In this document: one piece after another, positions 1-64,000 of the stretch
Layout: each line of letters begins with the position of its first letter
How positions within the stretch are numbered: position 1 is the first letter of the stretch
From: Bifidobacterium moukalabense DSM 27321
Lineage (GTDB): Bacteria > Actinomycetota > Actinomycetes > Actinomycetales > Bifidobacteriaceae
Length of the DNA: 64,000 nt
Assembly: GCF_000522505.1 (NCBI RefSeq)
Contig: NZ_AZMV01000007.1
Location: 186,001-250,000 of the forward strand
Direction of reading: 5' to 3'
The notes under the pieces: generated by a model
What the model was told of the DNA's origin: nothing
What the model saw: only the letters and a program-made list of their open reading frames with translations
The model's database searches: none
Translations under genes and position numbers: made by a program

Positions 1-1394
1 AGACCCAGCTCTTCCAAGCGACGGCTGATTTCACGACGGGCGCGTTTGGCCAGGATGAAACGATGGTCGTCACGATGGCCATTCGCCTTGAGATCGGTGG
101 TCATGCTGTCGAGCATGTCCTGATGCCGAAGCAGTGCGCGCACCTGCGCATGGTCATGCATGATCCGATGCCAGTCGGCGGGTGTGCGTGCGATCTCCCG
201 CAACGCGGTCACCGGATGGGAGTCGGCGATGCGGTACGTCAGGGATCCCAGCAACGGCATCAGGAATACGGTGACCGCGCCGGCCGCGACCAGCGTCGAC
301 GCCGTCGTCTGCTGCATCGTACCGACCTTGACGGCCAGCGACGTCACGGCCACGATCACCGGCAGTGCGGTCGTGCAATACAGCGCAACGGTCACGCGAT
401 GGTGCGTCGACATCGGATTCTCCTTCTTGTCGAGCGACATCGCAAGATAGACGGGAACGGCGCGGATCAGCATCAGCATCGCAATGAAGGTGATGAGCAG
501 CGCCGGCTGCCCGACCACGGCCTGCACGTTGATCGCGGCTCCGGACACCACGAAGAAGACGGGGATCAGAAAGCCGTAGCCGATGCCTTCCAGCTTCGTC
601 TCCAGCGACTGCATGCCGTCGGGAATGATGTAGCGCAGAATGAATCCGGCCGCGAATGCGCCGAGCACCGCGTCGAGGTCGAACAGTGCGGAGATGGTGA
701 CGAGAAAGATCAGCAGAAAAACGGTCATGCGCATCATGGTCTGCGACGACGTGTTTGCGTTCTCCGTGAGGAAGCGGTATGCGATATGGCCGGTTTTGCG
801 CGCTTTCGCCGGTACCGCGGCGCAGATGATGCAGATGGCCAGGAACGCGCCGAGAATCAGCAGCGTCTGCCAGCCGGTGCGTGTGGACAGCAGCACCGCC
901 ATCGCCAGCACCGGTCCGAGCTCGCCCCACGTGCCGTACGAGATGATGGCGTCGCCGACCGGCGTGCCTTCAAGATTGCGTTCTTTGAGGATCGGCATCA
1001 GCGTGCCGAGCGCGGTGGTGGTCAGGGTGATTATGGCGGCGAATCCGTTCATGCCCTGTTTTGAGAAGAACGGCACGAGCGTGATGACGGCCCATGCGAT
1101 CGCCAGGGTGACGAGCCATGTGACCAGTCCCATTTTGCCCTGATGCCCGGCGAGGCGTTTTGGATTGATTTCGTAGCCGGCCAGCAGGAACAGGAATGCC
1201 AGGCCGAGCTCACTCAGGAGCTTCACGGCATCATTCACCGTGATCACGCCGAAACCGTACGGGCCGAGCGCGGCGCCGGCGGCCAGCAGCAGCACGGTCT
1301 GCGGAATGAATTTTCCGGGAACCAGCTGCACCACGATTGGGCTGAGTGCGGCGACCGCCATGATGATGGTCAGGGAAACAAGCTCTTGCGTCAT
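1..1394 (-). CDS. CPA2-type cation:proton antiporter, C-terminus cut by window edge
   Basis: An uninterrupted minus-strand frame starts at the ATG at 1394 and runs off the left edge; the 464 readable residues have no stop. The protein begins MTQELVSLTIIMAVAAL and consists of many hydrophobic segments with short charged loops, as in KefB/NapA-type monovalent cation/proton antiporters of the inner membrane. Recognisable family pieces are LLAAGAALGPYGFGV near residue 40 and ELGLAFLFLLAGYEINPKRL near 65. Where many CPA2 members carry an Asp-Asp or Asn-Asp ion pair, this one reads GTWGELGPVL, so ion specificity is uncertain. After about residue 400 the chain becomes hydrophilic (HDHAQVRALLRHQDML), which may be a cytosolic tail. 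The transported ion (Na+ or K+) is inferred only at family level. A second, broken CPA2 gene lies at 53925-55083. Confidence 0.85.
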   Translation of the reverse strand, partial: MTQELVSLTIIMAVAALSPIVVQLVPGKFIPQTVLLLAAGAALGPYGFGVITVNDAVKLLSELGLAFLFLLAGYEINPKRLAGHQGKMGLVTWLVTLAIAWAVITLVPFFSKQGMNGFAAIITLTTTALGTLMPILKERNLEGTPVGDAIISYGTWGELGPVLAMAVLLSTRTGWQTLLILGAFLAICIICAAVPAKARKTGHIAYRFLTENANTSSQTMMRMTVFLLIFLVTISALFDLDAVLGAFAAGFILRYIIPDGMQSLETKLEGIGYGFLIPVFFVVSGAAINVQAVVGQPALLITFIAMLMLIRAVPVYLAMSLDKKENPMSTHHRVTVALYCTTALPVIVAVTSLAVKVGTMQQTTASTLVAAGAVTVFLMPLLGSLTYRIADSHPVTALREIARTPADWHRIMHDHAQVRALLRHQDMLDSMTTDLKANGHRDDHRFILAKRARREISRRLEELG

Positions 1395-1761
1395 GCCCCT
1401 CAGCCTAATTTTCGTGTGCGACCGAGGGGAGTACACCCTCCGCTTTTTCCCCTTTCCGCGTAGGATACATACGAATGGATTACGAGATATTCGGAAATAT
1501 GGGGGTATAGGAATATATGCTTGGCGTGGTGTCTTGCGGTTTGCCGGGCCGTTGGCAGGTGTGCCCGATTCGCGGCTCGAATCTGCTATTCCGTCCCTTT
1601 GTCTTGCCCTTGCCCGCCTTGATTCGTTTCGCTGTAAGAAAGGCGCGGCCATGTAGGCGGCGGAGGCGGCCAGAATATTGCGTGGGGGCTATAAAGAGGG
1701 TGTCCGGAAGAATCCCCCCGATACAATTCGGCGTATTACAACCACATAAGGGGGTCGTTGT
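1395..1761. other. Intergenic region, divergent promoters of antiporter and pilus regulator
   Basis: No convincing gene is seen. The stretch separates a minus-strand antiporter from the plus-strand pilus locus, so it should carry two divergent promoters. It contains an AT-rich part around 1480-1520 (GATATTCGGAAATATG) and several runs of five or six C or G. The last one, at 1750-1754, is AAGGGGG, which can act as the ribosome binding site of the small leader frame that starts at 1762. Confidence 0.5.
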
Positions 1762-1857
1762 ATGAGAATATCTTCTTGGGGGGCTTTTCGTAGACATATG
1801 CGGTTCGCGGGCGGCCTTACGGGTCTTGCTGTGGCGCTCGAGCAGAAGCGGCAATGA
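1762..1857 (+). CDS. Possible leader peptide with G6 tract, overlapping the HTH gene start
   Basis: ATG at 1762 sits 7 bases after AAGGGGG and opens a 31-codon frame, MRISSWGAFRRHMRF..., with no family resemblance. Codons 6-7 lie in a run of six G (1778-1783). The frame ends with TGA at 1855-1857, which overlaps the ATG at 1854 of the HTH gene as ATGA, the classic layout of translational coupling. By hand, one extra G gives a stop after ten codons, and one fewer G moves the stop to about 1870, inside the HTH gene. The peptide itself may have no function; translation through it could control the next gene. It could also be a chance frame. Confidence 0.4.
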   Translation: MRISSWGAFRRHMRFAGGLTGLAVALEQKRQ

Positions 1858-2339
1858 TGATCGACGGTAAGTTCACTGCCAAGGAGCGCGCCTATCTGGC
1901 CAGTCTGCCCGCGGTCAAAAGCGTCAGCGCCTCCCATATTCGCTACACCGACCAATTTCGGGTCGAATGCATGTGCCGTTACGACGCGGGGGAGTCGCCC
2001 ACGTCCATTTTCCGTGAGGCCGGCCTCGACCCGAAGCTCATCGGATACAAGCGTGTGGAACGTTGCATTTCCAGATGGAAGCGCCGGCAGGCCAAGAAGG
2101 CGAAATCCGGCAAGCAAACCGATTCGTACGCCTTCGACGCCGATGGTTTGCAGGTATTGGAGCATAAGGACCTTACGCAGCCAGAATGGGGGGCATCGAA
2201 TGCGGACGATCCCGAGGATGGCCTGTCGCAGATGGCGAAGGCTCAGCTGGCCATCAACGAACGTGATCTACTGATTGCGCGGCAGGCGTTGCGTATTGAC
2301 GAGCTGGAGCGTGTATTGCGGCAGCTCGTCATAAAATAA
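1854..2339 (+). CDS. Small helix-turn-helix protein, probable pilus-locus regulator (left copy)
   Basis: 161 residues. The N-terminal 75 residues form a predicted HTH of a type common in Firmicutes and Actinobacteria: YTDQFRVECMCRYDAGESPT, then IFREAGLDPKLIGYKRVERC and ISRWKRR. The C-terminus, about residues 125-161 (ERDLLIARQALRIDELERVL), looks like a short coiled coil, suggesting dimer formation. A paralogue with the same two-part layout lies at 9319-9900 on the other side of the pilus genes. The start is one of two adjacent ATGs (1854, 1857). The ribosome binding site is weak, which fits coupling to the upstream frame ending at 1857. The sortase gene follows after 64 bases, so co-transcription is likely. 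The regulatory role is inferred from position and fold; the DNA target is unknown. The HTH also resembles the small standalone domain found near IS3-type transposases, but no transposase is present. Confidence 0.7.
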   Translation: MMIDGKFTAKERAYLASLPAVKSVSASHIRYTDQFRVECMCRYDAGESPTSIFREAGLDPKLIGYKRVERCISRWKRRQAKKAKSGKQTDSYAFDADGLQVLEHKDLTQPEWGASNADDPEDGLSQMAKAQLAINERDLLIARQALRIDELERVLRQLVIK

Positions 2340-2403
2340 CGGGTTGCCGAAGGGTGTCAGGCAGCTGCCTCGGACTGGATTTGGTGAGATCGGAGAGTCG
2401 CTG

Positions 2404-3453
2404 ATGCGGAAGTCACGATATGAGACATTGCATATTGAGGATGTGATGGAAACGGAAACGGCGGGAACGGGCTGGCGCCAGCCCGCATTCGATGAGGTGA
2501 TCGACGTTTCCGATGAGATGCGCATGCGCCGCAGGAATAGTCGCAGCATACACATGATGTATGCGGTTGGCGCGTTGCTGATCGTCGCCGCAATCTGCAT
2601 TGGCGGTTTTCCGGCGGCATTGCAGTACCGTTCCGCGATGGAGTTGTCGCGTACGTCGTCGCAATCCGCACGGACGGTTGCGAATTGGCCGTATCCGCAG
2701 GCGGATGATGCGTTCGCCGCGGCGGAGGAATATAACGAACGGCTTGCGACCTCGGGGCAGCCCGTTCTGGGTGAGGCGAAGGATCCGTTCGCTGCGATTC
2801 AGGGTGGCTCGCAGGCCAGCGAGACGGATGACGATGACAGTAGCGCGAGTTCCGAAGACGAGGAATATCAGGGATTGCTGGATTCCGGCGGCGGAGTGAT
2901 GGGCACCATTCGCATTCCGAAGATTTCGGTGAAGCTGCCGATCTACCATGGTACGTCGCAGTCCGCGCTGGCCTCCGGTGCGGGTCATCTGTATGGCAGT
3001 AGCCTGCCGGTGGGGGGAACGAGCACGCATGCCGTGATCACCGGGCATCGCGGGCTGGTGAACGCCGCCATGTTCACGCGGCTCGACGAGATGCGCGTCG
3101 GCGACTATTTCTATCTCGACGTGATGGGCCATACGCTCGGCTACCAGGTGGACCGCATTTCCGTGATCGAGCCGAACGATACGTCAAAGCTGAAGATCGT
3201 GCCCGGTGAGGATCGCGTGACGTTGATGACGTGTACGCCGTACGGCGTGAATACGCAACGTCTGTTGGTCTCCGCCGTGCGTTCGTCGATTCCTGACGTG
3301 ATTCCCGCCGAATCGGACGCGGCGAAGGATGCGCGATCGATAGCGATCGCCGCTGCGGTGGTGACGTTGCTGTTGGGGTTGGTGCTGCTGTGGCTGCGCC
3401 GTCGGCCGTGGCATATCCGCAGGCATGCGGCCCGGTGGCCGAAGCGTGGATGA
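2404..3453 (+). CDS. Class C (pilin-polymerising) sortase
   Basis: 349 residues from the ATG at 2404, which has GGAGAG six bases upstream; a TTG at 2344 in the same frame lacks such a site. One membrane segment lies near residues 59-78 (MYAVGALLIVAAICIGGFPA) and a second at the C-terminus (IAIAAAVVTLLLGLVLLWL), the two-anchor layout of class C sortases. The catalytic domain shows the His in VITGHRG (residue 215), the Cys in TLMTCTPYG (residue 277) and the Arg in NTQRLLV (residue 286). An acidic Ser-rich stretch (about 135-155) precedes the catalytic domain. The enzyme should cleave LPXTG-type signals of the two following pilins (LPFTG and LPLTG) and join them into a covalent fibre at the outer membrane face. 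Here the sortase gene precedes its pilin genes. Confidence 0.93.
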   Translation: MRKSRYETLHIEDVMETETAGTGWRQPAFDEVIDVSDEMRMRRRNSRSIHMMYAVGALLIVAAICIGGFPAALQYRSAMELSRTSSQSARTVANWPYPQADDAFAAAEEYNERLATSGQPVLGEAKDPFAAIQGGSQASETDDDDSSASSEDEEYQGLLDSGGGVMGTIRIPKISVKLPIYHGTSQSALASGAGHLYGSSLPVGGTSTHAVITGHRGLVNAAMFTRLDEMRVGDYFYLDVMGHTLGYQVDRISVIEPNDTSKLKIVPGEDRVTLMTCTPYGVNTQRLLVSAVRSSIPDVIPAESDAAKDARSIAIAAAVVTLLLGLVLLWLRRRPWHIRRHAARWPKRG

Positions 3454-3509
3454 CGCATGTCACCGGAAAGTAAACAAATAGGGTATTCCTTGTCGAAGAT
3501 TAGGGTACT

Positions 3510-3703
3510 GAATATAGTGAATATTCGTTGATTTGGAGCGGTTTTTATGTCATGACACCACCCGACTTTCCCACGTTTAGGGTGTATGAAAATTACCTCC
3601 TTTTCATCTAACTTCCAGACTTGAAACAGTGTCGTGTCGCGTATGCCTTGTACGCGGTGCAAACACGGGAGAAAAGGCCTAGCGCCACAAGAGAGGGGCG
3701 CTA
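3510..3703 (+). promoter_or_regulatory. Leader of the pilin operon: palindromes and RNA hairpin
   Basis: The 268 bases between sortase and tip pilin hold no gene. They contain an inverted repeat GAATAT-agtga-ATATTC (3510-3526), a perfect palindrome TGTCATGACA (3548-3557) and a hairpin TAGCGCC/GGCGCTA (3680-3686 and 3697-3703) just before the ribosome binding site AAGGGGAC. This suggests a separate promoter for the pilins with a protein binding site and a structured 5' leader. Which protein binds is unknown; the flanking HTH proteins are candidates. Confidence 0.45.
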
Positions 3704-3721
3704 CGTAAGGGGACGAAGCAT

Positions 3722-6700
3722 ATGAAAGACATACGCGAACACCAGGTGAGGCCAAAGGGGAACTTGGCCAAACGAATCATCGCCGCAATCGCCGCAGTCG
3801 CCATGCTCGGCGGCGTCGGCTACGCCACCGCCACCACTGCCGTGGCGGAGGAGGAAGCCGGCACCTTGGCGACGGAGTCGTTTATGGGTACCACCGTTGG
3901 ACGTGAATGGATCCTTCTCAATGATGCGTGCTTGACAGCTGGCGGAACTCAAGGATGTACGGCCAAAAGGAAAGCCAATGGTGATAGCGGAATCTACAAC
4001 CAATCGAATGGTTTGCTCCAGCTGACAGGAGATGTGAACGATGCCACCGGCGGTGCGGTGTTTAACCACCAGCTTGATACTTCTCTCGGCTTGGACGTCA
4101 CCTTCTACCAATATCAGACTGCACGCTCCTCGGGAGCTGATGGCATAGGCTTCTTCTTGGCCGACGGCAATCAGGAGCTGACGACAACCGGCGCTAGTGG
4201 TGCAGGTCTGGGATACGCCAATACCCGTGGAGGCAGTGCACCCTCCGATGGCCTCTCTGAGGGCGTACTCGGTCTTGGATTGGATGTTTACGGTAATTTC
4301 GCAAATGATACGGATTGGGTAGGTGGAACGGATTGCACGCAATATCGATCTGGTCAAATTTCGAATAGTGTCGTTCTGCGTGGTGCAGGTAACGGCTCTA
4401 CGGGCTACTGCAAGGTGACGGATGCGAAAACGTATACCGGACTTACGACGAGCAAGGCGCCGCTGGTCGGCAGTAGCTATACGGACGGGGCTGATGGCGT
4501 TAAAGTTCGGATCATCATCTCTCCTCAGAAAACGAGTGCTGACGGTACCGTGACGGAATACTCCAAGGTTACCGTCATCGTCGGCGATACAACGATTTAT
4601 AACAATGTTGAGTTGAACTATGCTCTGCCAGCCACTGTCAAGATGGGCTTCTCTGCATCCACTGGTGGTTCTAAGCAACCACACTATATTCGTGGTGTTC
4701 AAGTAAAGACCGTGGAAGCAAGCAACGGCATCATGCTCAGCAAATACCACGACACGAAGAGCAAGCAGTACAAGGTCGCATATGCCGAGGGCGACAAAGT
4801 CCCGTACTCCTTCCTCATTACGAATAGCGGTACGCAGAATCTGAGCACTGTGACTTTGACGGATACCAATGCCGATGAGGGCTCCCTGACCTGTACGCCT
4901 TCTTTGCCGGCAGCGACTTTGGCGCCTACAGCGACCATTCAATGCACTGCGACCCATACATTGACGGAAGCAGAGGCTGCTCAAGGTTCGTTCACGAACG
5001 AAGCTTCTGCAAGTGGTGTCGCCAGTGGCTCCACACTGACCGCGAAGGATTCGGCAACGGTTCCCACGATTAAGCCACTTGCGGCCCCCGATCACACGAA
5101 GTGGATAGTCAAAGACGCCTCTTCCGAGGGCGACGGTGATCAATACACGTTGAACCTCAACGTGACCGGGAACAACTCCGAAACCTCAATCGCTTCCGCT
5201 ACACCGGCTGATGTCATTCTGGTAATGGATAAATCCGGCAGTATGGAGGGTAGTCGGGATACAAATTCGCAGACTGCCGCAAATGCACTTGCTAAAAAGT
5301 TGCTGACTACGGCGAATTCTTCGCTTGATCCGAGTCTGCAGGCTCAGATGGCCGTGGTCACCTTCAGCGACAAGGCTACAGTAAAACTAGACGGGAAGTT
5401 TACTACTTCAGCTGATGCCATTGCGTCCGCCATCACAGATACCCCTAATGGTGGCACCAACTGGGAGGACGCCCTAAAGAAAGCCAATGGTCTTTCTTCC
5501 GGTCGTGCAGGAGTGAAGAAGTACATCATCTTCCTGTCTGATGGTAACCCGACCTTTCGCGTAACTTCGTATGGAGGATGCTTCCATCATAATCAGTATG
5601 ATTCAAAATATACAACGCAAGAAGCGTGTGAGGCTGCCTCATCGCGGCGGGATACCTATAGCTGGAAGACAAATCCGGATGATAAACGTTCTGACGGCGT
5701 ACATGGTCATGGTGATTCGGATGAATACGGATTTAACTATGCGGCTGCTTTAGCTGAGGCAAACAATCGCGGCAAAGCGGCACTATATGTGGTGAAGACC
5801 TCGAACGACGCTAATAAGATGACTAATCTTGCGTCTGACGCCAAGGCCGTCACAGGTAAGGAGCTTGATGGCACCACTGCCACAAATCTGACAAACGCAT
5901 TCGAGCAGATTTACTCCAGCATCACCTCAACATCAAAGGTCAAGGTCTACTCCATCACGGATACATTGACGCAATGGGTCGATCCGGTTGATTTAACTGA
6001 TGGAGATGTCACTGACAAGGTGACGGTGACTGCACCTCAAGGTAAGGCCACACCTAGCTATACAGCTACGTATGTTGAATCAACCAGGACCTTGACGGTA
6101 AAATTCACTGACGGTGTTGAAGCCGGAGCGGCTGATACGTACGGGGTGTCATTCAAAGTCAAGCCGAGCGCACAAGCGTATGCGGATTATGCGACGAATG
6201 GACAAACATATCCGGATGTCGCTGATGATGGCACCAGTGATAAGTCGGAGACTGTCACCAACGACGAAGGCAAACATATTGGTTACTATTCCAATACAGC
6301 AGCAAAGCTGACCTATTGCATCGTCACTACAGTTGGGAATCAGGAATCTGCTTGTACGGAAAAGACCGTTGACTATGGCAAGCCAGTCGTAAATGTCAAG
6401 CTTGGCAAGATCACAATCACCAAGCAGTGGTCGGACGGTAACGGCAAGCATGCTAATGATTCTGTGACGGTTCAGCTTCAACGTACGGCAACCGGTGTTG
6501 AAGGTGCAACGGCTGAGTCCGTTGGAAACGAATTGACTCTCAACGCGGAAAATAAGTGGACCGCTGAGGTTGACAACCTGCAACCGGGCTACACGTATTC
6601 CGTGGTGGAGACTTCGGGCAACGATCGCTATGACGTCACTTATAGCGACGGCCAGGATTTGACCGAGCAGATGGTGTGGTCCTCCAGCGATGATGCGGGA

Positions 6701-7300
6701 ACGCTGAATGCGACCGTCACCAACACGTTGAAGCAAGTCACGTTGGAGAACCTCGTTTCAGTGAAGAAGAATCTGGCTGGTCGCGCATGGACGGCAACCG
6801 ACAAGTTCGACTTCACGTTGGAAGCAACGGACGGGGCGCCTTTGCCGGAAGTCTGCCAAAACCAGCAATCATGTGAGGTGTCGGTGAAATCCGATTCCGC
6901 TAGCTACGCTGCGGCGTTCGGCAACATCACCTACGACGCAGGCGAAGCCGAGTACACGTACAATGTGACGGAAAACAAGGGCTCCGCCTCCGCAATGCAC
7001 TATTCGAAGGCGAAGTATGAAGTCGTGGTGACCGTTGCAAAGAGCACTGATGGCGAGTGGAACGCTTCCGTGTCATCCGTGACCAAGGTGCTTGACGATA
7101 ACGGTAACTCGGCTTCCGAGAAGCAGGACGTCTCTGATCCTGTCACCTTCACCAACCACTACATCCAAGTGTCCGTGTTGCCGTTTACCGGCGGCACGAC
7201 GGACCGCCAGTGGCTGCTGGTCGGCGGCGGAATCGCCGGAATGGCGGCGCTGATGATCGGCGCGGCTGGAATCTGGCGCGGTAAGAAGCGTCTCGTCTGA
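3722..7300 (+). CDS. Large sortase-anchored pilus tip adhesin with lectin-like and VWA domains
   Basis: 1192 residues; ATG at 3722 follows AAGGGGACG. A signal peptide ends near residue 45 (TTAVAEEE). Residues about 50-330 resemble an L-type lectin-like fold (FYQYQTARSSGADGIGFFLA; EGVLGLGLDVYGNF). Residues about 360-450 form a DUF11-like repeat (PYSFLITNSGTQNLSTVTLT). A VWA domain starts at 497 (DVILVMDKSGSM) with MIDAS residues D503-x-S505-x-S507. About 895-985 is a Cna-B type domain, and about 1010-1145 an isopeptide pilin-type domain. The sorting signal LPFTG (1153-1157), a membrane segment and RGKKR close the protein. It most likely sits at the fibre tip and contacts host or mucus glycans. 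The central part is visibly richer in A and T than the two ends, as if the adhesive head had been exchanged. Ligand unknown. Confidence 0.9.
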   Translation: MKDIREHQVRPKGNLAKRIIAAIAAVAMLGGVGYATATTAVAEEEAGTLATESFMGTTVGREWILLNDACLTAGGTQGCTAKRKANGDSGIYNQSNGLLQLTGDVNDATGGAVFNHQLDTSLGLDVTFYQYQTARSSGADGIGFFLADGNQELTTTGASGAGLGYANTRGGSAPSDGLSEGVLGLGLDVYGNFANDTDWVGGTDCTQYRSGQISNSVVLRGAGNGSTGYCKVTDAKTYTGLTTSKAPLVGSSYTDGADGVKVRIIISPQKTSADGTVTEYSKVTVIVGDTTIYNNVELNYALPATVKMGFSASTGGSKQPHYIRGVQVKTVEASNGIMLSKYHDTKSKQYKVAYAEGDKVPYSFLITNSGTQNLSTVTLTDTNADEGSLTCTPSLPAATLAPTATIQCTATHTLTEAEAAQGSFTNEASASGVASGSTLTAKDSATVPTIKPLAAPDHTKWIVKDASSEGDGDQYTLNLNVTGNNSETSIASATPADVILVMDKSGSMEGSRDTNSQTAANALAKKLLTTANSSLDPSLQAQMAVVTFSDKATVKLDGKFTTSADAIASAITDTPNGGTNWEDALKKANGLSSGRAGVKKYIIFLSDGNPTFRVTSYGGCFHHNQYDSKYTTQEACEAASSRRDTYSWKTNPDDKRSDGVHGHGDSDEYGFNYAAALAEANNRGKAALYVVKTSNDANKMTNLASDAKAVTGKELDGTTATNLTNAFEQIYSSITSTSKVKVYSITDTLTQWVDPVDLTDGDVTDKVTVTAPQGKATPSYTATYVESTRTLTVKFTDGVEAGAADTYGVSFKVKPSAQAYADYATNGQTYPDVADDGTSDKSETVTNDEGKHIGYYSNTAAKLTYCIVTTVGNQESACTEKTVDYGKPVVNVKLGKITITKQWSDGNGKHANDSVTVQLQRTATGVEGATAESVGNELTLNAENKWTAEVDNLQPGYTYSVVETSGNDRYDVTYSDGQDLTEQMVWSSSDDAGTLNATVTNTLKQVTLENLVSVKKNLAGRAWTATDKFDFTLEATDGAPLPEVCQNQQSCEVSVKSDSASYAAAFGNITYDAGEAEYTYNVTENKGSASAMHYSKAKYEVVVTVAKSTDGEWNASVSSVTKVLDDNGNSASEKQDVSDPVTFTNHYIQVSVLPFTGGTTDRQWLLVGGGIAGMAALMIGAAGIWRGKKRLV

Positions 7301-7314
7301 GTCGCTGTGCGGCT

Positions 7315-7403
7315 GGGCCGCTCGCCAACATCTAGGGCGGCCCGGCAGTCACCAAATCAAGATTTGCGGATCGTGGGAGCAAGTTGGGTTCCCGCCTCCC
7401 GCG
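7315..7403 (+). terminator. Two hairpins between tip pilin and major pilin genes
   Basis: Arms GGGCCGC (7315-7321) and GCGGCCC (7337-7343) form a first stem. CGTGGGAG (7372-7379) and CTCCCGCG (7396-7403) form a second, with one G-T pair. Neither is followed by a T run, so full termination is unlikely. Such structures can reduce read-through or protect the downstream message, which would fit the need for far more shaft than tip pilin. Confidence 0.4.
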
Positions 7404-7447
7404 ATTGCAGAGACAAGTAACAACAACAATAGGAAGAGGGGATTCTC

Positions 7448-9001
7448 ATGAAGATGAGGAAACTTTTCGCCGGCATCGCCGCAGCTGCGACCTTGCTGGG
7501 TGGCATGGCCCTGGGTGCAACCAGTGCTCAGGCCGACACCGCGACGGCAACATTCACCTTCACGGCTGAAACTAAGGATCAGCTGACCAACGCTAACCTG
7601 ACCGCGTACAAGATCGGTGATTACGTTACCCACGGCTCTGGTACGGATGTCGTCTATAGCGTTGCCACGAACACCGCTAACAAGGTAGCGGTGGATTCCG
7701 CTTTGAAGACGGCCGGATATACCACGACGACTCAGGATAACCTGGCTGCCGCCTTGAACGAAGGTTATCTGGATATTTCCGCCACCCGTCCGTGGGCCAC
7801 GAATGCGACAAGTGGCAACGTTACCCGTAACTTCGCCGAGGCGCTTGCGTCCGAAGGCAAGCTGACGGGCGGCGAGACGGTCACGCTAACCGAACCGACT
7901 GGTTCTGACCAGAGCGGTTGGTCCGCCACTGTGGACCTTGAGCCGGGCATCTACGTGTTCATCGATAAAGCTGAAGAGACAGAGACCGGTACTGTGACCA
8001 AGGCCGTTCCGATGATCGTGGCTTCCGGTACCGTCGATGCAGAGAAGAAGCAGCTGACCGATCCGGTAATTGGCGACAATACCGTGAACATGAAGAACAG
8101 CAAGAGTGAAGACAAGACCAAGACAGTCGACAAGATTTCTGCCGCCATCGGCGACACTCTGACCTACACTCTGACGGGTAAGATTGCGAACCCGGCTCCG
8201 TCCGCGTTCAAGTTCACCGATACGCCGGGCACTGGTCTGACCATCAAGGCCGGTACCTTCAAGTTCTTCGCCGATGGAACTGCAGTCTCCGCGGCTGACT
8301 TCACTGTTCCGTCTGCCGACGTGACCGGTAACGGTACTGCCACCTTCGACGTGGTTGTGAAAGATCCGGCCAAGTATGCCGGCAAGACCATCAAGGTCAC
8401 CTTCAATGCTGTGGTGAACGACGATGCCGACGTTGAAGACGGTGTTGTCAACGAACTCGACAACTACGGCACCCCTGTTCAGGTTACGACCAAGTTTGTC
8501 GGCTTTGACTTCATGAAGATCGATGCGGATGACCAGGGCATCGAAGGTGCCGAATTCCAGGTTCTGGACGGAAACACCACGCTGTACTTCGTCAAGCAGG
8601 AGGACGGTTCCTACAAGAAGGCCGCTTCCAATATCACCGCCAAGGCCACCAACACCCTCATATCTGCCGCTGACGGCACCGTGAAGGTCACTGGCCTTGA
8701 CGCAACGAAGACCTACACCGTGAAGGAAACCAAGGTTGCCACCAGACTGTTCCTCGACTTCAAGCCGAGCTTCACCGTCACGTTTGCAGATGGTCAGGCT
8801 GTCCTTGCGAAGACCAAGGCTTCAGATCCATATGACCTGGTCAATACCACCGACAAGACCGTCTTGAACGTGAAGTCCGTCACCCAGCTGCCGCTCACCG
8901 GTGCCGCGGGCACCGCACTGTTCGCTGTCGTGGCGCTGCTGCTAGCCGGTGCCGGCGCGACCGTGGTGCTCAAGGCCCGTTCCAAGAACGCCATGGCCTG
9001 A
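7448..9001 (+). CDS. Major pilin subunit (shaft protein) with LPLTG sorting signal
   Basis: 517 residues; ATG at 7448 follows AGAGGGGATTCTC. A signal peptide ends near AQADT (about residue 30). The middle is a beta-sandwich-like region (FKFTDTPGTGLTIKAG). From about 353 to 440 a Cna-B domain carries the start motif FDFMKIDADDQGIEGAEF and the E-box-like YTVKETK; the Lys and Glu in such domains usually form an internal isopeptide bond. The sorting signal LPLTG (481-485), a membrane helix and a basic tail KARSKNAMA end the protein. A candidate pilin Lys lies in NTVNMKNSKSED. Together with the sortase and the tip protein this forms a complete two-component pilus. A strong terminator follows directly, so the operon ends here. 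Confidence 0.92.
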   Translation: MKMRKLFAGIAAAATLLGGMALGATSAQADTATATFTFTAETKDQLTNANLTAYKIGDYVTHGSGTDVVYSVATNTANKVAVDSALKTAGYTTTTQDNLAAALNEGYLDISATRPWATNATSGNVTRNFAEALASEGKLTGGETVTLTEPTGSDQSGWSATVDLEPGIYVFIDKAEETETGTVTKAVPMIVASGTVDAEKKQLTDPVIGDNTVNMKNSKSEDKTKTVDKISAAIGDTLTYTLTGKIANPAPSAFKFTDTPGTGLTIKAGTFKFFADGTAVSAADFTVPSADVTGNGTATFDVVVKDPAKYAGKTIKVTFNAVVNDDADVEDGVVNELDNYGTPVQVTTKFVGFDFMKIDADDQGIEGAEFQVLDGNTTLYFVKQEDGSYKKAASNITAKATNTLISAADGTVKVTGLDATKTYTVKETKVATRLFLDFKPSFTVTFADGQAVLAKTKASDPYDLVNTTDKTVLNVKSVTQLPLTGAAGTALFAVVALLLAGAGATVVLKARSKNAMA

Positions 9002-9035
9002 TTCCCATCAGACTGAATCAATAGGCTGAAACCCC

Positions 9036-9075
9036 CGAAGGGCGGTTGCGAGAATACTCTCGCAACCGCCCTTCG
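9036..9075 (+). terminator. Strong rho-independent terminator after the major pilin
   Basis: A perfect 18-bp stem (9036-9053 with 9058-9075, core GGGCGGTTGCG) closes on the four-base loop ATAC, 35 bases after the pilin stop. It is the longest uninterrupted stem in the pilus locus and ends the pilin transcript. Confidence 0.85.
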
Positions 9076-9318
9076 TGTATTGGGATCAGCAAGGTATTTG
9101 CGGTATACGATTTCCCATCACACTATGTTTTTTGGGGGAATAGAGTTCGATTCACGGGGGTGTGAACCGGCGAAATGGCGAGAATATGCGGAAAGGAGAC
9201 TCCACGGGGGGTTGGTGTGGAGGGGAGAAAAGCGGGGGGTATTGCGTGGGGAACAGGACGTAGAATCGCAGGCAATCCACGGCGTAAGGGTGGACGGGGC
9301 GTTATACGGAAGGCAGGA
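9076..9318 (+). promoter_or_regulatory. G-tract-rich leader of the second HTH gene
   Basis: No assured gene. Runs of G occur at about 9134-9138 (after six T), 9156-9160, 9206-9211 and 9234-9239. Two overlapping frames stay open here. One, usable from ATG 9125, runs through the tracts and stops at the TGA at 9320-9322, overlapping the HTH ATG (9319) as ATGA. The other is in phase with the HTH gene from ATG 9175 and would add 48 basic residues. Slippage in any tract would swap these frames. The layout mirrors the leader of the left HTH gene. Confidence 0.45.
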
Positions 9319-9900
9319 ATGACGATGGTGCGGGGCGGCGGATCGTTCAGTAGCGAGGAAATCCAGCTGTTACGAGGGTTGGCGGCGGTCTCCAACGTCA
9401 CACAGGACCGCATCACCTACTCCGACACCTTCAAACAGGTATGCACCATCCGCTATCTTGCGGGCGAATCACCGACCAAAATCTTCCGCGAAGCGGGGCT
9501 GCCGCCGGACCTCATCGGCTACAAGCGCATCGAACGCAGCGTGGCACGCTGGAAGGCGGCCGCCATCAGATCCGTGAACGGCAACGGCAACATGAGCGAC
9601 AGTGAAGTCATCGCACAGCTTGTTGAACGGTACAAATGCACGCTGGTGACGCGGCAGAACCTTGATAGCGTCGCAGAGAACATCATCGGAACGAACATCG
9701 ACGCAAACACGGTCGCCGACGGAGCCGAACCCCCCTTGAAAACCGAGCAGACATTAAGCATCCAAGACGACGACGCAGAGGCGGCGGATGTGATTGACGC
9801 CAAGACGGCCTGCATCATCATCAAACAGCAGGCCAGACGCATCGACGAGCTCGAAAAGGCCAACGAGGCGCTCCGCAGGCAGATCGCCGGCTCCGACTGA
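9319..9900 (+). CDS. Small helix-turn-helix protein, probable pilus-locus regulator (right copy)
   Basis: 193 residues from ATG 9319, preceded by AAGGCAGGA. An in-frame ATG at 9175 would give 241 residues, but the added part is basic, Gly-rich and unlike the paralogue. The HTH (about residues 15-80) closely matches the protein at 1854-2339: ITYSDTFKQVCTIRYLAGES, then PTKIFREAGLPPDLIGYKRI and ERSVARWK. The C-terminus (IIKQQARRIDELEKANEALR) is again a coiled-coil-like segment. The middle differs in length and sequence, so the two copies may recognise different partners or sites. It is separated from the pilins by a strong terminator, so it needs its own promoter. Role as a pilus switch is inferred from the bracketing position only. 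Confidence 0.65.
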   Translation: MTMVRGGGSFSSEEIQLLRGLAAVSNVTQDRITYSDTFKQVCTIRYLAGESPTKIFREAGLPPDLIGYKRIERSVARWKAAAIRSVNGNGNMSDSEVIAQLVERYKCTLVTRQNLDSVAENIIGTNIDANTVADGAEPPLKTEQTLSIQDDDAEAADVIDAKTACIIIKQQARRIDELEKANEALRRQIAGSD

Positions 9901-10078
9901 GCTGGTGGCGCAAGCATTCCAGCGGGAGTATGCGGTGCGATCCTCTCGGAACGCATGAATATCGCTCTTTCGGCGAATCGGTCATGCACGGTAGCCGGGT
10001 AAAAGCAATGGGCGGAATTTGGCAGGTCGCCTAATTGTGCTACGGATGTGCGACGTGCGGGGTAGGGTGGAAAGCATT

Positions 10079-11647
10079 ATGACTTATGAGAATCCAGGCT
10101 CCGCCGGCCAAGGCGGCGTGCAATCCGAAACCCCGCAACCCGACATGCGAACCGCCCGGACCGCAACGTCGGCGAACGACGAATCCGTCGAATCGCTCGA
10201 CCAAGGCAACGAGATGGCCCGCGGCCTCAACAATCGCCATGTGCAGTTCATCGCCATCGGCGGCACCATCGGCACCGGACTGTTCCTCGGTTCCGGCAAG
10301 TCGATCGCATTGACCGGGCCAAGCATCATCTTCGTGTATATCGGCGTCGGCCTGATCATGTTCCTGCTGATGCGCGCCATCGGCGAAATGATGTATCGGG
10401 ACCCCAGCCAGCACACCTTCATCAACTTCATCACCCGCTATCTCGGCCGCGGATGGGGCAAATTCGCCGTATGGACGTACTGGATCGTGCTCATCCTGAC
10501 CGGCATGACCGAGATCACCGCAGTCAGCACCTATTTCGTCACGTTCTTCGGCATGTTCGACATCAATCTCAAAGCGTGGAAATGGCTGATCGAACTGTGC
10601 TTCCTCGTGGCGCTCACCTGCATCAACCTGATTGCCGTGAAGGTGTTCGGCGAGGCGGAATTCTGGTTCTCCATGATCAAAATCACGCTGATCGTGGGCC
10701 TGATCGCCACCGCCGTGGTGATGCTCGTCATCGGCTTCCACTACCCGGCCTCGCACATCGAGGGCGTCGACGGCACCATCGCGGGTGCGACGGTAAGCCT
10801 GCGCAACCTGGTCGACGGCTTCCAGATCGCGCCAAACGGTTGGATGAGCTTCTTCAAGAGCTTCCAGATGGTGTTCTTCGCCTACCTGCTCATCGAATTC
10901 GTGGGCGTTACGGTGTCGGAGACGCAGAATCCGCGCAAGGTGCTGCCGAAAGCCGTGAACGAGATCATCATGCGCATCCTGATCTTCTACGTGGGCGCGC
11001 TGGTGGCCATCATGTGCATCGTGCCGTGGCGCAATTTCCACCAGAACGCCGACGGATCGTTCGGTTCGCCGTTCATCATGGTGTTCAAATATGCGGGCCT
11101 CGACTGGGCCGCCGCGCTCGTGTTCTTCGTGGTGATCACCGCGGCCGCCTCGTCGCTCAACTCACTGCTGTATTCGGCCGGACGCCACCTGTACCAGCTG
11201 GCGCAGGATTCCGATTCGCCGGTGATGTCGCGTCTGGCCGAAGTGTCGAGCCGCAAGGTGCCGGCGAAGGCGATCGTGGTGTCCGGCTGCATGATTCTGC
11301 TGTCGCCGATCATCAATGCGCTGCCCGGCATCTCCAGCGCGTTCGTGCTGTTCTCGTCGGCCGCCAGCGCCGTGGTGATCTTCATCTACGTGCTGACGAT
11401 GTTCGCGCACCGCGGCTACCGGAAGAGCGCCGACTTCCTCGCCGACGGCTTCCTGATGCCGGCCTGGAAGGTGACGGACTGGATCGCAATTGCGTTCTTC
11501 GTGTTCGTGTACGGCACGTTGTTCCTCTCGTCGGAAACCATCGGCCCCGCCATCGCCGGCATAGTCTGGCTGGTGGTCTTCGGCGGGTACTGCCTGCTGC
11601 ACGAACGCTACCAGAACCGCGATCTGAAGAATTCCCTGCATAGGTAG
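10079..11647 (+). CDS. APC-superfamily amino-acid permease (CycA/AnsP-like)
   Basis: 522 residues from ATG 10079 (GGAAAG upstream). After a 45-residue hydrophilic N-terminus comes the family signature MARGLNNRHVQFIAIGGTIG followed by TGLFLGSGK, then about twelve membrane segments. Further family blocks are MRAIGEMMYRDPSQHTFINF and EFVGVTVSETQNP. Closest by eye are the D-alanine/D-serine/glycine and asparagine proton symporters, which import amino acids using the proton gradient. The exact substrate cannot be read from sequence. The gene appears to be a single unit; its stop lies 15 bases from the convergent thiG stop, with no room for a separate terminator. Confidence 0.9.
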   Translation: MTYENPGSAGQGGVQSETPQPDMRTARTATSANDESVESLDQGNEMARGLNNRHVQFIAIGGTIGTGLFLGSGKSIALTGPSIIFVYIGVGLIMFLLMRAIGEMMYRDPSQHTFINFITRYLGRGWGKFAVWTYWIVLILTGMTEITAVSTYFVTFFGMFDINLKAWKWLIELCFLVALTCINLIAVKVFGEAEFWFSMIKITLIVGLIATAVVMLVIGFHYPASHIEGVDGTIAGATVSLRNLVDGFQIAPNGWMSFFKSFQMVFFAYLLIEFVGVTVSETQNPRKVLPKAVNEIIMRILIFYVGALVAIMCIVPWRNFHQNADGSFGSPFIMVFKYAGLDWAAALVFFVVITAAASSLNSLLYSAGRHLYQLAQDSDSPVMSRLAEVSSRKVPAKAIVVSGCMILLSPIINALPGISSAFVLFSSAASAVVIFIYVLTMFAHRGYRKSADFLADGFLMPAWKVTDWIAIAFFVFVYGTLFLSSETIGPAIAGIVWLVVFGGYCLLHERYQNRDLKNSLHR

Positions 11648-11662
11648 GGTGCATCAGGTGTG

Positions 11663-12577
11663 TCAGCCGATATAGTCGGCCTCGTTCGTCGGGCTGGACG
11701 GCACGGCATGGTCTTCCGTGACCTTGCCCAAGCCGGACAGATACGCCTCGCGGCCGGCTTCGATCGCCTTCTTGAAGGCGCGGGCCATCAGCGGAATGTT
11801 GCCGGCGGAGGCGATCGCCGTGTACGCCATCACCGCGTCCGCGCCCATTTCCATGGCTTCCGCGGCCTGGCTCGGGCGGCCGATGCCGGCGTCGATGATC
11901 ACCGGAACGCCGGCGTTCCTGATGATCACCTCGATGAAGTCACGTGCGCGCAGGCCCTTGTTCGAGCCGATCATCGCGCCGAGCGGCATCACGCAGGCCG
12001 CGCCCGCGTCTTCAAGGCGCTTGGCCGCGATCGGATCGGGGAACATGTACGGCATGACCACAAAACCCTCCTTGGCGAGCATCGCCGTGGCCTTGATGGT
12101 CTCCTCATTGTCGGGCAGCAGATACTTCGCCTCATGCTCAATCTCGACCTTCACGAAGTCCGTCTGGCACACTTCGCGCGCGAGACGGGCGATGCGCACG
12201 GCCTCCTCGGCATTGCGCGCGCCCGACGTGTTCGGCAGCATGGTGATGCCCTTGGGAATGTAGTCGAGCAGGTTGTTCTCGGTGGTGCGGCAGCGGCGCA
12301 GCGCCATGGTGACGATCTGCGTGCCGGCGTTCTCGATCGTGGCCTTGATGAGGTTCAGATCGTAACGGCCGGAGCCGAGAATGAAGCGGCTGGTGAACGC
12401 GTGGCCGCCGAGCACCAGCGGATCCGCGTCGCCGGTGGCGATCTCGTCGTATGCGTGCGCGTCCGGCTCGGGCAGGATCGCGGTGTTCGTGGTGGTGCCG
12501 ACCAGCTCGTCGAGCGTGGCATTCGGTGCGGCCGCAACATCCCTTTCGGCCGTGGTCACGGTGTGTTCGGTGCTCAT
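11663..12577 (-). CDS. thiG: Thiazole synthase ThiG
   Basis: 304 residues. The TIM-barrel core starts after about 50 extra N-terminal residues: [20 protein letters not shown]. Further signatures are [16 protein letters not shown], the active-site Lys in [29 protein letters not shown] and [20 protein letters not shown]. ThiG condenses 1-deoxyxylulose 5-phosphate, dehydroglycine and sulfur from ThiS thiocarboxylate into the thiazole of thiamine. It is the last gene of the minus-strand operon thiS-thiF-thiG. The N-terminal extension is longer than in E. coli ThiG and has no obvious domain. The dehydroglycine-forming enzyme (ThiO or ThiH) is not in this window. Confidence 0.96.
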
Positions 12578-12607
12578 CGTTGGGTCCTTTCGGTTGGTTG
12601 GATCTGC

Positions 12608-13321
12608 TCAGGCGTCTTCTTCGCCGAGGATCAGACGGGTGATCATGTTCGCTTCATGGCAGGCGACCACGCCCACGCGCGGTGCCATCAGGCCGGCGCC
12701 CGGCACCGGAGCGGTTTCGCCGTCGCCGCAGAAGTAGAAGTTCTTCGAGACGCGCCGCGTGCCCACCAGATTGGAACTGCGGAACCCGGCCATGCCGGAT
12801 GCGCTCACGAGCTTCTTGCCCGGCAGGCTCTCCAGCACCGCGTTGACCAGCATGGTCTTGTTTTCCGGCACGTCGAACGCCTCGCAGATGATGTCTTCGT
12901 TCCCGAAGAGCGTCGGCACGTTCTCATCGGTCACCCTGACGGTGTCGATGGTGATGTCGATGAACGGATTGATCTGGCGTAGGTTGCTGCGCAGCGCCTC
13001 CGTCTTGTACTGGCCGAGATCCTTGAGGAAATACTGCTGGCGATTGAGGTTCGTCATGTCTACGCGGTCGAAGTCGATCAGATGCAGATGGCCGACGCCG
13101 ATGCGGGTGAGGGCCACGGCGATCGTCGAACCGAGGCCGCCGCAGCCGCAGATGGCCACGCGTGCGGCGTCCAGCTTGCCCTGAATGGCCGCGGTATGGC
13201 GGTCGAGCAGGGCCGCACGGATCTCTTCGCGGCTGACCAGCGTGGTCGGGTCGGGAAGGTTGTCGAACGCCTGCCGCCGGGCGTCGATCTGCTCCTGGGT
13301 TGCCGATGGTGCAAAAGTCAT
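12608..13321 (-). CDS. thiF: ThiS adenylyltransferase ThiF
   Basis: 237 residues of the E1-like/ThiF fold. The ATP-binding loop CGCGGLGSTIAVALTRIGVG and the Asp of HLHLIDFDRVDMTNLNRQQY are clear, as is the adenylation-site Arg region. It activates the C-terminal Gly of ThiS with ATP so that sulfur can be loaded. The CxxC zinc pairs of E. coli ThiF are absent, as in the shorter bacterial ThiF type that carries a Cys-poor tail. The gene lies 30 bases from thiS and 30 from thiG in the same direction. An N-terminal segment, FAPSATQEQIDARRQAFDNL, precedes the core. Confidence 0.94.
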   Translation of the reverse strand: MTFAPSATQEQIDARRQAFDNLPDPTTLVSREEIRAALLDRHTAAIQGKLDAARVAICGCGGLGSTIAVALTRIGVGHLHLIDFDRVDMTNLNRQQYFLKDLGQYKTEALRSNLRQINPFIDITIDTVRVTDENVPTLFGNEDIICEAFDVPENKTMLVNAVLESLPGKKLVSASGMAGFRSSNLVGTRRVSKNFYFCGDGETAPVPGAGLMAPRVGVVACHEANMITRLILGEEDA

Positions 13322-13351
13322 GGTTGCTTTCCGTCCGTTCCTTCCTGTGGT

Positions 13352-13546
13352 TCAGCCGCCCTGAACGAAAGTGACGATTTCCAGGGTGTCGGTGCCCTTG
13401 AGCTGGGTTTCGGCGCGCTTGGAGCGCGGTACGATTTCACCGTTGAGTTCGATGGCCACGCGATCGGCGCGCAGTCCGCGCAGCTCGACCAGTTCGGCCA
13501 CGGTGATCGGCGTGGCGATGTGCTCTTCCTTGCCGTTGATGATCAT
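13352..13546 (-). CDS. thiS: Sulfur carrier protein ThiS
   Basis: 64 residues from ATG 13546 (AAGGGA six bases upstream): MIINGKEEHIATPITVAELV ... DTLEIVTFVQGG. The small ubiquitin-like fold and the C-terminal Gly-Gly are diagnostic; the last Gly is adenylated by ThiF and turned into a thiocarboxylate that feeds ThiG. An upstream in-frame extension to 13723 exists but lies in the structured riboswitch leader and is not coding. First gene of the thiSFG operon. Confidence 0.95.
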   Translation of the reverse strand: MIINGKEEHIATPITVAELVELRGLRADRVAIELNGEIVPRSKRAETQLKGTDTLEIVTFVQGG

Positions 13547-13603
13547 TCGGATCCCTTCTGTGGCGCGGTTCGGAGCCGTTGGCGTTCGAGCCGCTTCAGT
13601 ACG

Positions 13604-13634
13604 AAAAAAGGGTCGCCGAAGGAACCGTACCCTA
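13604..13634 (-). terminator. Leader terminator, likely expression platform of the TPP riboswitch
   Basis: Read on the minus strand, AGGGT ... ACCCT encloses a short CG-rich inner stem (CCTTCGG region) and is followed at once by TTTTTT (13609 down to 13604). It lies between the TPP aptamer and thiS, where a ligand-controlled terminator is expected. The competing antiterminator pairing was not worked out. Confidence 0.5.
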
Positions 13635-13720
13635 TGAGGTGGTGCGCCCCTCCGTGACCCTGATTCACGCGATATTCGGTTATCGCGAACGGAAGATTGA
13701 GATGCGCCATGCGGCGCGAA

Positions 13721-13811
13721 CAACCCGTCTCCTTACGGCGGCATTACCCGCATCAAGTCCTCGGTCGAAGTCCTGCGACTCCCTCTCAGCCTTTCGGCTC
13801 CCGTTCGGTTG
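13721..13811 (-). promoter_or_regulatory. TPP riboswitch (THI element) upstream of thiSFG
   Basis: On the minus strand the conserved blocks appear in order: GGGAGCCGAAAGGCTGAGAG (about 13804-13785), then the variable P3/P4 part, then GGACTTGATGCGGGTAATGC (from about 13760) and CGCCGTAAGGAGACGGG ending near 13724. The CTGAGAG core and the CTTGATGCGGGTAATGCC/GTAAGGA half are the two TPP-binding halves. P1 can form between CAACC (13811-13807) and GGTTG (13725-13721). High thiamine pyrophosphate should switch thiSFG off. Confidence 0.93.
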
Positions 13812-13929
13812 TGCCCCCATCTTCCCTCAGCCACCCGACATCACCGTCTTCGCCGCACCATACCGGCGCACAGGCTGGTCCGTGGATATGTGAGAATGAA
13901 GGCGGTTGACGAAAGGGAGGGAACCGGTG

Positions 13930-14922
13930 ATGGAAGGTCCAATGGCGATGGCAACGGGCAGTGAATCTGCGGGCGTAACGGTGCATGGCGATCTGGCGGG
14001 ATTCGCGATTCCGAGACTTGGCATGGGCACGATGGCGCTGGCGATTGAGGGCCGGCCGAATCGTGAGACGGCCATCGCCACGATCCATGCCGGTCTGGAC
14101 GCGGGCGTGCGCTATCTGGATACCGCCTGGTCGTATTACCTGCCCAGCCGCCCCGGTACCGGTTCCCCGGAGGATCTGGGGTACGGCGAACGGCTGGTGC
14201 GTGACGCCCTTGCAACGTGGGAAGGCCCGCGCGATGAGGTGCTCGTGGCCACGAAGACCGGATACCGCCGCACGATGGAGGCTCCCGTGCAGACGGAACG
14301 CCAGCATCTGCAGGCCGAAGGCAGCCGGTATGGCTGGATGGCCGATTCGCGGCCGGAGACGATGATCCGCGATGCGAAGGAATCGGCCGCACACCTTGGC
14401 GTGGAGGCGTTGGACCTGCTGTATTCGCACGGACCGGACCCGGCGGTGCCGTACGAAGACCAAATCGGCGCGCTGAGGCAGCTGCTTGACGATGGCGTGA
14501 TCAGGCACGCCGGCATTTCGCGCGTGAACGACGGGCAGATCGACATCGCCCGTGAGATTCTGGGGGATGGGCTGGTTGCCGTGCAGAACCAGTTCTCCCC
14601 ATCGCATCCCGATCCGGAGCATACGATGGAGCACTGCGAGGAGCTGGGGCTTGCGTTCGTATGCTGGTCTCCGCTCGGAGGATTCCTGGATGCGTTCGAC
14701 CGACATGCGTACGACCCGTTCCGCATGGTCGCGGCCAGGCATGGATGCTCCTATCAGCGTGTGGTGCTGGCTTGGGAATTGGGCCGCTACGGCCGGCTCT
14801 TCACCATCCCGAGCGCCCGCAATCCGCAGGAGATCAACGATTCCTTCGCGGCCGTCGATCTTACGCTTGACCCTGATGAGATTGCCATGCTGAACCATGC
14901 CGTGAACCGGCGCCGGGGCTGA
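13930..14922 (+). CDS. Aldo/keto reductase
   Basis: 330 residues; start ATG 13930 with GGGAGGG eight bases upstream (a GTG three bases earlier is possible). The (beta/alpha)8 family tetrad is visible: D64 in YLDTAWSYY, Y69, K109 in VATKTGYRR and H167 in LLYSHGPDPAVP. The NADPH-binding C-terminal part is FTIPSARNPQEINDSF. Such enzymes reduce aldehydes or ketones of sugars, quinones or other carbonyls in the cytosol. A longer insertion after residue 75 (PSRPGTGSPEDLGYGERLV) separates it from the commonest types. It is divergent from the TPP riboswitch and stands alone; no substrate can be assigned. Confidence 0.9.
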   Translation: MEGPMAMATGSESAGVTVHGDLAGFAIPRLGMGTMALAIEGRPNRETAIATIHAGLDAGVRYLDTAWSYYLPSRPGTGSPEDLGYGERLVRDALATWEGPRDEVLVATKTGYRRTMEAPVQTERQHLQAEGSRYGWMADSRPETMIRDAKESAAHLGVEALDLLYSHGPDPAVPYEDQIGALRQLLDDGVIRHAGISRVNDGQIDIAREILGDGLVAVQNQFSPSHPDPEHTMEHCEELGLAFVCWSPLGGFLDAFDRHAYDPFRMVAARHGCSYQRVVLAWELGRYGRLFTIPSARNPQEINDSFAAVDLTLDPDEIAMLNHAVNRRRG

Positions 14923-15038
14923 ACCCAGGATGCCGCGCCATCGCATGGATGGCCGTCTGCATGCAATGGCCGCGGTGGCACGGCGGCGTCGCATTTGGCG
15001 TCGGGCTGATATCGGGAGCGGTTTTGCGGATGAGATTA

Positions 15039-15051
15039 TTTGCACTGTAAG
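15039..15051 (+). promoter_or_regulatory. Putative MarR operator at the marR promoter
   Basis: TTTGCACTGTAAG shares CACTGTAAG with the perfect palindrome in front of the ABC exporter at 15668-15680. It overlaps a likely -10 box (TAAAAT at about 15053), so binding would block transcription of the regulator gene itself. Confidence 0.5.
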
Positions 15052-15088
15052 ATAAAATATGTTCGAACATGCCGAAGGAGGTTGTGCG

Positions 15089-15586
15089 TTGGGGTTTGAG
15101 CAGGAAGCATTCCACGAGCTGATGTCGAACATCTGGGGACGCAAATCGCAGATGCAGGAGGAGATGTCGAAGGGGGCGAAGGGCGAGCCGTTCATCGTGC
15201 AGGAGCTTTCGCTGAAGGGCCCGCAGACGCCGACGCAGCTTGCCGCGGCCATGCGCGCCACCACCGGCAGGGTCTCCACGCTGCTGTCCGCACTGGGGAG
15301 GAAAGGCCAGGTCACGCGCGAGGTCGATCCGAACGACCGTCGGATCGTACATGTGAGTCTGACGGAGGAAGGCCAGGCGCGCGCCAAAAAGCAACGCGAG
15401 GACATGCGCGAGGCGATCTGCTGGATCTTTTCGCAGATGGGGGAGCGCCGCACCCGCGAATTCGTGGATCTCGTCGTCGAATTCACCACCTACATGTCCC
15501 TGTGCGTGCCCGGCAAGACCCGCCCCACGCCGGAACAGGTCAGGGAGGCCTTCCGTGCGAACGGCGGCTCCGCCGGCGCGGACTGA
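15089..15586 (+). CDS. MarR-family transcriptional regulator of the adjacent ABC exporter
   Basis: 165 residues from a TTG at 15089, chosen because AAGGAGG lies seven bases upstream (15075-15081); the ATG at 15059 has no such site and would place the ribosome binding site inside the gene. The winged helix is clear: LSLKGPQTPTQLAAAMRATT, GRVSTLLSALGRKGQVTREV and the wing DPNDRRIVHVSLTEEG. Helical ends provide the dimer interface. It precedes and shares operator sequence with the two-gene ABC exporter, so it probably represses the exporter until a toxic ligand is bound, as is usual for MarR proteins. Ligand unknown. Confidence 0.88.
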   Translation: MGFEQEAFHELMSNIWGRKSQMQEEMSKGAKGEPFIVQELSLKGPQTPTQLAAAMRATTGRVSTLLSALGRKGQVTREVDPNDRRIVHVSLTEEGQARAKKQREDMREAICWIFSQMGERRTREFVDLVVEFTTYMSLCVPGKTRPTPEQVREAFRANGGSAGAD

Positions 15587-15667
15587 CGAAATATGCGGGT
15601 CCGTCCCCGGCGCCAATCATGCAATCGTAAATCGCTCTCAGGGAATACACAGCAACAGGTGTAATAT

Positions 15668-15680
15668 CTTACACTGTAAG
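15668..15680 (+). promoter_or_regulatory. Perfect palindromic operator upstream of the ABC exporter
   Basis: CTTACA-C-TGTAAG is a perfect inverted repeat 45 bases before the exporter start, overlapping a possible -35 region (TTACAC or the nearby TTGACA at 15684). The right half recurs at the marR promoter, which links both promoters to the same regulator. Confidence 0.6.
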
Positions 15681-15724
15681 TAATTGACATCGTAAAGTAA
15701 TCACCCTAGAGAAAGGTGCCAGGC

Positions 15725-17482
15725 ATGCTTCGCATCATGCGATACCTCTCCAAAGCGGAGATAGGCCAGATGCTCATAGCGCTGGTCAGCATCGTCGGCC
15801 AGGTCTGGCTTGATCTGACCTTGCCGGACTATATGTCCAACATCACCGAACTTGTGGAAACCCCGGGCAGCAAAATGGCCGACATCTGGGTGGCCGGCGG
15901 CAAGATGCTTGCCATCTCGCTCGGCTCCGCGGCCTGCGCCGTCGTGACCGGCTACATCGCCGCGCGCGTGGGCGCCTCGTTCAGCCAGAGGCTACGCTCG
16001 CTGGAGTTCAATAAGGTCGAAAGCTTCGGGCCGGCGGAGATGAACCGCTTCTCCACCGCGTCGCTCATCACCCGCTCCACGAACGACATCACGCAGATCC
16101 AGATGTTCATCACCATGGGCCTGATGATGATCGTCAAGTCGCCGATCATGGCCGTGTGGGCCGTATGCAAGATCGCAGGCGACGGCTTCGAATGGACGCT
16201 CGCCACCGGCGTGGCCGTGGCGGTGCTGCTGGTCACGATCGGCGTTCTGATGGCGCTGGTCATGCCGAAGTTCCGGTCCATGCAGCGCCTGACCGACAAC
16301 ATCAACCTCGTGGCACGCGAGAACCTGACCGGCCTGCGCGTGGTGCGCGCCTACAATGCCGAAGACTACCAGGAGTCGAAGTTCACGCAGGCCAACAAGG
16401 AACTGACCGAAACCCAGCTGTTCACCAACCGCGCCATGGCAATCATGATGCCGCTGATGAACACGATCCTCAACGGCCTGATGCTCGCCGTCTACTGGAT
16501 CGGCGCATACCTGATCGAAGCCGCCGAAGCCACCGACAAGCTCACCACCTTCGCGAACATGGTGGTGTTCTCCAGCTATTCCGTGCAGGTGATCATGAGC
16601 TTCCTGCTAATGAGCATGGTGTTCGTGCTGTGGCCGCGCGCCGACGTGTCCGCACAGCGCGTGCTCGAGGTGATCGACACCGAGCCGATGATCGCCGACG
16701 GCACCCGGACCGCGGGCAAGCCCGGCGAGGAAGGCGAAATCGAATTCCGCAACGTAAGCTTCACCTACCCGGATTCGCGCGAGGCCATGCTCGAAGGCAT
16801 CAGCTTCAAGGCGCGCAAGGGCGAGACGGTCGCGTTCATCGGCTCGACCGGCTCCGGCAAATCGTCGCTGATCAACCTGGTGCCGCGCTTCTACGACGCC
16901 ACCCAGGGCGAAGTGCTCGTCGACGGCGTGAACGTGCGCGACTACACCCTGAAGTCGCTGCGCGACAAGATCGGCTACGTGCCGCAGCAGGCATTCCTGT
17001 TCAAGGGCACCATCGCCGGCAACGTGGCGTATGGCGACACCGAACTGCGCGAACGGGACGTACGGAACGCATGCGAGGTCGCGCAGGCCACGGAATTCAT
17101 CGACAAGAAGGAACACGGCTACAAATCCGACATCTCGCAGGGCGGCGCCAACGTTTCCGGCGGGCAGAAGCAGCGCCTGTCGATCGCAAGGGCCGTGTAC
17201 CGGCATCCGGAAATCCTCATCTTCGACGACTCCTTCTCCGCGCTCGACTTCAAAACGGACCGTGCCGTGCGCGACGCGCTTGCGAAGGAGGCCAAGGATT
17301 CCACGAAACTGATCGTCGCGCAGCGCATCGGCACCATCATGAATGCCGACCGCATCGTCGTGCTCGACGAAGGCAGGGTGGCCGGGCAGGGCACGCATCA
17401 TGAACTGCTCGAAACCTGCGACGTATATCGGCAGATCGCGCAGTCGCAGCTGAGCGAGGATGAACTGAAAGGGGACCGCTGA
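15725..17482 (+). CDS. ABC exporter half-transporter with degenerate ATPase site (subunit A)
   Basis: 585 residues from ATG 15725 (AAAGG eight bases upstream; a GTG at 15716 is the alternative). Six membrane helices are followed by a nucleotide-binding domain with Walker A GSTGSGKSS, signature VSGGQKQR and Walker B ILIFDDSFSALD. The usual catalytic Glu after Walker B is Asp, and the switch His is Gln (IVAQRIGT rather than IAHR), so this half has a non-catalytic ATP site. That is typical of one partner in heterodimeric multidrug exporters such as LmrC/BmrC. The stop is two bases from the partner's ATG, so the two are made together. Substrate unknown; drug or peptide export is likely. Confidence 0.93.
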   Translation: MLRIMRYLSKAEIGQMLIALVSIVGQVWLDLTLPDYMSNITELVETPGSKMADIWVAGGKMLAISLGSAACAVVTGYIAARVGASFSQRLRSLEFNKVESFGPAEMNRFSTASLITRSTNDITQIQMFITMGLMMIVKSPIMAVWAVCKIAGDGFEWTLATGVAVAVLLVTIGVLMALVMPKFRSMQRLTDNINLVARENLTGLRVVRAYNAEDYQESKFTQANKELTETQLFTNRAMAIMMPLMNTILNGLMLAVYWIGAYLIEAAEATDKLTTFANMVVFSSYSVQVIMSFLLMSMVFVLWPRADVSAQRVLEVIDTEPMIADGTRTAGKPGEEGEIEFRNVSFTYPDSREAMLEGISFKARKGETVAFIGSTGSGKSSLINLVPRFYDATQGEVLVDGVNVRDYTLKSLRDKIGYVPQQAFLFKGTIAGNVAYGDTELRERDVRNACEVAQATEFIDKKEHGYKSDISQGGANVSGGQKQRLSIARAVYRHPEILIFDDSFSALDFKTDRAVRDALAKEAKDSTKLIVAQRIGTIMNADRIVVLDEGRVAGQGTHHELLETCDVYRQIAQSQLSEDELKGDR

Positions 17483-17483
17483 C

Positions 17484-19325
17484 ATGCCAGGACCTATGGG
17501 ACGCGGGCGCGGGCCCGCGGAAAAACCGCAGGATTTCGGCGGCGTGATGAGGAAGCTCATACATTTCTGCCGTCGCTACATTCCCGTGATCGTCATTGCG
17601 CTGGTGCTTGGCGCGGCCGGAACCGTATGCCAGATCATCGGCCCCGACAAGCTCAAGGACATGACCAATGAGATCACCAAGGGACTGCCGGCCGTCGTGC
17701 ATGGCAAGCCGGTGGTGAACTCGATCGACCTCACCGCCGTCGGCCGTATCGCATGGCTGCTGGTGGCGTTGTACGTCGGCTATGCGGTGCTGTGCTACCT
17801 GCAGAGCTGGCTGATGGCGAACGTGACGCAGCGCACCGCGCAGCAGTTGCGCGAGGCGATCAGCAAGAAGATCAACCGCCTACCGCTCAAGTACTTCGAC
17901 AAGGTCAGCTACGGCGACGTGCTGAGCCGCATCACCAACGACGTGGACGCGATCGGGCAGACGCTCGGCCAGTCGCTGGGCTCGCTGATCACGTCGGTCA
18001 CGCTGTTCTTCGGCGCGCTCGTCATGATGTTCTACAACAACGTGATCCTGACGCTGTGCGCCATCGGCTCCGCGCTGCTCGGCCTGATCGTGATGGGCGT
18101 CATCATGGTGGCCTCGCAGAAGTACTTCGCGCGCCAGCAGGCGGCCCTCGGCGACGTGAACGGCCATGTCGAGGAGATGTACACCGGCCACGCCGTGGTC
18201 AAGGCGTATTGCGGCGAGGCCGATTCCATCAGCCGTTTCGAACGTTACAACAAGGACCTGTACGTGTCCGGCTGGAAAAGCCAGTTCCTGTCCGGCCTGA
18301 TGATGCCGCTGATGAACTTCATCGGCAACTTCGGCTATGTGGTCGTATGCGTGGTCGGCGCGGTGCTTGCGATGGACGGCAAAATCGAATTCGGCGTGAT
18401 CGTGGCGTTCATGATGTACATCCGCCTGTTCACGCAGCCGTTGTCGCAGTTCGCGCAGGCCTTCCAGAACCTGCAGCGCTGCGCCGCCGCCTCCGAGCGC
18501 GTGTTCGGCTTCCTTGAGGAGCCGGAGCTGGCCGACGAGACCGACAAGCGGCCGCTACTCGGCATCGGCGCGGACGGCAAGCCGCAGCCGGTGCGCGGCG
18601 ACGTGGAATTCAGCCATGTGCACTTCGGCTACGAGCCCGGAAAGACGATCATCCATGACTTCTCCGCTTCGGTGAAGGCCGGTCAGAAGGTCGCCATCGT
18701 CGGCCCGACCGGCGCCGGCAAGACCACGATGGTGAACCTGCTCATGCGCTTCTATGAGATTTCCGGCGGCACGATTTCGATCGACGGCGTCGACACCAAG
18801 TCGGTGCCTCGCTGGAACGTGCACGACCAGTTCTCGATGGTGCTGCAAGATACGTGGGTGTTCCGTGGAACCGTGCGTGAAAACATCGTGTATTCCAAGA
18901 AGGGCGTGACCGACGAGCAGGTCGTCGCCGCATGCAAGGCCGTCGGACTGCACCACTACATCATGTCGCTGCCGGACGGCTACGACACGGTGCTTGACGA
19001 CAAGGCGTCGCTTTCGCAGGGGCAGAAGCAGCTGCTGACGATTGCACGCGCGATGGTGGAGGACGCGCCGATCCTGATTCTGGATGAGGCGACCTCTTCC
19101 GTCGATACGCGTACCGAAGAGCTGATCCAGAAGGCGATGGACGCGTTGACGGTGGGGCGCACGAGCTTCGTGATCGCGCACCGCCTGTCGACGATCCGTG
19201 ACGCCGACATGATTCTGGTGATGGACGGCGGCGACATCGTGGAACGCGGCACGCATGAGGAACTGCTTGCGAAGGGCGGTTTCTACGCCGACATCTACAA
19301 CAGCCAGTTCACGTTGGCCGGCTGA
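17484..19325 (+). CDS. ABC exporter half-transporter with canonical ATPase site (subunit B)
   Basis: 613 residues. It carries six membrane helices and a nucleotide-binding domain with Walker A GPTGAGKTT, Walker B ILILDEATSSVD with the catalytic Glu, and the His switch VIAHRLST. Its signature is LSQGQKQ rather than LSGGQ, which pairs with the degenerate Walker B of subunit A to form the weak site. The N-terminus is Gly/Pro-rich (MGRGRGPAEKPQDFGG). Between the second and third membrane segments, near residues 60-80, lies a larger extracellular loop. Together with the previous gene it makes a heterodimeric exporter in the cytoplasmic membrane, probably controlled by the MarR protein upstream. 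Confidence 0.93.
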   Translation: MPGPMGRGRGPAEKPQDFGGVMRKLIHFCRRYIPVIVIALVLGAAGTVCQIIGPDKLKDMTNEITKGLPAVVHGKPVVNSIDLTAVGRIAWLLVALYVGYAVLCYLQSWLMANVTQRTAQQLREAISKKINRLPLKYFDKVSYGDVLSRITNDVDAIGQTLGQSLGSLITSVTLFFGALVMMFYNNVILTLCAIGSALLGLIVMGVIMVASQKYFARQQAALGDVNGHVEEMYTGHAVVKAYCGEADSISRFERYNKDLYVSGWKSQFLSGLMMPLMNFIGNFGYVVVCVVGAVLAMDGKIEFGVIVAFMMYIRLFTQPLSQFAQAFQNLQRCAAASERVFGFLEEPELADETDKRPLLGIGADGKPQPVRGDVEFSHVHFGYEPGKTIIHDFSASVKAGQKVAIVGPTGAGKTTMVNLLMRFYEISGGTISIDGVDTKSVPRWNVHDQFSMVLQDTWVFRGTVRENIVYSKKGVTDEQVVAACKAVGLHHYIMSLPDGYDTVLDDKASLSQGQKQLLTIARAMVEDAPILILDEATSSVDTRTEELIQKAMDALTVGRTSFVIAHRLSTIRDADMILVMDGGDIVERGTHEELLAKGGFYADIYNSQFTLAG

Positions 19326-19327
19326 AT

Positions 19328-19357
19328 ATCGGCCGGCCGATCCCGGCAATGGCGGGA
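19328..19357. terminator. Converging hairpins between exporter and ATPase genes
   Basis: A self-complementary ATCGGCCGGCCGAT (19328-19341) abuts a small stem TCCCG/CGGGA (19341-19357). The two genes converge here with only 45 bases between their stops, so a two-way terminator is expected. There is no T run, so confidence is modest. Confidence 0.4.
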
Positions 19358-19370
19358 GCCGTATGGGCGT

Positions 19371-20510
19371 CTAAAGGCGCTTCCTGAGGTAGGCGCCCAG
19401 ATGGGGGACCGCGAATTCGAGGGACCCGTGGCCGGACGGCTGAATGATCCTGTCTTTGATCAATGCGGCCCGGTACTTGTTCACCCAGCTTCGGCTGCGG
19501 CCGGTGCGGGTCTCGATCTCGCCGACCACGGTTGCGGACGGTACGTCACGGGCCATGGCGTGCAAAAACTCGAGTTCCGCGGGCTTCAATCCGTCCAGTG
19601 CGGGTGCGCATACGGCATCGTCGAAGGCGATCTGCGCATCCGCAATGCCGGTCGCGACGTCGTCGGCGGTGATCTCCGTTGCGTGGCGGCGCTGTGCGGA
19701 CTGCCACATGTAGTATCCGACAAGTTGCACCATGTATGGGTATCCGTTGGTCGCCCGCGCCGCCTGCCAGGCCTCGTCGTTGCCGATCGTCTTGCCGGAA
19801 TCGGCGACGGATGCCAGGAACGCGTTCTTGACATCCAGCAGAGGAACGTCGTCAAGCTCGCAACGCAGGGCCCTGCGCAGGAACGTGATGACAGCGTCGT
19901 TGATCAGGTCGTTGACCGTTGACGGCAGTCCCGCGAATACGATGGCGATACCCTTCTTTTCGGCGTCGGGCACATCGGTCTCGTCGATGGACGTAGTGAC
20001 GTGCTGCACGGCTGTGGCGATGGCGACAAGATCGTCAAGCGAGGCGGCCTGCGTCTCGTCGATGGTGATGAGAATGCCCTTTCCCTTGCCGATTTTCCCG
20101 CTTTCCAAACGTTTGGCGATTGCGTTGCGCAGCGTGAGCGGCGTGGCGGTTGCGGAAAGATCGATGCGGCCGAGGCTTGCGCTGGCGATTCCCGGGATGC
20201 TGACCGAAGGGCTTACGCTTGCCTGATTGACGTGAAGGCCGCCGGGCGTAAGCGCCTCGATGAGGCGTTGCGCGACGTCGGGCGAGGCGGTTTCGGAGAT
20301 GGTCTCCCACCCGCGTTCGGCGGCGATGCGGCGAAATTCGGTAAGGAGCACGGTTTTGCCGAAGCCGCGCTGCCCGGTGACCAGCATGATGCGTCCGGGG
20401 GCGCCGGCGCCGTTGTCCAGCCCCTCCGTGAATTCCTTGATGGCGGTCTCACGGCCGATGAGTATCGGCGGCATCTTGCCGGCGGTCGGTTTGAATGGAT
20501 TCATTGCCAT
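19371..20510 (-). CDS. AAA/STAND-type ATPase with C-terminal winged helix
   Basis: 379 residues from ATG 20510, preceded by GAAGGTG. It starts MAMNPFKPTAGKMPPILIGR. The ATPase has Walker A in VTGQRGFGKTVLL (about residues 46-58) and Walker B in ILITIDETQAA, with the domain order of the archaeal-type ATPase/ORC-like AAA family. The last 70 residues look like a winged-helix DNA-binding domain (PSATVVGEIETRTGRSRSWV, then NKYRAALIKDRIIQPSG). No partner toxin, nuclease or transporter lies next to it. The gene is preceded by an unusual 80-bp array of 10-bp repeats. Role unknown; an ATP-driven DNA-binding regulator or a stress/defence ATPase is possible, but I cannot choose between them. Confidence 0.75.
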   Translation of the reverse strand: MAMNPFKPTAGKMPPILIGRETAIKEFTEGLDNGAGAPGRIMLVTGQRGFGKTVLLTEFRRIAAERGWETISETASPDVAQRLIEALTPGGLHVNQASVSPSVSIPGIASASLGRIDLSATATPLTLRNAIAKRLESGKIGKGKGILITIDETQAASLDDLVAIATAVQHVTTSIDETDVPDAEKKGIAIVFAGLPSTVNDLINDAVITFLRRALRCELDDVPLLDVKNAFLASVADSGKTIGNDEAWQAARATNGYPYMVQLVGYYMWQSAQRRHATEITADDVATGIADAQIAFDDAVCAPALDGLKPAELEFLHAMARDVPSATVVGEIETRTGRSRSWVNKYRAALIKDRIIQPSGHGSLEFAVPHLGAYLRKRL

Positions 20511-20550
20511 GAAGCACCTTCTTCGTGGATCTTGTCGAATCGGGATATGG

Positions 20551-20630
20551 GAAATGCATGAATGTATACGAAAGTATACCAAAGTACACGAATGTACACG
20601 AAAATGTACGACTATGTACGGTGATGCATG
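20551..20630. repeat. Array of about eight 10-bp repeats upstream of the ATPase gene
   Basis: Units in register are GAAATGCATG, AATGTATACG, AAAGTATACC, AAAGTACACG, AATGTACACG, AAAATGTACG, ACTATGTACG and GTGATGCATG. The four central units share a GTATAC or GTACAC core; the outer ones are looser. The pitch is exactly 10 bp, about one helical turn, so all copies face the same side of the DNA. The array starts 40 bases upstream of the ATPase start codon and lies in the 186-base gap after apbE. It may be a multi-site operator. Confidence 0.75.
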
Positions 20631-20696
20631 GCACCGCACGGGGACGTCCGTACGCGGTAGGGCATCCGGCCGACTTTCGTCGGCAATCCGGGCCCT

Positions 20697-21704
20697 TCAG
20701 AGGAACCGCCCGGGAAAGCCGCTGCTGATGGTGGCGTGACGACCGGCGTCCAAGGTCGCGCATGCGAAAGGGAACGTGCGGCTCAACGCCTCCGGGCCCG
20801 TGGTGAACAATGCGGTGGCCAGGCCGTCGGCCAGCGCGGTGGGGTGGCCGGCAGGGGTCCCGACGGCCTGCCCGTCCGGCGGGCCGGGCACGTAGACCCA
20901 TGTGGCCTCGGTCTGCTGGACGGGCAGGCCGTCGATGGCGTTGAGCAGATGGTGGATCTTCAGGTGGGTCCGCTCATTGACCGCCACCTCCCAATGGCGG
21001 CGGCTGGGCGCGCTCGCACAGAACGCGCCGCCGGCGATGTGCGCCACGCCGACGGCGCGGGTGGCGTCATCCGGGTCCTCGAGCGCGATGGCTATCGGCT
21101 CGGCGGAGCGGATCAGCAGGTCCCCGCCCGCGTCGATCACGAACTCCGCGGAGTCGGCGGCAAGGGGCGCGGCGAGCAGGTCGACGAGATGGCCTTTGCC
21201 GCAGGCTCCGAAGTCCAGATTGATCGGGCGGCGGGTGATGAGCGTGGTGCCGTGGCGTTCCACGTCGCCGCCCCATGTGGGCCGCCCCCGCAGTGCGCCC
21301 AGATGCTCGGCGGAACCGGGGTCGACCGTGAAGCTCAAGGAGGCGTCATAGCCGAGACGAATCAGATCCTCGCCGATGCATGGGTCGATCGCGCCGGAGG
21401 TGGCTTCGAACAGCGCGTCATACAGGCCGAACAGCGGTTCGGCCCAATCCGGAAAATCAAAGCCGCCGCCATGTTCGGCGCGTCCGATTTCCGCGACGAG
21501 CGAATCGGTGCGGAACCGTGACAGCGTCCGTTCATACGTTGCGATGAACGTCGCCATCCGGTCGCGTGCCTCCGTGTTCACGGGCCGTGGCGTCGAAATC
21601 ACCATGCCTGTGCCGAGTGCACGGGGAAAGGCCGTAACGTAAGGCATGCGCTGCGCGAGGGAATCCATACCCATGATGGTAGCGAAGCAAGCGGGGCGGG
21701 CCAT
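20697..21704 (-). CDS. apbE: FAD:protein FMN transferase ApbE
   Basis: 335 residues from ATG 21704, which has GGGAGG eight bases upstream (ATG 21722 and ATG 21674 are alternatives). Family blocks are ATYERTLSRFRTDSLVAEIG, DALFEATSGAIDPCIG, LDFGACGKGHLVD, VIDAGGDLLIR and, near the end, TALADGLATALFTTGPEA with the metal-binding Asp. ApbE attaches FMN covalently to a Thr of target proteins using FAD and magnesium. No signal peptide or lipobox is visible, unlike many ApbE proteins, so the place of action is unclear. A fitting substrate with a GASWT motif, the FMN-binding lipoprotein at 37634-38191, is encoded 16 kb away. Confidence 0.92.
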   Translation of the reverse strand: MARPACFATIMGMDSLAQRMPYVTAFPRALGTGMVISTPRPVNTEARDRMATFIATYERTLSRFRTDSLVAEIGRAEHGGGFDFPDWAEPLFGLYDALFEATSGAIDPCIGEDLIRLGYDASLSFTVDPGSAEHLGALRGRPTWGGDVERHGTTLITRRPINLDFGACGKGHLVDLLAAPLAADSAEFVIDAGGDLLIRSAEPIAIALEDPDDATRAVGVAHIAGGAFCASAPSRRHWEVAVNERTHLKIHHLLNAIDGLPVQQTEATWVYVPGPPDGQAVGTPAGHPTALADGLATALFTTGPEALSRTFPFACATLDAGRHATISSGFPGRFL

Positions 21705-21788
21705 GTGCAGGGCCTCCCGCATTCGCCGTTTCGCCGCATATCGGGCGGATTGCGCGTACAGTTGGGCGCGGAAACGATGCTAGAGTGA

Positions 21789-21803
21789 TTGACATAGTGT
21801 CAA
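21789..21803 (+). promoter_or_regulatory. Palindrome TTGACA-tag-TGTCAA directly before the ribosome binding site
   Basis: A perfect 6+6 inverted repeat ends one base before the AAGGAGG of the MFS gene at 21817. It could be an operator or a small 5' RNA hairpin. It differs from the TTGAAA-type sites near the LacI gene, so a different regulator is implied. TTGACA also equals a consensus -35 box, but there would be too little space for a promoter before the start. Confidence 0.4.
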
Positions 21804-21816
21804 CAAGGAGGTTGCG

Positions 21817-23223
21817 ATGAATGACGCAGCGGCGCAGGCGGTTCAGTCGGGGCAGGCCCGGAAGGTGTCGGATCTGCCGATGCCCAAGGTATGGGCATTC
21901 GCGGTGGGACAGTTCGGCTGGGCGCTGCTGTCGGGCATCATCTCGAACTGGCTGGTGTACTTCTACCAGCCCGACAACGAGACCATCGCACAAGGCCAGA
22001 CGGTGTTCGTACCGCAAGGCCTTGTGGTACTTGGCATCGTGACGGTGGTCGGTGGCATCACCGCGTTCGCGCGCTTCTTCGACGCCTTCGTGGACCCGGC
22101 CGTGGCAAGTCTGTCCGACCGATGCAAGTCGGCGGCCGGCCGTCGCATGCCGTTCCTGAAGTTCGCCGCGTTGCCGCTCGCCCTCGTCACCGTGCTGGTG
22201 TTCTGGAGTCCGATCAACGGCACCAGCTGGATCAACGGCGCATTCCTGTTCGTCACCGTGATCGGCTACTACATCGCACTCACGTTCTACTGCACGCCGT
22301 ACAACGCGCTCATCGCCGAACTCGGGCACGATTCCAGGCAGCAGCTCACGATCTCCACCGCCATCTCGTTCACATGGGTGGCCGGCACCGCCATCGCATA
22401 TGTTGCGCCGGTGATCTGGGCCGGCTTCGTTCCGGGGCTCGGCCGCGTGAACGCCATCCGCCTGACGTTCTCGATCATGGCGGCCATCGCGCTCGTCTGC
22501 ATGCTCGTGCCGCCACTGGCCATCAGGGAGCGTGACTACGTCAACTCGCAGCCGACCAGCGAATCCACCGTCGAATCGTTGAAGCAGACCTTCGGCGATG
22601 GCGAATTCCGCAAGTTCGTATGCTCCGACGTGGTCTACTGGGTGGCCATCACCACGTTCCAGACCGGCCTGCCGTTCTTCGTGACGAGCCTGCTGAAGCT
22701 GCCCGAAACCACCACGACGATCTACTTCGTGCTCATGACCGCGGTGTCAGTGCTGTTCTACCTGCCGGTGAACCTGTTGGCGAACCGCGTCGGCAAGAAG
22801 CGGATCCTGCTCGCCGCCTTCGTGGTCTTCACCTGCGCGTTCGCCTTCGCCGGCATGCTCGGCTCCGGTGTGCTCGCCGCGGTTCCGCCGATGGCGCAGG
22901 GCCTGATTCTTTCGATCGTCGGCGCGATCCCGATGGCCGCATTCGGCATCCTGCCGCAGGCGATCGTGGCGAACATCGCCGACGCGAGCTCGAAGACGAC
23001 CGGCCAGGACCGTCAGGGCATGTTCTACGCGGCCCGCACGTTCGCCATGAAGATGGGCCAGTCCGTGGCGATGCTGCTGTTCACCGGCGTGAGCACGATC
23101 GGCATGGCATCGGGCGCCGGCTACCGTATCGCCGCCATCTGCGCGGCCGTGCTGTGCGGCGTCGGCGGCATCGTCTTCGCGTTCTACAACGAGCGCAAGG
23201 TGCTTGACGTGCTCGGATCCTGA
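21817..23223 (+). CDS. MFS sugar/glycoside:cation symporter (GPH-like)
   Basis: 468 residues, ATG 21817 with AAGGAGG upstream. About twelve membrane segments. The first half shows FARFFDAFVDPAVASLSDRC and KSAAGRRMPFLKFA, the family-typical loop (D-P-x(n)-S-D-R-x-x-G-R-R-x-P), followed by TFYCTPYNALIAELGHDSRQ. These mark the glycoside-pentoside-hexuronide symporters. It should import a sugar or glycoside with a cation. It converges with the LacI gene, the stops being three bases apart, and is part of the carbohydrate block that includes a rhamnosidase. Substrate unassigned. Confidence 0.87.
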   Translation: MNDAAAQAVQSGQARKVSDLPMPKVWAFAVGQFGWALLSGIISNWLVYFYQPDNETIAQGQTVFVPQGLVVLGIVTVVGGITAFARFFDAFVDPAVASLSDRCKSAAGRRMPFLKFAALPLALVTVLVFWSPINGTSWINGAFLFVTVIGYYIALTFYCTPYNALIAELGHDSRQQLTISTAISFTWVAGTAIAYVAPVIWAGFVPGLGRVNAIRLTFSIMAAIALVCMLVPPLAIRERDYVNSQPTSESTVESLKQTFGDGEFRKFVCSDVVYWVAITTFQTGLPFFVTSLLKLPETTTTIYFVLMTAVSVLFYLPVNLLANRVGKKRILLAAFVVFTCAFAFAGMLGSGVLAAVPPMAQGLILSIVGAIPMAAFGILPQAIVANIADASSKTTGQDRQGMFYAARTFAMKMGQSVAMLLFTGVSTIGMASGAGYRIAAICAAVLCGVGGIVFAFYNERKVLDVLGS

Positions 23224-23226
23224 GCC

Positions 23227-24270
23227 TCACCGGCGTGTGGAGGCGCGGCGGATCAGCGTGGGCTTGATCAGGGCGGTGACGTGCACATGCGCGTCGGCGT
23301 CATCCATATGGTCGAGCATCTGGGTCATGGCCTTGCGGCCGATGTCGGTGGCGTTGGCGGCCACGCTGGTCAACGGCAACGAGCCGAGCGGCTTGACCTG
23401 CGCCTCCTCGCAGGCGATCACGCTGATGTCTTCGGGAATGCGCACGCCCTGCTCGAGCAGTGCGTTGATGACGCCCACGCCCAACGGCGTATCCACGGTG
23501 ACGATGCCATCGGGGCGTTCGCCTTCCGGCATCGCGGCGATGGCCAGGCCGGATTCGTAGCCGTCTTCGACATACAGGCCGCCGGAATCGATCACTCCCG
23601 AGGAGATCCGCGCATCCCCGCCATTGCGGCCGGCCAGCATCACGGCCTTCTGCACGCCGAGCTGCCGGTCCTGCACGGATTCATAGTCGAACGAGTGCGC
23701 CAAGAAGGCGAGCCTGGTGCAGCCGGTGCGGATAAGCTCCTCGGCGGCCATCTGCCCGGCCGACACATTGTCGCTCATTACGGAGCAGACCGGGTCGGCG
23801 TCGCGCGGATTCGTGTGGTCGATCAGGATGATCGGGATGCCCGCCGCGCGTGCGGCGGCCACGTCCTCCGGCGAATCCTCCACGGTGCTCAGCAGGATTC
23901 CCGTCACGTTCATGCCGATGAGCAGCCGCACCATGTCGCTCTGCCGCTGTTTGTCGGACAGCGCGTTGAGCCCCACGACCTGCATGCCGTGGTCCTCGCA
24001 CACCTCCTGCACGCCTTCGAAGATCGATGTGAACAGCGAATGCTCGATGTCGGTCATCACGAAGCCGATCACCGGCGTGGTGTTCGACGCCGGAATCTGC
24101 CCGCCGCTGTGCTTCGGCACATAGCCGAGATCCGCGATGGCGCGGCTGATCCTCGTCTTCAACGTTGCGGAGACGCGTTCCGGATAGTTCAGGTAATTCG
24201 AGACGGTGCCGATGGAGACGCCCGCATGCTTGGCGATGTCGGAAACGCCGACCTTCTTGCTGTTCGGCAT
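23227..24270 (-). CDS. LacI-family transcriptional regulator
   Basis: 347 residues. The N-terminal HTH with hinge is typical: VGVSDIAKHAGVSIGTVSNY, LNYPERVSATLKTRISRAIA, DLGYVPK. A periplasmic-binding-type effector domain follows (PVIGFVMTDIEHSLFTSIFE; IILIDHTN; IVTVDTPLGVGVINALLE). The gene is divergent from the MFS-rhamnosidase operon starting at 24487, and the gap between them holds four TTGAAA/TTTCAA-type palindromes. It very likely represses that operon and itself, released by a sugar, perhaps rhamnose or a rhamnoside. The effector is inferred from neighbours only. Confidence 0.92.
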   Translation of the reverse strand: MPNSKKVGVSDIAKHAGVSIGTVSNYLNYPERVSATLKTRISRAIADLGYVPKHSGGQIPASNTTPVIGFVMTDIEHSLFTSIFEGVQEVCEDHGMQVVGLNALSDKQRQSDMVRLLIGMNVTGILLSTVEDSPEDVAAARAAGIPIILIDHTNPRDADPVCSVMSDNVSAGQMAAEELIRTGCTRLAFLAHSFDYESVQDRQLGVQKAVMLAGRNGGDARISSGVIDSGGLYVEDGYESGLAIAAMPEGERPDGIVTVDTPLGVGVINALLEQGVRIPEDISVIACEEAQVKPLGSLPLTSVAANATDIGRKAMTQMLDHMDDADAHVHVTALIKPTLIRRASTRR

Positions 24271-24295
24271 AGGGCCCCCTCACTTGCGTTGGTGC

Positions 24296-24469
24296 TTTCA
24301 ATGAAATATTAGATGAAGATTGCGATTCCCGCTTTGAAACTTTCAACACGCCGACGAAAAACAGGATTGAAAATTTCAAAACAGGGTTCTACAATGACTT
24401 TCGTCAAGGAAGAAATATCAAGGAACAGCGAGGTTCTTGAACACTCTCGAATCTCGTTGAATATTTCAA
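24296..24469. promoter_or_regulatory. Multiple LacI-type operators in the divergent promoter region
   Basis: Four related palindromes occur: TTTCA-A-TGAAA (24296-24306), TTGAAA-C-TTTCAA (24334-24346), TTGAAA-A-TTTCAA (24367-24379) and TTGAA-TAT-TTCAA (24457-24469). The second and third are 33 bp apart, about three helical turns, which suits cooperative binding. The last lies right before the ribosome binding site of the MFS gene. The spread allows DNA looping by a tetrameric or paired repressor. Confidence 0.75.
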
Positions 24470-24486
24470 AAGAAGGATACAGAGAA

Positions 24487-25797
24487 ATGAACGCTGCAGC
24501 TAAGAAGAACGAGGGAGTCGGCGGATACATGCCGCTCGCCGTCGCCGCAGGTATCGGCTCCATGCTGGGCTCCGGCATCATCGTCGGCCTGTCCGCCACC
24601 ATCACCGTCTGGCAGAGCGGTCTCGGCCTCGACACCACCCAGGTCGGCCTGCTTTCCGGCATCCTGACCTTCGCCATCGCGTTCGGATCGCTGTTCGGCG
24701 GCCGTCTGGCCGACAAGATCGGCCGCGTGCTGGTGTTCAACTGGATCAACCTGCTGTACGCCATCGGCGCCGCGATCTGCGTGTTCGCACCGAATTTCAC
24801 CGTACTGCTCATCGGCCTGATCATCGCCGGCGTCGCCTCGGGCGCCGACCTGCCGATCTCCATGACCATCGTCTCCCATGACGCCCCGAACGACAAGGTC
24901 GCCGCGCAGCTCGTCTCCACCACCCAGGTGTTCTGGCAGGTGGGCGTGTTCATCTCCTTCATCTGCGCGTTCCTCGTCTCCACCATGGAAGGCGCGATGG
25001 GCGGCCGCGTGGTCTTCGCCATCCTCGCCGTGTTCGCCGTCGTGGCCTGGCTGTGGCGTCTGACCTCCCCGACCTTCCGCCGCTTCCACGAGGAGGCCGA
25101 CGCCCGTGACGCCGCCGCGGGCCGCACCGCCGCCGCCACCGAGAAGGTCTCCGTCATCAAGATGCTGTTCGCCGGCACCGAGAACAGCAAGATGCTGCTC
25201 GGATTCTTCCTGGCCATCACCATCTTCTACTGCGGCTGGAACCTGCTGGCCAACACCTGGGGCCAGTTCCAGACCTACATGCTGGTACAGGCCAACGCCT
25301 CCCAGTCCCTGGCCACCGGCCTCGGCATCATCCTGAACTTCATCACCCTCGCCCTGAACATCGCCTTCGCCTCCATCGCGGGCGGCAAGTACCGCAACAA
25401 GCTGTTCTTCGTGGGCATGGGCATCTCCATCGTGGCCATGGTCTGCCTGGCTCTGGGCGGCACCAACATGTGGGTCATCTTCGGTGCCACCGCACTGATG
25501 AACCTCGGCGGTCCGTTCGCCGGCGAGGCCATGTACAAGGTGTGGACCCAGGAGTCCTTCCCGATTGAGATCCGCGCCTCCATCCAGGGCTTCATCAACG
25601 GCTTCTCCCGCCTGCTGTGCGGCCTGTTCGCCCTGGTCACCCCGGCCCTCGTGCTGCCCTCCACCATCAAGACCACCATGTGGTGCTTCGTGGGCGTGGT
25701 CGTGCTCGAACTGGTCGCCGGCTCGGTCATGATCGCCAAGCAGAACAAGTACGGCACCGACGAGGAGCGTCAGCTCAAAGTCGCCGCCGAAGCGTGA
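24487..25797 (+). CDS. MFS transporter, sugar-porter-like, of the rhamnosidase operon
   Basis: 436 residues from ATG 24487 (AGAAGGA ten bases upstream). A longer in-frame start at 24313 is rejected because it would translate the operator region into a polar, basic tail. Twelve membrane segments; the MFS loop motif FGGRLADKIGRVLVFNW is near residue 70, and SFPIEIRASIQGFINGFSRL matches the PE-x-R motif of sugar porters. Codon use is strongly biased to C/G at third positions, suggesting high expression. It is the first gene behind the LacI operators and is followed by the GH78 gene, so it probably imports a rhamnoside or its released sugar. Confidence 0.88.
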   Translation: MNAAAKKNEGVGGYMPLAVAAGIGSMLGSGIIVGLSATITVWQSGLGLDTTQVGLLSGILTFAIAFGSLFGGRLADKIGRVLVFNWINLLYAIGAAICVFAPNFTVLLIGLIIAGVASGADLPISMTIVSHDAPNDKVAAQLVSTTQVFWQVGVFISFICAFLVSTMEGAMGGRVVFAILAVFAVVAWLWRLTSPTFRRFHEEADARDAAAGRTAAATEKVSVIKMLFAGTENSKMLLGFFLAITIFYCGWNLLANTWGQFQTYMLVQANASQSLATGLGIILNFITLALNIAFASIAGGKYRNKLFFVGMGISIVAMVCLALGGTNMWVIFGATALMNLGGPFAGEAMYKVWTQESFPIEIRASIQGFINGFSRLLCGLFALVTPALVLPSTIKTTMWCFVGVVVLELVAGSVMIAKQNKYGTDEERQLKVAAEA

Positions 25798-25804
25798 ATC
25801 CGAT

Positions 25805-25837
25805 GCAGGGCGCCCCTTGATCGAGGGGGCGCCCTGC
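25805..25837 (+). terminator. Strong intercistronic hairpin between MFS gene and rhamnosidase
   Basis: GCAGGGCGCCCC (25805-25816) pairs perfectly with GGGGCGCCCTGC (25826-25837) around a nine-base loop. No T run follows, so it may be a partial terminator or a 3' stabiliser that lets the transporter message outlive the enzyme message. Confidence 0.55.
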
Positions 25838-25866
25838 CCGCCAATAACAAAGGAGTTATGAGAATC

Positions 25867-28530
25867 ATGGAAACGCAAGTCATCAAGCCGATCGCAGTGG
25901 GGGACCTGCAGATCACGCGCTTCACCATCGAACACTTTCCGGGGGATGCGCTCGGCATTCCGACCGCGACCCCGCGTATGAACTGGACCTACTCCCGTGC
26001 CGTTCCGGACGGTTCTCAGATCCTGCTGAAGATCAGCCGCCGCGTGCCGGGCTCCCCGGCGAAGGAGGAGTGCACCTACCTCCCTCCGGAAGACAACGTG
26101 CTCGTGCCTTGGCAGTTCACCCCGCTCGCCTCGCGCGAAGAGGTCTTCGCCACCGTGCAGCTCGTTTCCGCCGCACACAAGCCATTGAGCGATCCCAGCG
26201 CCACCCTGCACTTCGAGGCCGGCCTCATGCAGGAATACGAGCACGTCGCCGACTTCGTCGGCCCCTCCTGGGCGGAACCGGAAACCGACCACCGCCACCT
26301 GCCGCTGATACGTACGGAAATCGCGATCAAGGCCAAGCCGAAGCGCGCACGCCTGTACCTGAGCGCCCTCGGCCTGGTCGAGGCGGAAATCAACGGTGTG
26401 AAAATCGGCAACGACGCACTGATTCCCGGCTGGACCAACTACGAACAGCGCGTGCAGTGCTGGACCTACGACGTCACCGGCGAGCTCAACGAGGGCGCCA
26501 ACGCCATGGGCTTCTGGCTCGGCGACGGCTGGTATCGCGGCCGTCTCGGCTTCGACGGCGGTTATGTGAACTACTACGGCGATCGCCTCGGCGTGTTCGC
26601 GCAGCTTGAAGTCGAGTATGAGGACGGCGGCATCGAGCACGTCTACTCCAATGCCTGGGACCGCCAATGGAAGGCCTCGCTCGGCCCGATCGTCTGCTCC
26701 GACCTGTGCGAGGGCGAGCGGTACGATGCGCGCCTCGAACAGCCGGGCTGGTCCGAGCCGGGCTTCGACGATTCGAGCTGGAAGCCGGTCGCCGAAATCT
26801 TCTACGATCCCGCGAAAATCGAGAATCCCGATACCTCACCGGTGCGCGCGCAGGAAATCAACGAACCGGTATCCATCACACGCACCGGCGACACCCCCGA
26901 CGGCCGCGGCATCTGGCTGGTCGACTTCGGCCAGAACTGCACGCAGCGCATCCATCTGCACGTCAAGGGCCTTGAGGCCGGGCAGAGCGTGGAACTGCAC
27001 CATGTGGAGGTGCTCGAACCGAACGGCGAAATCGCCACACGCACCCTGCGCCGCGGCCAGCAGCATGACATCTACACCTCCAATGGCACGGACGCCTGGT
27101 GGGAGCCGCGCTTCGCGATGCACGGCTTCCGCTATGCGCAGATCGAGGGCGTTGCGGGCGAACTGACCGCCGCCGACATCGAATGCCACGTCTACCACTC
27201 CGTGATGGATCGCGCCGGCGAACTGGAAACCTCCAATCCGCTGCTGAACCGCCTGCATGCCAATGCGTTGTGGTCGATGCGTTCCAACTTCGTATCCGTT
27301 CCGCAGGACTGCCCGCAGCGCGACGAGCGCATGGGCTGGACGGGCGACATCTGCCTGTTCGCGCCGACCGCCGCCTACCTGTACGACGTGTACGGCTTCC
27401 TCAAGAGCTGGCTCAAGGACGTTCGCGCCGACCAGGTCAAATGGGGCACGGTGCCGTTCTACGTGCCGTTCATTCCGCTCGGCGGCTGGGCGCACCCGCA
27501 GGCCATCTCCACATGGGGCGATTCCGCGGTCGAGGTGCCGTGGGTGCTCTACATGGAGTCCGGCGACCCGCAGATCCTCGCCGATTCCTACGATCTGAGC
27601 CGTGATTGGATCGACGAGGTGGCCGGCTATCTCTCGCCGGACGGCGTGTGGGATCGCCGACCGGATTACGTGCTCGGCCAGCTCGGCGATTGGCTTGATC
27701 CGACCGCTCCGCCGGATGATCCGACGCAGGCGATGACCGAGAAGGAGCTCGTCGCGACCGCCTTCTTCGCCCGTTCCTGCGCGCAGGCCGAGCAAATCGC
27801 GCGGATTCTCGGCAACAACGAGGACGCCGTACGATTCGGCGACCTGCGCAGGCACGTCACCTCCGGATTCCTGGCGCGCTTCACGAACCTGGATGGCACG
27901 ATGACATCCGACACGCAATGCGCGTATGCGCTGGCAATCGCGTTCGGTCTGCTCGACGGCGAGCCGGTGCGCCGCGTCAAGGCGGGCAACCGCCTGGCCA
28001 AGCTCGTGCGCGAGTCCGGCGGCAAGGTGAGCACCGGCTTCGCGGGCACGCCATTCGTACTGCCGGCCCTGACCATGACCGGGCACAACGAGGAGGCCTA
28101 CGGACTGCTGCTCTCCGAGGAGTGCCCGAGCTGGCTGTACCAGGTGAAGATGGGCGCCACCACCACGTGGGAGCGTTGGGATTCCATGCGCCCGGACGGC
28201 TCGCTCAACCCCGGCGGCATGACCTCGTTCAACCATTACGCACTCGGCTCCGTGGCCGAATGGATGCATGCGCACATCGGCGGCCTCGAGGCCATCGAGG
28301 CCGGCTGGAAGCGATTCCGTGTGGCGCCGGTGATCGGCGGCGGCCTCGACCACGCCTCCACCTCGCACGTCACCCCGTACGGCAAGGCCTCCGTGGCATG
28401 GAAGACCTCCGCAGAGGGCGTGGAACTCGATGTGACCGTACCGATCGGCGCCACCGCCGTGGTGGAGCTGCCCGACCATGAGCCGACCGAGCTGGCCGGC
28501 GGAACGCACCACTTGGTCGTGGCGCTGTAA
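25867..28530 (+). CDS. Alpha-L-rhamnosidase, glycoside hydrolase family 78
   Basis: 887 residues from ATG 25867; the ATG at 25858 is only two bases from AAAGGAG, so the second ATG fits better. N-terminal beta-sandwich domains (RARLYLSALGLVEAEINGVK; AMGFWLGDGWYRGRLGF) are followed by an (alpha/alpha)6 barrel. The family's catalytic stretch is DCPQRDERMGWTGDICLF (R485-D486-E487-R488, D494), and the second acidic residue lies in ATTTWERWDS (E769). No signal peptide is seen, so it acts in the cytosol on imported terminal alpha-L-rhamnosides, for example plant flavonoid or short oligosaccharide rhamnosides. MFS genes on both sides and LacI operators upstream support this. Confidence 0.93.
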   Translation: METQVIKPIAVGDLQITRFTIEHFPGDALGIPTATPRMNWTYSRAVPDGSQILLKISRRVPGSPAKEECTYLPPEDNVLVPWQFTPLASREEVFATVQLVSAAHKPLSDPSATLHFEAGLMQEYEHVADFVGPSWAEPETDHRHLPLIRTEIAIKAKPKRARLYLSALGLVEAEINGVKIGNDALIPGWTNYEQRVQCWTYDVTGELNEGANAMGFWLGDGWYRGRLGFDGGYVNYYGDRLGVFAQLEVEYEDGGIEHVYSNAWDRQWKASLGPIVCSDLCEGERYDARLEQPGWSEPGFDDSSWKPVAEIFYDPAKIENPDTSPVRAQEINEPVSITRTGDTPDGRGIWLVDFGQNCTQRIHLHVKGLEAGQSVELHHVEVLEPNGEIATRTLRRGQQHDIYTSNGTDAWWEPRFAMHGFRYAQIEGVAGELTAADIECHVYHSVMDRAGELETSNPLLNRLHANALWSMRSNFVSVPQDCPQRDERMGWTGDICLFAPTAAYLYDVYGFLKSWLKDVRADQVKWGTVPFYVPFIPLGGWAHPQAISTWGDSAVEVPWVLYMESGDPQILADSYDLSRDWIDEVAGYLSPDGVWDRRPDYVLGQLGDWLDPTAPPDDPTQAMTEKELVATAFFARSCAQAEQIARILGNNEDAVRFGDLRRHVTSGFLARFTNLDGTMTSDTQCAYALAIAFGLLDGEPVRRVKAGNRLAKLVRESGGKVSTGFAGTPFVLPALTMTGHNEEAYGLLLSEECPSWLYQVKMGATTTWERWDSMRPDGSLNPGGMTSFNHYALGSVAEWMHAHIGGLEAIEAGWKRFRVAPVIGGGLDHASTSHVTPYGKASVAWKTSAEGVELDVTVPIGATAVVELPDHEPTELAGGTHHLVVAL

Positions 28531-28537
28531 CTTCGAT

Positions 28538-28621
28538 CCCCTCCGGCGCCGAGAGCGCGAAATCCCCGCCCACGGTCCGCTCCACCGGGCGTCAGCTTGA
28601 CGGCTCAGCCCGCCGGAGGGG
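28538..28621 (+). repeat. 11-bp inverted repeat spanning the rhamnosidase-MFS gap
   Basis: CCCCTCCGGCG (28538-28548) is exactly complementary to CGCCGGAGGGG (28611-28621), with 62 bases between the arms. The arms bracket almost the whole intergenic region and the second arm ends 10 bases before the AAAGGA of the next gene. It may form a long-range RNA stem that limits read-through or folds back the leader. Confidence 0.5.
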
Positions 28622-28648
28622 GTAAATTATCAGAGAGAAAGGATAACC

Positions 28649-29965
28649 ATGTCACTCAATGACGAGTCGGCGGTCGACACCACCATTGCACCGGAGGAGA
28701 TCGCACCGGATACCGGCCGACGCCTCACCACGGCCGAGAAACTCCGCTTCGGCATCGGCTTCGCACTGTTCTCGCTGCTGTGGATGACCGCCGGCACCTC
28801 CGGCTCCGGCGTGCTGCTGCCGCAACGTTTCGACGAACTCAACATCGGCACCCCGGAAGTGATCCTGGGCGCGATGAACTCCGTCGGCTGCATCTTCGCA
28901 CTGTTCGCGAACATCATCTTCGGCGCGCTGTCCGACATCACGCGTTCGCGCTTCGGCAAGCGCACGCCGTGGATCGTGGCCGGTGGCTTCGTCACCGCGG
29001 CCGGTTATGTGCTGGCGTTCTCGTCGGCCTCGCTTGCGGGCATCGTGGCGGGCTGGTCCATCGTGCAGATCGGCGTCAACATGATGATCGCCCCGGCCGT
29101 GGCGGTCCTGTCCGACCGCATTCCGGAAAACGTGCGCGGCACCTTCTCGTCGTTCTACGGTGGCGCGATGATCGTCGGCCAGTCCGCAGGCACGTTCCTG
29201 GGCTCGAAGTTCATCGACAGCATGGGCGTCGGTTTCGTGATCGGCGCGGTGCTGTTCGGCATCACCGGCATCCTGACGATCATCATCTGGCCTGCCGAAC
29301 GCTCGTCGAAGGTCGGCAGCGCAGCGGACGACACCAAGGCGAACGTGAAGCTCAGCCCGGCGGCCATCGCGAAGTCCTTCATCCCGCCGACCAGGAACTG
29401 CCGTGACTTCTACCTCGCACTCGTCGGCCGACTGCTGCTGATCTTCGGATGGTCCATGATCTCCGGCTACCAGCTGTACATCCTCAAGAAATATTGCGGG
29501 CTCAGCGTCGACGATGCCGCCTCGACGCTCGCCACCATGTCGCTGATCTCGATGGTCGTGCTCATGATCTGCTCGATCGTCTCCGGGCCGATCTCCGACA
29601 AGCTGCACAAGCGCAAGATCATCGTGGCCACCGGCTCCGTGATCATCGCCGTGGGCGTGGCCATCCCGTTCTTCATGCCGACCGCATTGGGCATGATGCT
29701 CTACGCGGGCATCGGCGGCGTGGGCTACGGCATCTACATCGCCGTGGACCAGGCGCTGAACGTGGACGTGCTGCCAAGCGCCGACGAGGCCGGCAAGGAT
29801 CTGGGCATCCTCAACCTCGCCAACACCGTCGGCCAGGTGCTCGCCCCGGTCGTGACCGGTGCGATCGTGGTGGCCACCGGCAGCTATGCGCAGATCTTCC
29901 CGGTCGCCATCGTCTCCGTGCTCGTCGGCGCCGTGGTGATCATGCTCATCAAGAAGGTCGCCTAG
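28649..29965 (+). CDS. MFS transporter (SLC45/GPH-like sugar carrier)
   Basis: 438 residues, ATG 28649 with AGAAAGGAT upstream. Twelve membrane segments after a 35-residue hydrophilic N-terminus. The loop FGALSDITRSRFGKRTPWIV between helices 2 and 3 is characteristic of sucrose/maltose-type MFS carriers; the second half has PISDKLHKRKIIVATGS and DQALNVDVLPSADEAGKDLG. It probably moves a sugar and belongs to the rhamnosidase operon. The presence of two carriers in one operon suggests one for the glycoside and another for a product or related glycoside. This is inference. Confidence 0.87.
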   Translation: MSLNDESAVDTTIAPEEIAPDTGRRLTTAEKLRFGIGFALFSLLWMTAGTSGSGVLLPQRFDELNIGTPEVILGAMNSVGCIFALFANIIFGALSDITRSRFGKRTPWIVAGGFVTAAGYVLAFSSASLAGIVAGWSIVQIGVNMMIAPAVAVLSDRIPENVRGTFSSFYGGAMIVGQSAGTFLGSKFIDSMGVGFVIGAVLFGITGILTIIIWPAERSSKVGSAADDTKANVKLSPAAIAKSFIPPTRNCRDFYLALVGRLLLIFGWSMISGYQLYILKKYCGLSVDDAASTLATMSLISMVVLMICSIVSGPISDKLHKRKIIVATGSVIIAVGVAIPFFMPTALGMMLYAGIGGVGYGIYIAVDQALNVDVLPSADEAGKDLGILNLANTVGQVLAPVVTGAIVVATGSYAQIFPVAIVSVLVGAVVIMLIKKVA

Positions 29966-29991
29966 CGCCCCACCTTCCTCTTTTCCCACAC

Positions 29992-30049
29992 ATGCGGACC
30001 ATGCGTTTCGTTCCGGCTGCCGAAACCGGAAACGATGCATGGTCCGCAT
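29992..30049 (+). terminator. Long hairpin terminator after the carbohydrate operon
   Basis: ATGCGGACCATGC (29992-30004) pairs with GCATGGTCCGCAT (30037-30049), and the inner part (TTCCGG/CCGGAA) extends the stem imperfectly. It lies 27 bases after the MFS stop. No clear T run follows. Confidence 0.6.
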
Positions 30050-30103
30050 ATGCATTGCCCTGCCCGACGGACGTCGGCATAATCACTATGTGAGACGAAA
30101 CGC

Positions 30104-30157
30104 TGTAGGCGGAAAAATGGAGAATGGCGGAATTGCGCCATTCTGATTTCGCCTACA
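30104..30157. other. Nested hairpin upstream of the iron-uptake cluster
   Basis: Outer arms TGTAGGCG/CGCCTACA (30104-30111, 30150-30157) enclose inner arms GAATGGCG/CGCCATTC (30122-30129, 30136-30143). The rest of the 30158-30295 gap, up to the FTR1 start, shows no gene and no clear iron box. The element may be a 5' leader structure, an operator or, read on the minus strand where TTTTT follows the inner stem, a terminator. Confidence 0.45.
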
Positions 30158-30295
30158 ACAAAAACTTCCAAAAATCAAGACTGTTCTTCCGGAATCTTCC
30201 GTTCTATGTTGTGGTCACGGTGCGCATGTTGCGTACGGCAACGGGGGCGCATCAATCAGACTTTTGCAACGGGCTGAGAGAGAGGAACCGGTCTC

Positions 30296-32041
30296 ATGTC
30301 ATTGCGCGACGAGCGCTCGCAGGGCCTTGGACGCATCACCGCCATCATCGCGGCGATGATGATCATGCTTGCCACGATGTTCGCCTGTATGTCGATGCCG
30401 CAGCAGGCGCTTGCCGCCGATGACTCCCAGACGAACTTCGACTCCTGGGCCGAGGTCGCGGCCAACATCGAACGGCAGCTTGAGACCGCCGAACAGGACT
30501 ACGGCGACGGCAACTACTATCAGGCCGGCACCGACTTCCAGAACGCGCACTGGGTCGGCTACGACGCATCCAACTTCTCCAAGGTCGTCAACGACACCAT
30601 CGGCGCCGACAAGCAGAAGGCACTGCTGCAGGAATTCACCGACCTCGAGGGCCTGGCCTATCAGCAGGGCCAGGGCGACGCCATCGCCTCCAAGGTCGAC
30701 GCGCTGACCGCTGACCTCAACGCGACCGCACAGACGCTTGACGCCGACACCAGCCTCGCCAATCCCAAGGAATACGCGAAACAGCGCGCGGAAGAGACCG
30801 CCAAGGAGCGCAAGAAGCTCGACGCGGCCAAGAAGAACTCCTCCAAGGGCAAGGGCGACCGCACCTGGAGCGACGTGGCCAGCGAGATGAACGTCATCCT
30901 CGACAAGGCATACAAGGCCGCCGTTTCCGGCAAGGGCTCGGAAGGCTCCAGCCTCGTCAACACCGCGTACTACCAGTACTACGAGAAGCTCGGCTTCGAA
31001 AAGAACGTCATGAACGCGATCTCCGGCGACCGCGTCTCGCAGGTCGAATACCAGTTCAAGATGACCCGCAAGACCATGCGCGACGGCGGCTCCCAGAAGG
31101 AGATCAAGCAACTGGTCGACGACTTGAAGAGCTGGCTCGTGGAGGATGCGGCCACGCTCGACGGCGGCGCGACCGGCAATGTCAACAGCTTCACCAGGTT
31201 CATCACCAGCTCCGTCGGGCAGGCGTTCCTCATTCTGATCCGTGAGGGCCTCGAAGCGCTGCTGGTGGTGGCCGCGGTGATCGCCTACCTGGTGAAGTCG
31301 GGCAACAAGCGCTTCACCAAGTTCATCTACCTCGGCGTGCTCGCCGGCCTGGCGGGCTCCGGCCTGATCGCGGTGCTCTTCACCTTCCTGTTCGGCGGAT
31401 CCGGCCCGATTCAGGAGATTTCCGAAGGCGTGTGCGCGCTCATCGCCATGGCCATGCTGCTGTGGACCAGCAACTGGATGCTCAACAAGAGCTCCGTGGA
31501 GGCGTGGAACCGCTACATCCGCAACAAGACCGAGGCCGCCGTGGCCAGTGCGCAAAGCAAGATGGAGGCCGGCGAGGGCGTAAGCTTCGGCATGGTCGTC
31601 TCGCTCGCCATGCTGAGCTTCCTCGCGGTGTTCCGCGAAGGCGCCGAAACGGTGATCTTCTACGAGTCCATCTATTCGATGAGCCAGGATTCACGCGGCA
31701 TGTGGATTGGCGGCATCGCAGCCGCGGTCGTGCTGCTGATCATCTTCTTCGTGCTGCGCTTCACCTCCGTGAAGATTCCGATCGGCCCGTTCTTCCTCGT
31801 CACCTCGATTCTGATGGCCGTGTTGGTCGTCATCTTCGCCGGCGGCGGCATCCATGCGCTGATCGAAGGCGACCTGATCGAAGGCACCTACCTGAGCAAC
31901 GTGCCGACCAACGACTGGATCGGCCTGTATCCGTACGTCGAATGCCTTGTGGCGCAGGCGCTGGCCGCCATCGCCGTGATCGCACTGTTCGTGGTCGGCT
32001 TCGTCAGGAAACGCAAACTCAAGATTTCCGATATCTCCTAA
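30296..32041 (+). CDS. FTR1-family iron permease with N-terminal extracytoplasmic helical domain
   Basis: 581 residues; ATG 30296 after GAGAGAGGA. A signal peptide ends near QQALAADD (about residue 41). A long helical region (about 45-300; TAEQDYGDGNYYQAGTDFQN) precedes seven or so membrane segments. The two iron-ligand motifs of FTR1 are present: REGLEALLVV in the first membrane segment and FREGAETVIFYES in a later one. The family takes up ferric iron, or iron handed over from a periplasmic donor. It heads a cluster ordered FTR1, P19-like, DUF2318, two permeases, ATPase and FMN-binding protein. That resembles the Campylobacter Cj1658-Cj1663 set and, from memory, the bifidobacterial bfeUO/sif genes. 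Confidence 0.92.
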   Translation: MSLRDERSQGLGRITAIIAAMMIMLATMFACMSMPQQALAADDSQTNFDSWAEVAANIERQLETAEQDYGDGNYYQAGTDFQNAHWVGYDASNFSKVVNDTIGADKQKALLQEFTDLEGLAYQQGQGDAIASKVDALTADLNATAQTLDADTSLANPKEYAKQRAEETAKERKKLDAAKKNSSKGKGDRTWSDVASEMNVILDKAYKAAVSGKGSEGSSLVNTAYYQYYEKLGFEKNVMNAISGDRVSQVEYQFKMTRKTMRDGGSQKEIKQLVDDLKSWLVEDAATLDGGATGNVNSFTRFITSSVGQAFLILIREGLEALLVVAAVIAYLVKSGNKRFTKFIYLGVLAGLAGSGLIAVLFTFLFGGSGPIQEISEGVCALIAMAMLLWTSNWMLNKSSVEAWNRYIRNKTEAAVASAQSKMEAGEGVSFGMVVSLAMLSFLAVFREGAETVIFYESIYSMSQDSRGMWIGGIAAAVVLLIIFFVLRFTSVKIPIGPFFLVTSILMAVLVVIFAGGGIHALIEGDLIEGTYLSNVPTNDWIGLYPYVECLVAQALAAIAVIALFVVGFVRKRKLKISDIS

Positions 32042-32071
32042 ACGGAACCCAAAGAAACAAAGGAAGAGATA

Positions 32072-32734
32072 ATGAAGAACAAGAAGATCGCCGCACTGCT
32101 CGGCATCCTGCTGGCCGGCTCCATGGCCTTCTCGCTGTCCGGCTGCGGCAACGGCAACAGCTCCGCCTCCAACGACAAGAGCAGCAGCTCCTCGTCCACG
32201 GCCTCCGACGATTCCAGCAAGGACGACTCCAGCTCCGACGACTCCGCCGGCTTCGAGGAGATCCAGGTCGACGAGAATCACTCCGATCAGGAGGTCGGCC
32301 CGCTGACCGTCAACGCCGTGTACTTCCAGCCGATCGATATGGAGCCGTCCGGCATGGGCCTGAAGGCCGCCGACGCCAGCTTCCACCTCGAAGCCGACAT
32401 CCACGCCAACCAGAAGGGCACCGAACTCGGCTACGGCAAGGGTGACTTCGTTCCGGACCTGACCGTGAACTACGACATCATCGACAAGACCTCCAACGAG
32501 TCCGTCGGCTCCGGCACCTTCATGCAGATGAACGCCTCCGACGGCCCGCACTATGGCGCCAACATCAAGCTCGACAAGGCCGGCTCCTACAAGCTCGTGC
32601 TGAAGATCGAATCCCCGGAGAAGAAGGGCTGGATGCTGCACGTCGATCCGGAAACCGGCGTCAAGGGCCGCTTCTGGACCGAACCACTCGAGGTCACCTT
32701 CCCGGATTGGAACTACACTCCGCAGGAGTGGTGA
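32072..32734 (+). CDS. P19/Tp34-like iron transport lipoprotein
   Basis: 220 residues. Lipoprotein signal with lipobox LSGC (Cys 25), then a Ser/Asp-rich linker to about residue 65. The Fe_transport (P19) domain follows: VGPLTVNAVYFQPIDMEPSG with a Met candidate ligand, ASFHLEADIHAN with two His, and ASDGPHYGANIKLDKAGSYK with another His. In Campylobacter P19 such Met/His residues bind copper beside an iron site, and the protein feeds FTR1. The gene lies 30 bases after FTR1. It should be anchored to the outer face of the membrane and present iron to the permease. A stable hairpin follows, so downstream genes may be less expressed. Confidence 0.9.
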   Translation: MKNKKIAALLGILLAGSMAFSLSGCGNGNSSASNDKSSSSSSTASDDSSKDDSSSDDSAGFEEIQVDENHSDQEVGPLTVNAVYFQPIDMEPSGMGLKAADASFHLEADIHANQKGTELGYGKGDFVPDLTVNYDIIDKTSNESVGSGTFMQMNASDGPHYGANIKLDKAGSYKLVLKIESPEKKGWMLHVDPETGVKGRFWTEPLEVTFPDWNYTPQEW

Positions 32735-32765
32735 GTCTCGCCGTCTAGACTATAGATCCAGTTGA

Positions 32766-32793
32766 GTCGGAGCCCGCGGCAGCGGGTTCCGAC
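32766..32793 (+). terminator. Hairpin dividing FTR1/P19 from the rest of the iron cluster
   Basis: GTCGGAGCCCGC (32766-32777) pairs with GCGGGTTCCGAC (32782-32793) with one G-T pair and a four-base loop. It is followed by TTC rather than a T run. It lies 31 bases after the P19 stop and 26 before the next start, suggesting attenuation between two transcription units. Confidence 0.6.
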
Positions 32794-32818
32794 TTCATGC
32801 GTAATGGTAAGGGGAAAG

Positions 32819-34090
32819 ATGCTGCTGCAGTATGTGACGGTGTTGCAGGGATTGCTGGCACCGGCTTTGCTGGTCATGGCGCTGAACGTGATGCTCACCG
32901 TCGGCGAGGGGCGCGACAAGCCGCTGAGCGCGTATTGGCGGCTGGCCGGCTTCCTCGTCGGTTTCGCGGGTGCCGTCGTATTCGCCGCCCTGCGCGCCAC
33001 GGCCGTAATCACGCAGCGCACCTTCGTCAACTATCCGACGCTATGGTGCTGCGTGATCTTCGATATCGCGACATTCGCGATCGTGATATGCGCGCGACGC
33101 ATCACCACCCACTGGCATGACCATCGGTTTGCGCTGGATGCGGCCAATCTCATCGCCGCGTTGGCGATCGCCGCCACCACCTTCCGTGCGCTGCCCGACG
33201 TGATCCTGCGCCTTACGATCTTCGTGGAGCCGGGCGATCCGGTCTTCACCTCCGACATGCTGCTCCGCGCGCTCGGCTTTGCGCTCGGCGCCGCCACCGC
33301 GATCATCGCGGCCTGCATCTTCCGTACGATGCGTTCCACGGCCGTGCGCTGGTCGTTCACCACGGCCGTGCTGCTGCTCATCGTGCTGCTGTTCACCTCG
33401 CATTTCACCGATCTGGCGCAACTGCTGCAGTCCAAGCGCATCGTCAGCTTCCCGACCGCCGCGTTCCTGGCGCTCGTATGGGGCATCAATCATCAGCGCG
33501 AAATGGCCATCGCCATGGCGCTCGTATTCGTCATCCCGGCTGCCGCCAGCATCGTCATGGGCTTCAAGGTCAAGCCGACCGGCCCCAACGAGGCGATCGC
33601 ACGCTCCCATGTGGCGTTCCGCCGCCGTGCGAAGGCCGCCGGCGCATGGAGCCTCGTCGCCATGATCGGCATCACCGTGGCGCTGACCTACGGCGTGGCG
33701 CAGACGCAGAAGGTCGTCACCCTTTCACCGCCCGAGGAGTACTCGCTCAAGGACGGCGTGGCCACCATCACGTTCGACCAGGTCTCCGACGGCCATCTGC
33801 ACCGCTTCCAGTACAAGGCGAAGGATGGCACCGTCATGCGCTTCATCATCATCAAGAAGAACGGCGGCGCGTACGGCGTCGGTCTCGACGCCTGCGACAA
33901 CTGCGGCGACGCCGGCTACTACGAAAAGGACGGCAAGATCATCTGCAAGAAGTGCGATGTGGCCATCAACCTTGCGACCATCGGCTTCAAGGGCGGCTGC
34001 AATCCGGTGCCGTTCGACTACCAGGTCAAACTGGGCAAAATCGTCATCCAGACCTCCGTGCTCGACGCGCTGTCGAGCCACTTCCAGTGA
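32819..34090 (+). CDS. DUF2318-type membrane protein with CxxC metal/redox domain
   Basis: 423 residues from ATG 32819 (AAGGGGA upstream; a TTG at 32762 would include the hairpin and is rejected). Eight or so membrane helices fill residues 1-300. The extracytoplasmic C-terminus (from about 320) contains DACDNCGDAGYYEKDGKIIC and KKCDVAINLATIGFKGGCN. These give two CxxC pairs plus one Cys and match the DUF2318 family that sits beside FTR1/P19 genes in many bacteria. The pairs may bind a metal or carry electrons for reducing Fe3+. It is followed at 22 bases by the first permease gene. Confidence 0.85.
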   Translation: MLLQYVTVLQGLLAPALLVMALNVMLTVGEGRDKPLSAYWRLAGFLVGFAGAVVFAALRATAVITQRTFVNYPTLWCCVIFDIATFAIVICARRITTHWHDHRFALDAANLIAALAIAATTFRALPDVILRLTIFVEPGDPVFTSDMLLRALGFALGAATAIIAACIFRTMRSTAVRWSFTTAVLLLIVLLFTSHFTDLAQLLQSKRIVSFPTAAFLALVWGINHQREMAIAMALVFVIPAAASIVMGFKVKPTGPNEAIARSHVAFRRRAKAAGAWSLVAMIGITVALTYGVAQTQKVVTLSPPEEYSLKDGVATITFDQVSDGHLHRFQYKAKDGTVMRFIIIKKNGGAYGVGLDACDNCGDAGYYEKDGKIICKKCDVAINLATIGFKGGCNPVPFDYQVKLGKIVIQTSVLDALSSHFQ

Positions 34091-34111
34091 GCGGAAAGGA
34101 GTGATCGACCG

Positions 34112-35452
34112 ATGTTCTTTCTCCGCATGATCTTCCGCTCGTTCAGCCGCCAGTTCAAACGCCGTCTGCTGATCGCCGTCACCGTGTGCCTGTCGGCCAC
34201 CGTGAGCGTGGCCATGCTCGGCGTGGTGTTCGACGTCGGCGACAAGCTCAACGCCGAGCTGTCGACCTACGGTTCGAACATCACCGTGCAGCCGAAGGCC
34301 GACGCGGTGGTGAGCGATCTGTACAACACCTCGGGATCTTCCGGCTCGGCCTCCGACGCCGACCCGACCGCGTTCCTGAAGGAATCGGACGCGCCGAAGA
34401 TCAAGACGATCTTCTGGGCGTTCAACATCACCAACTTCGCGCCGGAACTCAACATCCACGTGGACGCCGGATGCTCGGGATCGGCATCCGCCGATTCATG
34501 CAAGGCCACCAACGTTCCGATCGTGGGCACATGGTTCGCCAAAACCCTGCACATGGATTCCGGCGAATCCACCGTGGCGGGCATGAACGGCATGCGTTCC
34601 TGGTGGAAGCTCGACGGCTCTTGGCCGAAGGACGACACCGAACAGGGCCTGATCGGCACCACGCTGGCGTCGAAGCTCGGCGTGAAGATCGGCGACACCG
34701 TCACGCTCGGCAAAACCATCTCCACCGGCGAACGCAATCAGGTGAAGGTGAAGATCACCGGCATCTACGATTCGGGCGATTCCGACAACAACGGCATGTA
34801 CGTTCCGTCCATCGTGGCGCAGACGCTGGCGAACCTGCCCGATGCGATCGACAAGATCGAAGTCAAGGCGCTGACCACACCCGACAACGACCTGGCGCGC
34901 AAGGCGTCGAAGAATCCGAACGCGCTGACGCAGGACGAATGGGAGACGTGGTACTGCACCGCATACCCGTCATCCATCGCCTACCAGATCGAAGAGGTGA
35001 TTCCGGGGTCCGTGGCCAAGCAGGTGCGCCAGGTCGCCGCATTGCAGGGCGATGTGCTGCAGAAGACGCAGGCGGTGATGGTGCTGATGACCGTGCTTTC
35101 GCTGGTCGCGGCCGCGATCGCCGTGGCGAACCTGATGGCCGCCTCGATCGGCGAACGCGGGTCCGAGCTTGCCCTGATGAAGGCGATCGGCGCGACGGAT
35201 GGCGCGGTCTCCCGCCTGATGCTCGCCGAAACCGCCGTGATCTCGCTGGTCGGTGCGCTGGTCGGCGCGCTGCTGGGCTCCGGCGTGGCCCAGATCGTGG
35301 GGCATGTGGTGTTCGGCTCCGGCATCACGATGCGTCCGATGGTGTTTGTGCTGGTGTTCGTACTGCTTGCCGTCACCGTGCTCATCGCCTCGTTCTCGTC
35401 GATCCGTTCGATTCTGAACCTGAAGCCTGCGGAGGTGCTCCATGGCCGCTGA
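34112..35452 (+). CDS. FtsX/MacB-type ABC transporter permease of the iron cluster (first)
   Basis: 446 residues. N-terminal membrane segment (LLIAVTVCLSATVSVAMLGV), a large extracytoplasmic domain of about 270 residues, and three C-terminal membrane segments (AVMVLMTVLSLVAAAIAVAN; EVLHGR end). This is the MacB/FtsX permease layout. The C-terminal block ASIGERGSELALMKAIGATD is the coupling region for the ATPase. Its last 11 bases overlap the next gene. Together with the second permease and the ATPase it should form an ABC machine that moves or reshapes the iron-uptake complex; direct transport is not proven for this family. Confidence 0.88.
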   Translation: MFFLRMIFRSFSRQFKRRLLIAVTVCLSATVSVAMLGVVFDVGDKLNAELSTYGSNITVQPKADAVVSDLYNTSGSSGSASDADPTAFLKESDAPKIKTIFWAFNITNFAPELNIHVDAGCSGSASADSCKATNVPIVGTWFAKTLHMDSGESTVAGMNGMRSWWKLDGSWPKDDTEQGLIGTTLASKLGVKIGDTVTLGKTISTGERNQVKVKITGIYDSGDSDNNGMYVPSIVAQTLANLPDAIDKIEVKALTTPDNDLARKASKNPNALTQDEWETWYCTAYPSSIAYQIEEVIPGSVAKQVRQVAALQGDVLQKTQAVMVLMTVLSLVAAAIAVANLMAASIGERGSELALMKAIGATDGAVSRLMLAETAVISLVGALVGALLGSGVAQIVGHVVFGSGITMRPMVFVLVFVLLAVTVLIASFSSIRSILNLKPAEVLHGR

Positions 35453-36719
35453 TGAACGCAAGAGGCATGAAATGACCAATCGCAAGATGTTCTTCACCAT
35501 GCTGTGGGGCGCGGTGTTCCGCCGCCGCTCACGTGCGGTGATGGCCGTGATCGCGTCGCTGGTCGGCGCGGCCACGTTGTTCTGCCTGGCCTCCGTGTGC
35601 ATCGCCGTGCCGCAGCAGATGAACGAGGAGATGCGCGCATACGGCGCGAACCTCATCGTCACCCCCTCCGATGCGACCTCGAAATCCAAAGGCATCGACA
35701 ACGCCACCATCAGCGACGTGACCGCCCTCGTAACGGCCGAACACAGCGCGAAATCCGCCGCCTACCGCTACGAAAGCGTGCGCATCAACTCCGCGCCGTA
35801 TACGCTGGCCGGCATCAACCCCAAGGCCGTGCGGGCGCTCAACCGCCACTGGAACGTGACCGGTGACTGGCCGAGCGAAGGCAATGTGATGGTCGGCCGC
35901 GACGTGGCCGACGCGCTCGGCGTGCACATCGGCTCGCGCATCACCATCGGGTACCGCGCCTCCGACAACGCCGACGGCTCGCAGACGTCCGATTCCGATG
36001 AATCGGACACGCAACATGGTTCGCAGGGTTCGCAGACCACGGAGAACGGCCGCATCTCCTCCGACATCATGAACAACGAAGGCACCGAATTCCGCGTGGC
36101 CGGCATCGTCGACACCGGTGGTAACGAGGATTCCATCGTGTACGCCACCACCGCGGACGTGGCCAAACTGGCCGGCTCCAAGCGCGGCGCCGACGTGGTC
36201 GAATACTCCGTGAACGCGATGGGCGATGACCTGAACGCCATCGTCACAAGCCTCAACGCCAACCCGAACACCGGCGTGAAGGCGCAGACCGTCACCAAGA
36301 TCACCTCGTCCGACACCCGCATCATCACCATGCTGCAGACGCTGTTCTGGATCGTCTCGCTTGTCGTGCTGGTGCTGACGTTGGTCGGCGTGGGCACCAC
36401 CATCAGCTCCATCGTGAGCCAGCGACGTAACGAAATCGGCCTACGCAAGGCCTTGGGCGCCCCGTCGCAGGCGATCGGCACCGAATTCTACGTGGAATCC
36501 GCCATATACGGCCTTATCGGCGGCCTGTTCGGTACGGCCATCGGCTATGCGCTGGCCCGTGTGCTGTGCGTCACCGTATTCGAACGCGCCATCGGCTTCA
36601 ACTGGCCGCTGGGTCTCGCATCGCTTGTATTGAGCATGCTCATCGCCGTCATCGCATCCATTCCGCCGGTCCGCCGCGCGACCCGCATCGACCCCGCCAT
36701 CGTTTTGAGGGAGGAATAA
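35442..36719 (+). CDS. FtsX/MacB-type ABC transporter permease of the iron cluster (second)
   Basis: 425 residues from ATG 35442 (GGAGG six bases upstream, overlapping the previous gene); ATG 35472 with AAGAGG is an equally possible start that would remove ten residues. One N-terminal membrane segment (AVMAVIASLVGAATLFCLAS), an extracytoplasmic domain with a Ser/Asp/Gln-rich loop (about 180-205), and three C-terminal segments. The coupling block is SSIVSQRRNEIGLRKALGAP. It pairs with the first permease, probably as a heterodimer. The stop lies two bases before the ATPase start codon. Confidence 0.87.
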   Translation: MAADERKRHEMTNRKMFFTMLWGAVFRRRSRAVMAVIASLVGAATLFCLASVCIAVPQQMNEEMRAYGANLIVTPSDATSKSKGIDNATISDVTALVTAEHSAKSAAYRYESVRINSAPYTLAGINPKAVRALNRHWNVTGDWPSEGNVMVGRDVADALGVHIGSRITIGYRASDNADGSQTSDSDESDTQHGSQGSQTTENGRISSDIMNNEGTEFRVAGIVDTGGNEDSIVYATTADVAKLAGSKRGADVVEYSVNAMGDDLNAIVTSLNANPNTGVKAQTVTKITSSDTRIITMLQTLFWIVSLVVLVLTLVGVGTTISSIVSQRRNEIGLRKALGAPSQAIGTEFYVESAIYGLIGGLFGTAIGYALARVLCVTVFERAIGFNWPLGLASLVLSMLIAVIASIPPVRRATRIDPAIVLREE

Positions 36720-36721
36720 TC

Positions 36722-37534
36722 ATGGGCTCCGAACACACCCTGCTTGAGCTTGACCACATCTCCAAGATCTACGGCGACCTGCACGCCGTCGACGACCTGA
36801 GCCTGACCGTGCCGGAAGGCGAATGGCTGGCGATTGTCGGTTCGTCCGGTTCCGGCAAGACCACGCTGATGAACATGATCGGCTGCATGGATACGCCGTC
36901 CAAGGGTTCCGTGATGCTCGAAGGCCGCAAGCTTGAGGATCTGAATGCCAGGCAGCTCGCCGACGTGCGCAAGAACATGATCGGCCTCGTGTTCCAGAAG
37001 TTCTATCTCGTACCGCATCTGACGGCCGTGGAGAACGTGATGGTCGCGCAGTACTACCATTCCGTGGTCGATGAGAAACAGGCCTTGGAGGCGTTGGAAC
37101 GCGTGGGATTGAAGGATCGCGCGCACCATCTGCCGGGCCAGCTTTCCGGCGGCGAACAGCAGCGCGTGTGCATCGCCCGTGCGCTTATCAACTGCCCCAA
37201 GCTGATTCTCGCCGATGAGCCGACCGGCAATCTGGATGAGAGGAACGAGAAGATCGTGCTGGACCTGTTCCGCCAGCTGCACGAGCAGGGCACCACGATC
37301 ATCGTCGTGACGCATGACGCGCTCGTCGCCTCCTGCGCGCAGCGAGAAATCATGCTCAACCATGGTGTGCTTATCGGCGAAAAATGGAATGATGGGGCAG
37401 CAAGGCAGGCGTATGAGGCGGCCGGCGGCAAGCCCGCCTTCACCGGATCGACCGCCGAGGGCGCGCAGACCGGCGAAACCGCCATCGAATTCGCCGATCC
37501 CACGAAGGCGGCGAAAACCGGCGGGGAAGAATAG
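36722..37534 (+). CDS. ABC transporter ATP-binding protein of the iron cluster
   Basis: 270 residues from ATG 36722 with GGGAGGAAT upstream. A MacB/LolD-type ATPase: Walker [10 protein letters not shown] (about 39-47), Q-loop [11 protein letters not shown], signature LSGGEQQR, Walker [13 protein letters not shown] and His switch VVTHD. The last 45 residues are a polar tail ([20 protein letters not shown]) with no known function. It drives the two preceding FtsX-type permeases. The order permease-permease-ATPase next to FTR1/P19 is the same as in the Campylobacter iron cluster. Confidence 0.93.
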
Positions 37535-37633
37535 AAGGAATAGACGAGAATAGACGGAAATAGACGGGACGTGCATGCGCAACCTCTATACGAAACGCAT
37601 GCCCCCTTTTTGCATCATCGTTATGGAGTGATC

Positions 37634-38191
37634 ATGAGTGACGAGAAATCGACAGCGGTGAAGGTCATCGCTCTGACCGCGGCCAGCCTTGCGCTGCTGT
37701 CGGCATGCGGCGAACCGAAGGCGACGCCGATGGACGATGAATACGCCGGCAATTCCGGCGAAAGCGTCGAATCGCAGGAAGACAAGTCCAAAACCGATGG
37801 CAAGGCGACCGATAACTCCGCCAGCGGCGACGATTCCGTCAAGAACCATGCCGACGACTCGGACTCCACGAAGTCCGACAAGAAGGACACCGGCGATTAC
37901 GCCGACGGCACGTACTCGATCAATGGCCAGTACGGCCCGGTCGGCGAGGACACCATCGACGTGCATCTGACCATCAAGGACCAGAACGTGACCGACGTGA
38001 GCATCGTCGGCCACCCGTTCACGTCGATCTCCAAGAAGCATCAGGACGCCTTCGCCAAGGCCGTTCCGGATGCCGTGGTGGGCAAACCCCTGAAAGACCT
38101 CAAAATCGACAAGCTCGCCGGTGCCAGCTGGACCACCGAGGCCTTCAACAAGGCTTTGGAGGTGGCTCGCCAGGAGGCCTCCATCCAGTAG
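37634..38191 (+). CDS. FMN-binding lipoprotein, probable covalent flavoprotein
   Basis: 185 residues from ATG 37634 (GGAG six bases upstream; an earlier in-frame ATG at 37571 lacks a site). Lipobox LLSACG (Cys 25), an acidic Ser/Asp/Lys linker to about residue 90, then an FMN-binding domain (DGTYSINGQYGPVGEDTIDV; ITDVS-type strand). The C-terminus has LAGASWTTEAFNKALEV, which fits the ApbE flavinylation pattern G-A-S-x-T with T167 as the FMN-bearing residue. As the last gene of the iron cluster it probably passes electrons outside the membrane to reduce ferric iron. The ApbE enzyme encoded at 20697-21704 could load the flavin. Confidence 0.85.
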   Translation: MSDEKSTAVKVIALTAASLALLSACGEPKATPMDDEYAGNSGESVESQEDKSKTDGKATDNSASGDDSVKNHADDSDSTKSDKKDTGDYADGTYSINGQYGPVGEDTIDVHLTIKDQNVTDVSIVGHPFTSISKKHQDAFAKAVPDAVVGKPLKDLKIDKLAGASWTTEAFNKALEVARQEASIQ

Positions 38192-38212
38192 CCGGCGACC
38201 GTGGCGCCGCGC

Positions 38213-38890
38213 TCAGGCGGCCATGAACGGCCAGATGAGCGCGGTCATGCGCTCCGACCAGGGAATATCGGAGTCGGAATCCTTGCGCAATGCCTTGCTG
38301 GTGAGCATGGAGCCCAGTATGGTGCTGAACAGGAACTTCACATCCAATCCATGCCGGAAGATCTCACTCGTCACTCCGCGTTCGATGAACGCCGCAAAGC
38401 GTTGCTCCGCGGGCGAGACCATCTGATCGGCGATCGTCTTCAGGGAATCGTTGTCGGTTGAGAGCACCACGCCGACGGCCTTCAGGCCGATTTCGCTGTC
38501 GAAGCAGCTCTGGATGCGTTCCAGCATGGTCTGCAGACCGGAGCGGGACGGCTGCAGGTCGCCGAAATCCGGCAATCCGGCGACCTGCAGCTGAATGCGG
38601 TGCAACAGGTCGTCGGCGTTCCTGTAACGCCGGTAGATCGTTGTTTTGGCTACGCCTGAGCGACGGGCGACCTCCTCGATTGTCACGGCCGCGACGCCTT
38701 TGGAGATCACGATCTCCAACGTGGCCCGCATGATCTTGCGGTCGGTCTGCTCGCGCAGCTGCTCACGGCGACCCTGAATCTTCTGCACGGCTCCCTGCAC
38801 CGCCGTCTCGACCACGCTTGCCGGCGAAACGGCCGGGGGAATGGCGGGGGAGGTGGCCGGCGGCATATCGGCGTTCATCGATCCGTTCAT
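38213..38890 (-). CDS. TetR-family regulator of the YhgE/Pip operon
   Basis: 225 residues from ATG 38890, whose A is shared with the TGA stop of the preceding gene (TGATG), with AAGGTG upstream. After a Pro/Ala-rich lead, a TetR HTH is present: DRKIMRATLEIVISKGVAAV, TIEEVARRSGVAKTTIYRRY and RNADDLL. The remaining helices form the ligand-binding and dimer domain. Being translated with the two membrane proteins, it most likely controls their promoter at about 43860, where two inverted repeats lie. The ligand is unknown. It converges with the FMN-binding gene. Confidence 0.88.
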   Translation of the reverse strand: MNGSMNADMPPATSPAIPPAVSPASVVETAVQGAVQKIQGRREQLREQTDRKIMRATLEIVISKGVAAVTIEEVARRSGVAKTTIYRRYRNADDLLHRIQLQVAGLPDFGDLQPSRSGLQTMLERIQSCFDSEIGLKAVGVVLSTDNDSLKTIADQMVSPAEQRFAAFIERGVTSEIFRHGLDVKFLFSTILGSMLTSKALRKDSDSDIPWSERMTALIWPFMAA

Positions 38891-41127
38891 CACATGATCA
38901 CCTTCGTGCTTTCCACCTTTGCGATGTACCACTTGTTGAACTTCATCATCGGAATGCGCAGCAGCAGGCCGATGAGCAGCAGCGGCGGGATGAACAGCGC
39001 CAGTGCGCCGATCGACGTCCAGAAATCATTGTCGTAGACGCCGGCGATGGCCGCACGCATGGCCGTGATCGAATGCGTGACCGGCAGGAACGGGCTGATG
39101 GCGGAGATGATGCGCGGCATCACGGCCAGGGGATACGCGCCGTTCGAACCGGAGATCTGCATGATGAGGAACAGCACGCCGATGGCCTTGCCCACGTTGC
39201 CGAAGCTCGACACCATCGTGTACGTGAAGAACGAGTAGACCAGCGCGGAGATCCAGCCGGAGACCATGAACAGCAGCGGATGCACAGCCTGCACATGCAT
39301 GAACAGCAGGCTGCCGCCAAGCGAGAACGTGGCCTGCATGAGCGCGATCACCGCGAACACGAGATAGTGGCCGAAGAACAGCTGGTGCGGTTTCGGATCG
39401 CCCAATGCCATGCGGGTCTTGCGCGACACGGAGGTCTTCAGGGTCACGGACATGAGCAGCGCGCCCACCCACAGCGTCACGAACGTGTACAACGGGGCAA
39501 GTTGCGAGCCGAAATTCTTCACCGGGAACACGGCGGTACGCTTCACCTTGACCGGCGCCGCAAGCGTGGTGGCCAGCGAGTCGGTGTTCTTGCCCAGCAC
39601 ATCCTTGACCATGCTCATGTCGCCGCTGTTCAGCGCATCGGACAGCGTGGCGTTGAACGCGGAAAGCTTGTTGCCGGCCGTGGTGAGGCTGTTCGCGGTG
39701 GAATCCAGCACCTCGCGAATGGTGGTCAGCTGCTTGTCCGCGCTTGACGTGGTCTTGTTGAGGTCGCCGAGAGCGTTCTTGAGGTTGGCGGCGCTCGCGT
39801 TCAGCGCGTTCGAGGCGGTGCTTACGGAGCTGCCGATCTCGTTGAGCTGCGGCTTGAGATTCGTGTCGAAATCGGTGTGCACGGCATCGATCGCGGCCTT
39901 CGCCTGCGTGGCGAGATCCTTGATCGCGGTCCGGCTTTCCTTGGAATCGCTGACGCCGTCATCGATATGCTGTGCCGCGTCGGTGAGCGTGGTCGCGAGC
40001 GTCTTCTGCGTATCGATGGCATTGCTCAGCTTGCTGATGGCCGCTTCGAATTTGCCGATGGCCGCCGTCAGTGTCTTCTTTTCCAGGTCGGTCAGCGACG
40101 TATCGGTGTCGAGTTTGTTCTGCAGGTCGTCGTGGGTGTTCTGCAGACTGTCGACGATCTGCTGATACTGCGCGGCCTGGCTGGTCACGTTGGTCGCCTG
40201 ATTGCGCAATGCGGTCGCGGTGTCGCCCGCCTGCGTGCTCACATCGGTGAGCAGCGAGTCGACCGAGTCTCCCACCGCCGCGAAACTGTCGCCGGACTGT
40301 TTGATGGCGGTGCCGAGCGCTTCGGTGGAGGTGTCCAGCGCGTCGGACAGGTCGGCAATGCTGCCGGCGGCCGATTTCAGCTGCTTGCCGGCGGTTTTCG
40401 CGCTGGACGTGGCCTGCCGGATCAGGCTGCCGGAGCTGTCGAGCAGGGTCTGTGCGCTGCCGGTCAGCGAGCTGAAGGTGGCGAGCGAGGAAGCGGTCTG
40501 TGTGAGTCCGGCCGCGAAATCGCTGATGTTCGAGCTGAACTGCTGCAGCTGGTTCTTCGCCTCGGGCTTGTCGAGCTGATCGGACAGCTGCGTGGCGAGG
40601 TCCAGTGCCGTTTCGGTGAGCGTCTTCGAGAACATCTCGTTGATCTCCGCCGATACGGTGTCCGCGCCCTGGCCGGTCACCTTCGGCGCGAGCGCGTTCT
40701 TCTTCTCGTTGTTGTAGTAGGTGAGTTCCGCATGTTTGGAATCCTTCGAGAAGAAGGTCATCATGCGTTTGCTGAAATTCTTCGGAATGATGACGGCGGC
40801 ATAGTATTTGCCGGATTTCGTGCCGTCGATGGCCTCCTCCTTGGTGGTGAAGGTCCAGTCGAGCTGGCTGTTGGCGCGCAGGGTGTTGACCACCTGATCG
40901 CCGACGTTGATCCTGACGGGGATCAGATCGCTTTTGTACCCGGCGTCCACGTTCGCGACGGCGAATTTCAGGTTGCCGGTGTTGGAGAACGGGTCCCAGC
41001 TGGCGGCCACGTTGAACCAGGTGAACAGCGCGGGCAGCACGGTCAGGCCGACGACGATGATTACGGACACGACGTTGCTGGTAAGTCGTTTGACGTCGCC
41101 TGCGAACAGCTTCCAGATTGCCTTCAT
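38890..41127 (-). CDS. YhgE/Pip-family membrane protein (second copy)
   Basis: 745 residues from ATG 41127, overlapping the stop of the upstream gene as ATGA with AAAGGA before it. One N-terminal membrane segment (VVSVIIVVGLTVLPALFTWF), the family block SWDPFSNTGNLKFAVANVDA and KYYAAVIIPKNFSKRM, a long coiled-coil-like extracytoplasmic region (about 200-520, rich in Ala, Thr, Ser, Gln, Asp), and five or six C-terminal membrane segments (GHYLVFAVIALMQATFSLGG). The family includes the Lactococcus phage-infection protein Pip and Bacillus YhgE; the cellular role is poorly known. It forms a pair with the following entry. Confidence 0.88.
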   Translation of the reverse strand: MKAIWKLFAGDVKRLTSNVVSVIIVVGLTVLPALFTWFNVAASWDPFSNTGNLKFAVANVDAGYKSDLIPVRINVGDQVVNTLRANSQLDWTFTTKEEAIDGTKSGKYYAAVIIPKNFSKRMMTFFSKDSKHAELTYYNNEKKNALAPKVTGQGADTVSAEINEMFSKTLTETALDLATQLSDQLDKPEAKNQLQQFSSNISDFAAGLTQTASSLATFSSLTGSAQTLLDSSGSLIRQATSSAKTAGKQLKSAAGSIADLSDALDTSTEALGTAIKQSGDSFAAVGDSVDSLLTDVSTQAGDTATALRNQATNVTSQAAQYQQIVDSLQNTHDDLQNKLDTDTSLTDLEKKTLTAAIGKFEAAISKLSNAIDTQKTLATTLTDAAQHIDDGVSDSKESRTAIKDLATQAKAAIDAVHTDFDTNLKPQLNEIGSSVSTASNALNASAANLKNALGDLNKTTSSADKQLTTIREVLDSTANSLTTAGNKLSAFNATLSDALNSGDMSMVKDVLGKNTDSLATTLAAPVKVKRTAVFPVKNFGSQLAPLYTFVTLWVGALLMSVTLKTSVSRKTRMALGDPKPHQLFFGHYLVFAVIALMQATFSLGGSLLFMHVQAVHPLLFMVSGWISALVYSFFTYTMVSSFGNVGKAIGVLFLIMQISGSNGAYPLAVMPRIISAISPFLPVTHSITAMRAAIAGVYDNDFWTSIGALALFIPPLLLIGLLLRIPMMKFNKWYIAKVESTKVIM

Positions 41128-43784
41128 GCGTTGTCCTTTTCGTTCTTCGTGCGGTGGTGCCTGGCGGCCTTGCGCGTCGGTTTGGCCTTGTGCGCCAACC
41201 TGGCCTTGCGCTCCTCCAGAGTGCGCTTCTTGCGGCGGATGCGGGCCTCCTGGCGTTCCATGAGCATGCCTTGGATGGCGTCGTCGCTCAGGGAGCCGAG
41301 CTCCACCTGGCGGCGCATGCTGTCGCGCATGTATTCGATGACCATCAGGAAGCCGATGATGAGCAGCACCCAGATGATCCATGTGGCCAACGCGACCAGT
41401 TTCGTGCCGTTGGTCAACGAGAACACGGTGGCCAGGATGGCCGGCACGACGAAGCCGGCGATCAGGGCGCCGCGCTTGAGCTTCGGGTACAGTTCGGTGA
41501 ACCTGCTTGCGCGATACTCGATGGCCTTGCGGTAGCCGCCCTTGTCGGCCAGCACGTGGATGATCTGCGACACGTTGTAGTTGCGGACCTCCACCATCGG
41601 CCGTTCGCCGATGATCATGTCGCTTTCCTCGATCTCGCGGGCGAACAGGCGGTTCAGATTGGTCAGCAGCGGGCGGACCACGATGCCGATGAGGAAGGCG
41701 ATCGCCGCGAACAGCAGCATCACGCCGACCATCTTCAGCCAATGCCCGTCATAGAAGCCGGCGATGGTCTCACGGAAGGCGTCGATGGTGTAGCGGAACG
41801 GAATGAACGGATATACCACGCGGAAGAATTTCGGCATCATATCGATCGGGTACAGGCCGGAACCGCCCGGAATCAGCAGAATCGCGAGCAGAATGCACAT
41901 GCCCTTGCCGACATGCATGAAGGTGGTCGACAACGCGTAGGTGATGCTCAGGAACGTGAGCGACGTCAACGTGCCGGTCAGAACGAACATGAACGGGTTG
42001 ACCGCCTGCACGCCGATGATCAGGTCGCCGATCGCGCACAGCGCGCCCTGGATGGCGGCGGGGATGGCAAGCAGCAGGAATCGGCCAAGATACTTTTCGG
42101 TGGTGGTCAGGTCGAGTTCCTCAAGGTCGTCGTCATCCACCTCGAGCTTCATGATCACCATGTACGCGAACGCGCCCACCCATAGCGAGAGGGTGTTGAA
42201 CATCGGCGCCATGCCGGAGCCGTAGGTGTTCACCGGGTAGATGTTCTTCGTCTTGATCACGGTGGGGGACTGCATGAAGTCGGCGATTTTCGTAACGTCC
42301 AGACCGTCTTCGCCGAGGAGTCCGTTCAGCAGGCTCGCGCCCGACAGCGCGCTCAGATCGGTGGACAGCTGGCTCAGCTTGTTTTCGATGGTCTGCAGCT
42401 GCTCATCGGTGTCCTTCAGCATGGAACGTGTGTCGGCGGACACCTTTTCAAGCTGGTCGAGTACGGAAGAGGTCTGTTGCGCCAGGAAATTCTGGCTGGT
42501 CACGGTGCCGGACAGGGTGCCGGCGGTCGTGGCGAGCGAACTCAGACCGCTGTTGAGCTGTGGCAGTGCGCCTGAATTGATGGCTTTGCGCGCGGTCGTG
42601 GCGGAGTTCAATGTGGACTGCGTGGAGGTGTTGAACTGGTTCGACAGCTTTGTGGTGCTGGCCACCGTGTTCTTGGTGTCGGTACTGAGCCGATTGAGAT
42701 CGTTGAGCGTGTTCGCCGACTGTTGGTTGCGTGATTGCAGGTCGCTGATGATCTGCTGATACTGCTTGTTCAGTTCGGGGCTGACGCTGGAGATGTCGAT
42801 CTGCTGCAGGCTGTCGAGCGCCTTCGCGTTGTCGCTGTTGACCTTCTGCATGGTGCCGATGGCGCTGCTGGCATAGCCGTTGGCCGCCGCCAGACCGCCG
42901 GTCATCGTGTTGACGCTGGCGTTCGTCTGCGTGGACAGCTGCGAGAGCAGCGCCGAGCCCTGGTCGAGCGATGCGGATGCGGTCGACGAGAAGGTGGTGA
43001 TGCGGGTCTGGACGTCGGTGATCAGATTGGAAGTGCCGGTCAGCCCCTTGCCGGCGCTCGCGGCGGCGGTCTGCACATCGTTCAGCGCGGTGCGGGCGGC
43101 CTGGATCTGATTGGGGGTGTTGGCCAGATTGTTGTTGAGGTCATTGACGGTGGCGCGGATCTTCGCCACGTTCTGCTGCGTCTTGTTGAGTTCGGCGACG
43201 GCTTCGCCGGTGATATTGTCGGTCTGGGTGGTGATGGTGTCGCTTACCGAGTTCACGGCTTTGGAGAGCACCTCGCTTACGGTGGAGACGAAGGTGCTGT
43301 TCACGGTGCGGTCCACGGTGGTGGTGCCCGAGTCGGTGACCTTCGGCACGAAGGCGCTGACCTTCTCGTTCACGTAGTATTCGAGGGTCGGGCGCTCGGC
43401 ATTGCCGGTGATTACGCCCGCAAGGTCCTCGCTGAAATCCTTGGGGATGATGATGGCCGCATAGCAATCGCCCGACTGCACGGCCTCCATGGCCTTGGCC
43501 TTGCTCATGAACTGCCAGCCGAGCTGATCGTTCTTCCTGAGCGTGCTTTCGATCTGGTCGCCGAGATTCATCTGGCCCAGCATGGCGTTGTCGGTGCCTT
43601 CGTCGACGTTCGCCACCGCGACCCTGATGTTGTTGGTGTTGCCGTATGGGTCCCAGAATCCGTAGATATTGAACCATGCATACATCGGTGGGATGACGGT
43701 CAGGCCGGTCATGATGACCCATGCCGCGGGTACGCGAAGGATGCGCATGATGTCACGGCGCAGGATCCTCAGCACATTGCTCAT
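41124..43784 (-). CDS. YhgE/Pip-family membrane protein (first copy)
   Basis: 886 residues. The same architecture as its neighbour: N-terminal membrane anchor (VPAAWVIMTGLTVIPPMYAW), YGFWDPYGNTNNIRVAVANV, DCYAAIIIPKDFSEDLAG, a 350-residue coiled-coil-rich ectodomain, then about six membrane segments. It is longer because of an extra C-terminal part with two more hydrophobic segments (about 780-830) and a very basic Arg/Lys tail (RRKKRTLEERKARLAHKAKP). First gene of a three-gene unit with the second copy and TetR. The pair may act as a heteromer. Upstream of the start lie inverted repeats that suit TetR binding. Confidence 0.88.
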   Translation of the reverse strand: MSNVLRILRRDIMRILRVPAAWVIMTGLTVIPPMYAWFNIYGFWDPYGNTNNIRVAVANVDEGTDNAMLGQMNLGDQIESTLRKNDQLGWQFMSKAKAMEAVQSGDCYAAIIIPKDFSEDLAGVITGNAERPTLEYYVNEKVSAFVPKVTDSGTTTVDRTVNSTFVSTVSEVLSKAVNSVSDTITTQTDNITGEAVAELNKTQQNVAKIRATVNDLNNNLANTPNQIQAARTALNDVQTAAASAGKGLTGTSNLITDVQTRITTFSSTASASLDQGSALLSQLSTQTNASVNTMTGGLAAANGYASSAIGTMQKVNSDNAKALDSLQQIDISSVSPELNKQYQQIISDLQSRNQQSANTLNDLNRLSTDTKNTVASTTKLSNQFNTSTQSTLNSATTARKAINSGALPQLNSGLSSLATTAGTLSGTVTSQNFLAQQTSSVLDQLEKVSADTRSMLKDTDEQLQTIENKLSQLSTDLSALSGASLLNGLLGEDGLDVTKIADFMQSPTVIKTKNIYPVNTYGSGMAPMFNTLSLWVGAFAYMVIMKLEVDDDDLEELDLTTTEKYLGRFLLLAIPAAIQGALCAIGDLIIGVQAVNPFMFVLTGTLTSLTFLSITYALSTTFMHVGKGMCILLAILLIPGGSGLYPIDMMPKFFRVVYPFIPFRYTIDAFRETIAGFYDGHWLKMVGVMLLFAAIAFLIGIVVRPLLTNLNRLFAREIEESDMIIGERPMVEVRNYNVSQIIHVLADKGGYRKAIEYRASRFTELYPKLKRGALIAGFVVPAILATVFSLTNGTKLVALATWIIWVLLIIGFLMVIEYMRDSMRRQVELGSLSDDAIQGMLMERQEARIRRKKRTLEERKARLAHKAKPTRKAARHHRTKNEKDNA

Positions 43785-43858
43785 AGGAAGGCGCTCCCTT
43801 TTGCCGGATCGCTCCGGTGGTGGCGGTGTTCACAACTGTCGCATAACGATACGCAATC

Positions 43859-43884
43859 CGTAGCGCTACGCTTCAAGTAGCGTA
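43859..43884 (-). promoter_or_regulatory. Overlapping inverted repeats at the YhgE/Pip promoter
   Basis: CGTAGCGCTACG (43859-43870) is a perfect 12-bp palindrome. It overlaps TACGCT-tcaagt-AGCGTA (43867-43884). Both lie 75-100 bases upstream of the first YhgE/Pip start, where a promoter is expected, and are candidate TetR operators. The rest of the 43885-44101 gap contains no gene; a small palindrome GTTGT-tcaat-ACAAC (44034-44048) lies nearer the next plus-strand gene. Confidence 0.5.
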
Positions 43885-44101
43885 ATACCATCTCCCGGAC
43901 AAACCCGTTTCCCCTGCTCCGATGAGGAGGCAACGCGCGGTCCATGGCGAAAAGAGGGGGTCGTGATTCCCAGTAAACGTTCGAAAACCTTACAGAAATA
44001 TTCTCGGCGGTTTTCAGAAATCAACCAATCGGCCGTTGTTCAATACAACTAACGACGTCGCATAACCCAGGAACATCCACCTTCTCGTGAAAGGAACGAT
44101 C

Positions 44102-45661
44102 ATGGTTTATGCAGCCCACCATCCACGGCAAACGCATCGACCGGTCGGCAAGATCATCGCCATCGCGGCGGCGGTGTCGCTGGTCTCCGGTTTCGGTGCG
44201 GGCGCAGGCGTGGCCGCCATCGTGAAAGCGAGCGCAGCCAGTCAGAAGTCCGTCATGTCCCTGGTGGGGCAGTCGGGTGGCGCCAACACCATGAACTACG
44301 ATTACACCGGCAGTTATTCCGGGGCCCTCACCGCCGACGGCGAGTCGGTGGAATCGAGCGGCGAAACGATTTCCGCAACCAGCTCCGACCAGAATGCGGC
44401 CCTTGCGCAGAACAGCGGAACGCTGACCATCGCCAACGGCAAACTGACCAAATCCGGCGACAGCGACAACGCCGACAACTGCAACTTCTACGGCACCAAC
44501 TCCGCGTTGCTGGCGGTGGGGGAGAAGTCGAAGGCCGTCATTTCCGATTCGTCCATCGACGCGACGAGCTCCGGATCGAACGCCATCTTCTCCACCGACT
44601 CCGCATCCGTGCTGGCCAACAATGTCGACATCACCACGTCCGCGGCCAATTCGCGCGGTCTTGACGCCACCTATGGCGGCTCGATCGTCGCCAACAGGAT
44701 GACGATCTCGACCAAGGGCGACCACAGCGCATCGCTCGCCACCGACCGAGGCGGCGGATCGGTTTCCGTGACCGACTCCACGTTGAGCACGGCCGGCAGC
44801 GGCTCCCCGTTGCTGTATTCGACCGGCGATATCGAGGTTTCGGGTGTGACCGGCACGGCGAGCGGTTCGCAGCTCGCCGGCATGGAGGGGCTGAACACCA
44901 TCCTCATCAACAATTCGACGCTGGAAAGCACGAATACCGGCACCACCGGTTCGGATCCGGTGGCGAACGGCGTGATCATCTACCAGTCGACCTCCGGAGA
45001 CGCGGAGACCTCGACCGGTCAGCACGCCACCTTCCAGGCGAAGGACTCCACGCTGAAGTCGGCGATCACCAGCGGATCGATGTTCTACTTCACCAACACC
45101 ACGGCCGACGTGGTGCTTTCGAACACCGATCTGGACTTCGATTCGGAGGCGGCGAACCTGATTCTGGCAGCCGGCAACGATGCGAACAACTGGGGCACCG
45201 CCGGCTCGAACGGCGCGACGGTGAACTTCACCGGGCGCTCGCAGACGCTGAAGGGCAAGGTGAGTGCCGACACCATCTCGAGCGTGACGCTCAACCTGCT
45301 GGAAAACTCCACGTGGACGGGCTCCGCCGAAATCACCGAGAACTCCGCCGGTTCGACCTCGGACGCCCCGATCACCGTAAACGTCGACGGCACCTCGACA
45401 TGGGTGGTCACGGCCGACACGACCGTCTCCGCCCTGAACGTGGCCGATGGCGGCAAGGTGGTGGACTCCGACGGTAAGACCGTGACCATCAAGGCCAGCG
45501 GCAAGACCGTGGTCTCCGGCGATAGCGACCTGACCGTCACGGTCACCGGCTCCTACGGCACCACCGTCGAGGCGGGTTCCGACACCGAGCTCAGCTCGGA
45601 CGTGACCGACCGTACGGCATTCGACAAGCAGTTCGGCACCAGCACCGCCTGGTCCTTCTGA
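44102..45661 (+). CDS. Secreted or membrane-tethered beta-helix-like repeat protein
   Basis: 519 residues from ATG 44102 (AAAGGA seven bases upstream). A single N-terminal hydrophobic segment (IIAIAAAVSLVSGFGAGAGV) could be a signal anchor. The rest is low in Cys and aromatic residues and rich in Ser, Thr, Gly, Asp and Asn. It shows short irregular repeats of the kind NGTLTIANG / SKAVISDSSIDATSSGSNA / GSIVANRMTISTKGDHSASL, typical of right-handed parallel beta helices. Beta-helix proteins of this kind bind or cut polysaccharides, but no catalytic motif is visible. No LPXTG signal is present. The small Gly/Ser-rich protein gene follows after 47 bases and has a similar membrane segment, so they may work together at the cell surface. 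Confidence 0.65.
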   Translation: MVYAAHHPRQTHRPVGKIIAIAAAVSLVSGFGAGAGVAAIVKASAASQKSVMSLVGQSGGANTMNYDYTGSYSGALTADGESVESSGETISATSSDQNAALAQNSGTLTIANGKLTKSGDSDNADNCNFYGTNSALLAVGEKSKAVISDSSIDATSSGSNAIFSTDSASVLANNVDITTSAANSRGLDATYGGSIVANRMTISTKGDHSASLATDRGGGSVSVTDSTLSTAGSGSPLLYSTGDIEVSGVTGTASGSQLAGMEGLNTILINNSTLESTNTGTTGSDPVANGVIIYQSTSGDAETSTGQHATFQAKDSTLKSAITSGSMFYFTNTTADVVLSNTDLDFDSEAANLILAAGNDANNWGTAGSNGATVNFTGRSQTLKGKVSADTISSVTLNLLENSTWTGSAEITENSAGSTSDAPITVNVDGTSTWVVTADTTVSALNVADGGKVVDSDGKTVTIKASGKTVVSGDSDLTVTVTGSYGTTVEAGSDTELSSDVTDRTAFDKQFGTSTAWSF

Positions 45662-45708
45662 TTCCCTTCACGGCAAATCCAATACCCATATCACTTAAGG
45701 AGCACATC

Positions 45709-46386
45709 ATGACCGACTTCGATTTCGATGCCAGGAATGCCCAGGACACCCAGAGCACCCAAGGCAGCCAGAACATCCAGGATGGCCTGCAGAATGCCGA
45801 CGGCCAGCCGACCCAGACCATGCCCGAGGGCGCACGGGCTCAGCAGGCTTCGCAATTCCCGCAGCAGCCCTACTACGCGCAGCCTGCCCAGCCCGTGCAG
45901 CCGTCGCAACCCGTTCCGGACTCGTTCAACGGCCCGGTCGCGGCGAAGTCCAATACCAAGCTTGGCGGCAAGGTCATCGGCATTGTGGCGGGCATAAGCC
46001 TTCTGTGCGGTCTGGTCGGCGGTGTCGGCGGCGCCTTCGCCGTGAACGCACTGTCCGGATCCAATGAACCGCAGATGAGCCAGCAGGGTGGCCCAGGCCA
46101 AGGCGGACCCGGGCAGATGGGCGGACAGTCCGGCAACGGCGACTCCCAGAACGGTAACGGCCAGATGGGTGAGCCGCCGAGCGGCCAAGGCGGTCAGGGC
46201 GGTCAGTCCGGGCAGGGTTCCAACGGCCAGTCCGATTCCAACGGCCAGTCCGATTCCAACGGCAATGCTGATTCCGACGGCAATTCCGGTAGCCAGTCCG
46301 ACGGCTCCGGCTCCGGCAAGTCCGGAAGCTCGAACTCCAGCAGCGGCTATTCCGGCTCCGACGATTCGGACACCATTGCCAGCTGA
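45709..46386 (+). CDS. Small membrane protein with Gln/Pro-rich head and Gly/Ser/Asp-rich tail
   Basis: 225 residues, ATG 45709 after AAGGAG. The first 80 residues are polar and Gln/Pro-rich (PQQPYYAQPAQPVQPSQPVP), followed by one membrane segment (KVIGIVAGISLLCGLVGGVG). The outside part is a low-complexity stretch: GGPGQGGPGQMGG, then SNGQSD repeats and a Ser/Gly/Asp tail. The membrane segment resembles that of the preceding beta-helix protein. No family is recognised. It may be a flexible surface linker or a scaffold for the beta-helix protein. The repeat part of the gene consists of 18-bp tandem units and could vary in length between strains. Confidence 0.6.
   Translation: MTDFDFDARNAQDTQSTQGSQNIQDGLQNADGQPTQTMPEGARAQQASQFPQQPYYAQPAQPVQPSQPVPDSFNGPVAAKSNTKLGGKVIGIVAGISLLCGLVGGVGGAFAVNALSGSNEPQMSQQGGPGQGGPGQMGGQSGNGDSQNGNGQMGEPPSGQGGQGGQSGQGSNGQSDSNGQSDSNGNADSDGNSGSQSDGSGSGKSGSSNSSSGYSGSDDSDTIAS
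46218..46289 (+). repeat. 18-bp tandem repeats inside the Gly/Ser-rich gene
   Basis: TTCCAACGGCCAGTCCGA occurs twice without change (46218-46235, 46236-46253), followed by two diverged units to 46289. The unit is six codons (SNGQSD-like), so gain or loss of copies keeps the frame. Confidence 0.8.
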
Positions 46387-46414
46387 CGGTACCGCCGTGT
46401 GAGCGTGTATCCCG

Positions 46415-46480
46415 TATGCCCCGATATCGGCTCCCGTAACCCGCAAAAAAGCGGTTCGCGGAGACCGGCATCGGGGCATA
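46415..46480 (+). terminator. Terminator after the Gly/Ser-rich gene
   Basis: TATGCCCCGAT (46415-46425) pairs with ATCGGGGCATA (46470-46480), with extra pairing inside (CGGCTCCC/GGAGACCG) and a smaller CCGC/GCGG stem near the tip. TTGCGTTTTCC follows. It ends the beta-helix operon. Confidence 0.7.
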
Positions 46481-46611
46481 TTGCGTTTTCCTTCCGCATG
46501 ACGGCCCGATACGGAATCAAGGGGGTATGAGACTCTGCGTCCCCGATTGCTTGGAATTTTCCCCTGCGAGATATTGTGCGTTTTTGGTAGCGTTGGGCCA
46601 GGAGGATGCAT

Positions 46612-47877
46612 ATGAACGAGCACGAAACAAGCGCGGCCATCGCCGATGAAACCGTCATCAGCGCCATTGAAAGCGCACAATCCGCCGAAGACGCGTCGGC
46701 CGATGAACCCGACAATCCCGCCGATCGCCGTCTGCCATTGATTTTCCGCATCTATGGCGTCGCCATGCTGATCGTGGGCGTGGTCACCTTGCCGATCATC
46801 GTGTTCACATCCCTGGATGCGGTGCACGCCGTGATCGAAGGCCGCATGGCGGTCGGCACCATCAACCTCACCACTATTCTGTCGATCATCCATGCGGTTG
46901 TGCTGCTGATCACCACGGCTTGCCTGGCGGTGTTCGGTGTGCTGCTGATGCTTAACAAACGCCGCCACGTGGCACAGTGGACATACGTGATGATTCCGCT
47001 CACCCTTGCGGAAGGCCTGCTGTCCTTGGCCTTGCGGGGCTTTGGCGTCAATCTGATCGCTCCGGCCGTGCAGCTGGTCGTGCTGATCGCCCTGCATATC
47101 ACCGCCGATCCGTCGCTGCGCGAGGAACGTCGGCTGCAGCTCGCCCTGCGCCGCATGGATGCGCGCAGCGAATACGAGGATGCCGCGGCCGTGGGCATGG
47201 CCGGCCGTGACCTGACCGGCAAGGGTTACATCTCGCTGGACTTCTTCAACCTGTTCTGGCTTTTTGTGGTCGGCTGCGTGTTCGGCCTGGTGATCGAGAC
47301 CATCTACCATTTCATCCTGTTCGGCGACTACCAGGACCGCGCCGGCTTCCTGTGGGGGCCGTTCTCTCCGATCTACGGCTTTGGCGCGGTGATCCTGACC
47401 GTACTGCTGAATCACCTGTGGCGGTCCAACTGGCTGCTGATCTTCTGCGCCAGTGCGGTGATCGGCGGCGCCTTCGAGTACTTCACCAGTTGGTTCATGG
47501 AGACGGCCTTCGGCATCACGGCATGGAACTATACCGGTCAATGGCTGTCGATCGACGGACGCACCTCCGGCAAGTACATGTTCTTCTGGGGATTGCTCGG
47601 CCTGGTGTGGGTCAAGCTGATTCTGCCGCGACTGCTTGCCCTGATTCAGCGTATTCCGTGGAAGGCTCGCTATGCGTTGACGGCCGTGTGTTTCGTGCTG
47701 CTGCTCTTCGACGGTGTGATGACGTTGATGGCGTTGGACGCCTGGTATTCGCGTATGGCCGGCATCGCCCAGAACTCGCCGGTCTCGCAGTTCTTCGCCA
47801 CCTATTTCGATAATGCGTTCATGACCAACCGTTTCCAGACCATGTCCATCGACCCGTCCTCCGCCGGCCGTATGTAG
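46612..47877 (+). CDS. Membrane protein with CmpB-like (putative type IV ABC permease) domain
   Basis: 421 residues from ATG 46612, six bases after AGGAGG; ATG 46606 is too close to it. A polar 40-residue N-terminus is followed by a first membrane part of four segments (about 45-170). After a soluble stretch rich in Arg/Glu (SLREERRLQLALRRMDARSE) comes the CmpB domain of about 170 residues: FFNLFWLFVVGCVFGLVIET, FLWGPFSPIYGFGAVILTVL, GAFEYFTSWFMETAFGITAW and the closing GRTSGKYMFFWGLLGLVW. The domain is widespread in Firmicutes and Actinobacteria, but a transport role is only a database tradition. No ATPase gene is adjacent. The four-segment N-terminal half is an addition to the bare domain. 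Confidence 0.78.
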   Translation: MNEHETSAAIADETVISAIESAQSAEDASADEPDNPADRRLPLIFRIYGVAMLIVGVVTLPIIVFTSLDAVHAVIEGRMAVGTINLTTILSIIHAVVLLITTACLAVFGVLLMLNKRRHVAQWTYVMIPLTLAEGLLSLALRGFGVNLIAPAVQLVVLIALHITADPSLREERRLQLALRRMDARSEYEDAAAVGMAGRDLTGKGYISLDFFNLFWLFVVGCVFGLVIETIYHFILFGDYQDRAGFLWGPFSPIYGFGAVILTVLLNHLWRSNWLLIFCASAVIGGAFEYFTSWFMETAFGITAWNYTGQWLSIDGRTSGKYMFFWGLLGLVWVKLILPRLLALIQRIPWKARYALTAVCFVLLLFDGVMTLMALDAWYSRMAGIAQNSPVSQFFATYFDNAFMTNRFQTMSIDPSSAGRM

Positions 47878-48115
47878 TCTGTCGTTTCCCTCCCTGACGA
47901 GAGGTGTCGCGCCGCGACGCGTGATGAAGGAGGGGATTGTGCGGGTCCCATCTTGACGAGTCCGAACTTCTTGACGGAGTCCGACTCGTCTTGACAGTGC
48001 CCGCCTCGTCTTGATGGGGACCTGTTTTAGCGGTGCCTGTTGTGACGGTGCCTGGCTTCGTCATGCTTGCTTTGCCAAGACTGCTTGCCGGATCCGCCTG
48101 CGAGCGCTGCCTGCG
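47878..48115. other. Gap with degenerate TCTTGAC repeats
   Basis: TCTTGAC recurs at 47951, 47969 and 47989, with TCTTGAT at 48009, at a pitch of 18-20 bp, each followed by G-rich sequence (GAGTCC, GGAGTCC, AGTGCC, GGGGACC). A minus-strand frame of 81 codons crosses it, but its Arg/Thr-rich translation looks like repeat noise. No promoter or gene is evident. Confidence 0.5.
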
Positions 48116-48352
48116 TTAGGCCGCGAAACTCCGTGCCAACTGTCGGATCAGATCCGGCCTATGCCCGCTCCAGGATGAGTTCGGCGAAATCACCACCGGA
48201 ATCTGCTTGAACCCGGCGTCTTTGATCTGTTCGAACGTTGAGGGGTTCTGCGTCAGATCGATGGCCACATAGCGTACGCCCAGCTTCGAAAGCTCCTGTT
48301 CGGTGGCTTCGCACTGCGGATTGCTCGGATTGGTGAAAACGGTTACGGTCAT
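48116..48352 (-). CDS. NrdH-like glutaredoxin lacking the first active-site cysteine
   Basis: 78 residues from ATG 48352: MTVTVFTNPSNPQCEATEQE. The fold and the C-terminal WSGHRPDLIRQLAR match NrdH redoxins (usual end WSGFRPD), and KQIPVVIS holds the cis-Pro. The active site, normally CxxC (for example CVQC), reads NPQC here, leaving a single Cys at residue 14. It therefore cannot work as a standard dithiol reductant of ribonucleotide reductase; a monothiol or regulatory role is possible. No nrdEF or nrdI lies nearby. Its upstream region contains a LexA-like box about 150 bases from the start. An in-frame upstream ATG at 48418 is less likely. Confidence 0.8.
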   Translation of the reverse strand: MTVTVFTNPSNPQCEATEQELSKLGVRYVAIDLTQNPSTFEQIKDAGFKQIPVVISPNSSWSGHRPDLIRQLARSFAA

Positions 48353-48428
48353 CGATTCCTCCCTATGCAAGCTGTACTGGCCACGGTCTTCGGTTATGTG
48401 CGTTCGTCCGCAAACCACTATCTAGGAT

Positions 48429-48451
48429 ACACACTACCTGTAGTGGTGTGT
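48429..48451. other. Hairpin upstream of the NrdH-like gene
   Basis: ACACACTAC (48429-48437) pairs with GTGGTGTGT (48443-48451) with one G-T pair and loop CTGTA. It lies 77 bases before the minus-strand NrdH-like start and could be an operator or leader stem. The surrounding 48353-48713 gap holds no gene. Confidence 0.4.
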
Positions 48452-48504
48452 CGTGCATTTCACCACTGCATATAGTGGGGAATTCCCCAAATTGTCAGCA
48501 AAGG

Positions 48505-48518
48505 CGAACGTTTGTTCG
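48505..48518. promoter_or_regulatory. LexA (SOS) box-like palindrome
   Basis: CGAAC-GTTT-GTTCG is a perfect match to the actinobacterial LexA consensus CGAAC-N4-GTTCG. It sits in the gap between tRNA-Lys and the NrdH-like gene, about 153 bases upstream of the latter. Confidence 0.6.
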
Positions 48519-48713
48519 AATACTGCCAGTCTAGCCCGAGGCATGGAATGCGACCCATCGCGCATGTCGTCGGCCAGAGCCGCCGAGTGGGTGTGATTTT
48601 GCAAGTAAATGTGCTGGGTAAATGCTGGGTTACGCATTCCCGGCACATATGGCACGGATATGCGAACACCTCGAAAACCCTTGGAATCATTGGCTTTCGA
48701 GGTGTCGTAGATG

Positions 48714-48786
48714 TGCCCCCCGTGGGATTCGAACCCACAACCCACGACTTAAAAGGACGCTGCTCTAACCGTTGAGCTAGAGGGGC
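48714..48786 (-). tRNA. tRNA-Lys (anticodon TTT)
   Basis: 73 bases on the minus strand. Acceptor arms GCCCCTC (48786-48780) and GGGGGGC (48721-48715) with discriminator A; D arm GCTC/GAGC; anticodon loop CTTTTAA with TTT at 48753-48751; T arm GTGGG-TTCGAAT-CCCAC. The anticodon stem has a T-T mismatch and a G-T pair, which is slightly weak. CCA is not encoded. Confidence 0.95.
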
Positions 48787-48899
48787 AACAGTGAAACAGT
48801 ATACAGCATATTAGGACCAAACGCCACACGGATTGACGATATGCGGCGAATTATCGCCAATCCCGGCGTACCGTACCGAATCGGCCTAGAGTGGGGCAT

Positions 48900-50507
48900 A
48901 TGTCATGCACCACGATTCTTGTAGGCAGGAAAGCCAGTTACGACGGTTCGACCATCATCGCCCGAGACGACGATTCCGGCTCCGGCCGTTACGATCCGAA
49001 GAAATTCATCGCCGTCGCGCCGAAGGATCAGCCACGGCATTATCGCAGCGTGCTGAGCCATGTCGAAATCGATCTGCCCGACGACCCCTGCCGGTACAGC
49101 ATCGTGCCGAATGTGCTGCCGAACCGTGGCATCCTTGCCGAGGCGGGTGTCAACGAACGCAATGTGGCGATGAGCGCCACCGAAACCATCGCCGTCAACG
49201 AACGCGTGCTTGCGGCCGACCCACTGGTCGAGCTGCAGCCGGCCGACGCGCAGGCCGGAACGCCCGAGATCCCCGGCGGCATCGGCGAGGAAGACATCAT
49301 CACCCTCGTCCTGCCGTACGTGACCACCGCGAGAGAAGGCGTCGCACGGCTTGCGGAACTACTCGTGACCTACGGCACCTACGAATCGAACGGTGTCATC
49401 ATCTCCGACGTGAACGAAATCTGGTACGTCGAAACGATTGGCGGCCATCATTGGATCGCCCGCCGCGTGCCGGACGACTGCTACGTCACCATCCCCAACC
49501 AACTCGGCATCGACGACTTCGACTTCGACGACGCCTTCAGCGACCAACGTGAATTCATGTGCAGCGTCGACCTACGCGAATTCATGACCGCGCACCATCT
49601 CGACCGCACGATCAGCGCGACCCCGTCCAACGGCTTCGGCTTCCAGCCGGCCGGAACGCCCAACGGCGTGATCGGCGGCAGCGTGGCCCTGAAACGCAAT
49701 CACCTCAATCCGCGCGCCGCATTCGGCACGGCCACCGCAAAGGACCACATCTACAACACTCCGCGCGCCTGGTACATGCAGCGCCACCTCAACCCCAGCG
49801 AGGATTGGGATTCGCCGGCAGCCCGCTACACCCCGGGTTCGGACGACATCCCGTGGTGCCGCGTGCCCGAGAACGCCGTCACCATCGAAGACGTCGATTT
49901 CCTGATGGGTGCGCATTTCGAGGGCACGCCATATGACCCGTACGGCACGTTGGGCACGCCGGAAAGCCGCCACCGCTACCGTCCGATCGGCATCAACCGC
50001 ACCGGGCATATGGTGGCCATGCAGATCCGCCCGTACGCGCCGGAGGCAAGCCGTTCGATCATGTGGATTTCATACGGCTCCGGCCCGTTCACCGCGGCCG
50101 CGCCGTTCTATGCGAACGTCGACGATACGCCCGCCTACCTGCGCGACACCACACCGGAGGTCTCGACCGGCAACCTGTATTGGACGAACCGGCTGATTGC
50201 GGCGCTCGCCGACGCGCATTTCCACGAGACGAGCAATGCGGTCGAGGCCTTCGCGGAGGCCGCCCGCGCATACGGCCATCGCCTGGTCGAACGTACCGAC
50301 GTCGCCCTGCAGGGGAACGTCGAGGAGACCGCCGGCGATCTCCTGCAGGGGGCCGTGCGGGAGCCGATCGCCGAAAGGCTGCAGGCGGCCAATGACGAGA
50401 TGGCGGAATACCTGCGCACGCATACCACGGAACTGCTCAACGACGTGCTGTACACGTCCAGCAATCTCATGCACAACAGCTTCGCGATGTCCGACCGCTG
50501 GAACTGA
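48900..50507 (+). CDS. C69-family dipeptidase (PepD type)
   Basis: 535 residues from ATG 48900, so the protein starts MSCTTILVGRKASYDGST; a GTG at 48891 is the alternative. C69 dipeptidases are N-terminal nucleophile hydrolases whose Cys, here residue 3, becomes the catalytic terminus. The next block, IIARDDDSGSGRYDPKKFI, and the later SDVNEIWYVETIGGHHWIAR and GSVALKRNHLNPRAAFG are family features. No signal peptide is visible, so it should act in the cytosol, splitting dipeptides from casein- or mucin-derived peptides. It stands alone after tRNA-Lys and converges with a glycosyltransferase gene. Confidence 0.93.
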   Translation: MSCTTILVGRKASYDGSTIIARDDDSGSGRYDPKKFIAVAPKDQPRHYRSVLSHVEIDLPDDPCRYSIVPNVLPNRGILAEAGVNERNVAMSATETIAVNERVLAADPLVELQPADAQAGTPEIPGGIGEEDIITLVLPYVTTAREGVARLAELLVTYGTYESNGVIISDVNEIWYVETIGGHHWIARRVPDDCYVTIPNQLGIDDFDFDDAFSDQREFMCSVDLREFMTAHHLDRTISATPSNGFGFQPAGTPNGVIGGSVALKRNHLNPRAAFGTATAKDHIYNTPRAWYMQRHLNPSEDWDSPAARYTPGSDDIPWCRVPENAVTIEDVDFLMGAHFEGTPYDPYGTLGTPESRHRYRPIGINRTGHMVAMQIRPYAPEASRSIMWISYGSGPFTAAAPFYANVDDTPAYLRDTTPEVSTGNLYWTNRLIAALADAHFHETSNAVEAFAEAARAYGHRLVERTDVALQGNVEETAGDLLQGAVREPIAERLQAANDEMAEYLRTHTTELLNDVLYTSSNLMHNSFAMSDRWN

Positions 50508-50539
50508 GCCCGACGGTCGGTGGCTCCGGCTCCGCCGGC

Positions 50540-51571
50540 TCAGTTGAAGCCGACGACGTGTTCGGCTACGAAATATCCGTTGCGAATCACGAACCGGCCG
50601 ATCGATCCGCGCAGATTCAGCGCGCGCGACATGGCCTTCCTACGCACGTCCGCATAGATGGAAGGCGAGTAGGCTTTGATGTCCGCCCACATCTCCTTCT
50701 TCTTCGCGTAGTTCTCCGGTTCGCGGGACAGGATCATGAACACGCTCGCCACGGAGCTCTCGATCGCCAGGAAGTGGATCATATAGCGGTACAGGCCCTC
50801 CGGTACGGTCCCCCGTTCCGGAGTCGCCCGTACCATGTACTGGTTCACCAGGCGCAACTGGTCCACGCGGCGGATCATCACGTCGGTCTGCACGCTCTGG
50901 CCGTCGCGGCCGATGAAGTAGTGGTAGAGCGGCGTGTCCAGGTACTTGATCGTCTTCACCCACGGGAATGGCTGGTAGGCGTAGATGAAATCCACATAGA
51001 AGGTGTGCTCGGGCAACTGCATGCCGGATGCGCGCACCACCTCGGTACGGAAGGTCAGCGCGTGCATAAGAATGTATTCCGCCAATCCGAAGTGCCCCAG
51101 GTCGTTCCAGGTCAGTCGCACGTCGGGCGTCATGGCACGGCGGAAATTCACCACGTGCTTCATGATCTTGCCGACCTTGTCATACAGGTAGTTGGTCACC
51201 AGCATGTCGATCGGATCGGTGCGTTCGGCCTCTTCGCGCAGCGTGGCCATGACGAGTTCAAGCGATTCGACGCCCACCCAATCGTCCGCGTCCACGACTT
51301 TCACGTACATGCCGCTCGCCTCCGCGATGCCGGTGTTCACCGCGCCGCCATGGCCCTTGTTGTTCTGATGGATCGCGCGCACCACGCCGGGATGCCGCTG
51401 TTCATAGGACTTCGCCAGGGCGAGCGTGCTGTCGGACGAACCGTCATCGACGATCAGCACTTCGATGTCATCGTTGCGTTTCGTGGCGGTCAACGATTCG
51501 ACGCACCGTCCCAGATACGTCTCCATGTTGTACGCTGGCACCACGAAGGTGAGCGTCTTCTTCTTCTGCAT
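50540..51571 (-). CDS. Family 2 glycosyltransferase
   Basis: 343 residues from ATG 51571 with AAGGAAGAAT upstream; a longer frame to 51715 lacks a site. The GT-A fold is typical of GT2: LTFVVPAYNMETYLGRCVES, DIEVLIVDDGSSDSTLALAK, NNKGHGGAVNTGIAEASGMY and the metal-binding VVDADDWV. The C-terminal half (from about 200) has mixed helices and ends with basic residues, without membrane segments. Such enzymes add sugars to cell-wall or surface polysaccharide or lipid precursors. No other polysaccharide genes are near, so the acceptor is unknown. Confidence 0.9.
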   Translation of the reverse strand: MQKKKTLTFVVPAYNMETYLGRCVESLTATKRNDDIEVLIVDDGSSDSTLALAKSYEQRHPGVVRAIHQNNKGHGGAVNTGIAEASGMYVKVVDADDWVGVESLELVMATLREEAERTDPIDMLVTNYLYDKVGKIMKHVVNFRRAMTPDVRLTWNDLGHFGLAEYILMHALTFRTEVVRASGMQLPEHTFYVDFIYAYQPFPWVKTIKYLDTPLYHYFIGRDGQSVQTDVMIRRVDQLRLVNQYMVRATPERGTVPEGLYRYMIHFLAIESSVASVFMILSREPENYAKKKEMWADIKAYSPSIYADVRRKAMSRALNLRGSIGRFVIRNGYFVAEHVVGFN

Positions 51572-51662
51572 ATTCTTCCTTGGGTAAAGCCGAAGGCGTC
51601 GGTTGCGGCGATGGGTGGGTCTGATCGCCGCATGTCGAGAAACCAACGTAGCACCTTGTGCG

Positions 51663-51702
51663 CTTTCAGGGTACCCGTTACACACAATCGGTACCCCGAA
51701 AG
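51663..51702. promoter_or_regulatory. Inverted repeat upstream of the glycosyltransferase gene
   Basis: CTTTCAGGGTACC (51663-51675) pairs with GGTACCCCGAAAG (51690-51702) except for one A-C mismatch. It lies 90-130 bases before the minus-strand start and about 60 after the TetR stop. It could be a terminator for the TetR transcript or an operator. Confidence 0.45.
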
Positions 51703-51763
51703 CCGCAATCTGCACCTGAAATTCCCCCTAGGGGCACATTCGTTGACGTTTGTTCACCTGGCG

Positions 51764-52537
51764 TCAATCCTTTGCGACTGCGTCGGCCGTCGCCGCTTCT
51801 TCCGGCGGAGGGAACGACGGCGAAGCCGCCTGCGGGAGGGAATCCTCGGATTTCTGCCCTTTTGCGGCCCTCTTCTCTTCCCGCTCCATGCGTTTTTCCG
51901 CCTCACGTTGCGCCTTGTCCCCCTCAAAACGCAACTCCGGCTTGGCCTCCATGCGGCTCAGGCCGTACCAGGCGAGATTCACGATGTGCGCGGCCAGCTG
52001 CTCTTTGCTGAGTTTGCGCTGGTCGGCCCAATACTGGCAGGTATATACGGTCATGCCGATGAGCATCTGCGCATAATATGGCACGCCCTTGGCCGGCAGA
52101 TGCTGACGTTTGAACGATTCGGTGAGCAGGTCCTCCACGCGGACGCTGATGTCGCCGAGCAGCGAACTGAACGATCCGGCCGGATCGGTTTTCGGCGAAT
52201 CCCTGGTAAGCACGCGAAACCCTTCGGCGTTCTCCTCCACGTAGGTGAGCAGGGCCAGCGCGGCGCGTTCCACGATCTGACGGGGGTGCGCCTGCTGGTC
52301 GGACAGTGCGTTGACGAGCGTATCGGTGAGCGCACGCATCTCACGGTCCACCACCACGGCGTACAGGCCTTCCTTGCCGCCGAAATGCTCGTAGACGATG
52401 GGTTTCGACACTTTCGCGGTGGCGGCGATCTCTTCCACGCTCACCGCCTCGAATCCCTTCGATGCAAACAGCGATCGACCGATTTCGATGAGCTGCTCAC
52501 GCCTCTGATACGACGTCATCCTGGATGTACTGGCCAT
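51764..52537 (-). CDS. TetR-family transcriptional regulator
   Basis: 257 residues from ATG 52537 (MASTSRMTSYQRREQLIEIG). The frame stays open far upstream, antisense to ftsY, but that part is not coding. The HTH is classical: LFASKGFEAVSVEEIAATAK, VSKPIVYEHFGGKEGLYAVV. The ligand domain extends to about residue 195. The last 60 residues are unusual: a charged helix (RFEGDKAQREAEKRMEREEK) and a Pro/Ala tail. It is divergent from ftsY, and a 10+10 inverted repeat lies between them, the likely autoregulatory site. The metabolic signal is unknown. Confidence 0.9.
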   Translation of the reverse strand: MASTSRMTSYQRREQLIEIGRSLFASKGFEAVSVEEIAATAKVSKPIVYEHFGGKEGLYAVVVDREMRALTDTLVNALSDQQAHPRQIVERAALALLTYVEENAEGFRVLTRDSPKTDPAGSFSSLLGDISVRVEDLLTESFKRQHLPAKGVPYYAQMLIGMTVYTCQYWADQRKLSKEQLAAHIVNLAWYGLSRMEAKPELRFEGDKAQREAEKRMEREEKRAAKGQKSEDSLPQAASPSFPPPEEAATADAVAKD

Positions 52538-52576
52538 GCCGTCCAGTTTTTCACGCCCCGTGGATGAGCTTCGGAG

Positions 52577-52600
52577 TGTCCGATTCCGGAGAATCGGACA
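52577..52600. promoter_or_regulatory. TetR-type operator between tetR and ftsY
   Basis: TGTCCGATTC (52577-52586) and GAATCGGACA (52591-52600) are perfect inverted arms around CGGA. The site is 40 bases upstream of the TetR start and 49 upstream of ftsY, in the only shared regulatory space. Confidence 0.7.
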
Positions 52601-52648
52601 TGTGGGGATGGAGGGTGACGTGTCCGTTGCGGTTTTTAGGCTGGGACT

Positions 52649-53836
52649 ATGGATACCAATGTGATGATTGCGATTGTCGCCATAGTTGTGATTGCAGCGC
52701 TGTTGCTGATCGGCGGCTGGTGGTTCGGCAAATCGCGCAAGGATGCCGTAACCAAGTCCACTGAGGCCGCCAAGGCCAAGGCCGATGAGCGTCTCGCCCA
52801 GGAGGAGGCGGCCAATGCTCCCTCCGGCGAGCAGACGAAGACCGAGGCCGAGGTTCCCCCGGCGGCTCCGGTGCAGGAACCGGCACCCGCGCCGGCGGTG
52901 GAAGTCCCGGAGTCCGCAGGCTCGCGCATCCAGCGTCTCAAGGCCAAGCTGGCCAAGTCGGGCAACCCTTTCGGCAAGGTGCTGTTCAACATCCTCGCCA
53001 AAGACCATCTTTCCGAATCCGATTGGGAGGATGTCGAAGACACCCTGCTGCTCGCCGACGTCGGTGCCGAAGCCAGCGAACAGCTGGTCGAGGAACTGCG
53101 CAACGATGCCCGCATCAGCGGCCAGTCCGATCCCGCCGAAGTGCGCAAGGCCCTGAGGGACAAGCTGCTCAAACTGGTCGGCACCGATACGGACCGCCGT
53201 CTTAACGCCAATAAGGAAGGCGCGAACAAGCCGAGCGTCATCATCATGGTCGGCGTGAACGGCACCGGCAAGACCACCACCGCAGGCAAGCTGTCCCGCC
53301 TGTTCGTGGCCGACGGCAAGCGGGTCATGATGGGTGCCGCCGATACGTTCCGTGCGGCCGCCGCCGACCAGCTCGAAACCTGGGGCGCAAAGGTGGGCGT
53401 ACCGGTCGTACGTTCCGACAAGGACGGCGCAGACCCGGCGTCCGTCGCGTTCGAAGCCAGTGAACAAGCCAAGGAGGCGCATGCCGACGTGCTCATCATC
53501 GACACCGCCGGCCGTCTGCAGAACAAGGCGAACCTCATGGACGAGCTTGGCAAGATCCGCCGCGTGACCGAAAAGAACCTGCCTGTCGACGAGGTGCTGC
53601 TCGTGCTCGACGCCACCACCGGCCAGAACGGCATGGCCCAGGCGAAGGTGTTCGCGGAGGCGATCGGCATCACCGGCGTGGTGCTGTCCAAGCTTGACGG
53701 TTCCGCCAAGGGCGGCATCGTGATTTCCGTGCAGAAGGAGCTCGGTGTTCCCGTCAAGCTCGTCGGCCTGGGCGAAGGTCCGGATGACCTCGCTCCATTC
53801 GATCCGGAAGGCTTCGTCGACGGCATCCTCGCCTGA
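52649..53836 (+). CDS. ftsY: Signal recognition particle receptor FtsY
   Basis: 395 residues. An N-terminal membrane segment (MIAIVAIVVIAALLLIGGWW) as in actinobacterial FtsY, a Glu/Pro/Ala-rich acidic linker to about residue 90, then the N domain (RLKAKLAKSGNPFGKVLFNI) and the GTPase G domain. Motifs: G1 GVNGTGKTTT (202-211), ADTFRAAAADQLE, G3 IIDTAGRLQNK, G4 region SKLDGSAKGG and the closing GEGPDDLAPFDPEGFVDGIL. FtsY docks ribosome-SRP complexes at the membrane for insertion of membrane proteins. A terminator follows 19 bases after the stop. Confidence 0.97.
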   Translation: MDTNVMIAIVAIVVIAALLLIGGWWFGKSRKDAVTKSTEAAKAKADERLAQEEAANAPSGEQTKTEAEVPPAAPVQEPAPAPAVEVPESAGSRIQRLKAKLAKSGNPFGKVLFNILAKDHLSESDWEDVEDTLLLADVGAEASEQLVEELRNDARISGQSDPAEVRKALRDKLLKLVGTDTDRRLNANKEGANKPSVIIMVGVNGTGKTTTAGKLSRLFVADGKRVMMGAADTFRAAAADQLETWGAKVGVPVVRSDKDGADPASVAFEASEQAKEAHADVLIIDTAGRLQNKANLMDELGKIRRVTEKNLPVDEVLLVLDATTGQNGMAQAKVFAEAIGITGVVLSKLDGSAKGGIVISVQKELGVPVKLVGLGEGPDDLAPFDPEGFVDGILA

Positions 53837-53855
53837 CGGATCCGCGGATCGAATG

Positions 53856-53890
53856 CGGCCGGCCGTGCGTGAGGCATGGCCGGCCGTTTT
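53856..53890 (+). terminator. Rho-independent terminator of ftsY
   Basis: CGGCCGGCC (53856-53864) pairs with GGCCGGCCG (53878-53886), directly followed by TTTT (53887-53890). Confidence 0.85.
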
Positions 53891-53924
53891 GCATCCTACC
53901 GGGTTTCGTATCCCACCCGGGTTG

Positions 53925-55083
53925 CTATGCCTTCGCCGGCACGCGCCTGATGGTGAGCTTGAGCAGCAGCGGGGCGACCAGCGTGACCAGTGAAATGATG
54001 AAGATGATCGTCGAGTAGTACTCATTGCCGAGCACATGCTCGTTGAAGCCGATTTGCGCCGTGATCAGCGCCATCTCGCCGCGCGGCACCATGCCGGCGC
54101 CGATCATCACCGTCGATGCCGCGCCGAAACCGGCCATGCGTCCGCCCAGGCCGCAGCCGACGATCTTCGTCAGCACGCCGAGAATCGTCATGATCACAAT
54201 GAACACGATCATGCGTGAATCGTCGACGGCGGTCGTATTCAGGCCGATGCCCACAAAAAAAGACCGGCACGAACAATGTGTCGCCGACCGGCTCTATATA
54301 ACGGTCCGTCTCTTCGGCATAGTCGCTGTTGCTCACCGCGATGCCGGCGAAGAACGCGCCGACCGCGTAGCTCAGTCCGGCGAGATCGGAGGCCCACGCC
54401 ATCGCAAGGCAGATGATCACCGCCATCACCGCGATGCCGGACGGCGCCTTCAGCACTCCCGCAAGCGTCATCAGCGCCGGCGCGACCCATACGATCACCA
54501 CCACGGCGCCCACGAAGAACGCCACCTGCTTGATGATGATGAGTCCCAGATCGGCCACATTCACGCTGCCGGTGTTCACCAGCGTGCACATGACGGACAG
54601 CAGGATCACGCCGATCACATCGTCGGCCACGGCTGCGCCGAGAATCGACACGCCCTCCTTCGAATCGAGCAGTCCCGCCTCCTTCAGCACCGCCACCGAA
54701 ATCGATACGGATGTCGCGGAGAACACCACGCCGATGAACGCCGCCGGAATCGGCTCGAATCCGAACGCAAGGCTCACCCCGCCCATCACGACCACCGGGA
54801 ACACCACGCCCATGCATGCGATGATGATTGCCGCCTTCGAATACTTCTTGAGCAGTTGCAGATCGCAGCCGACACCGCCAAGAAACATCAGGATGATGAT
54901 GCCGAGATCGCTGAACAGCGAAATGTAGTCGCTTGAATGCAGCACGTTCAGCAGCGCCGGTCCGCAGATGATGCCGACAAGAATCTGGCCGATCACCTCC
55001 GGCAACTGCAACTTTCTGCAGATCAGCCCTGAACAGGTGGTCAATGCCAACATGGCGCATAACGAGATGATGAACGTCGCCAT
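53925..55083 (-). pseudogene. CPA2-type Na+/H+ antiporter gene broken by a homopolymer frameshift
   Basis: Start ATG 55083 with GGAG six bases upstream: MATFIISLCAMLALTTCSGL. The first frame encodes a normal CPA2 antiporter (PEVIGQILVGIICGPALLN; FSATSVSISVAVLKEAG; AVADDVIGVILLSV with the family's paired Asp) up to EPVGDTLFVPVFF. There a run of seven A (seven T on the coding strand, 54255-54261) shifts the frame. The continuation, GIGLNTTAVDDSRMIVFIVI to the stop at 53925, is intact in another frame, and six T would restore one 386-residue protein. Either the gene is recently inactivated, switched by slippage, or the base call is wrong. The truncated product would lack the last three or so helices. 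Confidence 0.85.
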
Positions 55084-55416
55084 ACTTTCTCCGTTCTTCC
55101 TTACGGTACGGCATTGTCTTGCGCAATGCCGCTTGCGGGTGCTCCGTCGGCGTCTATATTTCCGCAACGCACGTCGGTCATGCTGTAAAACGGGGGTCTG
55201 TCACGATGCTTCGGGATTCATGCATGCTCGTGCCCCCAATCCAGGTCACATTGTAGAAGAGTTCTGGTTTCGTGCGATTGCCGGTACGAAAAACGGATGA
55301 AACATTCGTTGCCACCATGATCCTGAAGGGTTGTTCAGGGTTGGTTTCCCGCCTTTTCCACGGTATGTTCCGCAGGGGGTGCTTCAACCGCAATCTGCTA
55401 GATTGCCGTATATGAC
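55084..55416. other. Divergent gap between antiporter and amt, left part
   Basis: Upstream of the minus-strand antiporter and of the nitrogen operon's regulatory site. No gene is supported; short minus-strand frames here lack ribosome binding sites and family resemblance. Confidence 0.4.
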
Positions 55417-55453
55417 GTTACGTCTCCGTAACACTTCGTAACGTTTTCAAAAC
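55417..55453 (+). promoter_or_regulatory. GlnR-like direct-repeat site upstream of amt-glnK-glnD
   Basis: GTTAC (55417), GTAAC (55428), GTAAC (55438) and AAAAC (55449) follow each other at 11, 10 and 11 bases. This is close to the actinobacterial GlnR pattern GTnAC-n6-GAAAC repeated twice. It lies about 90 bases upstream of the ammonium transporter gene. Whether this organism has GlnR cannot be seen here. Confidence 0.5.
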
Positions 55454-55540
55454 GAGGGCGGCGTTCCATACCGTTTTGTCAACCCCACACGATGGGGTCG
55501 GAAATTTTCGAACTAGGAAAGAAAAGAGAGGGAGGGTGAC

Positions 55541-57176
<1,636 letters not shown>

Positions 57177-57244
57177 CCCGTATCGGTTCGGATAGGCCGT
57201 ATTAAAGACCCCCGGGTTACGTTCTCGGGTTATCAATAAGACAG

Positions 57245-57276
57245 ATCCCCGTACGTGCTCCATGCCGTGCGGGGAT
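57245..57276 (+). terminator. Attenuator-like hairpin between glnK and glnD
   Basis: ATCCCCGTACG (57245-57255) pairs with CGTGCGGGGAT (57266-57276) with one G-T pair, followed by TCTCATTCC. It may lower glnD expression relative to amt and glnK. Confidence 0.6.
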
Positions 57277-57369
57277 TCTCATTCCTCCCACCCCTCTCTT
57301 CCATCCTTCCTTCCGATGGCGGGATGCCGCATGAGGCGAGACGGAGGGAGCGCATCAAAGGATCCCACG

Positions 57370-59196
57370 ATGACTTCTGCAGTCGATGGTCTCAAGCAGC
57401 GCTTCATGACCATGAGCCAGCCGGATGTCGACGGCGTATACCGCAATGGTGCGGCGAAACGCAAGGCCCGCACCGATCTGGCCATGACCTGCCTCAAACA
57501 GCTCTGGCAGGAGGCCCTCGACGCGGTCTCCTTCGAAGTGCCCTCCACCGGCATCGGCCTCGGTGCGGTCGGCTCGCTGGCCCGTGGTCAGGTCGGCCCG
57601 AGCTCGGACCTCGATCTGGTGGTCATCTATGAGCCGCATGCCCTGACCGACCAGCAGCTCAACGAGCTCGCCAACAAACTGTGGTACCCGATTTGGGATT
57701 CCGGACTCGACCTTGATCAGTCCGTTCGCACCCGCTCCCAGTGCGAGGCCGTCACCGACCATGACCTTCCTGCGGCCATGGGATGGCTTGACGTGGTGCC
57801 GATCGCAGGAGACACGCAGCTTATCGAAACCACGGCCACCTCCATTCTCGAGCGGTGGCGTAAGGCCGCCCGCAAACGCCTGCCGGAACTGCTCGGTTCC
57901 GCCAAGTCGCGCCTTGACGGATTCGGCCGCATGGCCTACATCAACCAGCCCGACATCAAGGAGGCCCGCGGCGGCCTGCGCGATTCGGTGCTGGTCGCCG
58001 CGCTTGCCGCCTCCTGGCTGGCCGATCGCCCGCACGGACGCTACGATGATGCCGTCGAACGCCTGCTCGACGTACGGGACTGCATTCATCTGGTCGCCAA
58101 CAAAGATACGAACATGCTGCTCTCGCCCTATCAGGCCAAGGTCTCCGCAATGCTTGGCCTTGCCGATCCGACGCTGCCGGACGGCGAACGTGAGGCCACA
58201 TCGATCGACGATTTGCAGACGCTGCTTGCCCGGGTCGGCCGGCAGATCGCGTTCTCCCTGGATTCCACCGCTTCGCGAGCCGAGCATTCACTTACCCACG
58301 AAAAGCCGAGATTCGCCTTTTTCCAAGTGTTCCAGCCGCGCAGCGGCGGCAGGCGCCAGGCGCCGACCTTCGATGTGATCGCCCCCGGCGTGGCCAAACA
58401 TGAGGAGGAGATCGTGCTGGCCCCCGGCGCCGATCCGGGAACCGACGCGAAGCTTGCGTTGCGCGTGGCCGTCGCATCCGCCGAGTTCGGTCTGCCGATC
58501 GCTCCGGGCACGTTGCAGAATCTCAGGAACTGCCCCATCCGCGACCGCGATTGGGATGAGGAATCCCGCAAGCTGTTCGTACGCCTGCTCGCCGCAGGCC
58601 CGGAACTGCTTAACGTGTGGGAGGAGATCGACTTCGTGGACATTCCGGGCCGTTGGATTCCCGAATGGCTGGGCGTGCGCAACCGCCCGAGCGCCTCGGC
58701 CGCGCACCGGTACACCATCGACCGCCATATGGTCGAGGTGACCACGCGCCTTGGCCGCGAAACCCCGGGCGGCAACCGGTATGACGACAGGCACTACACG
58801 GCTCTGCTGCTGGCCGGCATCCTGCATGACATCGGCAAACGCCCGGGTGTCACGAACCATGCGGCCGAAGGGGCGCGCCATGCCTCCACGGTGCTCAGGC
58901 GCATGGGCTTCGACCGTGACATCATCTGGTGGGTCACGTTGCTGGTGCGCGAGCATCTGACGCTCTCCGAATTCGCGACCGGGCAGAATCCCAACGATCC
59001 GACGGTCGGTGACGAGCTGGCCGCACGCATGGACCATGACCCGATGCTGCTTGACATGCTGTTCGATCTGACCCGCGCCGACGGCTCTTCGCTGGGCGCC
59101 ACTTCGGGCGAGACCATTTCCAAGCAGTATGGCTGGAGCAAGTGGCGCGAATCCCTCGTGCGCAACATGTACAACGCCACCCGCTACCACATGTGA
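57370..59196 (+). CDS. glnD: PII uridylyltransferase GlnD, short form without ACT domains
   Basis: 608 residues from ATG 57370 (AAAGGA eight bases upstream; the in-frame start at 57262 would translate the hairpin). The nucleotidyltransferase motif is GSLARGQVGPSSDLDLVVIY (G68-S69, D80 and D82). A helical GlnD domain follows with KEARGGLRDSVLVAAL, then the HD hydrolase domain with HDIGK (H486-D487) and REHLTLSEFAT. E. coli GlnD is about 890 residues and ends with two ACT domains that sense glutamine; here the protein stops soon after the HD domain. It should add and remove UMP on PII Tyr 51. How glutamine is sensed without ACT domains is unclear. Confidence 0.93.
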   Translation: MTSAVDGLKQRFMTMSQPDVDGVYRNGAAKRKARTDLAMTCLKQLWQEALDAVSFEVPSTGIGLGAVGSLARGQVGPSSDLDLVVIYEPHALTDQQLNELANKLWYPIWDSGLDLDQSVRTRSQCEAVTDHDLPAAMGWLDVVPIAGDTQLIETTATSILERWRKAARKRLPELLGSAKSRLDGFGRMAYINQPDIKEARGGLRDSVLVAALAASWLADRPHGRYDDAVERLLDVRDCIHLVANKDTNMLLSPYQAKVSAMLGLADPTLPDGEREATSIDDLQTLLARVGRQIAFSLDSTASRAEHSLTHEKPRFAFFQVFQPRSGGRRQAPTFDVIAPGVAKHEEEIVLAPGADPGTDAKLALRVAVASAEFGLPIAPGTLQNLRNCPIRDRDWDEESRKLFVRLLAAGPELLNVWEEIDFVDIPGRWIPEWLGVRNRPSASAAHRYTIDRHMVEVTTRLGRETPGGNRYDDRHYTALLLAGILHDIGKRPGVTNHAAEGARHASTVLRRMGFDRDIIWWVTLLVREHLTLSEFATGQNPNDPTVGDELAARMDHDPMLLDMLFDLTRADGSSLGATSGETISKQYGWSKWRESLVRNMYNATRYHM

Positions 59197-59306
59197 GCCG
59201 GCATCCCCTCGTGCCCTGCGCCTCGAGTCCCTATGTTCCAGGCCTCGCGCCTCATGCCCCATACCTCACACGAACGGTGTGCGGTTTCACCGCCGATTCA
59301 CCACAA

Positions 59307-59492
59307 TGTGGGGAACATAGCACCTTCCGTTCACTTCGGCAAATCGGCCACCGGACACCCTACCTAAATCCAGTGGATTGTCCCCAAGTTGTCCACCCAG
59401 TTATCCCCATGTTGTGGAAAATCATATTGCTTGTCCACATAGTTATCCCCAAAATGTGCATAACTCGATGTTTTTCGCATTCGTTATCCACA
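59307..59492. promoter_or_regulatory. Cluster of DnaA-box-like sequences upstream of dnaB
   Basis: Forward boxes: TTATCCACA (59484, perfect), TTATCCCCA (59401 and 59443), TTGTCCACA (59431), TTGTCCCCA (59378), TTGTCCACC (59389). Reverse boxes: TGTGGGGAA (59307), TGTGGAAAA (59413), TGTGCATAA (59454). Nine near-consensus nonamers lie within 190 bases of an otherwise gene-free 499-base gap between glnD and dnaB. No AT-rich 13-mer unwinding element or dnaA gene is seen. Confidence 0.75.
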
Positions 59493-59640
59493 ACACCCCT
59501 TACCTAGCGTGTCGCGGACCCGGCAGGCAGGGTGGCAAGGAACACGAAAGCAGATGCCGTCCGCACGCAATCGAACATGGGGAGATTCGGACGCAATCCA
59601 TCCACACCATTGTTCGTGACCATACACAAGTATTATGGTG

Positions 59641-59669
59641 TTCTTCGGCATCGAAACGATGTCGAAGAA
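59641..59669 (+). promoter_or_regulatory. 13-bp hairpin in the dnaB leader
   Basis: TTCTTCGGCATCG (59641-59653) pairs with CGATGTCGAAGAA (59657-59669) around AAA, with one G-T pair. It ends 26 bases before the dnaB start. It may be an operator or a leader RNA stem; no T run follows. Confidence 0.6.
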
Positions 59670-59695
59670 CATATGGATAATTGCGGTTGGTGAGT

Positions 59696-61141
59696 ATGGC
59701 AGAAGAGACTACTTGGAGCGGCGCCCCTGCACAGGGCCGGCGAAACGGCGGATTCACGCCGAACAGGGGCAATGGCTTCAACGGCGGCAATGCCGTACGC
59801 GACATGATCTTCGACCGCATACCGCCGCACGACGATGACGCGGAGATGGCCGTGCTCGGCGGCATGCTCATGAGCAAGGACGCCATCGGCGAAGTGTCGC
59901 AGACCATCGACGTCACCGATTTCTACCAGCCGCGCAACCAGACCGTCTACGAGGCGATCATCAAACTGTTCGCCGCCTCGCAGCCCGTCGATGCCGTGCT
60001 CGTAGCCAACCAGCTGCTCAAGGACGGCGACCTCGAAAAAGTGGGGGGAAGCGACTACCTGCACAGCCTCGTCGCCTCCGTGCCGACCGCCGCGAACGCG
60101 ACGTTCTATGCCGACATCATCCACCAGCGCGCCATCCTGCGCAATGTGATCGCGGCCGGTACTAAGATCGCGCAGCTCGGCTATACCGCGGAGGGGTCGC
60201 AGGCGGAAGACGTCGTCAATCTGGCGCAAGCCGAAGTCTATGAGATGTCCACGGGCAAGGTGAGGCAGGATTACGCGGCCATCGGCCCGGTGATCGGCGA
60301 TACCCTCGACCAGATCGAACGTCTGCAGAACGGTGAGGTCTCGCGCGGCGTGCCGACGGGCTTCCGCGACATCGATGACGTGACGCAGGGCCTGCAGCCG
60401 GGCCAGATGATCGTCGTGGCGGGCCGTCCGGCCATGGGCAAGTCCACGCTCGGCGTCGACTTTGCGCGCGCGGCGGCACTGCACCACGGCATGACCACCG
60501 TCATCTTCAGCTTGGAAATGAGCAAGACCGAACTGGCGCAACGCATCATCGCCGCCGAAGCGAACATCCCGCTGGCCGCCATGCGCCGCGCCGACGACAT
60601 CACGCCGGAACGGTGGAACATGCTCAACAATCTGCAGGACGCCCTGCAGAACGCGCCGCTGTTCATCGACGACAGCCCGAACATGAGCCTGATGGAGATC
60701 CGCGCGAAATGCCGCCGCCTCAAGCAGACGAACGATCTGAAGCTCGTCGTGATCGACTACCTGCAGCTCATGACCTCCGGCAAGGCCGTGGAAAGCCGAC
60801 AGCAGGAGGTGTCGGACTTCTCCCGTGCGTTGAAGCTGCTCGCCAAGGAGCTCGAAGTGCCGGTGGTGGCGCTCAGCCAGCTGAACCGTGGCCCGGAAAT
60901 GCGCAACGACAAGAAACCGCAGCTGTCCGACCTGCGCGAATCCGGCTCCATCGAACAGGATGCCGACGTGGTGTTCCTGGTGCACCGGCCGGACTTCTAC
61001 GACAAGGAGGACCGCCCGGGCGAGGCCGACATCATCATGGCGAAGCACCGTAACGGCCCGACCGACACGTTCCACCTGGCGTTCCTTGGCGCATATTCGA
61101 GGTTCAAGGACATGCCGCAGGACTATCAGCAGGAGGTGTGA
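59696..61141 (+). CDS. dnaB: Replicative DNA helicase DnaB
   Basis: 481 residues from ATG 59696 (a TTG 15 bases upstream is possible; the ribosome site is weak). The N-terminal domain begins IPPHDDDAEMAVLGGMLMSK. The RecA-like helicase part has Walker A GRPAMGKST (243-251), VIFSLEMSKTELAQRIIAAE, Walker B LKLVVIDYLQLM, VVALSQLNRGPEMR and the Arg-finger region KHRNGPTDTFHLAFLGAYSR. No intein is present. The hexamer unwinds DNA ahead of the replication fork. The murT gene follows after one base, so they share a transcript. Confidence 0.97.
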   Translation: MAEETTWSGAPAQGRRNGGFTPNRGNGFNGGNAVRDMIFDRIPPHDDDAEMAVLGGMLMSKDAIGEVSQTIDVTDFYQPRNQTVYEAIIKLFAASQPVDAVLVANQLLKDGDLEKVGGSDYLHSLVASVPTAANATFYADIIHQRAILRNVIAAGTKIAQLGYTAEGSQAEDVVNLAQAEVYEMSTGKVRQDYAAIGPVIGDTLDQIERLQNGEVSRGVPTGFRDIDDVTQGLQPGQMIVVAGRPAMGKSTLGVDFARAAALHHGMTTVIFSLEMSKTELAQRIIAAEANIPLAAMRRADDITPERWNMLNNLQDALQNAPLFIDDSPNMSLMEIRAKCRRLKQTNDLKLVVIDYLQLMTSGKAVESRQQEVSDFSRALKLLAKELEVPVVALSQLNRGPEMRNDKKPQLSDLRESGSIEQDADVVFLVHRPDFYDKEDRPGEADIIMAKHRNGPTDTFHLAFLGAYSRFKDMPQDYQQEV

Positions 61142-61142
61142 T

Positions 61143-62636
61143 ATGGCTTGGAACTCCTTTGCGACGCCATTGATCGGCAAGGCCGTTCGCGCGGCCTCCC
61201 GCCTTGCACACGGTGGCGGCAGCGCGTTCCCGGGCAGGATCGTGGAGCGGATCGATCCCGGCTTTCTGGCACGTACGCTGGCCCGCCTGCCGCTCGGCGT
61301 GGTGCTGGTCTCCGGCACGAACGGCAAGACGACCACCACCCGCATGGTGGCGAGCATGCTGGAATCGTTGGGATTGAAGGTATTCACGAACCCGACCGGT
61401 TCGAACTTCACGCGAGGCGTGGTCTCGTCGCTGCTGAGCGAGGTCTCGCTTTCCGGCAAGCTGGACGCGGACATCGCGGTTCTGGAACTCGACGAGGCCT
61501 ATGCCGTGCATTTCGTCAGGCAGGTACGGCCCGACTACTGCCTGCTACTCAATGTGATGCGCGACCAGCTCGACCGTTTCGGCGAAATCGACAACACCGC
61601 ACGATTGCTGAGCAAGGCCGCGGAGGCGACCACCGGAACCGTCGTGCTCAATCGCGAGGATCCGCGCATCGCACGGCTTGCGAACGTCGTCCATGCCGAG
61701 GATGGTGTGGACGTGCGCTATTTCGGCCTTGACGCGGCGCTGCGCGGCTTCTTCCCGTCCGATGACGACATGAGCACGACCGTCGACGCGGAAACCGGGG
61801 AATCCACGGCAACCATGACCCACACCAATCCACCGCAGGATGTGGATAGGCCGATGGCGCCGTCCGCCGAGTCGCCCGAAGCCGCAGGTTCCGGCGAATC
61901 GCCGGCGGACGTGACGCTACTCGCCGTCGGCGACCATCATGCCAGCTTCGGCATCGACGGTGAGACCTACGAAACCGACGTCAAACTGGAAGGCGTCTAC
62001 AACCTGTACAACGCGGCGGCCGCGCTCGCCGCCGTACGCGCCGTTGCGGCCGATGCGAACGCCATGTTCCTGCCGTTCCTCGGCTCGGGCGCCGGGGATG
62101 ACGCCGGGACCCTGCGCAGGCTCGGCATCTCGCCGCGCATCGTGGGCTTCGCGCAGTCCACCACGCAGTCCATGATCGATGCGGCAGCGCAGGTCACGCC
62201 GGCATTCGGCCGCGGCGAGGTCATCGATGTGAACGGCTCGCCCGTGGAACTGCTGCTCGTCAAGAATCCGATGGGATTCCGCCTGTCGCTCGCCTCCTTC
62301 AGGCCGGAAGGCTGCGACACCATGATCTGCATCAACGACGAATACGCCGATGGCCGCGACATGAGCTGGCTATGGGACGTGGACTTCACCTCCCTGCGCG
62401 CAACCGGCGTGGAAATGGTCTCCGGCGTGCGCGCGTGGGACATGGCCCTGCGTCTCGAATACGACCAGGTACCCCTCAAGGCCGTCAGCACCGAACTCGA
62501 GGAGTCCGTCACGAAGTTCGTGAATGCGAATCCCGGCACGCGCAAGCACATCTACTGCACATACACCGCCATGCTCAAGGTGCGCGCCACCCTGGGCAGG
62601 ATCGCCGACGTCTCCGACGCGGGCGTGGGCAGGTAA
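61143..62636 (+). CDS. murT: Lipid II isoglutaminyl synthase, MurT subunit
   Basis: 497 residues from ATG 61143, one base after the dnaB stop, with GGAGGTG upstream. A Mur-ligase fold: N-terminal region AWNSFATPLIGKAVRAASRL, ATP loop GTNGKTTTTR (58-67), NPTGSNFTRGVVSSLL, ELDEAYAVHFVRQVRPDYCL and the DUF1727 C-terminal domain. With GatD it amidates the D-Glu of lipid II to D-isoglutamine. The zinc-ribbon CxxC pairs found in Staphylococcus MurT are absent. In their place, at about residues 205-255, is a disordered acidic stretch (TVDAETGESTATMTHTNPPQ). Confidence 0.93.
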   Translation: MAWNSFATPLIGKAVRAASRLAHGGGSAFPGRIVERIDPGFLARTLARLPLGVVLVSGTNGKTTTTRMVASMLESLGLKVFTNPTGSNFTRGVVSSLLSEVSLSGKLDADIAVLELDEAYAVHFVRQVRPDYCLLLNVMRDQLDRFGEIDNTARLLSKAAEATTGTVVLNREDPRIARLANVVHAEDGVDVRYFGLDAALRGFFPSDDDMSTTVDAETGESTATMTHTNPPQDVDRPMAPSAESPEAAGSGESPADVTLLAVGDHHASFGIDGETYETDVKLEGVYNLYNAAAALAAVRAVAADANAMFLPFLGSGAGDDAGTLRRLGISPRIVGFAQSTTQSMIDAAAQVTPAFGRGEVIDVNGSPVELLLVKNPMGFRLSLASFRPEGCDTMICINDEYADGRDMSWLWDVDFTSLRATGVEMVSGVRAWDMALRLEYDQVPLKAVSTELEESVTKFVNANPGTRKHIYCTYTAMLKVRATLGRIADVSDAGVGR

Positions 62637-62654
62637 ACAGGGAGGGCGAGGAAT

Positions 62655-63413
62655 ATGAGTCAGGCAATCGACATCGTGTCGCTGTACCCGAAGGACATGA
62701 ACATCTACGGCGACTCCGGCAACGTGCTCACCATCCGGCGCCGCCTCGCACTGTACGGCTACGAGCCGCACGTGCACGCCTACAACCAGGGTGACGAGTG
62801 GCCGGAACACGTCGACATGATTCTCGGCGGCGGCGGTCAGGACACCGGCCAGAAGAAGATCATCGACGATTTCTTCATGCGCGCCGATCTGCTACGTTCG
62901 CTTGCGGCGGGCGGCATGCCGATGCTGATGATCTGCGGCCTGTACCAGCTGTTCGGCGAGTATTTCGAAACGGTCGACGGCTCCCGGCTTGACGGCATCG
63001 GCGTAATCGGCGCGTACACGGTCGGCCAGGAAGTGCGCATGATCGGCAATCTGACCGAGACGTCCGACGACTTCGGCAGGATCATCGGCTATGAAAACCA
63101 TTCCGGTCAGACGTTCCTGCGTGAGGGGGTGCGGCCGCTCGGTCATGTCGAGGCGGACGGCACCGGCAACAACGGCGAGGACCATACCGAGGGCGCACGG
63201 GTGAACAATGTGATCGGCACATACATGCACGGCTCGCTGCTGCCGAAGAATCCGGCCATTGCGGACTTTCTGATCCGCACCGCGGTCGAACGCCGCTATG
63301 GCACGTTCGATCCGGTCACAGCCGGACAGACCGCCGTGCAGAAGGCCGAACTGAACCGCATCAACGAAATCGCGGAACGTGCGCGCCGCGTGGCCATGTC
63401 CCGCCCGCGGTGA
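62655..63413 (+). CDS. gatD: Lipid II isoglutaminyl synthase, GatD glutaminase subunit
   Basis: 252 residues. Class I glutamine amidotransferase fold (CobB/CobQ type): YPKDMNIYGDSGNVLTIRRR, MILGGGGQDTGQ, the nucleophile Cys 94 in LMICGLYQLFGEYF, ENHSGQTFL and His 192 in GTYMHGSLLPKNP. It frees ammonia from glutamine and passes it to MurT, which uses ATP to amidate lipid II on the inner membrane face. The gene lies 18 bases after murT and is its obligate partner. Confidence 0.95.
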   Translation: MSQAIDIVSLYPKDMNIYGDSGNVLTIRRRLALYGYEPHVHAYNQGDEWPEHVDMILGGGGQDTGQKKIIDDFFMRADLLRSLAAGGMPMLMICGLYQLFGEYFETVDGSRLDGIGVIGAYTVGQEVRMIGNLTETSDDFGRIIGYENHSGQTFLREGVRPLGHVEADGTGNNGEDHTEGARVNNVIGTYMHGSLLPKNPAIADFLIRTAVERRYGTFDPVTAGQTAVQKAELNRINEIAERARRVAMSRPR

Positions 63414-63517
63414 TTGCGGGGAACGGGCCATATATGCCGGAATCGGCGGGTTTTGTTCAATGCATGGGTGAAGAAAGTGCGATAGAGTGGTACCACCATC
63501 ACCCAAGGGAGGTAATC

Positions 63518-63754
63518 ATGGCTGATTTTGATTTTGGTGACGGCCTGCGCAAGGTGTTTCTCGCCGGCGTCGGCGCTCTGGCGACCACCGTTGAGAAGAG
63601 CCAGGAGATCGTCGACGATCTCGTCAAGAAGGGCGAGCTGACCGTGGAGCAGGGCAAGGCCCTCAACGCCGAGCTCAAGCATAAGGTCCAGGAAGTCAAG
63701 GAGGCTTCGGAGGAGACCAAGCCCGAGTCCGAGGCGGCTCCTGAAGCCGAGTAG
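63518..63754 (+). CDS. Small phasin-like coiled-coil protein
   Basis: 78 residues from ATG 63518 with AAGGGAGGT upstream. It reads MADFDFGDGLRKVFLAGVGA, then ALATTVEKSQEIVDDLVKKG and an acidic C-terminal tail (EASEETKPESEAAPEAE). Similar small proteins are often labelled polyhydroxyalkanoate-regulator phasins on weak grounds; no PHA genes are in this window. It has an amphipathic helix and no membrane segment. Function unknown. Confidence 0.75.
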   Translation: MADFDFGDGLRKVFLAGVGALATTVEKSQEIVDDLVKKGELTVEQGKALNAELKHKVQEVKEASEETKPESEAAPEAE

Positions 63755-63765
63755 CATTCGTCCGA

Positions 63766-63803
63766 TTCGCCGTCTGCCGCGCAATGGGCGCCCGGACGGC
63801 GAA
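63766..63803 (+). terminator. Hairpin after the phasin-like gene
   Basis: TTCGCCGTC (63766-63774) pairs with GACGGCGAA (63795-63803); the 20-base loop holds a partial GCGC pairing. Only GTCGTGTT follows, so termination may be incomplete. Confidence 0.55.
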
Positions 63804-63811
63804 GTCGTGTT

Positions 63812-64000
63812 ATGAGTGGTGATATGCCTTTGAATACCCAGTCAGATAGGCCGGATGGCGCGCGCCCGGAAAGCGTGGAGCCGGTCACGTTGTCCGACCG
63901 AGTCAACGCGGTGATCAATCCCGCCGCCGACCCGTCGCCGGATGCGGCCGCGACGGCCGCCGCGAGGTCGGGAATTCCGCAATCCCCCCAATCGCAGGCG
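63812..64000 (+). CDS. Start of an unidentified gene, cut by the window edge
   Basis: A frame from ATG 63812 (second in-frame ATG at 63824) stays open for 63 codons to the right edge: MSGDMPLNTQSDRPDGARPE and onward. The visible part is polar, rich in Pro, Ala and Asp and probably disordered; no domain can be read. The ribosome site is weak. It may be a real gene with its domain beyond the edge, or a chance open frame. Confidence 0.45.
   Translation, partial: MSGDMPLNTQSDRPDGARPESVEPVTLSDRVNAVINPAADPSPDAAATAAARSGIPQSPQSQA

Follow-up and report, generated by a model that had tools for sequence, protein, structure and literature searches.

Phase variation by slipped-strand mispairing in poly-G or poly-C tracts is known from Neisseria, Campylobacter, and Helicobacter, and tracts of this kind have also been described in Gardnerella, a genus related to Bifidobacterium. 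In the part of the Gardnerella study covered here (PMC11287997), 8 bp is named as the length likely to slip, and one tract was shown to vary by Sanger sequencing. Most of the G/C tracts are found no further than 300 bp upstream of open reading frames (ORFs), similar to the tracts described below, whereas the proteins named are surface proteins, and the term helix-turn-helix (HTH) occurs 0 times in that text. In Bifidobacterium itself, a replication-slippage switch of the sortase-dependent pili of B. breve has been described (Penno et al., 2022; PMC9187656). According to the sections of that paper considered here, a G11 tract of B. breve was mixed (37% G11, 59% G12, and 3% G10), and a G10 tract was already 93.4% uniform. 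According to its Table 1, there are tracts near 629,858 and 2,144,867 in B. dentium NCTC11816 and at 2,194,167 in B. pseudocatenulatum DSM 20438. For B. dentium Bd1, the accessible part of an earlier study describes the pilus cluster 142-144 with a pilin motif ending in GDNTVNMK (Foroni, 2011), and a 2025 paper on B. dentium, as far as it was accessible, refers to poly-G stretches for pilus clusters in its Supplementary Table 4 (PMC12104195). A tract in the leader of a regulator gene was not found in the accessible open-licence literature, and the Supplementary Table 4 just mentioned may include the locus. For phase variation of bifidobacterial HTH proteins or regulators, only the work of Penno et al. 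and papers citing it were relevant by title in the open-licence literature, and nothing relevant, by title and start of the abstract, was found there for leaders or upstream ORFs that combine a homopolymer with translational coupling.

The locus compared here is located in a 64,000 nt stretch of the genome of B. moukalabense DSM 27321 (the window), and all its features given below are on the plus strand. A gene for an HTH protein of 161 aa (1854–2339; Pfam HTH_Tnp_2, PF20310, 27.4 bits at a cut-off of 23.8; no match in NCBIfam) is directly followed by a sortase gene (2404–3453, alternative start TTG at 2344; Pfam Sortase, 94.2 bits), a gene for a large pilin/adhesin with VWA, FctA, and Cna_B domains (3722–7300), and a gene for a backbone-type pilin with an LPXTG anchor (7448–9001). 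As judged by eye, a pilin of the window also ends in GDNTVNMK. A sortase-like ORF is found 3' of the HTH gene in all 12 of the left-type orthologues, that is, the orthologues of this gene; this ORF is only weakly sortase-like in L018 and, in L019, spread over two frames. Downstream of the pilin genes, at about 9322–9900, there is a second HTH gene, and the genome has nine places of the HTH family at an E value of 0.001 or better. The locus shares with the B. breve system, in its part described above, the genus, a poly-G tract on the coding strand, a pilus gene cluster, and a strong start with few codons before the tract, as well as a downstream expression that would depend on tract length. The difference is that the B. 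breve tract joins the signal peptide and the body of the first pilin, whereas the window tract is not inside the first pilin gene; it is located in a separate leader ORF before the HTH gene, and the pilin genes start at 3722 and 7448.

This leader ORF (uORF; 1762–1857) comprises 31 codons and would encode MRISSWGAFRRHMRFAGGLTGLAVALEQKRQ, followed by the stop codon. It is preceded by the ribosome site AAGGGGG (1748–1754), contains six G at 1778–1783, that is, six codons into the leader, and ends in an ATGA overlap (1854–1857), in which the ATG of the HTH gene (1854–1856) overlaps the TGA of the leader (1855–1857); a second ATG is present at 1857. A sequence-only reading of the window had described a leader of 31 codons that has its own ribosome site, and the sequence agrees with it to the base for the G6 and the overlap; only the ribosome site had been given too narrowly, because 1750–1754 covers just the five Gs. 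The frame shifts that it had derived by hand were borne out as well. With seven G, the leader stops after 10 aa at a TAG (1791–1793), and with five G it encodes 35 aa and stops at 1868–1870, past the HTH start; eight or four G lead again into the same frames as seven and five G. The TAG at 1791–1793 also closes the HTH frame upstream, so that small changes in tract length cannot join leader and HTH gene in the window genome. The arrangement resembles translational coupling at ATGA or TGATG motifs in its stop-start overlap, its strong upstream site, and its weak downstream site; in the window, however, a leader of 31 codons with a G-tract takes the place of a conserved upstream gene.

All pairing energies refer to the anti-Shine-Dalgarno sequence. 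The uORF site pairs with −9.7 kcal/mol, a value reached by 0.7% of 2,000 random window positions. The HTH start, in contrast, pairs with only −2.2 (ATG 1854) or −3.8 (ATG 1857), and −2.2 is reached by 43% of random window positions. The HTH-start sites of the 11 other left-type orthologues range from −6.5 to −12.5, and the window value of −3.8 falls among the weakest 5% (mark at −4.6) in a set of 96 family loci, for each of which the best-scoring start was chosen. Thus, a stop-start overlap coincides with a downstream site far weaker than the upstream one, and the HTH start, with hardly any ribosome site to itself, would rely on stop-start coupling. It speaks against this explanation that the uORF arrangement is not unique to the window locus. 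Altogether, 11 of the 96 family loci, including the window, contain an ORF that ends near the HTH start and begins behind a ribosome site of −8 or better, so that such an ORF is by itself not proof of coupling. Ten of these 11 loci, all but the window, have a good HTH site alongside.

Upstream of the uORF, TACAAT (1722–1727) is a candidate −10 box at a position common to the relatives, and belongs to a block (CGATACRATTC / CGATATGATTC) that can be aligned between the leaders of L001, L009, and L011 to L015. It is a candidate only, because no sigma-70 promoter with 9 of 12 matches was found on the plus strand of 1395–1900. The leader contains no terminator, the sole terminator-like site of 1395–1900 being at 1424–1440, upstream of the leader, and no significant RNA structure was found in three stretches of the leader (z-scores 0.69, 0.25, and 0.03). 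A leader-peptide attenuator was therefore rejected, as the leader lacks a terminator and its RNA folds no better than shuffles. Further upstream, a G5 (1501–1505) is a possible counterpart of the G11 found at about −192 in L011 to L015; by eye, its flanks are like those of the relatives (aatATGGGGGtata versus ttttATG-G11-taatt), in a region where the alignment is weak. The window contains six plus-strand G6 runs, five of which are between 1.7 and 9.3 kb. Besides the leader tract, G6 runs are found inside the HTH gene (2188–2193), inside the sortase gene (3012–3017), and, twice (9206–9211 and 9234–9239), just before the second HTH gene or within an extended N-terminus of it. In an apparent B. 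ruminantium counterpart of that second HTH gene (L182, assigned by eye), a G9 inside the gene puts the C-terminal coil motif out of frame.

Taken alone, the window observation is weak; the relatives alter the picture. The closest orthologue (L009, in genome G028) is 84% identical, and its leader, when aligned to the window leader, has a G11 at the position of the G6. What goes beyond chance is this homologous G11 together with the combination of a strong uORF site and a weak HTH site. As sequenced, with 11 G, the G028 leader encodes 26 aa and stops 37 nt before the HTH gene. With 12 G (or 9), it encodes a peptide like that of the window and has the same end at the ATGA, and with 10 or 13 G it is open into the HTH frame, giving 200–201 aa. 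We regard G028 as B. dentium because two of its tracts (629,859–629,868 and 2,144,869–2,144,883) are located within two bases of the B. dentium NCTC11816 tracts of Penno et al.; in general, tracts of G028 and of another genome (G060) are within a few bases of the Table 1 entries in the part of that paper considered here. The two tracts are 10 and 15 nt long in G028, versus 10 and 13 nt listed for NCTC11816 in that part, and the difference of 15 versus 13 fits variation or an assembly error. The G15 tract (L183) is associated with a pilin. The HTH-leader tracts of G028 (173,280) and G060 (109,914) are absent from that Table 1. Based on the length measurements in B. breve, a G6 should hardly vary, and a G11 should. 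Only two tracts in the window genome reach 9 G or more, with lengths of 10 and 11, and, because its assembly contains such tracts, the short ones are probably real. The same contrast is seen at a second HTH leader of the window genome, where a G5 (L046, G000:C7:380760) occupies the position of a G11 in G028 (L052, G028:356713), with the flanks CCCCGAAATCGGGG.

The hosts assigned to the orthologues include B. thermophilum, B. sp. N4G05, B. catenulatum subsp. kashiwanohense, and B. ruminantium. Tracts of G11 (L011, L012, L014, and L015) or G13 (L016) are found at about −183 to −196, L010 has a G11 at −269, and in L017 and L018 no G run of 6 or more was detected. The contig of L019 terminates in a G22, and that of L013 ends at the expected place of the tract, so that assemblies may tend to break at this position. 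Orthologues from the catenulatum-like, angulatum-like, and ruminantium genomes have the tract at about −180 to −200, without an evident ribosome site before it and 5' of the block with the candidate −10 box. A tract within a leader ORF is known from only two species, those of the window and of G028; in both, the strong G-rich site of the uORF is as far from the box as the HTH site is in the other orthologues. It thus looks as if, in these two lineages, the leader had been inserted between the ribosome site and the HTH gene. A scan of genome contigs yielded 7 loci, none of them from B. dentium or the window species, in a set from which near records may have been left out, and the uORF had 0 matches in viral contigs.

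To describe the HTH family more generally, we used a set of 97 HTH loci, 37 from searches and 60 hand-picked among the matches listed, with further matches of the 12 left-type genomes and nearly all of G055 left out. Within 330 nt upstream of the HTH gene, sense-strand runs of 8 or more G occur at 19 of the 97 loci. The idea arose from the left-type orthologues, which make up 12 of the 97 loci and 8 of the 19 leader tracts; among the 85 other loci, 11 have a leader tract. A sense run inside or shortly behind the gene is present at another set of 11 loci, giving 30 of the 97 in all, and antisense runs were found just once in each of the two intervals. By distance, 19 of the upstream sense runs are located between −250 and −1, one between −500 and −251, and none between −1500 and −751. 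Downstream, there are none at 0–249, six at 250–499, five at 500–749, and none at 750–1499. The 12 genomes with a left-type orthologue contain 104 tracts of 9 or more G, counted with a pattern that requires a non-G before the run and thus misses the G22 at the contig end in G069. Ten of the 104 precede an HTH place on the same strand by no more than 330 nt, compared to 0.037 expected under uniform placement, with 60 of the 63 HTH places used (the three weakest were dropped) and with orthologues that are not independent; two further tracts lie within an HTH gene. The tract-bearing loci differ clearly in type and comprise pilus clusters, a gene before a mechanosensitive-channel-like ORF, and a gene overlapping a Wzz-like ORF, the latter two names being given by eye. 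A sortase- or pilin-like ORF is present in the flanking sequence covered for 47 of the 97 loci, including 9 of the 19 with leader tracts. In L153 and L155, which have G9/G10 leaders, the end of the HTH gene overlaps the start of the Wzz-like polysaccharide gene (by eye), and L167 contains a leader segment with G11 and G10 (−241 and −64) twice around an N stretch, perhaps a duplication or an assembly gap.

In ten genes, the tract is located inside the ORF, and in three more it lies 212–215 nt behind the stop codon. The intragenic tracts are often found between the HTH domain and a C-terminal coil motif (RDLLIAQQ-RRIDELE). Eight genes have the tract before this motif, which is in frame in four of them (L026, L033, L145, and L173) and out of frame in the other four (L136, L163, L181, and L182), in which the gain or loss of a single G would bring it back into frame; in L139 and L140, the tract follows the motif. 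Among the leaders, the orthologous L179 and L180 have G11 and G9, respectively, with otherwise similar flanks. The family combines long sense tracts concentrated at its genes with both frame states, and, at the level of sequence, the frame states within genes and the difference in leader length are marks of slippage switches. These findings bear on two further claims of the sequence-only reading. Its proposal of a slippage switch governed by tract length keeps its ground insofar as the tract is at a place that can set the leader stop, with a G11 in G028 and a different outcome for each length class, and insofar as G-tracts recur before and within genes of the HTH family; the six G of the window, however, are probably too short to slip often. 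Likewise, the tract is indeed not in the regulator itself in the window, but other family members carry it inside the gene, and in G028 two of the three frame classes are of consequence and one fuses the leader to the regulator.

Several other explanations have to be weighed. The leader ORF and the G6 might be incidental, in which case the HTH gene would be weakly translated with the site it has, and the G6 would be an ordinary run of a leader rich in G. G6 runs are common. No G run in the window is longer than 6, and isolated G6/C6 runs are rarer there than expected by chance (10 observed versus 21.7 expected). In 44% of mononucleotide shuffles of 1784–1853, the frame from 1762 still reaches the ATGA, and the differences from the nearest relative behind the tract (6, 5, and 8 at codon positions 1, 2, and 3) have no codon-position pattern, so that the leader peptide is without a sign of selection. 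The lack of significant RNA structure (z 0.69) also agrees with an incidental leader. However, a strong uORF site next to hardly any HTH site, the G11 in the nearest relative, and the recurrence of tracts in the family are left without a reason, and we consider this explanation unlikely, though not negligible. An even smaller chance is given to ribosomal or transcriptional slippage at the G6 producing a fixed fraction of shifted products. The sequence G-GGG-GGC is able in principle to slip, but a −1 shift would meet the TAG at 1791 and a +1 shift would pass the HTH start, neither of which would give a useful product, and the pairing of G11 and G6 between the species would not be explained; this seems very improbable.

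The tract might also act on the DNA or on transcription, via promoter spacing or the binding of a regulator, with its location in an ORF being secondary, and this may hold for relatives in which the tract is about 190 nt upstream. In most family members, the leader tract is indeed not inside a well-started ORF, and in L036 a G13 at −77 forms the spacer of TTGACG-17-TATTCT, a fit that 0 of 300 flank shuffles equalled. L036 is thus a possible promoter-spacing switch before an HTH gene, to be treated with care because it is the only clear fit in 20 tracts and hence 20 tests, and the promoter spacer was rejected as a general role of the leader tracts. The best fit in L009 was 5 of 12 (p 1.00), and the window tract is behind both the candidate −10 box and the uORF start, so that a role in transcription is rather improbable for this locus. 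We assign a similarly low probability to ordinary intragenic phase variation in the B. dentium lineage, in which the leader ATG would be the true HTH start and 10 or 13 G would give an extended N-terminus. The open frame of 200–201 aa in G028 is in line with it, but the TAG at 1791–1793 shuts the fused frame in the window, and the N-terminal extension is not conserved.

With moderate confidence, we favor the explanation that the leader feeds ribosomes to the HTH start by coupling at the ATGA and that the G6 is a switch held in the ON state that rarely changes. Translation of the leader would use a strong site that would otherwise belong to the HTH gene, and ribosomes that terminate at the ATGA would go on to initiate the HTH gene by stop-start coupling. 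If a G were gained or lost in replication, the leader would no longer stop at the HTH start, and the tract would in this way set the level of the HTH protein, which is encoded by the first gene before the sortase and the pilins and may control them. The B. dentium lineage would have a long, slippage-prone tract at the same place of the leader. As in classical slipped-strand phase variation, the relatives have, at surface-structure loci, homopolymers of at least 8 in the leaders or the genes; the window differs in that its tract is below the about 8 bp of such loci and in that the proposed route is via a leader coupled to a regulator. Because the window tract is six G long and its frame ends at the ATGA, the switch is most likely held ON and seldom altered there. 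Points against the favored explanation are that six G are fewer than in tracts known to slip often, that an open frame with the ATGA is not improbable by chance, that the peptide has no codon-position signal, and that a tract inside a leader ORF is present in two species only, with no long tract in L017 and L018. With six G against eleven in the nearest relative, the window tract would be a shortened, probably fixed copy of a slippage switch present at many genes of this HTH family in bifidobacteria, either inside them or in front of them.

Slippage at pilin genes is already known in bifidobacteria, and the interesting part is the wider pattern at the genes of HTH regulators. We tentatively propose that a poly-G switch may operate on a family of HTH regulators of bifidobacterial surface loci. 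In B. dentium, it would have the form of a coupled leader with three settings modulo three, namely, native HTH protein by coupling, N-terminally extended HTH protein, and OFF, and the window would contain a shortened, locked copy. If this is true, the regulator switch would be a level above the structural genes, so that one tract could alter a whole surface locus, and surveys limited to the first pilus gene would miss such switches.
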